A stretch of 37,939 nucleotides of DNA from an uncultured Eubacteriales bacterium (GTDB taxonomy: Bacteria; Bacillota; Clostridia; Peptostreptococcales; Anaerovoracaceae), in NCBI GenBank assembly GCA_902795265.1, contig CADBKM010000012.1, positions 1 to 37,939 on the forward strand, in the 5' to 3' direction. The translations under genes and the position numbers were made by a program. The notes beneath the pieces were generated by a model. It saw nothing but the letters and a program-made list of their open reading frames with translations. It ran no database searches and was not told the origin of the DNA. This document shows, piece after piece, positions 1 through 37,939 of the stretch (position 1 is the first letter of the stretch; every line of letters starts with the position of its first letter).

Positions 1-32
1 TCAGCAGAGATTTTTACGCCCTTCCTTTCCAT
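1..32 (-). CDS. Start of an unknown gene (partial, runs off the left edge)
   Basis: An ATG at 32-30 begins a reading frame that starts MERKGVKISA and leaves the window after 10 codons. An AGGGAG Shine-Dalgarno lies 8 nt upstream, which supports a real start. The fragment is too short to assign a function. The ribosome-binding site forms the 3' arm of the hairpin at 41-90, so expression may depend on that structure. The gene could be cotranscribed with the sirtuin upstream. Confidence 0.45.
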   Translation of the reverse strand, partial: MERKGVKISA

Positions 33-90
33 AAGAAAAACTCCCTCCATGATTAACAGTTTTATTTTTTACTGTCTCTCATAGAGGGAG
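33..90 (-). terminator. Hairpin after the sirtuin gene that also pairs the next gene's Shine-Dalgarno
   Basis: Read on the minus strand, CTCCCTC (90-84) pairs with GAGGGAG (47-41). The next five bases (TATGA/TCATG) pair as well, and after a mismatched bulge ACAGT pairs with ACTGT. A TTTTTCTT run follows. It can be read as an intrinsic terminator after the sirtuin gene. The 3' arm is also the Shine-Dalgarno of the gene starting at 32. Confidence 0.55.
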
Positions 91-122
91 CATATCATTC
101 CGAAGATCCGTTTTTGTTTTGC

Positions 123-860
123 TTATTGCTCACAGGCAAGCCGGCTGAACACCTCATTGACGTCTTCCCGTATCAGCAGAGTCGCTCTTTCATCAGCAGG
201 TGTTGGTGATTTGTTTATGACCACGAGGTTTCTTCCGCTGAAGTCATTTATCAGCGATGCAGCCGGTTCCACCGAGAGCGATGTCCCCGCGACTATCATG
301 GTATCCGCGCCTGATATCTCTCTCTGAGCGCCGATCATTGTGTATTTATCCGGTATCTCTCCGTAAAGCACGACCCACGGCTTGATTATGCCACCGCACT
401 TGTCGCAGCGCGGAACACCTTCACTTTGCAGTATCTTTTCGACCGGATATTCCGTTTCACAGTCAACGCAGTAATTCTCGAGCACGCTTCCGTGAAGCTC
501 ATACACCCTTTTATTGCCCGCTTTCCTGTGAAGGCCGTCTATGTTCTGAGTCACTATGCCGCGCAGCCTGTCACGCTTTTCGAGTTCGTAAAGATATCGG
601 TGAACAGCGTTCGGCTCCGCGTCGGGATATATCATATATCTGCGGTAATAATCATAGAATTCCGAAGTATGCATCATAAAATACATCGCACTGAGTATCT
701 CTTCGGGTGAAACGCCTCTGTATTCAGCTGCATACAGTCCGTCTTCAGAGCGGAAATCCGGAATGCCGCTGGCAGTCGAGACACCGGCTCCTCCGAAGAA
801 AACTATGCGCCTGGATCTTTCTATGATCTCATTAAGTTCGGAAACGCTGCTCACTCTCAT
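123..860 (-). CDS. cobB: NAD-dependent protein deacylase, Sir2 family
   Basis: Sirtuins remove acyl groups from lysines using NAD+, giving nicotinamide and O-acyl-ADP-ribose. The 245-residue protein has the full bacterial core. The NAD-binding motif FFGGAGVSTASGIPDFRS is at 21-38, TQNIDGLH at 104-111, catalytic His123 in LHGS, and GTSLSVEPA near 192-200. Four zinc-binding cysteines are at 131, 134, 152 and 155. The usual RPxVVxFGE element reads KPWVVLYGE, a mild deviation. The N-terminal region lacks the Tyr/Arg pair typical of desuccinylases, so a general deacetylase is more likely. It is the last gene of a probable operon, 1 nt after the DUF2804 stop. Confidence 0.93.
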   Translation of the reverse strand: MRVSSVSELNEIIERSRRIVFFGGAGVSTASGIPDFRSEDGLYAAEYRGVSPEEILSAMYFMMHTSEFYDYYRRYMIYPDAEPNAVHRYLYELEKRDRLRGIVTQNIDGLHRKAGNKRVYELHGSVLENYCVDCETEYPVEKILQSEGVPRCDKCGGIIKPWVVLYGEIPDKYTMIGAQREISGADTMIVAGTSLSVEPAASLINDFSGRNLVVINKSPTPADERATLLIREDVNEVFSRLACEQ

Positions 861-861
861 G

Positions 862-1884
862 TCAGTATCTGTTATGCACCTTCTCTGCGAAGCACATCAC
901 ATCTTTGATGTTTATCTCTGAACCGTCATCAAGAACAGCCTTGCCGCTTATCTTTCCGAACACCTGATGCTGGTCAGAAACAATGACTTTATAATCAAGG
1001 CAGGCAGCCCTGTCGAGCACAGGCTCGAATGTCATTTCGAATCTGCCATCCGACGATGTGAACCTCCATTTATCCATGTAACCGCTTTCAGGAATAATAA
1101 ATTCCACATCATCAAGTTTGTGCGCAGTGCCGTTCCAAAATAGTATGTTTTCGGAAGCGGCGCTCGTGTCGCCAAAACCATATCCTATGTTCCAGCCGAA
1201 GCTGTTTCCGTCAACGTCAGTGTTTCCGGATCCCCAGTACCATGTGTTGTCGTAAGTCCAGACCCCCCTGCCCCAGTCGAGGGTCCCGAAGTCTGCCGAA
1301 GGGTCAAACTCATACCTTTTGCCGTCAAAGCTTACCCAGCCTGATGCTCTCATGCAGTTGATCTTCTGATTGTAATAAAAAGCGTGTTTCTGAGGCCAGG
1401 GTGTGGCAATGACCATCGAATCCATAGGCGGCTGCTCAAGGACAATATCAGCATCTAACGGCTTTCCGTCCATGAAGTCCTCAAAATGGCATTTCAGGCG
1501 GCGCATCCTGTACTTGCTTTCAAAACTCATCTGCAGCCTTTTGTCGCTGTATTTTGTTGTTCCGAACGAAGAATCCTCTGACAGTCTTAGTTTTCCCATA
1601 GGAAACGCGTTCAGCACTGTCTCTGTGTGTTCCCATGGCTCATCTCCGAATTCAAGCAGTGACACTGACTGAAGACCGATATATCCGTCATCCGAGATGG
1701 TGAATGCTGCAGCAAAATCTTTGTTTATAACAAGGTAATAGTCCCACTCTTTTATACGGAATGCGGGTGCCTTGATGTCGCTCCTGCGGTACTTCTGCAC
1801 AAGGCTTCTCGACCAGCCCGGCTCCCTTAGTTCGCCGTTTTCGTCAAGAAGAAGCTGCACTTTAGTAACTTCATGATTTCTCAT
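862..1884 (-). CDS. DUF2804 family protein
   Basis: This 340-residue protein resembles the DUF2804 family, whose function is not established. Features that fit are many aromatic, beta-rich segments and runs such as DWGRGVWTYDNTWYWGSG around residues 202-220. No signal peptide or transmembrane helix is visible, so it is probably cytoplasmic. A GGAG element precedes the ATG with normal spacing and lies inside the end of the EamA transporter gene, which overlaps this gene by 14 nt. That implies translational coupling. I cannot propose a substrate. The family name is given from recall of its sequence style, not from a search. Confidence 0.75.
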   Translation of the reverse strand: MRNHEVTKVQLLLDENGELREPGWSRSLVQKYRRSDIKAPAFRIKEWDYYLVINKDFAAAFTISDDGYIGLQSVSLLEFGDEPWEHTETVLNAFPMGKLRLSEDSSFGTTKYSDKRLQMSFESKYRMRRLKCHFEDFMDGKPLDADIVLEQPPMDSMVIATPWPQKHAFYYNQKINCMRASGWVSFDGKRYEFDPSADFGTLDWGRGVWTYDNTWYWGSGNTDVDGNSFGWNIGYGFGDTSAASENILFWNGTAHKLDDVEFIIPESGYMDKWRFTSSDGRFEMTFEPVLDRAACLDYKVIVSDQHQVFGKISGKAVLDDGSEINIKDVMCFAEKVHNRY

Positions 1885-2773
1885 AGTTTTCTCCCTTCCC
1901 TGTCAGTTCGCTGACAGCCGCGGCGCCGAGTATCATAACTGCTCCGGCGACGGTGTATACTGTGACAGGCTCCTTCAGGAAGAAAGCAGACAGCAGCACC
2001 GCTTCGACCGGATCTATGTAACTCAGGATGCCGACCGTCTGTGTCGGCAGTTTATTGACAGCATCAAAGTAGATAATATAGCCTATGCCGGTGTGCAGAA
2101 GGCCGAGTATCAGCAGGCAGATGATGCCTGTCTGAGTTATTCTTGCCTCTCCGAAAGCCCCTGTCAGAGCCGAGTACGGCAGCATCATGACCGACACCAG
2201 TGCCAGCTGCATCATCGTGGTGTTGACAGGAGATATATCCTTCATGTACTTATTGATGATCACCACCATGGCATAGAAGAATCCGCCTGCCACGCCGAAA
2301 AGAACGCCCTTAAGTTCAGAGAGGTGAAGACCTGTCTGAAGCACGCCCGATACAAGTATCATTCCGCAGAAAGCGATCAGTACGCATATCACCTTCTTCG
2401 GTGTCAGTTTCTCTTTCAGGATCACAGCTCCGGCCAGTATGTAAAAGATCGGTTCCATGTAATAGCACAGCGTGCTCGTCGCTATAGTCGTATACTTGAA
2501 CGCCTCAAACTGGCAGATCCAGTTTACGCACATGAAAGCCGAACTCAGCAGCAGCCACCACTTATTTCTCCAGATAGCCTCCGCATCAGGCTTCTCCTTG
2601 CGCAGAGCGAGGAGGAGCATTATCATCAGCACTCCGAAGAATGCCCTGCCGAGGCATATGAGACTTGACGGCATGTTTATGTATCTCGAAAGCGTTCCTA
2701 TCGTGCCGAACAGCAGCATCGTGAATATGAGCTGAATTCTGGCGGTATTGTTTTTCCCCTGTCCCTTTTCCAT
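1871..2773 (-). CDS. EamA-family drug/metabolite transporter (DMT superfamily)
   Basis: A 300-residue inner-membrane protein with about ten hydrophobic helices arranged as two EamA repeats of five. The repeats start near residues 12 and 155. The second repeat keeps the family-like ending SYIDPVEAVLLSAFFLKEP. Such proteins usually export amino acids or small metabolites, and the substrate cannot be read from sequence. The gene begins 7 nt after the Met-sulfoxide reductase fusion and overlaps DUF2804. Only a weak AGAGAA Shine-Dalgarno is seen about 13 nt upstream, so translation may be coupled to the preceding gene. Confidence 0.9.
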   Translation of the reverse strand: MEKGQGKNNTARIQLIFTMLLFGTIGTLSRYINMPSSLICLGRAFFGVLMIMLLLALRKEKPDAEAIWRNKWWLLLSSAFMCVNWICQFEAFKYTTIATSTLCYYMEPIFYILAGAVILKEKLTPKKVICVLIAFCGMILVSGVLQTGLHLSELKGVLFGVAGGFFYAMVVIINKYMKDISPVNTTMMQLALVSVMMLPYSALTGAFGEARITQTGIICLLILGLLHTGIGYIIYFDAVNKLPTQTVGILSYIDPVEAVLLSAFFLKEPVTVYTVAGAVMILGAAAVSELTGKGENYEKS

Positions 2774-2780
2774 GTATTTG

Positions 2781-3740
2781 TTATTTCTCTTTAAGATTCA
2801 GTAAAGCTCGAGGTATATGGCAGTATCCTCCCGGGTTTTTGTCGAGGTATTTCTGATGATATTCTTCTGCCCTGAAAAAGTTTTCGAGCGGCTTCAGTTC
2901 AACAGCCAGTGGCACTCCGATCATTTTTTCCTTCTCTTCGTAGACTTTTCTGATCGCAGGCAGCATGTCCGGATCCGTATAGTAAATGCCGGTGCGGTAC
3001 TGTATGCCGCTGTCGTGGCCCTGGCGGTTCACCGCTACCGGGTCTATCACCATAAAATAGTTATCCAGTATTTTTTCGAGGCTGATCCGCTCTTCGTCAT
3101 ATTCAATCAGGACGGTCTCGGCGTGACCGCTGCTCGCGCACACATCCTCGTATGACGGCGCGGAGTCAGGTCCGTTCGCGTAACCTACTTCAGTCCTGAT
3201 CACTCCGTCAAACTGATCGAAGAATTTCTGCGTTCCCCAGAAGCATCCTCCTGCAAGATATATCGTCTTCATTTCTGAACCTCCCTGCAGCTTTTTTATA
3301 ACTTCTTCAAGCACAGCCACGGCAGCTTCAAGCCCCGCTCTGTCATCTTCGGTAAATCTCGCTATAAGCGGGCTGTCTATATCGAGCACCCCGTATACCG
3401 AGCCGCCCGCATGTATCGGTATGACGATTTCGGAATTGCTGGCAGAGTCACAGGCTATGTGTCCCGGAAACTCATGTACATTTTTCACGAGCTGAGTGCG
3501 GTCTTCCGCCACAGCCGTTCCGCAGACCCCTTTGCCGGTTTCTATTACCGTACATGCAGTTTTTCCCTGGAACGGTCCAAGAAGGAGCTTCCCGTCTTTC
3601 ATCAGGTAGAAGCCTGCCCAGTTTATATCATCGAGAGATTCCCAGATGAGCGCTGCCGCGTTTGAAAGCACGGTGATGTCCCAAGTCACTCCTTCAGACA
3701 GGCTCTCAAGCTGTCTGCGCATAAGATCGTAATCAGTCAT
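2781..3740 (-). CDS. msrA: Fusion of free-methionine-(R)-sulfoxide reductase (GAF) and peptide-methionine-(S)-sulfoxide reductase MsrA
   Basis: Residues 1-150 form a GAF domain of the fRMsr (YebR/MsrC) type, which reduces free Met-R-sulfoxide. The hallmarks are NWAGFYL (40-46), LGPFQGK (54-60) and the three family cysteines C63, C73 and C97 (in FPGHIACD). From residue 157 the protein is MsrA, which reduces Met-S-sulfoxide. Its catalytic C166 is in GGCFWG and its likely resolving cysteine is in NPGGYCHI near the C-terminus. The two enzymes are usually separate proteins. Here they share one frame, joined by LQGGSE. The full-length start has AAGGG 7 nt upstream. A second, stronger ribosome-binding site precedes Met157. 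It heads an operon with an EamA exporter, DUF2804 and a sirtuin. Confidence 0.93.
   Translation of the reverse strand: MTDYDLMRRQLESLSEGVTWDITVLSNAAALIWESLDDINWAGFYLMKDGKLLLGPFQGKTACTVIETGKGVCGTAVAEDRTQLVKNVHEFPGHIACDSASNSEIVIPIHAGGSVYGVLDIDSPLIARFTEDDRAGLEAAVAVLEEVIKKLQGGSEMKTIYLAGGCFWGTQKFFDQFDGVIRTEVGYANGPDSAPSYEDVCASSGHAETVLIEYDEERISLEKILDNYFMVIDPVAVNRQGHDSGIQYRTGIYYTDPDMLPAIRKVYEEKEKMIGVPLAVELKPLENFFRAEEYHQKYLDKNPGGYCHIPRALLNLKEK
3270..3286 (-). promoter_or_regulatory. Internal ribosome-binding site and start codon for MsrA alone
   Basis: On the minus strand AGGGAG (3286-3281) is followed by 8 nt and ATG (3272-3270), which is Met157 of the fusion. The Shine-Dalgarno bases themselves encode the linker residues Gly-Gly. 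This layout is that of an ordinary second cistron whose upstream stop codon has been lost, so separate MsrA may be made in addition to the fusion. Confidence 0.75.
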
Positions 3741-3778
3741 AGCATAACCCTTTCATCAATTATTATTGCCTTACGGTT

Positions 3779-3784
3779 ATTCTA
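3779..3784 (-). promoter_or_regulatory. Candidate extended -10 promoter for the msr-eamA-DUF2804-cobB operon
   Basis: The minus strand reads TGATAGAAT, an extended -10 (TGn-TAGAAT), about 38 nt upstream of the fusion start. No good -35 is present, as expected for extended -10 promoters. A hairpin pairing AACGGC with GCCGTT lies just upstream but lacks a T-tract. Confidence 0.4.
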
Positions 3785-3844
3785 TCATAAGGAACGGCCG
3801 CCTTTCGACAGCCGTTTCCCTTTAAGTATCGTGTGTTTATGATT

Positions 3845-5293
3845 TTACTGATCTTCACCGAAGTCAGCCTTGAAAGCAGCGACCAGCTTTTCAGGCCAGT
3901 CTGAAGTTGGTTCGAGTCTGCCTGTGAAGAATCTCAGGGTAGCAGGCTCGTGGACGAATCTGAGTCCGCCTATCATGTCTCTGTGATCGAATACCCACTT
4001 GACTCTGTCGATAACGTATTCTACCTGCGAGAGTGTGAACACGCGCCTTGGCAGCGCCAGTCTAACAAGTTCCATTGAAGCGAATCTTTCACTTCCGTCC
4101 GCTTCTCTTTCTTCGGAAAGCGTTCCGCGCTCCATTCCGCGGATGCCGCCGCAGAGGTAAAATGCGCAGGTGAGCGCCCCTGCCGGGTATTCATCCTGAG
4201 GAATATGTGAAACAAAGTCCATCGCGTCTACATGAGCTCCGAGGCCTCCGGCAGGAGTTATCATCGGAACGCCGTAATCTGCCAGCTTGTCCACACAGTA
4301 TTTGATAAACTGCGGTCCCTGCGAAATGACATCCATATCCATCGACTCGTCAAAGCCTACAGTCATGGCTTCGATCTCACGGACCGACATGCCGCCGTAT
4401 GTAAGGAAGCCCTCAAACATCGGTATGAGATCCTCCATCGAGTGGAATAGCTCCTCGTCTCTGACCATGATAGCTCCGCCTCTGGCGAATCCGAACTTTC
4501 TGCCCGAGAAGTAGATGATATCAAACTGATCGGCGATCTCCATGGTTATCTCGCGTACGGATTTATCCTTGCGCTCTTCATCGCGGGTCTTGATGAAGTA
4601 GAGATTGTCCTGCAGAAGCGAAGCGTCGAGCACGGACAGGATACCGTGCTTTCTTGCGACAGCGCAGGCATCCTTAAAGCTCTGAACGGAGACCGGCTGT
4701 CCGCCGATGAGGTTTGTACCCGCCTCGAGTCTCATGAAAGCTACGTTCTCTGCGCCCTCCTTCTCAATGCAGGCCTCCAGCTTATCGATGTCGATATCGC
4801 CTTTGAACGGCAGATCGCTATGTGATACAAGGCCCTCATCTTTTACGAGCTCTTCGACATGGCCGCCGAGCCTGGTTATGTGTGCCTTTGCTGTCGTGAA
4901 GTGATAATTCATGATCACGCACATTCCCGGCTTTACGAATCTTGTCGCAAGGATATTCTCGCAGGCTCTGCCCTGGTGTGCAGGCAGGCAGTACTTCATA
5001 CCGAGGATCTCCTCAAGCTTATCTCTCATGCGGTAGAAAGATTCGCTCCCTGCATAAGCATCGTCCGGTGTCATCATTCCGGCGAGCATCTTATCGCTCA
5101 TTGCGTTTACTCCGGAATCGGTGAGCATGTCCATGAAGATGTCTCCGTTGTGAAGCTGGAATGTGTTGAATCCGGCCTCCTCCATTTTTTCAAGTCTCTG
5201 ATCGGCCGGGAGCAGCTGAAGCTGCTGTACGATCTTGACTTTATGCATCTCCATAGGAATAGGTTCGTGATCATAGAATTTGATAGCGGGCAT
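3845..5293 (-). CDS. tpl: Tyrosine phenol-lyase-like PLP-dependent beta-eliminating lyase
   Basis: Tyrosine phenol-lyase (TPL) and tryptophanase split Tyr or Trp into phenol or indole, pyruvate and ammonia, and the reaction is reversible. The 482-residue length is typical. PLP ligands are visible: Lys266 in SGRKFG, Asp223 43 residues before it as in TPL, Tyr80, QGR at 107-109, Asn194 and substrate-carboxylate Arg411. The residues that separate TPL from tryptophanase all match TPL: Thr133 (TPL Thr124, Asp in tryptophanase), Arg389 in MERG (TPL Arg381, Ile in tryptophanase) and Phe455 in LRFF (TPL Phe448, His in tryptophanase). It is divergent in other ways. Leu226 stands where TPL has Arg217, and the lysine segment KFGFARGG differs from the classical KKDCLVNIGG. 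Strong AGGAGG before the ATG. The leader upstream encodes a poly-Tyr peptide and a terminator, which supports a tyrosine link. Alternative: tryptophanase or a related lyase of this subgroup. Confidence 0.82.
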   Translation of the reverse strand: MPAIKFYDHEPIPMEMHKVKIVQQLQLLPADQRLEKMEEAGFNTFQLHNGDIFMDMLTDSGVNAMSDKMLAGMMTPDDAYAGSESFYRMRDKLEEILGMKYCLPAHQGRACENILATRFVKPGMCVIMNYHFTTAKAHITRLGGHVEELVKDEGLVSHSDLPFKGDIDIDKLEACIEKEGAENVAFMRLEAGTNLIGGQPVSVQSFKDACAVARKHGILSVLDASLLQDNLYFIKTRDEERKDKSVREITMEIADQFDIIYFSGRKFGFARGGAIMVRDEELFHSMEDLIPMFEGFLTYGGMSVREIEAMTVGFDESMDMDVISQGPQFIKYCVDKLADYGVPMITPAGGLGAHVDAMDFVSHIPQDEYPAGALTCAFYLCGGIRGMERGTLSEEREADGSERFASMELVRLALPRRVFTLSQVEYVIDRVKWVFDHRDMIGGLRFVHEPATLRFFTGRLEPTSDWPEKLVAAFKADFGEDQ

Positions 5294-5322
5294 AGCAGTT
5301 TACCTCCTGAATTTTCATAGTC

Positions 5323-5362
5323 CCAAAACAAAACGCTCCGCAGCTGTCTGCCGCAGAGCGTT
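5323..5362 (-). terminator. Intrinsic terminator (attenuator) in the tpl leader
   Basis: A 31-nt hairpin (5362-5332, minus strand) has a 13-bp stem, formed by AACGCT/AGCGTT plus CTGCGGC/GCTGCGG with two wobbles, and an AGACA loop. It is followed directly by TTTTGTTTT (5331-5323). It lies about 30 nt before the tpl start and downstream of the leader peptide, exactly where an attenuator should be. Its 3' half contains the partner of the antiterminator segment 5417-5426. Confidence 0.9.
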
Positions 5363-5426
5363 GTTATCGAAATGAAGTATGTTACAAGTCTTCAGAGCGA
5401 TCAGATACTCACAGCAAAACAGCTAC
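5340..5426 (-). promoter_or_regulatory. Predicted antiterminator pairing in the tpl leader
   Basis: On the minus strand GTAGCTGTTT (5426-5417), inside the end of the leader ORF, can pair over ten consecutive positions (two wobbles) with AGACAGCTGC (5349-5340). The latter forms the loop and 3' stem of the terminator, so the two structures exclude each other. The upstream segment is alternatively locked in a leader hairpin. That hairpin uses TACCTC/GGGGTA with a GAC loop, CACAGCA/TGCTGTG (5463-5457 with 5416-5410), and CTTCAGA/TCTGAAG (5472-5466 with 5396-5390). This gives the 1:2, 2:3, 3:4 arrangement of classical attenuators. Confidence 0.72.
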
Positions 5427-5483
5427 CCCGTCGAGGTAGTAATAGTAATAATATTCTGCTGTGTTTCTGAAGTTCTTTTTCAT
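5409..5483 (-). CDS. Poly-tyrosine leader peptide of the tpl attenuator (24 aa)
   Basis: A short ORF starts at ATG 5483 and ends with TGA at 5411-5409. It begins MKKNFRNTAE, continues with six consecutive tyrosines (residues 11-16, codons at 5453-5436, both TAT and TAC used) and ends LDGVAVLL. Six Tyr in 24 residues directly in front of a TPL-like gene and an intrinsic terminator is the layout of amino-acid leader peptides such as PheL or HisL. The Shine-Dalgarno is poor: AGGTG lies about 20 nt before the ATG. Hairpin segments and the antiterminator strand lie within or just past this ORF, so ribosome position on the Tyr codons would decide the RNA fold. Confidence 0.85.
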   Translation of the reverse strand: MKKNFRNTAEYYYYYYLDGVAVLL

Positions 5484-5525
5484 TTGTCTGAATCGATTGT
5501 TAACACCTAAAAATAAGATAGCGCT

Positions 5526-5554
5526 ATGGTACAATACCCGTTTGTTCTTTTCAA
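5526..5554 (-). promoter_or_regulatory. Sigma-A-type promoter of the tpl leader transcript
   Basis: On the minus strand TTGAAA (5554-5549), a 17-bp spacer and TACCAT (5531-5526) form a reasonable housekeeping promoter. Transcription would start near 5519, giving about 225 nt of leader before the tpl ATG. It lies in the gap after addA, so tpl does not need read-through from addA. Confidence 0.6.
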
Positions 5555-5616
5555 CAATAAATTGCATTGTTTTTATTTAAAATCACAAAAAGTGCAACTA
5601 TGCATCCTTATCACTG

Positions 5617-8600
5617 CTATTTCATATCTATAGCTTCACCCGTAGCGATCAGATAGAGATACGCCTCAGACACCTCTTTACCGCAGCCTTTTTCAACAGC
5701 TTCGCTGTAAAGTTCTATCTGCACCTTGTACTCATCTCTGATGCGCGCAAGCTCAGCCTCGTGCTGCCTCCCCGGCTTCACAAAATTCGATTTATAGTCT
5801 ATAAGGATCATTCGGCCGTCTTCCTCGAAGCAGCAGTCGATGACACCCTGTACCAGCATATCCCGGCCGTTTCTGTTCGTCTTCAGGGTGAAGGCTTTTT
5901 CGCGCATCAGAGTTCCGCGCGCTTCTGCCTCAACCGCCCTGCGTCCGAGCGGGCCTTCAAAGAATGCGGCGATCCTTTCAATATCGAGAGCCGCATATAC
6001 ATCTTCATCTATTGCATTGTGGTCTTTGAGGAAAACCGCACGCTCCGTAATATACTGCCTGTCCGTTTTCCCTGAGCAGTCGGTCACTTTCGAGAAGTCG
6101 AGGAACTCCATTATGCGGTGGTAAGCTATGCCTATATCAGCCGACGAGGCGCGCTTCTTCTGCTCCACGGCAGTCCTGAGATGCACCACTTCGTCATCAC
6201 TGATCACGGCAGCCTCGCGTTTTACAGCTGCGTCCCTTTCAAGTTCTTCTTTGCGGATCGCGCTTACAGAATACTTTGCCTTTGCGATCAGAAGCTCTTC
6301 ATCCGGATATCTGTATCTGAATCTTCTGTCCAGTTCTTCATATATCGCCTGCTCATCTGCGTTGAGAGGTCTGTCGAAGTAAGCGCTGATCGTGTTCTGT
6401 GAGGCCTCTTCATTAAGGCTTTTGGACAGGACCAGATCGCTTGCGTAATATCTGTTTGACCCGCTCCTCAGAACATCCTTCATGGCCATTATGTAGTTCG
6501 AAGGCCTCACCTGATATTTCGCCAGTTCCGCCTCGCTTTTACAGCAGCCAACCATGTAGAGCTTATTGCGGGCTCTTGTCATTGCAACGTAAAGAAGCCT
6601 TAATTCCTCTCTGTACTCATCGCGTCTGGCCTTCGAATTCATTGCCCGCTGAAGCACAGTCGATCTCCAGTACCGGCGCGAAGGATCCACATAAGGAAGT
6701 CCTACACCGGCTTCGGAATCGAAACTGAATCCCTTTTTGTTCGTATCATATCTAAATCTGTGCCCGAGTCCTCCCACTATGACAAACGGATACTCAAGGC
6801 CCTTGCTTTTATGTATCGTGGATATGCGCACAACGTCATCATCACGCCCCACCATGGAAGCCTGCCCGTTGCTGAGCTTTTTGCTCTTCAGCACTTCAAG
6901 GAAGGATATGAACGAGCTGAGCGTAGCTATTGAATCCTTGCTGAATCTCGCTGCCCTGTCGGTAAGCGTTCTGAGATTGGCCTGCCTCATCGAGCCGCCG
7001 GGCATGGCTCCTGCCATTCTGTAATAACCCGACTCCGTAAGGACCTTCCATACAAAGTCTTCCAGCGGAAGTATGCGCGAGAGCCTTCTCCATTCGAGCA
7101 GCGATGCTCTGGCCGATTCAGCTTTATCTCTGAGATCACCCGCAGGCCCTTCCGTCGAGTACCACTCGAAGGCTTTCCAGTAAGCCGTCCTGCCTTTTAC
7201 TGCTTTCGAGTACTCTATTCTTACACGCGCAAGATCGTCGGGGCTGAATCCGAATATTTCGGAATGCAGTACCGAGATCAGTGGGATATCCCTCTTCATG
7301 TTGTCGATACACATCAGCAGCGACAGCGCTACGCCTATCTCGACCGTATCAAAGTAGTCCTCGGTCTCCTCAACATGGGCTTCGACAGCCTGCTCTCTGA
7401 GAGCCCGGCTCATCACTTCACCCCTGCGTCTGACGGCCCTGAACAGTATCGCTATGTCTTTGGCGCCCGCCTTTCTTACCTGTTCGGTTTTCGTGTCATA
7501 AAACTCGGTCCCTATGATCGATTTAACTATGCGGGCGATATACGCGGCTTCAGCTTCTTCTTTGCTGATCTCTTCGATCTCTTCATCAGCCTCATCTATA
7601 TCATCTTCAGGTTCAAGCTCTTCATCGTCCGTTTTGCCGAAAAGCAGGTGGACTTCGGGCATGAAGTCGTATTCAGCAGGGCATTTGGTACCCGTGTACA
7701 GCATGGCACGCTCATCGTAGCCTTCCATGATTTGCCCGAATACATGGTTGACGTATCTTATGGTCGCATCATTCGTTCTGAAGTTGCGTCCCAGATCAAT
7801 TGCCACGCCCGATGGATCGCCGCCTTGTGTATACTTCGCATAAAGCCTTTCGAAAATCTCAGGCTCTGCCTGTCTGAACTTGTAAATGCTCTGCTTTACA
7901 TCGCCTACCCTGAATACGTTGTCGGCCCTGGCCACACGGCTAATGAGATCTTCCTGTATGTTGTTCGTATCCTGGTATTCATCTACAAAGATGAACCTGA
8001 ATCTCCTTCGAAGGGTCTCCGCCGCTTCGTCATTTTTCAGTATGCGGACAGCTATATGCTCCATATCCGCAAAGTCGATCACTCTTTTTTCGCGCTTTTT
8101 CGCGTCGTACCTTCTTTCAAACTCTTCGAGCAGCCGCAGATAATAGATCATATAGTCATATGTGCTGTTCATCTCCGCAAGCCGCGAGCCGAGGTCCGGT
8201 ATCAGGTAACGCTTTTTGAAGTCATCGATCTCTTTTTTGAGAGGTTTGCGCAAAGCGTCAACATCAGCTTTGATCCCTTCGTATGCTTCTTTTTGATCCT
8301 TTGTTGCCCTGAGGACAGACGATGGAAATTCTTCTATCGATCTTATGACATCAAAGCTCAGGCCCTCGCTTTCGAGAGCTTCGCTTATATCCGCCGCCGC
8401 GTCTGCCTGTGCCGCCAGCTTAGACTCGAACATTTCGGGAATACCGGCATCATCAAAAAGCGCTCTTATCTTTCTGAAAGCCAGGCCGGTGCCCGTAAAT
8501 ACCTCTTTTGCGTCATCAGCCATAAGCTTCTGAAAATCAGAACCTTCAAATGTATCTTCGCTTACTTTCAGATTTTCCGCTTTTGCATACGCCCATTCGA

Positions 8601-9174
8601 AATAGTCAGGCATCGAACGGAGCCCCGCGTACGCCTGCAGCATGCCGTTCATGAATTCTTCATCGCTTCGTTCATCGCTGTACAGTCTGAGGAAAGCTCT
8701 GAAGCTGCCTCCTTCTATCAGGCTGTCGTCGGCAAAGCCGTCTTCGAACAGCTCCTCAAGAGCTTCGCGCCTCAAAATCTCGCACTGCACGTCATCGGCC
8801 ACACCGAATGACGGCTCCATATCTGTCATGTGGAAGAATTCCTTTATGACACGCAGAGCAAAGCTGTCTATCGTTGAAATATATGCCTTGTACAGCCTCG
8901 ACAGCTGATCTTTCATGCGTGGCAGATCTTCGGGATGCTCTGCCATCCTCTTACGTATGGCGCCGGCGAGCCTGAGCTTCATCTCAGAGGCAGCCGCATT
9001 CGTAAAGGTCACGACAAGCATCTCATCCACATTGGCTTTGCCCTCGAGGATGATCCTGATTATGCGCTCAATGAGCACGGAAGTCTTTCCCGACCCGGCC
9101 GCAGCCGAGACAAGCACCGACTTGTCGAGCGTCTCTATCGCTTTTACTTGTTCATCTGTAAATTTATTTGCCAT
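5617..9174 (-). CDS. addA: ATP-dependent helicase/nuclease subunit A (AddA)
   Basis: AddA is the UvrD/Rep-like helicase and nuclease subunit of AddAB, which resects double-strand breaks for RecA loading. Its 1185 residues match the family length. Walker A is AAAGSGKT (24-31), motif II is FVDEYQDTNN (near 395), and the helicase motif near the C-terminal half includes STIHKSKGLEYPFV. The RecB-type nuclease motif LIDYKSNFV lies near 1125. AddB normally sits directly upstream and supplies the second nuclease and an iron-sulfur cluster, but here the upstream neighbour is gpmI. The start has no Shine-Dalgarno. A good promoter places the predicted transcription start at the ATG itself, so the mRNA may be leaderless. 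Confidence 0.95.
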   Translation of the reverse strand: MANKFTDEQVKAIETLDKSVLVSAAAGSGKTSVLIERIIRIILEGKANVDEMLVVTFTNAAASEMKLRLAGAIRKRMAEHPEDLPRMKDQLSRLYKAYISTIDSFALRVIKEFFHMTDMEPSFGVADDVQCEILRREALEELFEDGFADDSLIEGGSFRAFLRLYSDERSDEEFMNGMLQAYAGLRSMPDYFEWAYAKAENLKVSEDTFEGSDFQKLMADDAKEVFTGTGLAFRKIRALFDDAGIPEMFESKLAAQADAAADISEALESEGLSFDVIRSIEEFPSSVLRATKDQKEAYEGIKADVDALRKPLKKEIDDFKKRYLIPDLGSRLAEMNSTYDYMIYYLRLLEEFERRYDAKKREKRVIDFADMEHIAVRILKNDEAAETLRRRFRFIFVDEYQDTNNIQEDLISRVARADNVFRVGDVKQSIYKFRQAEPEIFERLYAKYTQGGDPSGVAIDLGRNFRTNDATIRYVNHVFGQIMEGYDERAMLYTGTKCPAEYDFMPEVHLLFGKTDDEELEPEDDIDEADEEIEEISKEEAEAAYIARIVKSIIGTEFYDTKTEQVRKAGAKDIAILFRAVRRRGEVMSRALREQAVEAHVEETEDYFDTVEIGVALSLLMCIDNMKRDIPLISVLHSEIFGFSPDDLARVRIEYSKAVKGRTAYWKAFEWYSTEGPAGDLRDKAESARASLLEWRRLSRILPLEDFVWKVLTESGYYRMAGAMPGGSMRQANLRTLTDRAARFSKDSIATLSSFISFLEVLKSKKLSNGQASMVGRDDDVVRISTIHKSKGLEYPFVIVGGLGHRFRYDTNKKGFSFDSEAGVGLPYVDPSRRYWRSTVLQRAMNSKARRDEYREELRLLYVAMTRARNKLYMVGCCKSEAELAKYQVRPSNYIMAMKDVLRSGSNRYYASDLVLSKSLNEEASQNTISAYFDRPLNADEQAIYEELDRRFRYRYPDEELLIAKAKYSVSAIRKEELERDAAVKREAAVISDDEVVHLRTAVEQKKRASSADIGIAYHRIMEFLDFSKVTDCSGKTDRQYITERAVFLKDHNAIDEDVYAALDIERIAAFFEGPLGRRAVEAEARGTLMREKAFTLKTNRNGRDMLVQGVIDCCFEEDGRMILIDYKSNFVKPGRQHEAELARIRDEYKVQIELYSEAVEKGCGKEVSEAYLYLIATGEAIDMK

Positions 9175-9180
9175 GTTTAT

Positions 9181-9209
9181 ATTTTATTCGCAGATATGGC
9201 TCTTATCAA
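9181..9209 (-). promoter_or_regulatory. Promoter of addA with transcription start at the start codon
   Basis: TTGATA (9209-9204), exactly 17 bp, then TAAAAT (9186-9181) on the minus strand. Only six bases (ATAAAC) separate the -10 from the addA ATG at 9174, so the expected start site coincides with the A of the ATG. No ribosome-binding site is visible. Confidence 0.65.
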
Positions 9210-9220
9210 CAGAAGCTACG

Positions 9221-9256
9221 AAAAACGGGCTTCGCCCTTTTATGAGCAAAGCCCGC
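9221..9256 (-). terminator. Intrinsic terminator after gpmI
   Basis: Minus-strand CGGGCTT (9255-9249) pairs with AAGCCCG (9232-9226), with further partial pairing in the loop. TTTTT follows (9225-9221). It ends the long rdgB-to-gpmI transcript before the addA promoter. Confidence 0.8.
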
Positions 9257-9278
9257 TGAATTTCATATCGATTCCGTC

Positions 9279-10793
9279 TTAAACAAGAACGGTTCCTTCC
9301 ATTCCTTCAGGTACTTCGATACCCATCAGAGTAAGGAGTGTCGGAGCTATGTCTGCCAGCTTTCCGGTGCTTTCCTTGAATGGTACCGGCTCATTGCAGA
9401 TGTGGCAGAGCGGTACAAGCGCTGTCGAGTGCTTTGTGACAGGCTCTCCCTTTTCGTCGAGCATCGTGTCAGCATTGCCGTGGTCTGCAGTCAGGAGGAT
9501 CTGTCCGTCATGTGCAAGCACAGCATCGCGGATCTGTCCGACAAGGCCGTCGAGAGTCTCGATCGCCTTTACCGCAGCGTCGAACACGCCGGTATGGCCT
9601 ACCATGTCAGGGTTAGCGAAGTTGAGAATGATGAGATCATACATATCGCTGTTGATCTTCTCGATGACTGTCGCAGCGACTTCAGGTGCGCTCATCTCAG
9701 GCTGCAGGTCGTATGTAGCTACCTTCGGCGAAGGAATGAGAACTCTGTCCTCATTGACATTAGGCTCTTCAACGCCGCCGTTGAAGAAGAACGTAACATG
9801 TGCGTACTTCTCTGTCTCGGCAATGCGAAGCTGTCTGAGTCCGAGATCGGCAATGGTCTTGCCGAGCGTCGGGTCAACTGCTTCAGGCGGGAATGCTACT
9901 GTAACATTCGGCATTGTAGCGTCGTACTCAGCCATGCATACATAAGTCAGGCCCTTAGGTGCGGACTTTCTTTCAAAGCCGTCGAAATCAGGGTCTACGA
10001 GAGCACGTGTGATCTCTCTGGCTCTGTCAGGTCTGAAGTTGATGAAGATAACAGAGTCGCCGTCCTTGATCACTGCATCGTTGATGACTGTAGGCTGAAC
10101 GAACTCATCTGTTTCGTCTTTTGCGTATGAATTATCCATGCACTCCTGAGCACATGAAGCCTTGAGTCCTTCTCCGAGTGTGAGCGCGTCGTAAGCTCTT
10201 ACAAGACGCTCCCATCTCTTGTCTCTGTCCATTGCATAGAATCTGCCGGAGATAACACCGATCCTGCCTACGCCCTCTTCCTTCATGTAGTCTTCGAGAG
10301 CACCCAGCCATGTCATCGCGCTCTTAGGAGGTACGTCTCTGCCGTCGAGGAAGCAGTGAACAGCAACATCTTCAACACCGTTTCTCTTAGCCATGTCGAT
10401 CGTGGCCTTGAGGTGCTCAAAATGGCTGTGGACGCCGCCGTCGGACACGAGCCCCATAATGTGAAGGGTGTGGCCTTCAGCAGCATTCTTCATGGCTTCA
10501 AGCAGCGGTCCGTTTTCAAAGAACTTGCCGGATTCGATCGATCTGGTTATCTTTAAAAGATTCTGGTATACAACGCTGCCCGCGCCGATATTGAGGTGGC
10601 CTACCTCGGAATTTCCCATCTGACCTGCAGGAAGTCCGACCGGTTCGCCGCTGGCTTCTATCGTGATGAACGGATACTTTGCGAACAGCTCGTCAAGAAC
10701 AGGAGTATTTGCGGCTGCTATTGCGTTTCCGTATGTCTCTTTTCGGATGCCGAATCCGTCAAGGATCATCAGCATTGATGGTCTGTGTTTCAT
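9279..10793 (-). CDS. gpmI: 2,3-bisphosphoglycerate-independent phosphoglycerate mutase
   Basis: Interconverts 3- and 2-phosphoglycerate in glycolysis through a phosphoserine intermediate, using two metal ions (Mn2+ in many Bacillota). The 504-residue protein starts near the metal-binding LDGFGI (11-16). The nucleophile Ser62 is in GNSEVGHLNIGAG, and the C-terminal metal motif TADHGNAD is present. The length equals the family norm. The gene starts 2 nt after the rpoZ stop, so it belongs to the same transcript, and a strong terminator follows. Confidence 0.97.
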   Translation of the reverse strand: MKHRPSMLMILDGFGIRKETYGNAIAAANTPVLDELFAKYPFITIEASGEPVGLPAGQMGNSEVGHLNIGAGSVVYQNLLKITRSIESGKFFENGPLLEAMKNAAEGHTLHIMGLVSDGGVHSHFEHLKATIDMAKRNGVEDVAVHCFLDGRDVPPKSAMTWLGALEDYMKEEGVGRIGVISGRFYAMDRDKRWERLVRAYDALTLGEGLKASCAQECMDNSYAKDETDEFVQPTVINDAVIKDGDSVIFINFRPDRAREITRALVDPDFDGFERKSAPKGLTYVCMAEYDATMPNVTVAFPPEAVDPTLGKTIADLGLRQLRIAETEKYAHVTFFFNGGVEEPNVNEDRVLIPSPKVATYDLQPEMSAPEVAATVIEKINSDMYDLIILNFANPDMVGHTGVFDAAVKAIETLDGLVGQIRDAVLAHDGQILLTADHGNADTMLDEKGEPVTKHSTALVPLCHICNEPVPFKESTGKLADIAPTLLTLMGIEVPEGMEGTVLV

Positions 10794-10795
10794 TG

Positions 10796-10999
10796 TTATT
10801 CCTCTTCTTTTCTGGTGTATGTGATCAAGTCGGCAGCGATCTCCTTTGCTGCCTGGCTTACAGGTCTCTCGCTTACTTCGTCGGTAAGAGCAGGCTTTCC
10901 TTCGATGAGGTCTCTAGCTCTCTTAGCTGTAAGAATGACGAGAGAATATCTGCTGTCGGTCTTATCTCTGAGTGTGTTTATCGATGGATAAAGAAGCAT
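10796..10999 (-). CDS. rpoZ: DNA-directed RNA polymerase subunit omega
   Basis: The small omega subunit supports assembly of RNA polymerase by binding beta-prime. The 67-residue protein has the typical N-terminal YPSINTLRDKTDSRYSLV and the TAKRARDLIEG helix. AAGGGG precedes the ATG with good spacing. Position right after gmk (25 nt gap) is the conserved Bacillota order yicC-gmk-rpoZ. Confidence 0.95.
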   Translation of the reverse strand: MLLYPSINTLRDKTDSRYSLVILTAKRARDLIEGKPALTDEVSERPVSQAAKEIAADLITYTRKEEE

Positions 11000-11024
11000 T
11001 GTTTATATCCCCTTTCTATTTTGA

Positions 11025-11648
11025 TCAATTGCCCTTTGATTCATTTTCGTATTCTCTGATAATAGGCTTGACTGCTTCAGGCACCCTTGCCGACTCTGCG
11101 GCGATGATGCTCTTTGCCAGAGCAGCTGCCTCTTCTCTGTCGTTGTTTACGATGTAGTAATCGTATTCTCCGATCAGTTTTATCTCGTTAAGCGCCTGGC
11201 CCAGCCTGCGCTCGATCTTCTCGGGAGTTTCCGTACCTCTGCCTTCAAGGCGGCATCTCAGTTCTGCGAGGCTTGGCGGCAGTATGAAAATCAGCACTGC
11301 GTCAGGCATCGCCTTCTTAACCTGAAGCCCTCCCTGTACGTCGATATCGAGTATGACGTTGCGGCCTCTTTCGAGTCTGCTGAGGACCATGTCTTTCGGT
11401 GTTCCGTAGTAATTATCGAAAACAGTCGCATACTCGAGGAAATTGCCGGCTTCTATATTATCGCGGAATATTTCATGCGTAACAAAGAAATACTCCCTGC
11501 CGTCCACTTCGCCTTCACGCGGTTCGCGCGTCGTCATAGATACCGAAAACTCGTTGCCGATATCTTTCAGAAGTTCTGCGCACACAGTGCCCTTTCCTGT
11601 ACCCGACGGTCCGGATATTACGTATAATCTGCCTTTTTTACGGCTCAT
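11025..11648 (-). CDS. gmk: Guanylate kinase
   Basis: Phosphorylates GMP to GDP with ATP, essential for GTP and dGTP supply. The 207-residue protein has the P-loop ISGPSGTGKGT (10-20) and the GMP-binding stretch TTREPREGEVDGREYFF (40-56), followed by the usual lid region rich in arginine (RLEGRGTETPEKIERR). A strong GGGGAGG Shine-Dalgarno precedes the ATG. It lies between the cation symporter and rpoZ. Confidence 0.97.
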   Translation of the reverse strand: MSRKKGRLYVISGPSGTGKGTVCAELLKDIGNEFSVSMTTREPREGEVDGREYFFVTHEIFRDNIEAGNFLEYATVFDNYYGTPKDMVLSRLERGRNVILDIDVQGGLQVKKAMPDAVLIFILPPSLAELRCRLEGRGTETPEKIERRLGQALNEIKLIGEYDYYIVNNDREEAAALAKSIIAAESARVPEAVKPIIREYENESKGN

Positions 11649-11669
11649 ATATACCTCCCCGCTGACTGA

Positions 11670-12881
11670 TTATTGTAGCATATTCTCCTCAGATTTAGCA
11701 ATTATCAGATTAGCCGCAATATCCCCTTCGACATTTATTGTTGTAAAGGCCATGTCGAGCAGCCTGTAGAAAGCAGCGATCGGTCCTATCAGATCGACCG
11801 GCATGTTGAATATAGTAAGGAACGAGGTCATCAGAACTATGCCCCCTCCCGGAATTCCCGGAGCCGCCATATTGATAAGTGTCGCGACTATTGCCATGGC
11901 CGCGAACTGTGTCAGCGGAAGATCGATGGAATAGAAATCCGAAACAAAAATTGCCAGACAGCAGAACGAGCATGCGCCGCCGCACATGTTTATCGTGCAG
12001 CCCAGCGGCAGAGTGAAATTGCTTATTGACTCCGGCGCGCCGAGATCTTCGGTGCTCACTTTTATTGTTGTAGGCAGTGTAGCAGCCGAGCTGGTCGTAG
12101 AAAGAGTCATCAGCGCGACCTTTCCACAAGCGGAAAGGAATGTTCCGGCATCTTTTTTTGTGTAGACCAGAACAGGTATGAAAAATACTATGATGAACAC
12201 CGCTATGCAGGCAAGCCAGCAGCACAGTATGTATTTGCCGATCGCCATGAACAGGCCCGTACCGTACTGGGCTACAGAGAATGCCATGAGCGACATTACT
12301 CCGAGCGGTGATGTCTCCATTATGAACGAGAGCAGTTTGAATACAGCTCCGGACAGGCTGTTGATGAACTCCATCACCGGTCTTGCTTTTTCCCCTGTAG
12401 ATACCAGAGCCGCAGAAAGCAGGATCGCGAACAGCATCGTCGGCAATATGTTGTTGGCTGACAGCGCCTCAAATATGTTGTCAGGGAATATGCCCAGAAG
12501 CACTTCGGACACTTTGATAGGTCCGCCTACCTCGCCGTCATATACAGGCTGGTTCTCAAATACAACTCCCATGCCCGGTCTTATAGTCCAGGCAACTGCC
12601 GATGCGACTGCAAATGAGGCAAGAAACATCACTACATAGAGCAGCACGGTCTTTACCGCCACCCTCCTGAGCGATGCCATGTTAGCCGAGTTCAGGATCC
12701 CTGTCATTACCGCACAGACAAGCACCGGTATGACCATCATCTTAACGAGATTAAGATATACGTCTCCGATGACCTTAGATGCAATAGAAAACTGCGGAGC
12801 CAGGGTTCCAAGCAATATCCCGGCTCCGAAGCCTATAGCGATCCTGATAAAGAGATTTTCTTTCTTAAGAATGGTCTTCAC
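11670..12881 (-). CDS. Dicarboxylate/amino acid:cation symporter (DAACS family)
   Basis: A 403-residue membrane transporter of the GltPh/EAAT fold, importing acidic or neutral amino acids or C4-dicarboxylates with Na+ or H+. Family hallmarks are the serine-rich re-entrant loop TLSTTSSAATLPTTIK near 253-270, LPLGCTINMCGG near 290 in HP2/TM7 context, and a glycine-rich AAPGIPGGGIVLMTS further on. Its start overlaps the yicC stop by 4 nt (ATGA), so the two are translationally coupled. A transporter between yicC and gmk is unusual. Substrate is not predictable, although glutamate would fit the nearby glutaminase. Confidence 0.93.
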   Translation of the reverse strand: MKTILKKENLFIRIAIGFGAGILLGTLAPQFSIASKVIGDVYLNLVKMMVIPVLVCAVMTGILNSANMASLRRVAVKTVLLYVVMFLASFAVASAVAWTIRPGMGVVFENQPVYDGEVGGPIKVSEVLLGIFPDNIFEALSANNILPTMLFAILLSAALVSTGEKARPVMEFINSLSGAVFKLLSFIMETSPLGVMSLMAFSVAQYGTGLFMAIGKYILCCWLACIAVFIIVFFIPVLVYTKKDAGTFLSACGKVALMTLSTTSSAATLPTTIKVSTEDLGAPESISNFTLPLGCTINMCGGACSFCCLAIFVSDFYSIDLPLTQFAAMAIVATLINMAAPGIPGGGIVLMTSFLTIFNMPVDLIGPIAAFYRLLDMAFTTINVEGDIAANLIIAKSEENMLQ

Positions 12882-13771
12882 TCTATGTTCTGTACCTGTT
12901 CTCTGACTTTCTCTATCTCAGCCTTCAGATCAAGCATATATGACGTGATCTCTTTATCGTTCGACTTTGAGCCGATCGTGTTTGCTTCACGGTTCATCTC
13001 CTGGATCAGGAAATCTATCTTTTTACCGATCGCATCGTCACCGTCATAACTCAGGAATCCTCTCAGCTGACTTATATGGCTTGCAAGCCTTACGAGTTCT
13101 TCAGTTATATTGGCCTTATCAGCGAAGATCGCAGCTTCAAGCGCTACTCTCTCTTCAGGCACCTCGTAAACTCCGCCGAGTATCTCCTCTACTCTTGCCC
13201 TGAACTTTGCAGCATACTCCTTTTCGATCTCAGGAGCTCTGACCTCAATGCGGTCTCTTATATCCTGAATGATATCTGCTCTTGCAGACAGATCCGCCGC
13301 GAGTTTGGCTCCCTCAGCCTCTCTCATGCTGCAGAAATCATCGAGAGCTTTTTCGGTAGCCCCGAGAAGTCTTCTTACCATAGCTTCTTCATCTTCGGCT
13401 GCCGGAGTGGTTACGATCACATCAGGCATCTTTGCAAGAAGGCTCAGCGATATGTGGCTTTCATCTCCGAATTCGAAGCTGTCCTTTAACTCTGCGAGCG
13501 CTTTATAATAGCGGGCAGCAAGCTCTTTATCGAGCCTTACATCGCTGTCGCTCTTTGCTATATTGTCTACCGTTACATTTACTTCTACCTTTCCGCGGTG
13601 AAGTCTGTTTTTTATAGCAGCCTTTATGGTCTCCTCGGCGAATGAATAACGCCTCGGCATTTTTACGAAAACATCCAGATATCTGTGATTAACGGATTTT
13701 ATCTCTACTGTTACCTTACTGATCTCGTCAGAGTACTCACCTCTGCCGAATCCTGTCATACTTCTGATCAT
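12878..13771 (-). CDS. yicC: YicC family endoribonuclease
   Basis: YicC-family proteins are ring-shaped endoribonucleases implicated in small-RNA decay. The 297-residue protein has the canonical ends: N-terminal MIRSMTGFGRGE and C-terminal REANTIGSKSNDKEI, with EIKSVNHRYLDVFVKMP near 24-40. Length matches the family. It overlaps the symporter by 4 nt and precedes gmk and rpoZ, the standard neighbourhood in Bacillota. Confidence 0.93.
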   Translation of the reverse strand: MIRSMTGFGRGEYSDEISKVTVEIKSVNHRYLDVFVKMPRRYSFAEETIKAAIKNRLHRGKVEVNVTVDNIAKSDSDVRLDKELAARYYKALAELKDSFEFGDESHISLSLLAKMPDVIVTTPAAEDEEAMVRRLLGATEKALDDFCSMREAEGAKLAADLSARADIIQDIRDRIEVRAPEIEKEYAAKFRARVEEILGGVYEVPEERVALEAAIFADKANITEELVRLASHISQLRGFLSYDGDDAIGKKIDFLIQEMNREANTIGSKSNDKEITSYMLDLKAEIEKVREQVQNIE

Positions 13772-13795
13772 AATATTCCAACTCCGGTCAATTGA

Positions 13796-14011
13796 TTATT
13801 CTTCACTTGCTGGTGTTTCCACTACATCGGCATCAACATCGACCGCCTCTGCACGGATCATCTCTTCTTCGGCAGCCTCTTCAGCTTCAGCTCTCATGAG
13901 TTCTTCCTCTTCTGCACGTCTCTCATCAGCTTCAGCAAATCTTGCTCTTATGTTGATCACCTTGAGTACTATGTAAGCGATCGCCAGTGCGGCTAATAAA
14001 AAAGTGAACAT
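13796..14011 (-). CDS. Small single-pass membrane protein with acidic tail, function unknown
   Basis: A 71-residue protein. Residues 2-20 form one hydrophobic helix. The rest is a highly charged Glu/Ala/Arg helix, likely coiled coil, ending in an acidic stretch. An excellent AAGGAGG ribosome-binding site sits just before the ATG and the gene is tightly spaced in the operon (24 nt to both neighbours), so it is likely expressed. I recognise no family. The position resembles that of small regulators sometimes found next to yicC, but the sequence does not match one. Confidence 0.7.
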   Translation of the reverse strand: MFTFLLAALAIAYIVLKVINIRARFAEADERRAEEEELMRAEAEEAAEEEMIRAEAVDVDADVVETPASEE

Positions 14012-14036
14012 CTTAATCCTCCTTCAAACACTGCTG

Positions 14037-14705
14037 TTACAGTTTCATATTCTGCGGACGGATCACCAGGATGTCCGCGTCTACGTTGTAATCCGCTGTA
14101 TCGACAAACCACATCTGTCCTACGCTTATTCCGTGCCCTCTGCTGACTGCTTCCGGAAGGAATTCTTCTATGCTGCCTATATTCGGCAGTCCGAAGCCAG
14201 CAGCTTCTGCCCTGTAATGCATCGGGAGCACCAGCTTAGGGCTTGTCTTCTCTATGAGATCGAGCGCCTCATGTCTGTCATAAGTATATACACCGCCAAT
14301 AGGCACCAGCGCAACATCTGCGTCTCTGAGAAGCTCGAGGTTTTCTTCAGTAAGGAGATCATCGAGTTTTTCCCCGATATCTCCGTAGTGCACGAGTTTT
14401 TCTCCGCTGGCCTTATGAGTGATTATGTATATTCTGTTCTCACCTCTGAGCGCGCCTTTTTCAGGATCGTGATAAGTATCTATACACTTCACATCAAACG
14501 GGCTCTCACTCATAGGCTCGATGGTGATGCACTCAGCTCCGTTGTGGTCAAAGTGATCGTGTGTGCAGAGCACTTCGCTTGCCGTGTCTTTTATTGTTCC
14601 GAATCCTCTGACCGAATCCGGTTTATAAGGATCGATCACGATGGAGTAGCCCGTCTCGTTATCGCGTATCTTGAAGCACGCGTGTCCTACATATTTGATA
14701 AGCAT
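14037..14705 (-). CDS. MBL-fold metal-dependent hydrolase (UlaG/YtkL-like)
   Basis: A 222-residue metallo-beta-lactamase-fold protein, probably cytoplasmic. The metal motif THDHFDHNG near residues 49-57 is followed by a metal-binding His/Asp in VHYGDIGE and a late His in LPMHYRAEAAG. It starts directly with IKYVGHACFKI, typical of the UPF0173/UlaG branch whose substrates are mostly unknown. It lies 15 nt after the lipid kinase in the operon. Confidence 0.88.
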   Translation of the reverse strand: MLIKYVGHACFKIRDNETGYSIVIDPYKPDSVRGFGTIKDTASEVLCTHDHFDHNGAECITIEPMSESPFDVKCIDTYHDPEKGALRGENRIYIITHKASGEKLVHYGDIGEKLDDLLTEENLELLRDADVALVPIGGVYTYDRHEALDLIEKTSPKLVLPMHYRAEAAGFGLPNIGSIEEFLPEAVSRGHGISVGQMWFVDTADYNVDADILVIRPQNMKL

Positions 14706-14720
14706 GTCAGTCTCCTCTTT

Positions 14721-15626
14721 TTATACTATGAGCGAAATAGCGGACTGAAGCGTTTTTATCTCGCATACTCCGCTTCCTTTCTCATACTCTCCGTCGAGTG
14801 TCCAGTGTATGCCCTCATCAAGCTCGACAGTGACAGTGTGAGCCGAGTACTTTTCGATCTGATGCGACTTGAAGGTGCCTCCCAGCGTGCTGATAGCAAT
14901 GTCGTTGAGCTCGATGATATCCTGAGGCATTTTGATCATCAGGACTTCCATGATCCCGTCATTCATATCGACATCAAGCTTTTCAAGATTGAGGATGCCT
15001 CCTATGGACTTTGAGTTTGAGACCGCACCGAGAACATAGTCGCCTTCGTGAATCTCTTCTGCAGCGGTCCCCTCTTCGAGGATGATTCTCGCATGTATAG
15101 GCTTTATATTCGCCAGTTCCTTCACACCGGCCATAACATAGGCTGAGTGACCGAAGATATTCTTGATATTTTGCGGAACTGAATAAGTTGTAGAAGTAAA
15201 TGCCCCGAAGCTGGCAACGTAGCTGAAGTAGCGTCCGTTGAAGCTTCCGATGTCTACAGGCCTTGCAGTTCCGTTTATAATGGTTCTCACACATTCATTG
15301 ATCGATTTCGGAAGGCCGACGGAATGAGCGAAATCGTTGGTCGACCCCGCGGGTATGTATCCGATAGGAGTCTTATGCCCTTTGCTGAGCATTCCGTCTA
15401 TAACACCGTTGAGAGTTCCATCACCCCCGGATACCACGACTACATCGGCATCGCCGCCGTATTCAGCCGCGAAATTCCGTGAATCACCGCCCGCAGTTGT
15501 CATGAGCACCTGTGTCAGATATCCGGCATATGAGAACTGTTCAACTATCTCGGCCAGATGCTTTGGTGCCATCATCAGCCCTGCCTTAGGGTTCATGATA
15601 AGAAGGAGTTTTTTTCTTTCGTGCAT
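14721..15626 (-). CDS. Diacylglycerol/lipid kinase family protein (YegS/DgkB)
   Basis: A 301-residue soluble lipid kinase. The DAGK catalytic domain includes LLIMNPKAG (8-16), the nucleotide-binding VVSGGDGTLNGVIDGM (62-77) and GYIPAGSTNDFAHSVGLP (88-105), all diagnostic. DgkB recycles diacylglycerol to phosphatidic acid in Gram-positives. Other members phosphorylate sphingosine-like lipids, so the substrate is left open. It is cotranscribed with the BrkB protein upstream (27 nt gap) and the MBL protein downstream. Confidence 0.9.
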   Translation of the reverse strand: MHERKKLLLIMNPKAGLMMAPKHLAEIVEQFSYAGYLTQVLMTTAGGDSRNFAAEYGGDADVVVVSGGDGTLNGVIDGMLSKGHKTPIGYIPAGSTNDFAHSVGLPKSINECVRTIINGTARPVDIGSFNGRYFSYVASFGAFTSTTYSVPQNIKNIFGHSAYVMAGVKELANIKPIHARIILEEGTAAEEIHEGDYVLGAVSNSKSIGGILNLEKLDVDMNDGIMEVLMIKMPQDIIELNDIAISTLGGTFKSHQIEKYSAHTVTVELDEGIHWTLDGEYEKGSGVCEIKTLQSAISLIV

Positions 15627-15653
15627 TATCAGTAACCTCCGGATATATCTGTT

Positions 15654-16799
15654 CTAATCGCAGTCTTCATCGTCTCCCGATTCAAGTTCTGCTCTTCGTG
15701 TCTCTATTTCGTGCTCGATCCTCTCCCTTACGTTCCTGGTCTCTACGAGTTCCGCAATCTCTTTTTCACGTTTCTCGTCATAGCCCGGGTCGAATTTCCT
15801 GGAGGCCTTTACCGCCAGGCTGTCGAGTGATCTGTCGACCATGTCGTACTCGCCTATGATCAGCTTGTTACACATCTCCTCGCCTTTGTCCCCATACTGT
15901 TTGATGAGATACTCCTTGATCTTGGCAGGAGTCAGCCGGCCGCGCCTCATGTGGATATCCCACGATTTGTTGAACATCATGCCGATGCAGAGGACCCAGC
16001 TTATGAGGTAAAACCAAAGCATCATGGCTACGATGTTGGAGAAGGCTCCGTACAGAAGGTTGTAATTAGTCGCTCTGGCTATATATATCGAGTACAGCCA
16101 GGTCACGAGCATTATGCCCATGGTCGCTACAACGGCTCCCGGCAGCACTGCTCTGAGCGGAACACGAATACGCGGCAGCATATAATAATTTGCCAGTATG
16201 ACCAGGAAGAACATCACTGCGAGCAGAGGTGTCCTGAGGTCAGCAATGAGACCTTCTATGTATGTATTCTGAAGTATCCTTTTTGCGATGAGTTCGCCGT
16301 ACACATAACCTACCAGTGTTACGGCAACCACAAGTATCGAAAATGCGGCGATCGGTATGGATTTGAGACGTTCGGTGAAAAAACTGAATCTGTACCTGCC
16401 GTAGCTGATGGTATAAGTCGTCAGTCTCGACAGTGAAAATGCCAGGGATGAACTCGCCCAAAGAGCGAGGATCACCATGAAGAAGTTTGTGACAGCAGTC
16501 GAAGAAGCCGAGAACAGCCTGTCGAGAACACTCCCCATCTCGGTCGACAGGTGAGCCTCGAGCCAGTCTCTGACGAAGTCCATCGATACATCAAATATAC
16601 CGAGCACCTGAGTGAGTACGATCAGCATCGGAACGGATGCCATAAAGAAGAAATACGCGATCTGCGCTGCAAATCCCGCATAATATTGGTCGTCAAACTG
16701 CCTCCACAGGTGGAAGCCGATTTTCAGCACTCTTTTCCACGTGAGGTGGAGCTTATTTTCTTCGGGGTTATCACGCGTGTTATCCCAGAAATCGCCCAT
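15654..16799 (-). CDS. YihY/virulence factor BrkB family membrane protein
   Basis: A 381-residue membrane protein with about six transmembrane helices between residues 45 and 285 and a charged C-terminal tail of roughly 90 residues. The family signature is visible in AAQIAYFFFMASVPMLIVL near 44-62 and the later LLYGAFSNIVAMMLWFYL. The family was once called ribonuclease BN, but that activity belongs to a different protein. Its function is unsettled. It starts 21 nt after rdgB. Confidence 0.9.
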   Translation of the reverse strand: MGDFWDNTRDNPEENKLHLTWKRVLKIGFHLWRQFDDQYYAGFAAQIAYFFFMASVPMLIVLTQVLGIFDVSMDFVRDWLEAHLSTEMGSVLDRLFSASSTAVTNFFMVILALWASSSLAFSLSRLTTYTISYGRYRFSFFTERLKSIPIAAFSILVVAVTLVGYVYGELIAKRILQNTYIEGLIADLRTPLLAVMFFLVILANYYMLPRIRVPLRAVLPGAVVATMGIMLVTWLYSIYIARATNYNLLYGAFSNIVAMMLWFYLISWVLCIGMMFNKSWDIHMRRGRLTPAKIKEYLIKQYGDKGEEMCNKLIIGEYDMVDRSLDSLAVKASRKFDPGYDEKREKEIAELVETRNVRERIEHEIETRRAELESGDDEDCD

Positions 16800-16820
16800 A
16801 CTCTCTGATCTGAGCCGGCA

Positions 16821-17477
16821 TCAGCCGAGCAGTCTCTCCAGTTCCTCCAGCGCTTTCGCTCTGTGACTTATAGTGTTTTTGAAGTCCGTACCCTTTTCAG
16901 CGAACGTTTCGCTGTATCCCTCAGGAATAAAGACCGGATCGTATCCGAATCCCTCATCGCCTCTCTTTTCTTCGGAGATATGTCCTCTGCACTCTCCTCT
17001 GGCAACAAGTACGTATCTGCCGTTTTCTTCATAAGCAGCTTCAGGAACACCCTTTTTGTCAGGATAGACAAGTGTGATGACAGTTACGAACTTAGCCGTA
17101 CGTTCACTTGAAGGTACTCCATCAAGTGCCGCGAGCAGCTTTGTATTGTTGTCATCATAGGTGCATCCCTCACCGGCGTATCTGGCGCTGTAAACACCCG
17201 GAGCTCCGCCAATGGCATCTACCATAAGGCCCGAGTCATCTGCAATAACAGGGCTGTCGAGGTACTTCGCAAGGGAAGGATCGGAAGCGATCATGTCCAT
17301 GATAACGCTTGCCTTCAGGTGGGAATTCTCCTCAAAAGTCGTCCCTGTTTCTTCGATATCGTCGGTAGGTATTCCGGCGTCGTCGCGCGAGATAACATCA
17401 AGGCCGAACTTCTCGAGTATAGCCCTGATTTCCTTTATCTTATTCTTATTCTGTGATGCAAGTATAGCTGTTCTCAT
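16821..17477 (-). CDS. rdgB: XTP/dITP diphosphatase (HAM1/RdgB)
   Basis: Hydrolyses non-canonical purine nucleotides (XTP, dITP) to monophosphates, keeping them out of DNA. The 218-residue protein has the substrate motif SQNKNKIKEI (8-17), the metal-binding VIADDSGLMVDAIGGAPGVY and the C-terminal GFGYDPVFIP and ISHRAKAL elements. Length is slightly above the 200-residue norm because of a small insertion around the middle. It starts 15 nt after the SCIFF maturase and leads into the long housekeeping run. Confidence 0.96.
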   Translation of the reverse strand: MRTAILASQNKNKIKEIRAILEKFGLDVISRDDAGIPTDDIEETGTTFEENSHLKASVIMDMIASDPSLAKYLDSPVIADDSGLMVDAIGGAPGVYSARYAGEGCTYDDNNTKLLAALDGVPSSERTAKFVTVITLVYPDKKGVPEAAYEENGRYVLVARGECRGHISEEKRGDEGFGYDPVFIPEGYSETFAEKGTDFKNTISHRAKALEELERLLG

Positions 17478-17492
17478 AGTTAATTAATTGTA

Positions 17493-18935
17493 TCATTTTT
17501 CACGTGCAGCCGCCATCATCAGGGCGCATTCGATGCGCTTTCTGTGCAGCTTGCAGCCGAATCGATATACCTTGTTGATATCTCCGTTTGAGTGATAATT
17601 GTTTGCAGCGCAGCCACCGGCACAGTAAAGTCTGGCCCAGCAGTCCTTACATTCATCACGTGTATAAATGTTATTGTTGTTCCTGAAAATATCGACTGTC
17701 TCAGGGTGCGTGATGCCATCGTAAATGTTTCCGACTATCATGTCATCATCACCTACGAACTGGTGGCATGGGTAAAGATCTCCTGTCGGTGTTACGGCCA
17801 GGTACTCGGTCGCTACTCCGCATCCGGCAACTCTCTTGTAAATGCACGGTCCGCCGGTCAGATCTACCGTATAGTGGTAGAAGCTGAATCCTTCACCGCG
17901 TTCTTCTCTTGCCAGCATCTCAAGAGCGAGTTTCTCGTATTCTTCGTAGAGCTGCGGGAGGTCTTCTTCGTGCAGCGCATACGGCACGTTCGGATCGGAA
18001 ACTACAGGTTCGATCGATGTCTCTCTGAAGCCGAGATCCGCCATGGCGAGCACGTCGGCTGCAAAGTCCTTGTTGTAAGCGGTGTATGTGCCGCGCATGT
18101 AATACTCGGACGATCTTCTTTGCGAGGCAATATCCGGATCATCTGTAGTTCTGGCATCGACGAGTGCTTTGAAATTGCCCATTATGGAGTCATATGTACC
18201 TTCACCGGTCTTGCTGTGCCTCATGCGGTCATGGGTATCGCGCCTGCCGTCCATGCTGAGGACTACGTTTCCCATCTCGCGGTTGGTGAACTCAATGACA
18301 TCATCATCTATGAGCACGCCGTTGGTCGTAAGAGTGAAATTGAACACCTTGTTGTGTTTCTTCTCGAGTTCTCTTCCGTAGGCAACTATCTCTTTGCAGA
18401 CATCCCAGTTGATAAGAGGTTCGCCGCCGAAGAAATCCACTTCAAGATGTCTGCGTGCTCCGGAATTATCGACCAGGTAGTCAAGAGCTCTCTTTCCGAC
18501 CTCAGCACTCATGATGCCGCTTTTACCGCTGTAGTCACCTTTTCCCGCGAAGCAGTATTCACAGTCCATGTTACAGCCGTGGGCTACATGAAGGCAGATC
18601 GCCTTAAGGACAGACTGTTTCAGCTTTATTTCACCAGCCGCCTGCTCAAACGGGTCGTCAGACCAAAGCAGTCTGCTGCCGTAAAGCTCAGCTATATCTG
18701 AGATCGTATCAGCTGCGTCTTCATGCGAAATACCGTGAACACGCTCCAGCTCTGCAGCCACCGAATCAAGGGCATCGCTGTTTTCGAAAACGGTTTTTGC
18801 CCCGCCGCTTTCGCTGCATGCCATCTTATCGAGTTTATCTATAGCGTCGTAAGCCACCTCGTCTACGGAATGCACTGCTCCGCTCGCTGCATCTACGACC
18901 ATATTGAATCCGTTTAACTTATATTTATGAATCAT
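17493..18935 (-). CDS. scfB: SCIFF peptide maturase, radical SAM/SPASM enzyme
   Basis: These enzymes (CteB and Tte1186 are characterised examples) bind SCIFF with an N-terminal winged-helix recognition domain and form a Cys-to-Thr thioether. Here residues 1-95 are the recognition region. The radical SAM cluster motif is CNMDCEYC (121-128). The C-terminal SPASM part has GCGVATEYLAVTPTGDLYPC and CKDCWARLYCAGGC, supplying ligands for auxiliary iron-sulfur clusters. The 480-residue length matches the family. It starts 70 nt after the SCIFF stop, with a terminator between them, so it probably depends on partial read-through. Confidence 0.95.
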   Translation of the reverse strand: MIHKYKLNGFNMVVDAASGAVHSVDEVAYDAIDKLDKMACSESGGAKTVFENSDALDSVAAELERVHGISHEDAADTISDIAELYGSRLLWSDDPFEQAAGEIKLKQSVLKAICLHVAHGCNMDCEYCFAGKGDYSGKSGIMSAEVGKRALDYLVDNSGARRHLEVDFFGGEPLINWDVCKEIVAYGRELEKKHNKVFNFTLTTNGVLIDDDVIEFTNREMGNVVLSMDGRRDTHDRMRHSKTGEGTYDSIMGNFKALVDARTTDDPDIASQRRSSEYYMRGTYTAYNKDFAADVLAMADLGFRETSIEPVVSDPNVPYALHEEDLPQLYEEYEKLALEMLAREERGEGFSFYHYTVDLTGGPCIYKRVAGCGVATEYLAVTPTGDLYPCHQFVGDDDMIVGNIYDGITHPETVDIFRNNNNIYTRDECKDCWARLYCAGGCAANNYHSNGDINKVYRFGCKLHRKRIECALMMAAAREK

Positions 18936-18958
18936 TTCTCTCTAAAAAATTAAGTGGG

Positions 18959-18994
18959 ACAAAAAGAAAAACGGCGCTGCATAATGCAGCGCCG
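18959..18994 (-). terminator. Intrinsic terminator between the SCIFF gene and its maturase
   Basis: A near-perfect palindrome at 18994-18972 (CGGCGCTGCAT facing ATGCAGCGCCG) followed on the minus strand by TTTTTCTTTTT. It should end most SCIFF transcripts and let a fraction continue into scfB, giving excess peptide over enzyme. Confidence 0.88.
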
Positions 18995-19005
18995 CTGTAA
19001 GCATC

Positions 19006-19155
19006 TTACTTTTCCTTACGCTGCTCGCAGTGCTGGTTTGCAACGCTGCAGGAAGTCTTGCTTGCAGACTGGCATGAAGTCTGGCACTCACCGCATCCGC
19101 CTGTGATTCTGGATTCAGCCATATCTCTTGTTGTTATAGTCTTGATTCTTTTCAT
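19006..19155 (-). CDS. scfA: SCIFF ribosomally synthesised peptide precursor, variant lacking the bridge residues
   Basis: SCIFF (six cysteines in forty-five residues) is a near-universal RiPP precursor of Clostridia. The 49-residue product starts MKRIKTITTRDMAES and has the typical core GGCGECQTSCQSASKTSC. The start at 19155 is chosen because GGAGGGG lies 7-8 nt before it. Only five cysteines remain (21, 24, 28, 36, 43). Position 32 is Ser (codon AGC) and position 37 is Ser (codon AGC), whereas the characterised thioether joins Cys32 to Thr37. The peptide is followed immediately by its maturase. Confidence 0.93.
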   Translation of the reverse strand: MKRIKTITTRDMAESRITGGCGECQTSCQSASKTSCSVANQHCEQRKEK

Positions 19156-19190
19156 TTTTTTATCCCCTCCGTCAGTGATAACTCCTAAGT

Positions 19191-19219
19191 AGGATACCAT
19201 TCCGCAACGATTATGTCAA
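19191..19219 (-). promoter_or_regulatory. Strong sigma-A-type promoter of scfA overlapping the upstream stop codon
   Basis: A perfect -35 TTGACA (19219-19214), 17-bp spacer and TATCCT -10 (19196-19191) on the minus strand. The TGA stop of the UspA-domain gene lies inside the -35. Transcription should begin about 30 nt before the SCIFF start codon. Confidence 0.8.
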
Positions 19220-20208
19220 TCTGACTCGCTTGTTGAAACAGCATCTACGGCTGCCTGAGCGGCATCTGCCACTTCCTTCTCAAGAGCAGCAAACTCAGCC
19301 CTCGCCTCTGCGACGAAATCCGGCACTTCAGGTGCTTCGAAATCTTCAGGTACACCTGTTCTAGGCACTTCGAGAGTAGCACGTCTTTCAAAAGGAGTCT
19401 TCTCTTCGCCTCTGTGAGCTACAGCCTCTTCGTGGTTGTCAGGAGCCGCTGAGATACGGAAGTCAAATACCGCTTCCTTTCTCATGTCTCTGTTGACTAT
19501 TCTGATACGGTCTGCCTTTCCGTCGTTGCTGTCCGCCTTGACCAGGATATCCTTTGCCTCTCCGGCAGCTATATCGAGGGTCACTTCCTGCCCCGGCTGA
19601 GGCGGGAGATCCCAGTTTCTGGTATCAGGGTTGTATGCAGTATGGAAGAATCTGACCTTGCCGACTGTAACATTTATATGATAGATGCAATCCTGGTTTA
19701 CACTCGGGAGCAGGCACTCGCTCTGCTTGTCGCCGAGCTGGCCTCTGAGGTTTACAGTGCCTCTGGCAGTCTTATATACGAGTCCCCTGTACTCATTGCG
19801 CGCTTCGGCCTGCTCGCTGACTATCAGAACATCGCACGGAGCGTTGTTTATAACGTATTCCGCCGTTGTTCCTATTGAGTTGAGCGTGTCCTCTTTCGAC
19901 GACTTTGTCATCACGATGAGGTCGCATCCGGTCTCGCGTACAGCTCTGGTAATGCGTACGCCCGGCTTTCCTACTGCAGACAGCTTCGTCACTTTGTAGC
20001 CTTCAAGCTCTGCAGCCACGAGTTCGAGCTTGTCGTCGAGCTCCTTAATTACCGCAGCTTCGATATCTGACTTGACTTTGTAGCCGAGTCTTTCATCGAC
20101 CATCATGATCACAAGCTCCGCTTCTTCAGGAGAATAGTGCTTCTTTACATACGGAAGCGCCTTCAGACTGCGTTGTGTTTCTTCGATTGGGATAAGAATC
20201 TTTTTCAT
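19216..20208 (-). CDS. UspA-domain protein with an additional C-terminal region
   Basis: Residues 1-135 are a universal stress protein domain: MKKILIPIEETQRSLKALPY at the start, a central LSAVGKPGVRITRAV, and DLIVMTKSSKEDTLNSIGTTAEYVI near 97-121. The nucleotide-binding GxxG(9x)GS pattern is altered (KSSKEDTLNSIGT), so ATP binding is uncertain. Residues 150-255 look beta-rich and unassigned. The tail (255-330) is acidic and Ala/Glu-rich, probably partly disordered. Usp domains are usually about 140 residues, so the extension more than doubles it. The gene has its own promoter and an AGAGGA ribosome-binding site. Confidence 0.8.
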   Translation of the reverse strand: MKKILIPIEETQRSLKALPYVKKHYSPEEAELVIMMVDERLGYKVKSDIEAAVIKELDDKLELVAAELEGYKVTKLSAVGKPGVRITRAVRETGCDLIVMTKSSKEDTLNSIGTTAEYVINNAPCDVLIVSEQAEARNEYRGLVYKTARGTVNLRGQLGDKQSECLLPSVNQDCIYHINVTVGKVRFFHTAYNPDTRNWDLPPQPGQEVTLDIAAGEAKDILVKADSNDGKADRIRIVNRDMRKEAVFDFRISAAPDNHEEAVAHRGEEKTPFERRATLEVPRTGVPEDFEAPEVPDFVAEARAEFAALEKEVADAAQAAVDAVSTSESD

Positions 20209-20249
20209 AAGTTTATCCTCTGCTAAATGCTAAATACTCTAACTGATTT

Positions 20250-20279
20250 ATTTTAGCACGCTTACGTTAACATTATCAA
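20250..20279 (-). promoter_or_regulatory. Promoter of the UspA-domain gene
   Basis: TTGATA (20279-20274), 18-bp spacer and TAAAAT (20255-20250), preceded by TGC to give an extended -10, on the minus strand. It lies about 40 nt upstream of the start codon. Confidence 0.65.
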
Positions 20280-20291
20280 TTTTCATTAATT

Positions 20292-21374
20292 CTATTTAAG
20301 GAACCGGCTGTTCAAAGTCAGTATGAACACCTCTAAAACAGCGTAAAGCACCAGATAATCGTCATCATATGAGTTGATGAGGTCGCTTCTGCAATTCCCA
20401 TGCTCATCAAATATGATATTAGGCGACCCTCCTATCACGGCTTTAAGCTTTCCTTCCTGTTCGATCATGTAGTTGCAGGATATCCGAGCCTTCATGCACG
20501 ACGGAAAGAGTTTCAGAGTGAACTCTCCGGCATCCGTATCCGCTATGAACCCTTCGCCGCTCTTGTCCCTGAAACGTCTGATCTCTCCGAAGTGCCCCTC
20601 TCCGGTAAGAAGCTCGAACCCGGCACTTTCGGCAGGTTCGTCCCTCTGGTTCATTTCGTGCGGTACTACAGCACCCATCAGTTCTCCGTCGCTGTCGAGC
20701 ACTCTGACTGTAAACGGATGAAGAGAAGTCTCAACTTTGAGGACTTCGTTTCCGTCTGAGTCCCTGAAGCATCCGTCACTGGAATTGTGATAATAGAACC
20801 TGTAAAAGTCGAGAGTTTCAGGCATTGCAGCGTCTCTCTCCTTGTCGAGCTTTTCTGTAAGCTCGGTGAGGTGCTTCACAAGCATCACTGATGCAAGCTT
20901 GAAGCCGGCGAAGACTGCGTACCTCTTTGGTGTTACCTCTGTCTCCGCTGCATTCACCAGACCGCTGAACCTATATTCGTCGTCCTGACTTCTGATGATA
21001 TTCTCGAGCCTGGTGACATGCCTAACATCGATGTAATTCTTTCCGCGCGATATCACGACGCAGTCTCTGAAACTGCCCGGGCCGAAAAGTATGCTTTCGC
21101 CCGCAAAGCCTTTATGCTCAGCTATCCACGGTTTTCCAAGAGGGGTATCGGTGTCTTTGAGCTTTTCGTACAGTTCAGCGATGCTCAGATCGGTCTTTAC
21201 GATTTTCTCATAGATGCTGCGGTCGTTGCGTTTGCCTCCGCCCCGGTTCCAGAAAACTCCGAAAGCCAGCAGCAGAGTAATGCCGCCCATGATAAATCGT
21301 CCAACAGACATCATGAGCAGGCTTAGTATTATGGCCAGCACTCCGACAGCGGTTATCGCTTTATCTTGTTTCAT
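20292..21374 (-). CDS. Predicted membrane-anchored protein of unknown function
   Basis: A 360-residue protein with one long hydrophobic hairpin or two helices at residues 8-42, then a soluble region. The C-terminal third (from about 270) is beta-rich and ends with a hydrophobic helix, and faintly resembles LURP-one/tubby-like folds (GEFTLKLF, then a long C-terminal hydrophobic helix LVLYAVLEVFILTL). That similarity is an impression only. AAGGAG lies upstream of the ATG. It follows the phosphoglucomutase by 35 nt and is the last gene before the UspA promoter. Confidence 0.65.
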   Translation of the reverse strand: MKQDKAITAVGVLAIILSLLMMSVGRFIMGGITLLLAFGVFWNRGGGKRNDRSIYEKIVKTDLSIAELYEKLKDTDTPLGKPWIAEHKGFAGESILFGPGSFRDCVVISRGKNYIDVRHVTRLENIIRSQDDEYRFSGLVNAAETEVTPKRYAVFAGFKLASVMLVKHLTELTEKLDKERDAAMPETLDFYRFYYHNSSDGCFRDSDGNEVLKVETSLHPFTVRVLDSDGELMGAVVPHEMNQRDEPAESAGFELLTGEGHFGEIRRFRDKSGEGFIADTDAGEFTLKLFPSCMKARISCNYMIEQEGKLKAVIGGSPNIIFDEHGNCRSDLINSYDDDYLVLYAVLEVFILTLNSRFLK

Positions 21375-21409
21375 CTGGATAAGGATCTCCTTTTAGTCCC
21401 GTTAAGCTT

Positions 21410-23116
21410 TTAGGAAAGAAGTGCGTCAACAGCTTCCCTTATTGCCTTGCGGTTCTTCTCAGCTTCTTCTGCTGTTGATCCCTGAGCCATTACATAAGTC
21501 TTGATCTTAGGCTCAGTTCCCGAAGGCCTTACAGCAACAGCACAGCCGTCAGCAAGGTCATAAAAGAGCACGTTGCTCTTTGTGAATCCCGGAACATCTC
21601 CCAGATAATCAGTAACGCCTTCAACCTTGAGTCCGATCTCTTCAGGCGCATCCTGTCTGATGCGTGCCATTACAGCCTCTCTTCTCTCAGCCGAGTCGAA
21701 TCCGGCAAATACTGTCGATTCAGTGTTTTCAACGAAGTATCCGTATTTCTCGTAAAGAGCCTGGAGTCCGTCATACACCGACATTCCCTTTGCTTTATAA
21801 TAGCAGCCTACTTCAGCCATCATCATTGCGGCATAGACAGCATCCTTATCTCTTGCATATGTGCCGCCGAGGAATCCGATACTCTCTTCAAATCCGAAGA
21901 TGAAGCTCTCGTCTCCGTTCTCGTCGAGGTCTTTGATCTTCTCGCCTATGAACTTGAATCCCGTGAGAACGTCATACATCTTTACACCGTTGTCAGCTGC
22001 GATCTTGTCAGCCATGACTGTTGAAACGATCGACTTGCAGGCAAACGGATTAGCCGGCATGGTGCCGAGTTCTTTTCTTACTGTAATGATGTAATCGAGC
22101 ATGAGGCAGGCTTCCTGGTTGCCTGTAAGGATCTTATACCCGTCCTTGGCCTTGACTACTGATCCGCATCTGTCGCTGTCAGGGTCAACACCAATCACCA
22201 GCTCAGCGTCGTGCTTTTTTGCATACTCGATCGCAAGAGCGAATCCCTCTGTGTTCTCAGGGTTAGGTGACTTTACTGTCGGGAAGTTCCCGTCCGGAAC
22301 CATCTGCTCTTCTACAGGAATGATAGCGCCGTAACCCTGTCTTCTGAGGATCTCAGGCACCAGCTTGTAGCCTGCTCCGTGGAAAGGTGTGAAGACGATC
22401 TTCATGTCTTTGGCTACCTTGTCGATATACTTATGAGTTATGGAAGTTTCCATGACTCTGCCGATGTATGTCTCATCCATCTCATCGCCGAGGATCTCGA
22501 TGACGCCGTCAGCTACTGCTGCTTTATAATCTGTTGTCTTTACATCTTTGAAAATGTCGATCTTTGCGATCTCGGCAGATACCACGTCAGCATGCTCAGG
22601 TCCGAGCTGAGCGCCGTCTGCCCAGTATGCCTTGTATCCGTTATATTCTTTCGGGTTGTGGCTGGCTGTAATGTTGATTCCGGCAAGAGAACCTGTCTCT
22701 CTTACAGCAAACGAAAGCTCCGGTGTAGGGCGCATATCATCGAAGATATACACCTTGATGCCGTTCGCAGCGAGAACTGCTGCAGCCTCTTCGGCAAACA
22801 GTCTTGAATTGTTTCTGGAATCATGAGCGATAGCAACACCATGGCCCTCTTTTGAATCTCCACCGATCTGTCCGCCATTGGCGATGACAAGATTAGCCAG
22901 ACCCTGTGTTGCGTATCTGACGGTGTAAACGTTCATGCATCCGATGCCGGCTCCCATTATTCCTCTGAGTCCGGCTGTACCGAAGCTGAGCATGGCTTTG
23001 AATCTGCCTTCGATTTCGGCTTCGTTGCCCTCCATCGCACGGAGTTCTTCTTTTGTCTGTTCGTCTACAACTTCTGAATTAAGCCAGTATTCGTACTCTT
23101 CTCTGTAGTTTCTCAT
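21410..23116 (-). CDS. Phospho-sugar mutase (phosphoglucomutase/phosphomannomutase)
   Basis: Alpha-D-phosphohexomutase that moves phosphate between C1 and C6 of glucose (or mannose), linking glycolysis to cell-wall and polysaccharide precursors. The chosen start gives 568 residues, the length of the PgcA-type enzymes. It is preferred over upstream in-frame codons because AAGGTGGA lies just before this ATG. The active-site phosphoserine loop is TASHNPKEYNGYK, the metal loop GVDPDSDRCG and the phosphate-binding loop RPSGTEPKIK. It starts 16 nt after the ABC exporter stop. Confidence 0.94.
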   Translation of the reverse strand: MRNYREEYEYWLNSEVVDEQTKEELRAMEGNEAEIEGRFKAMLSFGTAGLRGIMGAGIGCMNVYTVRYATQGLANLVIANGGQIGGDSKEGHGVAIAHDSRNNSRLFAEEAAAVLAANGIKVYIFDDMRPTPELSFAVRETGSLAGINITASHNPKEYNGYKAYWADGAQLGPEHADVVSAEIAKIDIFKDVKTTDYKAAVADGVIEILGDEMDETYIGRVMETSITHKYIDKVAKDMKIVFTPFHGAGYKLVPEILRRQGYGAIIPVEEQMVPDGNFPTVKSPNPENTEGFALAIEYAKKHDAELVIGVDPDSDRCGSVVKAKDGYKILTGNQEACLMLDYIITVRKELGTMPANPFACKSIVSTVMADKIAADNGVKMYDVLTGFKFIGEKIKDLDENGDESFIFGFEESIGFLGGTYARDKDAVYAAMMMAEVGCYYKAKGMSVYDGLQALYEKYGYFVENTESTVFAGFDSAERREAVMARIRQDAPEEIGLKVEGVTDYLGDVPGFTKSNVLFYDLADGCAVAVRPSGTEPKIKTYVMAQGSTAEEAEKNRKAIREAVDALLS

Positions 23117-23132
23117 CTCTTTCCACCTTTCT

Positions 23133-25064
23133 TTACCCGACTTCTTCGAATTGTGAGTTATATAATTCCGCATATGCCCCGCCCTTGGCGAGAAGTTCAT
23201 CGTGCCTGCCCTGTTCCACTATGTCGCCGTGATCCATTACGAGTATCAGATCGGCGTTTCTGATGGTCGAGAGCCGGTGTGCGATGATGAAGCTCGTTCT
23301 GTCTTCGGTCAGAGCATCCATAGCTTTCTGTATTTCTTCTTCTGTTCGAGTATCTACCGATGATGTAGCCTCGTCAAGTATCAGCAGCCTTTTATCTGCC
23401 AGCACGGCACGGGCTATTGTGAGGAGCTGCCTCTGCCCCTCAGATATATTGGTAGCATCTTCGTTGAGAACCATTTTGTAACCGCCCGGAAGAGCCTTGA
23501 TAAAGTGATGCGCTTTTGCGGTTTTTGCCGCATTTATGATCTCTTCATTCGTGGCGCCTTCACGTCCGTAGGCGATATTCTCTCTTATGGTACCGCTGAA
23601 CAGCCAGGTATCCTGGAGCACCATCGCGAAGTTATCGCGCAGCTCCTTTCTGGTAAACTCCCGGATGTCTCTTCCGTCTATAAGTATAGAACCTCCGTCT
23701 ACATCATAGAACCTCATAAGCAATTTTACCATAGTTGTTTTGCCTGCGCCTGTCGGACCTACGATCGCTATCTTCTGTCCGGGCTCTACCTTTGCGCTGA
23801 AGTCCTTTATTACCGGATGATCCTTTTTATATCCGAACCTGACATGCCTGAATTCCACCGCGCCTCTGACTTCTCCCATCTCGTCGGCAGCATCTGCAGC
23901 GTCTGTCTCCTCCTCTTCATTGAGGAACTCAAAGACTCTCTCGGCTGCGGCAGCCATGGACTGCACCTGATTCATTATCTGAGCTATATCCTGTATCGGC
24001 TGTCCTATGTTCTTGACATACTGCACGAAGGCCTGTATGTCTCCTACTCCGATCGAACCCCTTACGCAGAATATGCCTCCCGCAACAACGACTGCGGCAT
24101 ATCCGAGGTTGCTCACTATCCTCATCAGAGGACGCATCATTCCGGACAGGAACTGAGACTTCCACGCGGATTCATAGAGCTTCTCATTCGACTCATCGAA
24201 TTCTCTTGTGACCTCGGCCTCCCTGTTGAATGCCTTGACTACCAGATGGCCCGAGAACGTTTCTTCGACCTGCCCGTCGATTATACCGAGATATTTCTGC
24301 TGAGCCGCAAAATGTTTCTGCGATACCTTTATGAGCGCGCCCATCACAAGTGCGGAAAGAGGTATCACCATAAGAGCGATCAGTGTCATCGTGACGTTTA
24401 TCGTAAGCATTACGACAACTATGCCCGTCATGCTGATTATGGCCCATATGAAGTTCGATATGCTCTGGCTCAGCGACTGGCCGAGAGTGTCGACATCGTT
24501 GGTGATCCTCGAGAGGATCTCGCCTGTCTGCACCCTCTCAAAATAGGATATCGGCATGCGGTCTATCTTCTCAGAAATATCGCGCCTCATTCTGTAAACT
24601 ATCTTCTGCGTCACATTGGTCATGATGAGCGCCTGCACATACTGCGCGATGGCGCCTATCGCATACAGCGCCAGAGTGAGCAGGAGCACACGCGCAACGG
24701 CTTCAAAGTCTATTCCGCCCGTACCGTGTATTTTGTTCATCACGCCCTCTGCAAGCAGAGTGGTCGCACGGCCCATCACCTTAGGGCCGACGGTCTCAAA
24801 AATAGTTGCAATCGCGGACACGACAATAACAACTGCCACAGCGAACTTGTACGCTCCCATATATCTGAGCGTATCTCCGACCGCCTTGCGGAAGTTTTTA
24901 GGCTTTTCACCGGGAGCCAGTATGCTGCTCGGTCCGCCGCCCCTGCGGCGCTGCCTTTTGCCGTCGCCCTGCCCGGTCAGATCAGCATCTTCTGACTGTT
25001 TCTGATCCGCATCATCCTTAACGGCTGCCTCGTATTCACTTTTCTTTTTTGTATCTTCTGCCAT
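23133..25064 (-). CDS. ABC exporter subunit (TMD-NBD), consensus-ATPase partner
   Basis: A 643-residue half-transporter with a charged N-terminal extension of about 75 residues, six transmembrane helices (75-370) and a C-terminal nucleotide-binding domain. Walker A is GPTGAGKTT, Walker B LLILDEATSSVD with catalytic Glu, and the H-loop IIAHRLST is intact. Its signature reads ISEGQ rather than LSGGQ. It starts 3 nt after the second half-transporter. Together they form a type IV heterodimer in which this subunit supplies the competent Walker B and the weakened signature. Export substrate unknown; multidrug or lipid-like transport is typical for this type. Confidence 0.93.
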   Translation of the reverse strand: MAEDTKKKSEYEAAVKDDADQKQSEDADLTGQGDGKRQRRRGGGPSSILAPGEKPKNFRKAVGDTLRYMGAYKFAVAVVIVVSAIATIFETVGPKVMGRATTLLAEGVMNKIHGTGGIDFEAVARVLLLTLALYAIGAIAQYVQALIMTNVTQKIVYRMRRDISEKIDRMPISYFERVQTGEILSRITNDVDTLGQSLSQSISNFIWAIISMTGIVVVMLTINVTMTLIALMVIPLSALVMGALIKVSQKHFAAQQKYLGIIDGQVEETFSGHLVVKAFNREAEVTREFDESNEKLYESAWKSQFLSGMMRPLMRIVSNLGYAAVVVAGGIFCVRGSIGVGDIQAFVQYVKNIGQPIQDIAQIMNQVQSMAAAAERVFEFLNEEEETDAADAADEMGEVRGAVEFRHVRFGYKKDHPVIKDFSAKVEPGQKIAIVGPTGAGKTTMVKLLMRFYDVDGGSILIDGRDIREFTRKELRDNFAMVLQDTWLFSGTIRENIAYGREGATNEEIINAAKTAKAHHFIKALPGGYKMVLNEDATNISEGQRQLLTIARAVLADKRLLILDEATSSVDTRTEEEIQKAMDALTEDRTSFIIAHRLSTIRNADLILVMDHGDIVEQGRHDELLAKGGAYAELYNSQFEEVG

Positions 25065-25067
25065 GAA

Positions 25068-27167
25068 CTATGCCAGCGCAGCCTCCGACAGCTGTGAAAG
25101 AGCTGTCTCTCTGTATATTTCACAGGTCTCCATAAGTTCTTTATGGGTACCCTTTCCTGCTATTCTGCCTTCATCGAGAACAATTATCTGTTCCGCGTGA
25201 AGAATTGTTCCTACCCTCTGAGCTACGATTATGCGCGTGCTTCCTGCAGTGCGCGAAGCCAGCGCCTTTCTCAGAGTAACATCGGTCTTCATGTCGAGAG
25301 CCGAGAAAGAATCGTCGAAGATCATGATCGAAGGTTTCTTAACTACAGCTCTGGCGATCGCAAGCCTCTGCTTCTGTCCGCCGGAGACATTGGCTCCGCC
25401 CTGTGAGACTTCTCTGCCGAAGCCCTCAGGCCTTTCATCGATGAACTCGGTCGCCTGGGCTATATCCGCCGCTTCTCTTACCTCTTCATCGCTTGCGTTC
25501 TCATCGCCCCATCTGATGTTTTCAGCCATGGTGCCCGAGAACAGTATTCCTTTCTGCGGCACATAACCGATCGCATCTCTGAGCGACTCGAGCTTTATGT
25601 CTCTGACATCAATGCCGCCTATCGTGATACGGCCCTCGGTAGCTTCAAAAAACCTTGGTATCAGATTGATAAGAGTCGTTTTTCCGCAGCCGGTAGCACC
25701 GATTATTGCTGTCGTCTCTCCCGGCTTTGCAGTAAAGTCAATGTCTGTCAGCACATCCTCTTCTGCGTCAGGATATCTGAATGTGACATGCTCAAACCTT
25801 ACCTCTGCGCCCTTTCCGTCTGTGTCAAGAACAACAGCATCATCACTGTTTTTGATGGAAGTCTCCGTTTCAAGAACTTCATATATTCTGTCGGCAGCGA
25901 TGCCCGCCCTTGGGATGAATATAGCCATGCTCGCAATCATCAGGAACGAGAATACGATCTCCATCGCATATGCTATAAAAGCCGTCATTGTGCCTACCTG
26001 AAGCCTGCCCGCGTCTATCCTGCCTGCAGCGACCCAGGTGATCCATATGGAAAGCCCGTACATCACGATCATCAGAATAGGCGTTATGGTGATCATGGTG
26101 CGATTGACAAACAGCTGATTCCTGTAAAGATCAGTATTCGCCTTGTCGAAGCGCCTCTCTTCAGTCTCCTCGCGTCCGAATGCGCGGATCACCTGTATGC
26201 CCGTGAGGATCTCACGCGATACCGCATTAAGTGCGTCGATAAGGGACTGCATGATCTTGAATTTAGGCATCGCAATGACAAATGTCGCTCCCACCATCAG
26301 CAGTATCGCAATAACACCGGTCACTATGACGAAGTTCATGTGAGCGTGTGTCTGGTATACCTTTATGATGGACCAGGTGCAGATGCATGGCGCAAAGAGC
26401 ATCATCCGGAGCATCATCGTGGATGTCATCTGTACCTGCTGTATGTCGTTCGTTGCGCGCGTAATGAGTGAGGATGTCCTGAATTCATTCATCTCAGCGC
26501 TTGAGAAAGACATGACATTTGTGAAAAGACGCGATCTGAGATCTTTGCCGATGCTTGCGCCCACCCTTGCCGCAAGGAGCGAAATAAAGGTAGTGAACAC
26601 CAGTACGGACAGCGACATCAGGAGCATCAGGCCTCCGACCCTGAACATGAATGCGTTCTGGATCGCCAGCAGATCGAGCCCGGCCTCCTCATCGCAGTCT
26701 CCGGCATAGGCTATGCCCATGGCGAGCATGTTGCTGTTCTGCCCGGAATCTTCTCCGCTCTCATCAGCCGCAGCGCTTCCGGCTGCTGACTGAGCCTCCG
26801 CGAAGGTCTCTCCGTTTTTCTCCGCATAACGGGCAACAACAGGCTCAAGCAGCTCATCATCGAGAGCCTCAAGCTCCTCATTGCTCATCTCTCTTCGCTT
26901 TAATATGCCGTTTTCTTCCGGGTCAAATGCCCCCTCCCACAGAGAGCGCTGCTCATCGCTCATCAGCGATGCCGCGGCATTCAGCTCGGATTCCGTGACC
27001 GCCTCAGGCACTATGTGTTCGATTCCCCTGTTCTGAATACCGGTATCGATGAGAGCCTGTGTGTACTGAGGAAGATTCATCTCACAAAAAGCCTGTCCTG
27101 CCATTAACAGCAGAACAAGCAGTGCGGTCCATTTATAAGGCAATAGCGTTTTAAAGAGATTTTTCAT
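25068..27167 (-). CDS. ABC exporter subunit (TMD-NBD), degenerate-site partner
   Basis: A 699-residue half-transporter. TM1 is at 15-35, and a non-membrane insertion of about 135 residues, acidic and Ala/Glu-rich, precedes TM2 near 175. The insertion should lie outside the cell. The NBD has Walker A GATGCGKTT and an intact signature VSGGQKQR. The catalytic Glu after Walker B is replaced by Asp (IMIFDDSFSALD, near 615) and the switch His by Gln (VAQRVGTI, near 647). That pattern is known for heterodimeric exporters such as TM287/288 with one non-hydrolytic site. The gene starts 3 nt after the LOG protein. Confidence 0.93.
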   Translation of the reverse strand: MKNLFKTLLPYKWTALLVLLLMAGQAFCEMNLPQYTQALIDTGIQNRGIEHIVPEAVTESELNAAASLMSDEQRSLWEGAFDPEENGILKRREMSNEELEALDDELLEPVVARYAEKNGETFAEAQSAAGSAAADESGEDSGQNSNMLAMGIAYAGDCDEEAGLDLLAIQNAFMFRVGGLMLLMSLSVLVFTTFISLLAARVGASIGKDLRSRLFTNVMSFSSAEMNEFRTSSLITRATNDIQQVQMTSTMMLRMMLFAPCICTWSIIKVYQTHAHMNFVIVTGVIAILLMVGATFVIAMPKFKIMQSLIDALNAVSREILTGIQVIRAFGREETEERRFDKANTDLYRNQLFVNRTMITITPILMIVMYGLSIWITWVAAGRIDAGRLQVGTMTAFIAYAMEIVFSFLMIASMAIFIPRAGIAADRIYEVLETETSIKNSDDAVVLDTDGKGAEVRFEHVTFRYPDAEEDVLTDIDFTAKPGETTAIIGATGCGKTTLINLIPRFFEATEGRITIGGIDVRDIKLESLRDAIGYVPQKGILFSGTMAENIRWGDENASDEEVREAADIAQATEFIDERPEGFGREVSQGGANVSGGQKQRLAIARAVVKKPSIMIFDDSFSALDMKTDVTLRKALASRTAGSTRIIVAQRVGTILHAEQIIVLDEGRIAGKGTHKELMETCEIYRETALSQLSEAALA

Positions 27168-27170
27168 CTA

Positions 27171-27752
27171 TCAGTCGTATTTTGAAGTGCGTTCCTCGTC
27201 GATCGCGCCGGCATCTTCCAACGCTTTTTCTATATCTTCTATGCAGGTGACTTCCAGAACAAAGTCGCGGTCATACTGCCTGCAGAATTCCTCAGCTCTC
27301 ATATCATCGAGAAAGTCGAAGAAACGGTCATAGTAACCGTTCACGTTATATATCATTACCGGTTTGTTCACTTTTCCGAGAAGGCCCAGTCTCTTGTAAG
27401 TCATCACCTCGGTGATCTCATCGAGAGTTCCCATACCTCCCGGAAGAGCAATGAAAGCGTCGCCGTGATCGATCATCCAGTTCCTTCTGGTCGACATATC
27501 GTCAGCGATCACTACTTCGCTGAGATCCGATCTTGTCTCTTCGGCAAGAACGAAAAACTGCGGTGTGACTCCTATAGCCTCACCGCCGCCTTCAATAAGA
27601 GCATCCGAAACAGCTCCCATCATGCCGGCGTTTCCCGCGCCGTAGATGAGCCTGTGCCCGTGTTCAGCCATCCACGCGCCGAGTTCTCTGGCACGCGTGA
27701 TGAAATCAGGGTCTTTTCCGTCCGCTGCTCCGCAATATACCGTTATGTTCAT
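27171..27752 (-). CDS. LOG/TIGR00730 family Rossmann-fold protein
   Basis: A 193-residue protein of the LOG family, many of which cleave cytokinin-type N6-modified AMP into the base and ribose 5-phosphate. The diagnostic motif PGGMGTLDEITEV near 104-116 and the upstream MSTRRNWM with its conserved arginine are present, along with the N-terminal YCGAADG and GAGNAGMMG. In bacteria the natural substrate is often unknown. It starts 3 nt after the glutaminase and leads into the ABC exporter. Confidence 0.92.
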   Translation of the reverse strand: MNITVYCGAADGKDPDFITRARELGAWMAEHGHRLIYGAGNAGMMGAVSDALIEGGGEAIGVTPQFFVLAEETRSDLSEVVIADDMSTRRNWMIDHGDAFIALPGGMGTLDEITEVMTYKRLGLLGKVNKPVMIYNVNGYYDRFFDFLDDMRAEEFCRQYDRDFVLEVTCIEDIEKALEDAGAIDEERTSKYD

Positions 27753-27755
27753 GGC

Positions 27756-28838
27756 TTACATTACCGATCTGGCCTGCATTTCTTTAAGTACTGTATTTTC
27801 TTCGTCTTCTTCATCTTCTTTATCCCATTCAGGGTCATAGAAGAGGTTGAGTCTCAGCTTGTTGGAGATCTCTCTGAGGAGTTTGCAGCCTGCGATACTG
27901 TTGCCCTGAACATCGAGTGCAGGTCCGAACACACCTATGCCGGCACGTTTATCGGAGACTGAAAGCAGACCCCCGCCCACGCCGGACTTTGTAGGTATAC
28001 CTACCTTGATAGCAAACGATCCGGAGCCATCATACATGCCGCAGGTCAGCATGAGCGTCTTTGCGATACGGGCTGTGCGCGATGACATATAGCGTTTTCC
28101 GTCAATAGCACAGACACCGTCATTGGCGAGCTTTTTACCGAGATTGGCAAGCGATTCGGCTGTTACATTCATAGAGCACATCTTGGTGTAGAACCTGAGA
28201 GTATCCTCGACATCAGTAGTAATAATGCCTTTGCTCTCGAGCAGATATGCGATGGAACGGTTTCGCGAGCATGTCTTCATCTCTGAATCGAATACTGATT
28301 CATTGAGTTCGATTCCCTGATCAGAGCAGACATTTCTTGTATATCTGAGCATGTCCTGGAACGATACTTCAGGCAGCAGCAAACCGCATACAGCCAGCGC
28401 CCCTGAGTTGATAAGCGGATTATACGGTTTTGAATTGCTTACATCGAGCTCGACGAGTGAGTCAAAAGCTTCTCCCGAAGGCTCCATGCCAACTTTTTTA
28501 AACACATTTTTAAGCCCGCAGACCTCAAGCGCTACAATCAGCATGACGACCTTCGAGACGGACTGCATAGTAAACCTTACGTCGTAATCTCCGAGGCAGA
28601 TCTTGTCACCCTTAAGCGGATACAGACAGATTCCCAGCTGGTGCGGATCTTCTTTTCCAAGCTCAGGAATATATGTGGCGACATGACCCTTAGGGATCTC
28701 TTCTCTTGCAAGATTCATCGCCTTTTCTATTATTTCAGTTGCCTTTTTGGTTTCTCTCAGCTGATAATGCTTATCGATGACGGGCTCTGATGTCATCGCT
28801 GCACCAGCAAGCATCTTATCGGTTTTACTGTCCGCCAT
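27756..28838 (-). CDS. glsA: Glutaminase
   Basis: Hydrolyses glutamine to glutamate and ammonia, using a serine-dependent active site. The nucleophile Ser-x-x-Lys motif is in MQSVSKVVML, with YNPLINSGAL and TKSGVGGGLLSV as further family motifs. The start at 28838 (360 residues) is preferred over an upstream TTG because AGGAGG sits 5 nt before this ATG. The family norm is about 305-310, so there is an N-terminal extension of roughly 25 residues and an acidic C-terminal tail (DKEDEEDEEN). It heads the run glutaminase, LOG, ABC exporter, phosphoglucomutase. Confidence 0.93.
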   Translation of the reverse strand: MADSKTDKMLAGAAMTSEPVIDKHYQLRETKKATEIIEKAMNLAREEIPKGHVATYIPELGKEDPHQLGICLYPLKGDKICLGDYDVRFTMQSVSKVVMLIVALEVCGLKNVFKKVGMEPSGEAFDSLVELDVSNSKPYNPLINSGALAVCGLLLPEVSFQDMLRYTRNVCSDQGIELNESVFDSEMKTCSRNRSIAYLLESKGIITTDVEDTLRFYTKMCSMNVTAESLANLGKKLANDGVCAIDGKRYMSSRTARIAKTLMLTCGMYDGSGSFAIKVGIPTKSGVGGGLLSVSDKRAGIGVFGPALDVQGNSIAGCKLLREISNKLRLNLFYDPEWDKEDEEDEENTVLKEMQARSVM

Positions 28839-28860
28839 TTTGCCCTCCTTACCTTCTGGT

Positions 28861-28880
28861 GCCTTGTTACTGAACAAGGC
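28861..28880 (-). promoter_or_regulatory. Perfect 8-bp inverted repeat in the glsA leader
   Basis: GCCTTGTT and AACAAGGC are separated by four bases, about 25 nt before the glutaminase start codon. There is no T-tract, so it is not a terminator. It could be an operator or an mRNA 5' stem-loop. A TACAAT -10-like element lies about 30 nt upstream on the minus strand. Confidence 0.45.
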
Positions 28881-28958
28881 ATCAAGTTGTTTACAATCAG
28901 TACTTTATTGTACATCAAAACGGCCTATTATGAAAGATTTGACGTTTACTCCCTTTAC

Positions 28959-28975
28959 ATCCCCCTGATGGGGTT
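28959..28975 (+). promoter_or_regulatory. Candidate CsoR-type operator
   Basis: ATCCCC-CTGAT-GGGGTT is an imperfect inverted repeat with G/C tracts flanked by A/T, the style of CsoR/RcnR sites. It overlaps the -35 element of the regulator gene it precedes, which fits autorepression. Confidence 0.55.
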
Positions 28976-29002
28976 AACTTAGCCGCGATCTTTTGTTAAA
29001 AT
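28974..29002 (+). promoter_or_regulatory. Promoter of the CsoR-family gene
   Basis: TTAACT (28974-28979), 17-bp spacer and TAAAAT (28997-29002) with upstream TGT forming an extended -10. The start site is expected near 29009, about 28 nt before the ATG. Confidence 0.6.
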
Positions 29003-29036
29003 TCTTACTGACAAAAGCAGATAACAGGAGGCTGAA

Positions 29037-29441
29037 ATGAGCAGTATGCACGATCATGATCACAATCATACTCATGAGCACTTTCATGAACATACTCATA
29101 TAGATGAAGAGGGGCACGTATTCACTCATACTCATGTTCACGGAGACGGAAACCATCACCATGAACACGGCCATGTGCACTCTGCTGATCATACCAAAGC
29201 TGTTCTTAACAGAATGAGCCGCATAATCGGCCACATGGAGTCGACCAAACGCATGGTTGAGGACGGACGCGATTGCTCCGAAGTTCTCATTCAGCTTTCG
29301 GCCATAGAATCAGCCATCAAATCTGTGAGCCGGGTAATTCTTAAGGAGCATATGTCCACCTGCATAATTGATGCTGTAAAGAAGGATGACCTTGATTCGA
29401 TCGAAGAGCTCAACAAGGCAATAGATAAATTCATTAGATAA
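29037..29441 (+). CDS. CsoR/RcnR-family metal-sensing repressor with histidine-rich N-terminus
   Basis: A 134-residue protein. Residues 53-134 form the all-helical CsoR/DUF156 fold that leaves DNA on binding metal. The metal ligands are Cys80, His105 and Cys109. Spacings of 25 and 4 are identical to the Cys-His-Cys Cu(I) site of Mycobacterium CsoR. The first 52 residues contain 20 histidines, an unusual extension that may bind Ni, Zn or Cu. GGAGG precedes the ATG. It is monocistronic, flanked by a candidate operator and a strong terminator, and no copper pump or metal exporter is next to it. Confidence 0.88.
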   Translation: MSSMHDHDHNHTHEHFHEHTHIDEEGHVFTHTHVHGDGNHHHEHGHVHSADHTKAVLNRMSRIIGHMESTKRMVEDGRDCSEVLIQLSAIESAIKSVSRVILKEHMSTCIIDAVKKDDLDSIEELNKAIDKFIR

Positions 29442-29452
29442 AAGGAAAACAA

Positions 29453-29487
29453 ATGCCGGTGCGGAGTGCACCGGCATATTTTTATTT
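29453..29487 (+). terminator. Bidirectional intrinsic terminator between the CsoR gene and fprA
   Basis: ATGCCGGTGC (29453-29462) and GCACCGGCAT (29468-29477) form a perfect 10-bp stem with a GGAGT loop, followed by ATTTTTATTT on the plus strand. The minus strand also has TTTGTTTTCC after the stem, so it can serve the convergent fprA gene. Confidence 0.9.
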
Positions 29488-29498
29488 GTTCTGTGTGA

Positions 29499-30680
29499 TT
29501 ATTTGTAAGCAGCGGCAAGCTCTTCAGCGAGAGCATCGACCTGAGCACGGCTGACATCATTGAGAGCGGATATCAGCTTGACACCGTTCTCGCAGTAAGT
29601 CATGTTCTTGCAGCCCTCGAGCATGCCCTTCATGACCTTTGCAGCCTGCGGAGCCCATGATCCGTTCTCGATGAACGCCACTCTTCTGTTCTGATAATTT
29701 CTCTCTGTAAGAGACTCGATGAACTCTCTCATGAACGGGAAGATGCCGTTATTGAATGTTGTAGTAGCAAATACGACTGTATCATATCTGAACGCATCTT
29801 CTACTGCTTCGGCGATATCGTCACGGGCAAGGTCTGTAACTTCAACTTCCGGAACTCCGAGAGCTTCGAGCTTCTCAGCAAGCAGCTCTACAGCCTTCTT
29901 TGTGTTTCCGTATACCGAAGTGTAAGCGATGACGACGCCCTTTGATTCAGGCTCATACTTCGACCATGTATCATAAAGGCCGAGATAGTATCCGAGATCT
30001 TCCATCAGTACCGGTCCGTGAAGCGGGCAGATAGTCTGAATATCGAGGTTTGCAGCCTTCTTGAGCACTGCCTGTGTCTGCGGTCCGTACTTTCCTACGA
30101 TGCCGAAGTAGTAGCGCCTAGCTTCGCATGCCCAGTCGTCATCATCCGCGCCTGTTTCGCCGCAGACATCGAGTGCACCGAACTTTCCGAAACCGTCAGC
30201 AGAGAAGAGCACCTTGTCTGTCGAATCATAAGTCATGATTACTTCAGGCCAGTGCACCATCGGAGCAGCTACAAAGCTGAGAGTATGGCTTCCGAGTTCG
30301 AGAGTGTCGCCCTCTTTTACAACAACTCTTCTGTCAGCAAAGTCTTCACCCTCGTAGAAGTTTGCCATCATTGTGAATGCCTTCTGGGATGAGACGATTT
30401 TTGCTTCAGGGAAGGCTTCCATGAAACCTCTGACGGAACCGGAGTGGTCAGGCTCCATGTGCTGTACTATGAGATAATCAGGAGCGCCTGCAGCCTCCTT
30501 TACATTGCCGATCCACTCTTCAGTGAAATGAGCGTCGACGGAATCCATGACTGCGATCTTCTCATCTTTGATCACATACGAATTATATGCCATGCCTTCA
30601 GGCACGATATAGTGGCCCTCGAAAAGATCAACTTCGTGATCATTTACGCCGACATAAAGGATATCATTTGAAATCTTCAT
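29499..30680 (-). CDS. FprA family flavodiiron protein (O2/NO reductase)
   Basis: Flavodiiron proteins reduce O2 to water (or NO to N2O) in anaerobes. The 393-residue protein has an N-terminal metallo-beta-lactamase-like diiron domain with HMEPDHSGSV (the H-x-E-x-D-H iron ligands), later iron ligands in VHWPEVIM and PLHGPVL, and a C-terminal flavodoxin domain starting at VVIAYTSVYGNTKKA near 250. There is no additional rubredoxin domain, so an external electron donor is needed. It lies 28 nt after desulfoferrodoxin, forming a joint O2/superoxide defence operon. An AAGGAG ribosome-binding site is present. Confidence 0.95.
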   Translation of the reverse strand: MKISNDILYVGVNDHEVDLFEGHYIVPEGMAYNSYVIKDEKIAVMDSVDAHFTEEWIGNVKEAAGAPDYLIVQHMEPDHSGSVRGFMEAFPEAKIVSSQKAFTMMANFYEGEDFADRRVVVKEGDTLELGSHTLSFVAAPMVHWPEVIMTYDSTDKVLFSADGFGKFGALDVCGETGADDDDWACEARRYYFGIVGKYGPQTQAVLKKAANLDIQTICPLHGPVLMEDLGYYLGLYDTWSKYEPESKGVVIAYTSVYGNTKKAVELLAEKLEALGVPEVEVTDLARDDIAEAVEDAFRYDTVVFATTTFNNGIFPFMREFIESLTERNYQNRRVAFIENGSWAPQAAKVMKGMLEGCKNMTYCENGVKLISALNDVSRAQVDALAEELAAAYK

Positions 30681-30708
30681 TATTCGTTATTCTCCTTGAT
30701 TGATTTGA

Positions 30709-31086
30709 TTATTCAGCCTTCCAGAGCGAGTGCAGATTGCAGTATGCGTATACGGCCTGAACTTCGTCTCCCTCGCAGATGCGGAAGCATGCCTTTGGAG
30801 CTTCGCCCGGCTTAAGGGACTTTCTCTGATTGCCCTGCTTTGTCTGAACAGCGATCCACTCGATGTAGTGCTCTTCAAGCATCGGATGCTCTACCGAACC
30901 TACTGTTACTTCTACTACATCACCCTTTACTTCAAAAACAGGTACATGCTTTTCTGCAGCAGCGTCTGTTGTGCCCGGAACAAGCTCTTCCATTGGCTCT
31001 CCGCAGCAGACTACCGGGCATCCGGTCTTCTTTACAACAGCAACCATCTGTCCGCACTTTGCGCATTTATAAAACTTCATATCCAT
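30709..31086 (-). CDS. dfx: Desulfoferrodoxin (superoxide reductase)
   Basis: Reduces superoxide to peroxide without making O2, as used by anaerobes. The 125-residue two-domain form has a desulforedoxin-like iron centre (Cys8, Cys11, Cys27, Cys28) and the active centre II ligands His47, His66, His73, Cys116 and His119. The glutamate just before His47 and the following Lys-His pair (EKH) match the catalytic lysine region. An AGGAGG ribosome-binding site precedes the start, and a promoter with an extended -10 lies about 45 nt upstream. It is the first gene of the pair with fprA. Confidence 0.96.
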   Translation of the reverse strand: MDMKFYKCAKCGQMVAVVKKTGCPVVCCGEPMEELVPGTTDAAAEKHVPVFEVKGDVVEVTVGSVEHPMLEEHYIEWIAVQTKQGNQRKSLKPGEAPKACFRICEGDEVQAVYAYCNLHSLWKAE

Positions 31087-31128
31087 AATTATCCTCCTGC
31101 TATTATCAGCCAGTTTAATATCGTGATT

Positions 31129-31157
31129 ATTCTAACACAGAGCAGTTTTGCGGGCAA
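31129..31157 (-). promoter_or_regulatory. Promoter of the dfx-fprA operon
   Basis: TTGCCC (31157-31152), 17 bp, TAGAAT (31134-31129) with upstream TGT giving an extended -10, minus strand. It lies in the divergent gap with the GNAT gene. Confidence 0.6.
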
Positions 31158-31175
31158 TCTCGGGGCTGCTTTTTG

Positions 31176-31205
31176 TTGACGCAGCTCGCTTTAGCGTGAT
31201 AAAGT
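31176..31205 (+). promoter_or_regulatory. Promoter of the GNAT acetyltransferase gene
   Basis: TTGACG (31176-31181), 18 bp, TAAAGT (31200-31205) with upstream TGA. It lies about 58 nt before the start codon and is back-to-back with the dfx promoter, about 20 bp apart at their -35 elements. Confidence 0.55.
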
Positions 31206-31262
31206 AATGAGGTGAAATTATATACAGTATGATCATTGAACAAGAGGACGGAGGAAGCAGAA

Positions 31263-31820
31263 ATGAAGACTTTACCTTTCAGATACGAAGTAATGGACGG
31301 AAAAGGCGAGCCTATGTTCATCGATTTCAGAAGAGCCACACCTGACGATCTTGATAAGGTGCTTGCTCTTCAGGACGCGATCGTAGAGGCCCTTTCGGAT
31401 AAAGATCTGTACGCGACATTTACAAAAGAAGAGTCTCTTGGTCAGCTTGAGCATGATATTTGCATGATGGCCGAATGCGACGGCGAAGTAGCCGGATATT
31501 CCGTCATGATACCGAACGACCCTGATAATCCGGAAAACTACGGAAAGTACTTTAACTATGACAGAGATCAGCTGGCACAGACAGTATCCATGGATCTCAC
31601 TATGGTTGCTCCTAAGTACAGAGGCCGCGGTATACAGCGCATTTTCAACAAGCTTCGCCTCGGTATGGCTGCTGAGATGGGCGCACATGAGGCGCTGACG
31701 ACGATATCGCCTGATAACCCATACAGTTACAGAAACTTCCTGGTTCTCAACTTCGATATCGTAGATGAAAGAGAGCTGTACGGAGGCAAAAGACGTTACA
31801 TCCTCAGAAAAACATTTTAG
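31263..31820 (+). CDS. GNAT family N-acetyltransferase
   Basis: A 185-residue single-domain acetyl-CoA-dependent transferase. The acetyl-CoA loop is APKYRGRGIQRIFNKLR, preceded by the beta-strand MDLTMVAP, as usual for GNATs. The later TTISPDNPYSYRNFLVLNF helix-strand region resembles members that handle small metabolites. The ATG at 31263 is chosen because GGAGG lies 8 nt before it; a TTG 27 nt upstream is in frame but lacks a ribosome-binding site. It is one of only two plus-strand genes, and its substrate is unknown. Confidence 0.88.
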   Translation: MKTLPFRYEVMDGKGEPMFIDFRRATPDDLDKVLALQDAIVEALSDKDLYATFTKEESLGQLEHDICMMAECDGEVAGYSVMIPNDPDNPENYGKYFNYDRDQLAQTVSMDLTMVAPKYRGRGIQRIFNKLRLGMAAEMGAHEALTTISPDNPYSYRNFLVLNFDIVDERELYGGKRRYILRKTF

Positions 31821-31827
31821 GCGAAAC

Positions 31828-31850
31828 AAAAGCGGGCGATGCCCGCTTTT
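31828..31850. terminator. Bidirectional intrinsic terminator
   Basis: AAAAGCGGGC-GAT-GCCCGCTTTT is a perfect 10-bp hairpin with A and T runs on either side. It serves the plus-strand GNAT gene and the convergent minus-strand thioesterase operon. Confidence 0.9.
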
Positions 31851-31856
31851 AAGTTG

Positions 31857-32588
31857 TTACTTTATTGCTGCCATAAAGCACAACTTGCCGTCTTCATTCA
31901 GCGCTCCGACTTCCATGATGCCGTCTTCGGCCGGACGCTTTACAAAGCTTATGATGTCGCCCTCATAGCACTGCTGTATGAACTGCATGTCGAGTTCCTT
32001 TATATCCATTTCATCTATCTGCGCACTGCTGAAGCACCCGAGCATTGCCCTTACGTAGTTGACGTTGTTCATGTGCCCGCCCCTGTCTATATCAACTGAG
32101 CGGACTTTGTATTCTCCGAGGAGGTCTGCGTCTTCAAAGCTCTTGCTCATTCTTGTGAACGGTATGTCATCAGGAGGCGCCAGTTCGAAGTCGGAATCCG
32201 GATAAAAACTTTCCATGCGGCCGGGTCTGAAATCGTCTCTTCTGAGCGCAGCCCATATGCTTCTTACATATGCGACCTGCTCACCGTTCTGAGTTATTTC
32301 CCAGTCTCTCTCACAGCTTACTTTTTCGGCAGGCTGTATCCAGGTTGTGGACTCAAGCATTTCCTGGACGAGCGGATGGCTGTTGACTTTGATCCTTGTC
32401 TTTGAAACCACCCAGAAAAGCCCCTGCTCTTCGAGTTCGAGAGCTCCTATCCCTACTGAATCCGCATGTATGCCGGCCATATCCTGAAACATGTCGAGCA
32501 TCGCAGGTATGCTCATGCGAGAGTTGCGGTCGCACATGCTCGGCATGACTCTCATATCGAGAGTGAGGCTGCATTTTACTTTGCTCAT
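31857..32588 (-). CDS. Acyl-ACP thioesterase (FatA/FatB family)
   Basis: Hydrolyses acyl-acyl carrier protein to free fatty acid, ending or diverting fatty-acid synthesis. The 243-residue protein contains two hotdog domains. The second includes the conserved DIDRGGHMNNVNYVRAM, with the Asn/His motif of the family active site. GGGAGG lies 7 nt before the chosen ATG, which replaces an in-frame upstream codon. It starts 4 nt after the ROK kinase and is the last gene of the SPFH-LUD-NifX/SlyD-ROK operon. Confidence 0.9.
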   Translation of the reverse strand: MSKVKCSLTLDMRVMPSMCDRNSRMSIPAMLDMFQDMAGIHADSVGIGALELEEQGLFWVVSKTRIKVNSHPLVQEMLESTTWIQPAEKVSCERDWEITQNGEQVAYVRSIWAALRRDDFRPGRMESFYPDSDFELAPPDDIPFTRMSKSFEDADLLGEYKVRSVDIDRGGHMNNVNYVRAMLGCFSSAQIDEMDIKELDMQFIQQCYEGDIISFVKRPAEDGIMEVGALNEDGKLCFMAAIK

Positions 32589-32592
32589 AAAA

Positions 32593-33522
32593 CTACCTCC
32601 CGGCAGCGCTGTCAATGAAATACTTTACAGCACCGACCATACCGGCGTTGTTGCCGAGCTCGGCAGCCTTAAGTTCAAGCCCGTCTATGAAATCGTGCAT
32701 GAGCAGGTCAAACACCTTTTCTCTGAGAGGTCTGATAAGCAGCTCATCCTGTGCGGATACTCCTCCTCCGATGATAACGGAAGCCGGATTGAACACATAT
32801 GCAAGTCCGACGATCCCGTAAGCTATCTCTTTGAGCCATTTATCGAGTATTAGCAGCGCGTACTTATCGTTGTCCGCAGCTGCGTTGAATACCTCGCGCC
32901 CGTTTTCGTACGGCAGTCCTGCGGCTTTAGCCATCCTGACCAGCCCGCTTGTTGAAGCGAATGACTCGTAATGAGAGCTCCAGTCATCGCGCGTAAGAGG
33001 ATATGTATCTGTATGCACAGGAAAATGGCCGATCTCTCCACCGAAACCGCGCGCGCCTTCTATCAGTCTTCCGCCCGATATTATGCCGCCGCCTACTCCG
33101 GTGCCGAGGACCACGCAGATGACATCATCGATGCCCTTCGCGGCGCCCGTCCATGCTTCAGCCAGAGCAACGCAGTTGCCGTCATTGGCGATAGTTGCTT
33201 TTATTCCGTATTTTTCCATCAGCGGCCCTGTTACTTCCGTAAAGGACCAGTTCGGGATGTTGCCGCCGTTTTCGGCAACACTTCCGTTTATGCGGTCTAT
33301 GCAGCCTGCGGATGAAATGCCGATACCCTCAAATGAATGCGCTCCTTTACCGCAGTCTTCGAGCAATCCGTCGATGCCGCGCATCAGAGTCTGCATTACG
33401 GTCTCCTTGCCGCTTCTGTCGATTGGTACTTCTCTGCGCATGCTGACATTCCCGGCATCATCTACGATCCCGAGCTTTATGAAAGTACCGCCTAAATCTA
33501 CTCCTAAATACTGTTTTTCCAT
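32593..33522 (-). CDS. ROK family sugar kinase (glucokinase-like) lacking the zinc motif
   Basis: Phosphorylates glucose or a related sugar with ATP. The 309-residue protein has the phosphate-1 motif YLGVDLGGTFIKLGIV (5-20), catalytic Asp114 in ANDGNCVA, LGTGVGGGI (139-147) and the Glu163/His166 pair in GGEIGH. ROK proteins normally continue with a CxCGxxGC zinc site, but residues 167-190 contain no cysteine (FPVHTDTYPL and onward). The enzyme may therefore be zinc-free or have another specificity. It starts 1 nt after the NifX-SlyD fusion. Confidence 0.88.
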   Translation of the reverse strand: MEKQYLGVDLGGTFIKLGIVDDAGNVSMRREVPIDRSGKETVMQTLMRGIDGLLEDCGKGAHSFEGIGISSAGCIDRINGSVAENGGNIPNWSFTEVTGPLMEKYGIKATIANDGNCVALAEAWTGAAKGIDDVICVVLGTGVGGGIISGGRLIEGARGFGGEIGHFPVHTDTYPLTRDDWSSHYESFASTSGLVRMAKAAGLPYENGREVFNAAADNDKYALLILDKWLKEIAYGIVGLAYVFNPASVIIGGGVSAQDELLIRPLREKVFDLLMHDFIDGLELKAAELGNNAGMVGAVKYFIDSAAGR

Positions 33523-33523
33523 C

Positions 33524-34393
33524 TTAATTTATCTCGAGCATTTCAATCCTGAAGTTGAGTGGTTTGCCTGCCATTTCGTGATTGCAGTCAAAAGTTATAT
33601 TTTCATCATCTACCATTGTGACCAGCGCGTCGAAAGGTCTTCCAAGCTCGTCAGTGAGCATTACCTTGTCGCCCTCTTCGATGCCTTCGAGGCCCTGTAC
33701 AGATGCCTTCTTAACTGTGATGATCATATTAGGATTAGGCATTCCGTATGCGTCTTCCGGCTCAAGGTGCACGTCGATCACGTCGCCTACTGCCATCTCT
33801 GCAACTGCTTTATCAAAGCCTTTGATCATCTGGCCTGTGCCGCAGATGAATTCGAGCGGCATGTCGCGGTCATAAGAAGCATCAAACTGAGTTCCGTCAT
33901 CAAAGGTTCCTCTGTAGTGGACCTTAACTGTCTTACCGACGTTTGTGCCTTCGAAGAAATAGAAAGGCTCGCCGCATCCTGGACATCCGCTGCAGGATTC
34001 AGGGCTGCATCCGCCCTCTCCGCATCCGTGGTCGTGGTCATGATCATGCCCGTGCTCGTGATCGTGGTGATCACAGTTTACGCCTGTATTTACGAGCTCG
34101 CCTGCAAGATAGGCAGCAACTGCTTCATCAGTATTGCCTTCCGCACCTGCACATACTTCGATGCCGGCCTCGGCGAGTGCATCCTGAGCGCCCTGTCCCA
34201 TGCCGCCGCAGATGAGCACGTCGATATCTGCTTCTTTAAGAAGCCATGCCAGTGCCTCATGGCCGACTCCGTTCGAATTCATTACCTCAGATGCAGTGAT
34301 GATACCGTCCTCTACATCATAAACCTTAAAGTTTTCTGTTCTTCCAAAATGCTGGAATACGTTTCCGTCTTCATAAGTAACTGCTACTTTCAT
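33524..34393 (-). CDS. Fusion of a NifX/NifB-type cofactor-binding domain, a His/Cys-rich linker and a SlyD-type FKBP prolyl isomerase
   Basis: Residues 1-105 match the dinitrogenase iron-molybdenum cofactor domain: KVAVTYEDGNVFQHFGRTENF, then DVLICGGMGQGAQDAL. Residues 107-141 are a metal-binding linker with eight histidines (109-122) and six cysteines (107, 124, 129, 134, 137, 140). From about 150 the protein is SlyD: GKTVKVHYRGTFDDGTQFDAS, GTGQMIKGFDKAV and the closing DCNHEMAGKPLNF, including the inserted chaperone flap between. SlyD proteins carry nickel on a C-terminal His-rich tail; here the tail-like segment sits between two domains. The standalone parts are known, but I do not know this three-part order. 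It may handle metals and protein folding together. Confidence 0.9.
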   Translation of the reverse strand: MKVAVTYEDGNVFQHFGRTENFKVYDVEDGIITASEVMNSNGVGHEALAWLLKEADIDVLICGGMGQGAQDALAEAGIEVCAGAEGNTDEAVAAYLAGELVNTGVNCDHHDHEHGHDHDHDHGCGEGGCSPESCSGCPGCGEPFYFFEGTNVGKTVKVHYRGTFDDGTQFDASYDRDMPLEFICGTGQMIKGFDKAVAEMAVGDVIDVHLEPEDAYGMPNPNMIITVKKASVQGLEGIEEGDKVMLTDELGRPFDALVTMVDDENITFDCNHEMAGKPLNFRIEMLEIN

Positions 34394-34424
34394 CTAAATA
34401 TTTTCCTCCGGATTATTATTCGGT

Positions 34425-35054
34425 CTAGAAACCGAGATTATCGTTGACAAGTATAACACTGATTCTGTCTGCATGTCTTGAATATCTTGTTACAAGGAAC
34501 TGGCAGCAGATAGTATCAGGCGACTTGCAGTCCATGCATGAACCGGTCTTTGAGCAAGGCGTCTGAAGTCCGAACCTCTGAGCATTTATCGGAGCGGCCA
34601 CATTGCGTGCCCTCTTCATGGCTCCGTCTACATCCTTGCATACCTTGTTCATTCCTACGATGAAGAGCACCTTTTTAGGCCCGTAAGCGATCGATGATAC
34701 TCTGTTTGAGTTTCCGTCGATGTTCACAAGAATTCCGTCTTCGGTCATTGCGTTGCAGCTTGCAAGGAAGAAATCCGCATCATAAGCTGCAAGCTCTGCT
34801 GCTCTTCTGTCTTCTGCAGCATTTCTGTCGATGAAGTTATACTTATCGGTCTTTACCGCATCAACAAGGCCTATCTCTTCGACGCTTACGCCGCCGCCCA
34901 TGCTGATCGTGCTCCCCTCAGGGATAAGGCCGAGAGCTATGCTGAGCGCTTCTTCTCTGTCATGAGCGTAGTAGCCCTTCATGTTTCTTGACTCAAGCCC
35001 CTTGATGACCTTCTGCGCAAGCAGATCATTTCTCTTTGTGATATTAGCGTTCAT
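34425..35054 (-). CDS. LUD domain protein (lactate utilization-like, DUF162)
   Basis: A 209-residue LUD-domain protein, the same fold as LutC/YkgG. It has LIPEGSTISMGGGVSVEEIG near 43-62 and a C-terminal segment with a cysteine cluster (CSKTGSCMDCKSPDTICC) that could bind an iron-sulfur cluster or zinc. LutA and LutB partners are absent here, so lactate oxidation cannot be inferred. It starts 16 nt after the SPFH gene and lies 31 nt before the NifX-SlyD fusion. Confidence 0.85.
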   Translation of the reverse strand: MNANITKRNDLLAQKVIKGLESRNMKGYYAHDREEALSIALGLIPEGSTISMGGGVSVEEIGLVDAVKTDKYNFIDRNAAEDRRAAELAAYDADFFLASCNAMTEDGILVNIDGNSNRVSSIAYGPKKVLFIVGMNKVCKDVDGAMKRARNVAAPINAQRFGLQTPCSKTGSCMDCKSPDTICCQFLVTRYSRHADRISVILVNDNLGF

Positions 35055-35070
35055 CTCATGTCCCCTTAAG

Positions 35071-36231
35071 CTAAATTATGCTTCTGCGCGTTTCAACATC
35101 TGCCATTATTGCGTCGCCCGTGTCGGCAGCAGAGCGCCCCTCTGCGCTTGTCTCCACCGTTATGCACGGATCAGGATCATTCTTTTTTGCAGGCTTAGCC
35201 GTCTTGTCTACAGGTGTGGAATCACCTATCCCCAGAGATTCGGATACCACGCCGAGTGTGGAGACGACCTTGCCTATATCTGTAGGCATATAGATCTTTG
35301 TAGCTCTGCCGTCAGCAACATCTCTGAGAGCTTCAAGGCCTTTGAGTCTCAGCACGCTCTCATCGATATGCGCTTCTCTGAGTTTTTCAAGACCCTGGGC
35401 CTGAGCCTCGTAGACCAGCCTGATCGACTCGGCTTCACCCTGAGCCAGAGCGATCCTGGCCTCTTTTTCCGCTTCCGCAGCAAGGACCTTGGCCTTTTTG
35501 TCACCTTCAGCTCTGGAAACTACTGCCTCCTGATGAGCCTGAGCTTCAAGAACTGTCTGTCTTCTTTCTCTCTCAGCTCTCATCTGCTTTGTCATGACCT
35601 CTTCAATTGTCGGAGGCGGATCGATATTCTTCAGTTCAACTCTGTTGACCTTGATGCCCCAAGGATCGGTCGCCTCATCAAGAATGGCTTCCATCTGGGC
35701 ATTGATCGTTTCTCTCGAAGAAAGTGTAGTATCGAGCTCCATGCCTCCGATGATGCTTCTGAGAGTTGTCGCGGACAGATTCTGAAGACCTGCGATAGGA
35801 TTCTCAACGCCGTATGTGTACTTCTGAGGGTCAAACACCTTCGAGAACACGACCGAGTCCACCTTTACAGATACGTTATCCTTGGTGATCACAGGCTGAG
35901 GCGGAAAATCAAATACCTGCTCCTTAAGAGAGATCCTGTTTACGATGTTGTCTATGACCGGGATCTTCACATGCAGACCTGCGTACCATACTGTCTTGAA
36001 TTTTCCGAGACGCTCAATTATATAAGCGTGCTCCTGCGGAACGATCCTGATGTTTGCCACGATGATCCAAAGCAGAAGGACCGCTATGCCGAGGTACCAG
36101 TATCCGTTTATAAACGCTCCGGCCATTCCTGCGATCGCAATGATCCCGATCAGCAGTGAAGTTACCGACTGTGAGGATGCCGCAGGGCTTGCTGCAACCG
36201 GTCTGCTTATATTTCTAGGAATATTGCTCAT
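35071..36231 (-). CDS. SPFH domain/stomatin-like membrane protein
   Basis: A 386-residue bacterial stomatin-like (paraslipin) protein, which organises membrane microdomains and often pairs with an NfeD protein. Hydrophobic residues around 26-60 anchor the N-terminus. The SPFH core runs from IRIVPQEHAYIIERLGKF through KDNVSVKVDSVVFSKVFDP, followed by a long Ala/Glu/Gln coiled coil (AEGDKKAKVLAAEAEKEA). The ATG at 36231 is used because GGAG lies 8 nt before it, whereas an upstream GTG is too close to that site. No nfeD is visible nearby. It is the first gene of a five-gene operon. Confidence 0.93.
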   Translation of the reverse strand: MSNIPRNISRPVAASPAASSQSVTSLLIGIIAIAGMAGAFINGYWYLGIAVLLLWIIVANIRIVPQEHAYIIERLGKFKTVWYAGLHVKIPVIDNIVNRISLKEQVFDFPPQPVITKDNVSVKVDSVVFSKVFDPQKYTYGVENPIAGLQNLSATTLRSIIGGMELDTTLSSRETINAQMEAILDEATDPWGIKVNRVELKNIDPPPTIEEVMTKQMRAERERRQTVLEAQAHQEAVVSRAEGDKKAKVLAAEAEKEARIALAQGEAESIRLVYEAQAQGLEKLREAHIDESVLRLKGLEALRDVADGRATKIYMPTDIGKVVSTLGVVSESLGIGDSTPVDKTAKPAKKNDPDPCITVETSAEGRSAADTGDAIMADVETRRSII

Positions 36232-36259
36232 TGTCACATCTCCTTTTCTGATTTATTCA

Positions 36260-36268
36260 TACCATGAT
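36260..36268 (-). promoter_or_regulatory. Candidate extended -10 promoter of the SPFH operon
   Basis: The minus strand carries TGCTAAAAT roughly 40 nt before the SPFH start codon, just downstream of the terminator at 36296-36327. A clear -35 is absent. Position is approximate. Confidence 0.35.
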
Positions 36269-36289
36269 ATTTTAGCACATAAACACGCA

Positions 36290-36327
36290 ACAAAACAGCC
36301 TTGGAGCTTCTATAGACTCCAAGGCTG
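36290..36327 (-). terminator. Intrinsic terminator after the permease remnant
   Basis: CAGCCTTGGAG and CTCCAAGGCTG form a perfect 11-bp stem (36327-36317 with 36306-36296) with a 10-nt loop, followed by TTTTGTTG on the minus strand. Confidence 0.82.
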
Positions 36328-36344
36328 CTCTACGTCAAATCATA

Positions 36345-36520
36345 TTAACGATCAATCCCACAGATGAACATTATCATGATCGGGATGATGGCACGCGCAT
36401 CAAACACGAATTTGACCGGCACCATCGGGCCCGAGTCACCGAGAGAGCAGGCTCCTCCGATAACAAGGATAGGTGTCAGATTGCCTACAAACATCGCGAG
36501 AACGTGCTGCATTCCCAGAA
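36345..36520 (-). pseudogene. Remnant of a nucleobase:cation symporter-2 (uracil/xanthine permease type) gene
   Basis: A minus-strand frame reads LGMQHVLAMFVGNLTPILVI, closely resembling the first helix of NCS2 permeases (usual form LGLQHVLAMF). It then jumps to VFDARAIIPIMIMFIC, which looks like a later helix of the same family, and stops. A real permease has about 430 residues; here about 58 remain, so an internal deletion and loss of both ends is likely. No ribosome-binding site or start codon is evident. The intrinsic terminator downstream may be the old gene's own. Confidence 0.5.
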
Positions 36521-36547
36521 AGGAAAACCCATTGGAAATCCAATGGG
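36520..36547 (-). terminator. Intrinsic terminator after the NlpC/P60-like gene
   Basis: CCCATTGG and CCAATGGG form a perfect 8-bp stem with a 4-nt loop (36547-36528, minus strand), followed by TTTTCCTTTC. It starts about 15 nt after the stop codon. Confidence 0.75.
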
Positions 36548-36561
36548 TCTGTAAGTTTTTA

Positions 36562-37116
36562 TTAATCGTTTGCCACTCCTCCGATATAGCGGATCGCAAA
36601 TTTACACTCCATTACATCCCGGATCGCGATATGCATCCTTTCGAGAGAACAGTCGAGCATTTTCCCGTCACCCAGATATAGCGACGAGTGTATATATCTG
36701 CCGCCTGAGAAATGTGCACAGATATCACCTCTCTGAAGCGATTCCATGACATTTTCGCCTCTGATCAGCAGGATGTCATGCACACCCGTCCGCCTTCGGG
36801 CTATGTCAAGCGCAGCCTCGTAATCAGGCAGTTCAGCGATCCGGTTCCAGTTGGAATCATTGATGACATGAGTATTGCAGTGACACGGGATATGCCCTCC
36901 GTGATGCCAGCATGCAAACGGAACACAGATGCAGTTGCTGCCGTAACGCTTTCCCTCGCGCCTTCGGGAGCATATGGGGCATCTGTGTGTGTAGGGAGCA
37001 AAGATCCTGTATCTGATATAATGCCAGTCCTGCTCTGCAAGCCGGTATGCGTATTCGCATATGGAATCTACGACCTCTGCATTGACTCTTTCTGTACGAA
37101 TGTCAGCTGAATTCAT
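36562..37116 (-). CDS. Putative NlpC/P60-like (papain-fold) protein
   Basis: A 184-residue protein without signal peptide. It has the look of an NlpC/P60 hydrolase. A candidate nucleophile cysteine lies in GSNCICVPFACWHHGG (near 59-74), and a later candidate His lies in RYIHSSLYLGDGKMLDC, matching the HVGIYIGDG strand of the family. CPICSRRREG and the HC-C cluster after it could bind zinc or iron. Such enzymes usually cut peptidoglycan peptides, but the absence of an export signal leaves another role possible. Its start overlaps the MBL gene by 4 nt (ATGA). Confidence 0.55.
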   Translation of the reverse strand: MNSADIRTERVNAEVVDSICEYAYRLAEQDWHYIRYRIFAPYTHRCPICSRRREGKRYGSNCICVPFACWHHGGHIPCHCNTHVINDSNWNRIAELPDYEAALDIARRRTGVHDILLIRGENVMESLQRGDICAHFSGGRYIHSSLYLGDGKMLDCSLERMHIAIRDVMECKFAIRYIGGVAND

Positions 37117-37700
37117 TTCTTTAGTTTTTTGTCATTCACATGGGCGTAATAAATATGCCTTGGGTTATAACTCATCAAAAGGTCCCAATCTCTTTGAAGG
37201 TCCGGATTGACTGAATATGCTGCCAGATAGTCAATCGGTTCCAAATCGCCCACAAAACACTCGCCATCATCAAGAACAACTGAAATGCTGTCTTTGCTGT
37301 GGCTTGGTGTATGCAGAATCTCGCCGCATATACCTATGTTCTCAAGGAACCCCCTGCTCTCTGCACAACTTATCCTGACAGCATTTTTCTCATCAACAGG
37401 CGTGTAAATAAGATGTTTATCTCTGGCAAATATCCTGTCAGAGAAGTGAACAAAATCCTGCTGTACATCCACGATCACGAGTTTTACTCCCCGTCGCTGC
37501 AAATCACCAATAATTCCGATATGATCAGGATGATAGTGCGTAGCAATCACATAGGAAATATCACGGATGGATATATCCGCAGCCTTTATTGATTTGAAGA
37601 ACCTGGACATTGTGCCTGCGTAATCAGTATCTATAAGCAGACTGCCATCCTTTCCCTTCAGGAAGTAAGTATTCGTATTTCCATATTTCAGTATCTGCAT
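37113..37700 (-). CDS. MBL-fold metallo-hydrolase
   Basis: A 195-residue metallo-beta-lactamase-fold protein. The metal motif THYHPDHIG lies near 54-62, another His near LHTPSHSKDSISVV, and the Asp ligand in CFVGDLEP, so two metals are expected. It is shorter than glyoxalase II or ribonuclease members. Only a poor Shine-Dalgarno lies before the ATG. The downstream NlpC/P60-like gene overlaps by 4 nt, so both are probably expressed together. Confidence 0.88.
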   Translation of the reverse strand: MQILKYGNTNTYFLKGKDGSLLIDTDYAGTMSRFFKSIKAADISIRDISYVIATHYHPDHIGIIGDLQRRGVKLVIVDVQQDFVHFSDRIFARDKHLIYTPVDEKNAVRISCAESRGFLENIGICGEILHTPSHSKDSISVVLDDGECFVGDLEPIDYLAAYSVNPDLQRDWDLLMSYNPRHIYYAHVNDKKLKK

Positions 37701-37803
37701 TATTCTGCCAGCTGTTCTTCAGCAAATTGGAATTTGACGATGTCTTTTCTATAGCAACCAGCTCGACAAGCTGCGATTTGTATATCTGTCAAAAAGTATA
37801 GCA
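37701..37803. other. Upstream region of the MBL gene
   Basis: The minus strand contains two extended -10-like elements, TGCTATACT near 37795-37803 and TGCTATAGA near 37746-37754, and a small inverted repeat (CAGCT-TGTCG-AGCTG). No good -35 partner is seen. One of them is probably the promoter of the MBL/NlpC pair. Confidence 0.35.
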
Positions 37804-37828
37804 TAAAAAAGCAGGCGTTGTTGCCTGC
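37804..37828 (-). terminator. Intrinsic terminator after the right-edge gene
   Basis: GCAGGC-AACAAC-GCCTGC (37828-37811, minus strand) with a TTTTTT run directly after. It follows the stop at 37850 by about 20 nt. Confidence 0.85.
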
Positions 37829-37849
37829 ATGCATATGGCAGAAGCTTTT

Positions 37850-37939
37850 TCAAAGGACATTGTTTGGTTTCTTCGCTATCTCCTCTAAAAACGATGCTGC
37901 CTCTGTGGCACCGCCGCAGGCTCGGAAGCTTTCCGATAT
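37850..37939 (-). CDS. C-terminal end of a gene entering from the right edge
   Basis: The last 29 codons of a minus-strand frame, ending in TGA at 37852-37850. The tail begins ISESFRACGGATEAASFLEE. A Gly-Gly-Ala-x-x-Ala-A helix near the end is common in UDP-glycosyltransferase (MGT-type) C-termini, but 29 residues are too few to assign. A strong terminator follows, which supports it being a real gene end. Confidence 0.5.
   Translation of the reverse strand: MSESFRACGGATEAASFLEEIAKKPNNVL

Follow-up and report, generated by a model that had tools for sequence, protein, structure and literature searches.

A poly-tyrosine leader and candidate attenuator in front of a tyrosine phenol-lyase-like gene in gut Clostridia

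The locus and its leader RNA

The window, that is, the whole stretch of DNA analysed here (37,939 nucleotides, contig CADBKM010000012.1), comes from a 1.95-Mb draft genome, 86% complete, of an uncultured bacterium in the Clostridia family Anaerovoracaceae. Its minus strand carries a gene for a β-eliminating lyase of the superfamily that includes tyrosine phenol-lyase (TPL) and tryptophanase (Table 1). The lyase ORF has a good ribosome-binding site, AGGAGG, and is preceded by a leader region that holds a short ORF with a run of tyrosine codons and several RNA arms with alternative partners. Among the records of the same genus are Mogibacterium sp., sampled from the gut of goats and sheep, as well as Clostridiales, many of them from the RUG series, which we take to be a rumen series. 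Downstream of the lyase, at 2781-3740, lies a single ORF encoding a GAF domain followed by an MsrA (methionine sulfoxide reductase) domain.

Table 1. Features of the lyase locus and its leader in the window.
Feature	Coordinates	Strand	Basis
Promoter-like site, TTGAAA-17 nt-TACCAT	5526..5554	-	9/12 matches; same spacing and place in 9/23 leaders
Predicted leader ORF, 24 codons plus stop, MKKNFRNTAEYYYYYYLDGVAVLL	5409..5483	-	ORF read; recurs in the genus
Six Tyr codons in a row, putative sensor	5436..5453	-	5-8 Tyr codons in 22/24 genus loci
Protector arm 1, overlapping the first Tyr codon	5452..5463	-	MFE fold; 94.1% of cells paired
Arm 2, partner of arm 1 (protector) or arm 3 (antiterminator)	5410..5426	-	MFE fold and alignment
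Antiterminator arm 3, overlapping the terminator's loop and both its arms	5340..5355	-	97.6% paired; covariation
Intrinsic terminator, 13-bp stem 5362-5332, 5-nt loop, T-rich tract	5323..5362	-	Fold and covariation
482-aa β-eliminating lyase (TPL/tryptophanase superfamily, separate subfamily), proposed to be tyrosine-forming	3845..5293	-	PF01212, PRK13238, predicted fold

The original prediction, made from the sequence of the window, placed a promoter at 5554-5526. A site is present there, but a scan of 3000-7500 found six such sites against 4.1 expected from shuffles, and taken alone it is weak. A TTGNNN-17-TANCAT match located 41-42 nt before the leader start scores highest in nine of 23 lyase leaders, which makes such a site plausible as the leader promoter. 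There is no convincing Shine-Dalgarno sequence ahead of the leader ATG in the window.

Folding of the minus-strand leader RNA gave a z-score of -4.46, with none of 200 shuffles as good, and found the mutually exclusive structures that had been predicted. The terminator hairpin with its T-tract is there as described. The antiterminator is real, but the 10 bp originally assigned to it (5426-5417 with 5349-5340) are too few: the helix comprises 16 pairs, between 5426-5410 and 5355-5340. A further element, absent from that first description, appears in the MFE fold as a protector helix between arms 1 and 2 (about 5463-5452 with 5421-5410).

Covariation was assessed in an alignment (A1) of 21 leaders, from which L020 and L028 were left out. 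In the terminator, 97.1% of the cells are paired and seven of ten pairs show double changes, a result equalled by none of 500 shuffles. In the antiterminator, 97.6% of the cells are paired and both sides have changed in four of the 16 pairs; these double changes were matched by two of 500 shuffles and the score by none. The protector helix is paired in 94.1% of the cells and varies too little for a covariation test, no significant covariation being seen.

The block at arm 2, with the sequence GCTGTTTTGCTGT or one close to it, stands in frame 0, 1 or 2 relative to the tyrosine run in 15, four and two of the 21 leaders, and in the two frame-2 cases it is located past the leader stop. Since the block is kept whatever its frame, arm 2 is conserved as RNA and not as peptide. 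The only peptide parts common to the leaders are the tyrosine run and a few residues before it.

A known Rfam element or T-box at the leader was considered and rejected, as a scan of the window gave no match at gathering score. STnc310 (22.2 of 40 bits) and Thr_leader (14 of 55 bits) fell far below theirs, and the T-box model RF00230 gave nothing in 5250-5650 at E-values up to 10.

Conservation and simulated stalling

The genus sample consists of 47 genomes, 26 of which have the lyase at 84% identity or more, counting one fragment at a contig edge (G038) and one frameshifted copy (G019). Among the genus's lyase loci, 24 have 170 nt or more of upstream DNA, and a leader with five to eight tyrosine codons is present in 22 of them. 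In one of the two exceptions, L015, a group II intron domain (3023-3088, 44.9 bits) stands immediately before the lyase and cuts the gene off from any leader. The other, L016, is interrupted by a contig break, and the same genome has a poly-Tyr leader and terminator at the end of another contig. A five-Tyr-codon run by itself is not rare, and the window's own genome also has two matches to the reversed pattern used as a control. It is because the whole arrangement recurs in 22 of 24 loci, not because of the tyrosine run alone, that the leader is not attributable to chance. The observation of a leader, terminator, antiterminator and lyase in this order is thus confirmed.

Two degraded copies of the gene were seen in the genus. 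L028 (G025:C14) is a lyase remnant with stops in which the poly-Tyr leader is still present; aroC and tyrA are both retained in its genome. In L025/L107 (G019:C13), a frameshift near residue 432 splits the lyase.

Ribosome stalling was simulated in 23 leaders by placing a ribosome at one of three positions on the first tyrosine codons. A terminator hairpin of at least 9 bp is part of the MFE fold in all 23, both in RNA free of ribosomes and when the stop codon is occupied by one, with a mean pair probability of 0.58-1.00 and 0.62-1.00, respectively. At one or more of the three tyrosine stalls, the terminator probability falls below 0.5 in 22 of the 23 leaders, and at the second stall alone this happens in 20 of 23, compared with nine of 920 copies in which the intervening segment was shuffled. 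The exception is L020, which never switches (0.98 or more). The window's own leader switches marginally at equilibrium, with terminator probabilities of 0.72, 0.61 and 0.42 at the three stalls, which is only near even. In 22 of 23 leaders, then, the simulated stall tips the balance away from the terminator and towards the antiterminator that excludes it.

The competition was also followed in truncated RNA, cut before the 3' arm of the terminator, by measuring upstream pairing of the apical 5' arm. For the window, this arm is paired upstream with a probability of 0.30 in the free RNA, 0.89 with a stalled ribosome and 0.24 when the ribosome has reached the stop. In all 23 lyase leaders, stalling gives more upstream pairing than a ribosome at the stop does. 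Upstream pairing is already 0.70 or more in the free state in nine of them, and in L020 and L025 stalling brings no increase over the free RNA.

Proposed tyrosine-linked control of related genes

Poly-Tyr leaders are not confined to the lyase. A search for a pattern of five tyrosine codons covered the genus and 296 family genomes, and 30 loci (L169-L198) were scanned among the family matches listed. Such a leader stands before a prephenate dehydrogenase gene in G003 (L159) and, among the matches listed, in G176 (L171), before a gene for a TrpX-like substrate-binding protein in G002 (L146) and before DAHP synthase genes in at least seven genomes of one other genus (L174, L175, L181-L185). All three DAHP synthases tested exceed the curated NCBIfam cut-off. 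The best NCBIfam family is prephenate dehydrogenase for L171 and L159 and TrpX for L146, all three below the equivalog cut-offs. In L159 (G003:C7), at about 2186-3025, there is an in-frame TGA near the start of the prephenate dehydrogenase, indicating either a pseudogene or an assembly error.

All ten non-lyase leaders have a terminator downstream. Their layout is right for an attenuator; at equilibrium, a switch was seen in none of the ten, the terminator staying at 0.84 or more when the ribosome was stalled. In truncated RNA, upstream pairing is higher stalled than free in all ten, by little in L171 and L182, and for L146 the stop and stalled values are equal. Among the matches listed there were also HRPYYYYY-like runs just upstream of a dnaN-like gene in several genomes of the family (L169, L178, L179, L187, L193-L195, L198); these were judged by eye and rejected as leaders.

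T-boxes switch on when their tRNA is uncharged. Upstream of the lyase in 40 homologue loci, six T-boxes scored above the Rfam threshold (L033, L034, L048, L049, L051 and L084), another in L100 reached 86.1, below the threshold of 93, and one in L097 was detected by the T-box motif only. The specifier is UAC in all eight when aligned by hand, and on this basis they are read as tyrosine-specific, less surely for L084, L097 and L100 because a one-base shift there would read UUA. The window's own genome has three T-box matches, all below the gathering score and none at the lyase. One distant homologue, L094, has a four-Tyr leader of its own that switches in the same stall test. On an enzyme tree made by a quick method, the branches that split off first within the clade are among the T-box rows, whereas rows with a poly-Tyr leader consist of one genus clade and L094.

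A third mode of control may be represented by a divergent LysR-type gene, which by eye adjoins the lyase in about 32 of 57 named loci outside the genus (L116, L138, L141 and about 29 others), most of which belong to a single large subclade from the gut. A narrow motif searched by script flagged 19, and the two tested were both LysR-type. Another signal could operate there. The first 40 residues of downstream ORFs, read by eye at 80 named loci, at many of which no ORF of 100 residues was found, gave no recurring tyrosine-related partner. In L091, the gene after the lyase resembles a tryptophanyl-tRNA synthetase by its first residues.

For the shikimate pathway, chorismate synthase was found within the genus in six of 26 lyase genomes compared with 16 of the 21 without a full lyase (Fisher p = 0.0004, kinship ignored), although in draft genomes absence can be a gap. 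The difference persists in genomes at least 90% complete (2/10 versus 7/9, p = 0.023, kinship again ignored). The gene is also absent from five of the 21 genomes that lack a full lyase. Prephenate dehydrogenase (at least 60 bits) shows no significant association (5/26 lyase genomes versus 8/21, p = 0.20). Outside the genus, 53 of 59 lyase genomes have chorismate synthase, as do five of the nine with T-box or poly-Tyr control, and the idea that the lyase replaces the shikimate pathway everywhere was rejected for this reason.

Two of the six positive lyase genomes, the window's own (G000) and G026, have their only aroC on near-identical contigs. The 24.8-kb contig of the former, G000:C31, with L156, L211, tyrA and aroC, matches contigs from two other species at 98.6-100% identity: G026:C51 along its whole length and G039:C27 across the 11.2 kb that were compared. 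These aroC copies, and contig C31 itself, are probably foreign, because the lyase DNA of the same three genomes is only 79-80% identical; binning contamination is the likely cause, or else a very recent transfer. To count the window's own genome as shikimate-positive is therefore doubtful.

The lyase and its proposed role

The lyase matches PF01212 with 155.6 bits and the broad tryptophanase/TPL subfamily PRK13238 with 564 bits, above the cut-off. Against the TPL equivalog, TIGR02618 (EC 4.1.99.2), it scores 438 bits, below the cut-off of 720.7; five other members of the subfamily score 418-446, and the outgroup proteins L053, L054 and L055 pass. The predicted structure (pLDDT 75.9, pTM 0.80, several loops weak) is closest in fold to solved TPLs by Foldseek, at about 40% identity and an E-value of 6e-40. 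In the tree, the subfamily forms a fully supported clade on a long stem, with 2.34 changes per column.

Residues were compared between 88 subfamily rows, many of them closely related, and 11 outgroup rows of TPL and tryptophanase. The PLP lysine, D214, Y71, R100, N185 and R404, presumably the carboxylate arginine, are kept. A phenol site of the TPL type is also present, with T124, M379 and R381 in 88/88 rows and F448 in 87/88 (one gap). T124 and R381 are taken to contact the phenol hydroxyl and F448 to be part of the phenol site. In the outgroup, T124, R381 and F448 separate the five TPL-type from the six tryptophanase-type rows. Five positions invariant in the outgroup are changed throughout the subfamily, as R217L, K256R, N262R, E69D and H343L. 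We assume these to be cofactor-site, K+-site or acid-base positions, with E69 and N262 at the K+ site. The description of the gene as TPL-like, then, holds for the fold and the phenol site, but not for membership of the curated family, from which the protein is set apart by its score, its separate clade and these changes. Such changes could mean another reaction altogether.

In the proposed mechanism, a ribosome translating the leader when tyrosine is ample would pass the tyrosine run, reach the stop codon and cover arm 2, and the terminator would end transcription before the lyase. On untranslated RNA, the 1:2 protector would form and transcription would also terminate. If charged tRNA-Tyr were scarce, the ribosome would stall on the tyrosine codons and leave arm 2 uncovered; arms 2 and 3 would then pair, the terminator would be blocked and the lyase would be made. 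The enzyme would supply tyrosine, most likely by a TPL-type reaction in the synthetic direction, from phenol, with serine, cysteine or pyruvate plus ammonia providing the aminoacrylate.

TPL is a catabolic enzyme whose reverse reaction is used in industry. A lyase induced by scarce charged tRNA-Tyr is therefore a misfit with catabolism, and such induction suggests a tyrosine-forming and not a tyrosine-degrading role. The computations bear out the predicted poly-Tyr attenuator through its architecture, conservation and covariation, the competition between its folds, the leader type shared with the biosynthetic genes tyrA and DAHP synthase in related bacteria and the tyrosine T-boxes of homologues. 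A ribosome-mediated poly-Tyr attenuator is accordingly very likely, and we infer that it works in cells. It is less certain, though still rather probable, that the lyase forms tyrosine and uses phenol. The attenuator and this role are drawn together because two unrelated tRNA-Tyr-sensing RNAs control the subfamily and kin leaders stand on tyrosine-biosynthesis genes; the retained phenol site makes phenol the most likely donor of the ring. For the explanation as a whole, a charged-tRNA-Tyr attenuator that controls a tyrosine-forming lyase, we give a probability of about 0.68.

The five changed residues, the length of the clade's branch and the related fold of the SH thiocysteine lyase domain (9cen) would also fit a lyase with a different substrate, such as a C-S lyase or a β-replacement enzyme with another phenolic or thiol, the product of which is needed when tyrosine is short and which is governed by the attenuator as described. 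With T124, R381, M379 and F448 retained and regulation specific for tyrosine in two unrelated RNA systems, we think this unlikely. The same element might instead sit on a catabolic enzyme of unchanged direction to adjust flux or balance the pool. TPL is described as catabolic and activated by TyrR in Erwinia and Citrobacter (PMC1173090), and tyrS of the Enterococcus durans tyramine cluster is reported to be most transcribed without tyrosine (PMC3315439). The Enterococcus gene encodes a synthetase, however, and not a tyrosine-consuming enzyme, and an enzyme that destroys tyrosine during tyrosine shortage would harm the cell, the more so as most of the genomes have no chorismate synthase. This makes pool balancing very unlikely.

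The leader peptide TnaC senses tryptophan and controls tryptophanase, and the presence of a leader peptide in front of an enzyme of the same superfamily invites comparison with it: the lyase might be a catabolic TPL and the leader might sense abundant tyrosine through its nascent poly-Tyr peptide. The closer likeness to tnaC did not stand up, since the peptide past the tyrosine run is not conserved, as the changing frame of arm 2 attests. The window also differs in its opposite expected logic and its intrinsic terminator, and the leader type is found before tyrA and DAHP synthase in kin and tyrosine T-boxes on homologues. Sensing of the TnaC type was therefore rejected and is the least probable of the readings considered here. 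The preferred reading remains a charged-tRNA-Tyr attenuator on a tyrosine-forming lyase.

With attenuators of the trpL, pheL and hisL type, the window shares a short ORF with the regulated codons and mutually exclusive protector, antiterminator and terminator folds. It differs in having tyrosine codons only, a TPL-like lyase and no classical biosynthetic gene as its target, and a host among the Clostridia. T-boxes are the usual device in Clostridia; they bind tRNA directly, unlike the translated type of leader found here. Tyrosine is among the amino acids under T-box control in a 2005 survey (PMC1262725). In the Bacillus cereus group, a T-box is described on phenylalanine-4-hydroxylase (Phe to Tyr), a precedent for tRNA-dependent control of an enzyme that forms tyrosine without belonging to the shikimate pathway (PMC2494555). 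The Corynebacterium glutamicum AroR leader also precedes a DAHP synthase gene, aroF, and works by ribosome stalling, but it encodes Phe-Tyr-Phe and is reported to answer to phenylalanine and not tyrosine (PMC11802643). The uORFC-13-1 motif of Acholeplasma aroF combines a leader ORF and a terminator on DAHP synthase, with phenylalanine codons and in another gene and lineage (PMC8632094). Switching of one gene between T-boxes and leader peptides, and histidine leaders in bacilli, have also been described (PMC2965389). A literature search that took in few subscription papers, some sources in part, found no poly-Tyr attenuator, no T-box on a TPL-like gene and no account of this lyase subgroup.

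Taken furthest, these observations would point to a natural tyrosine synthase: gut Clostridia, some of which would have lost the shikimate pathway, may rebuild tyrosine from phenol supplied by their neighbours or the diet, using a remodelled TPL under tRNA-Tyr-starvation control through a poly-Tyr attenuator or a tyrosine T-box, depending on the lineage. We hold this broader picture to be roughly an even bet. Leader-peptide attenuators would form a tyrosine regulon in a Clostridia family. If true, the tyrosine synthase would indicate that TPL chemistry has a biosynthetic use in nature and that tyrosine can be reached by a route other than prephenate or the hydroxylation of phenylalanine. Phenol cross-feeding in the gut would be suggested as well, and two unrelated tRNA-sensing RNAs would be seen to serve a single enzyme subfamily in a clean example.
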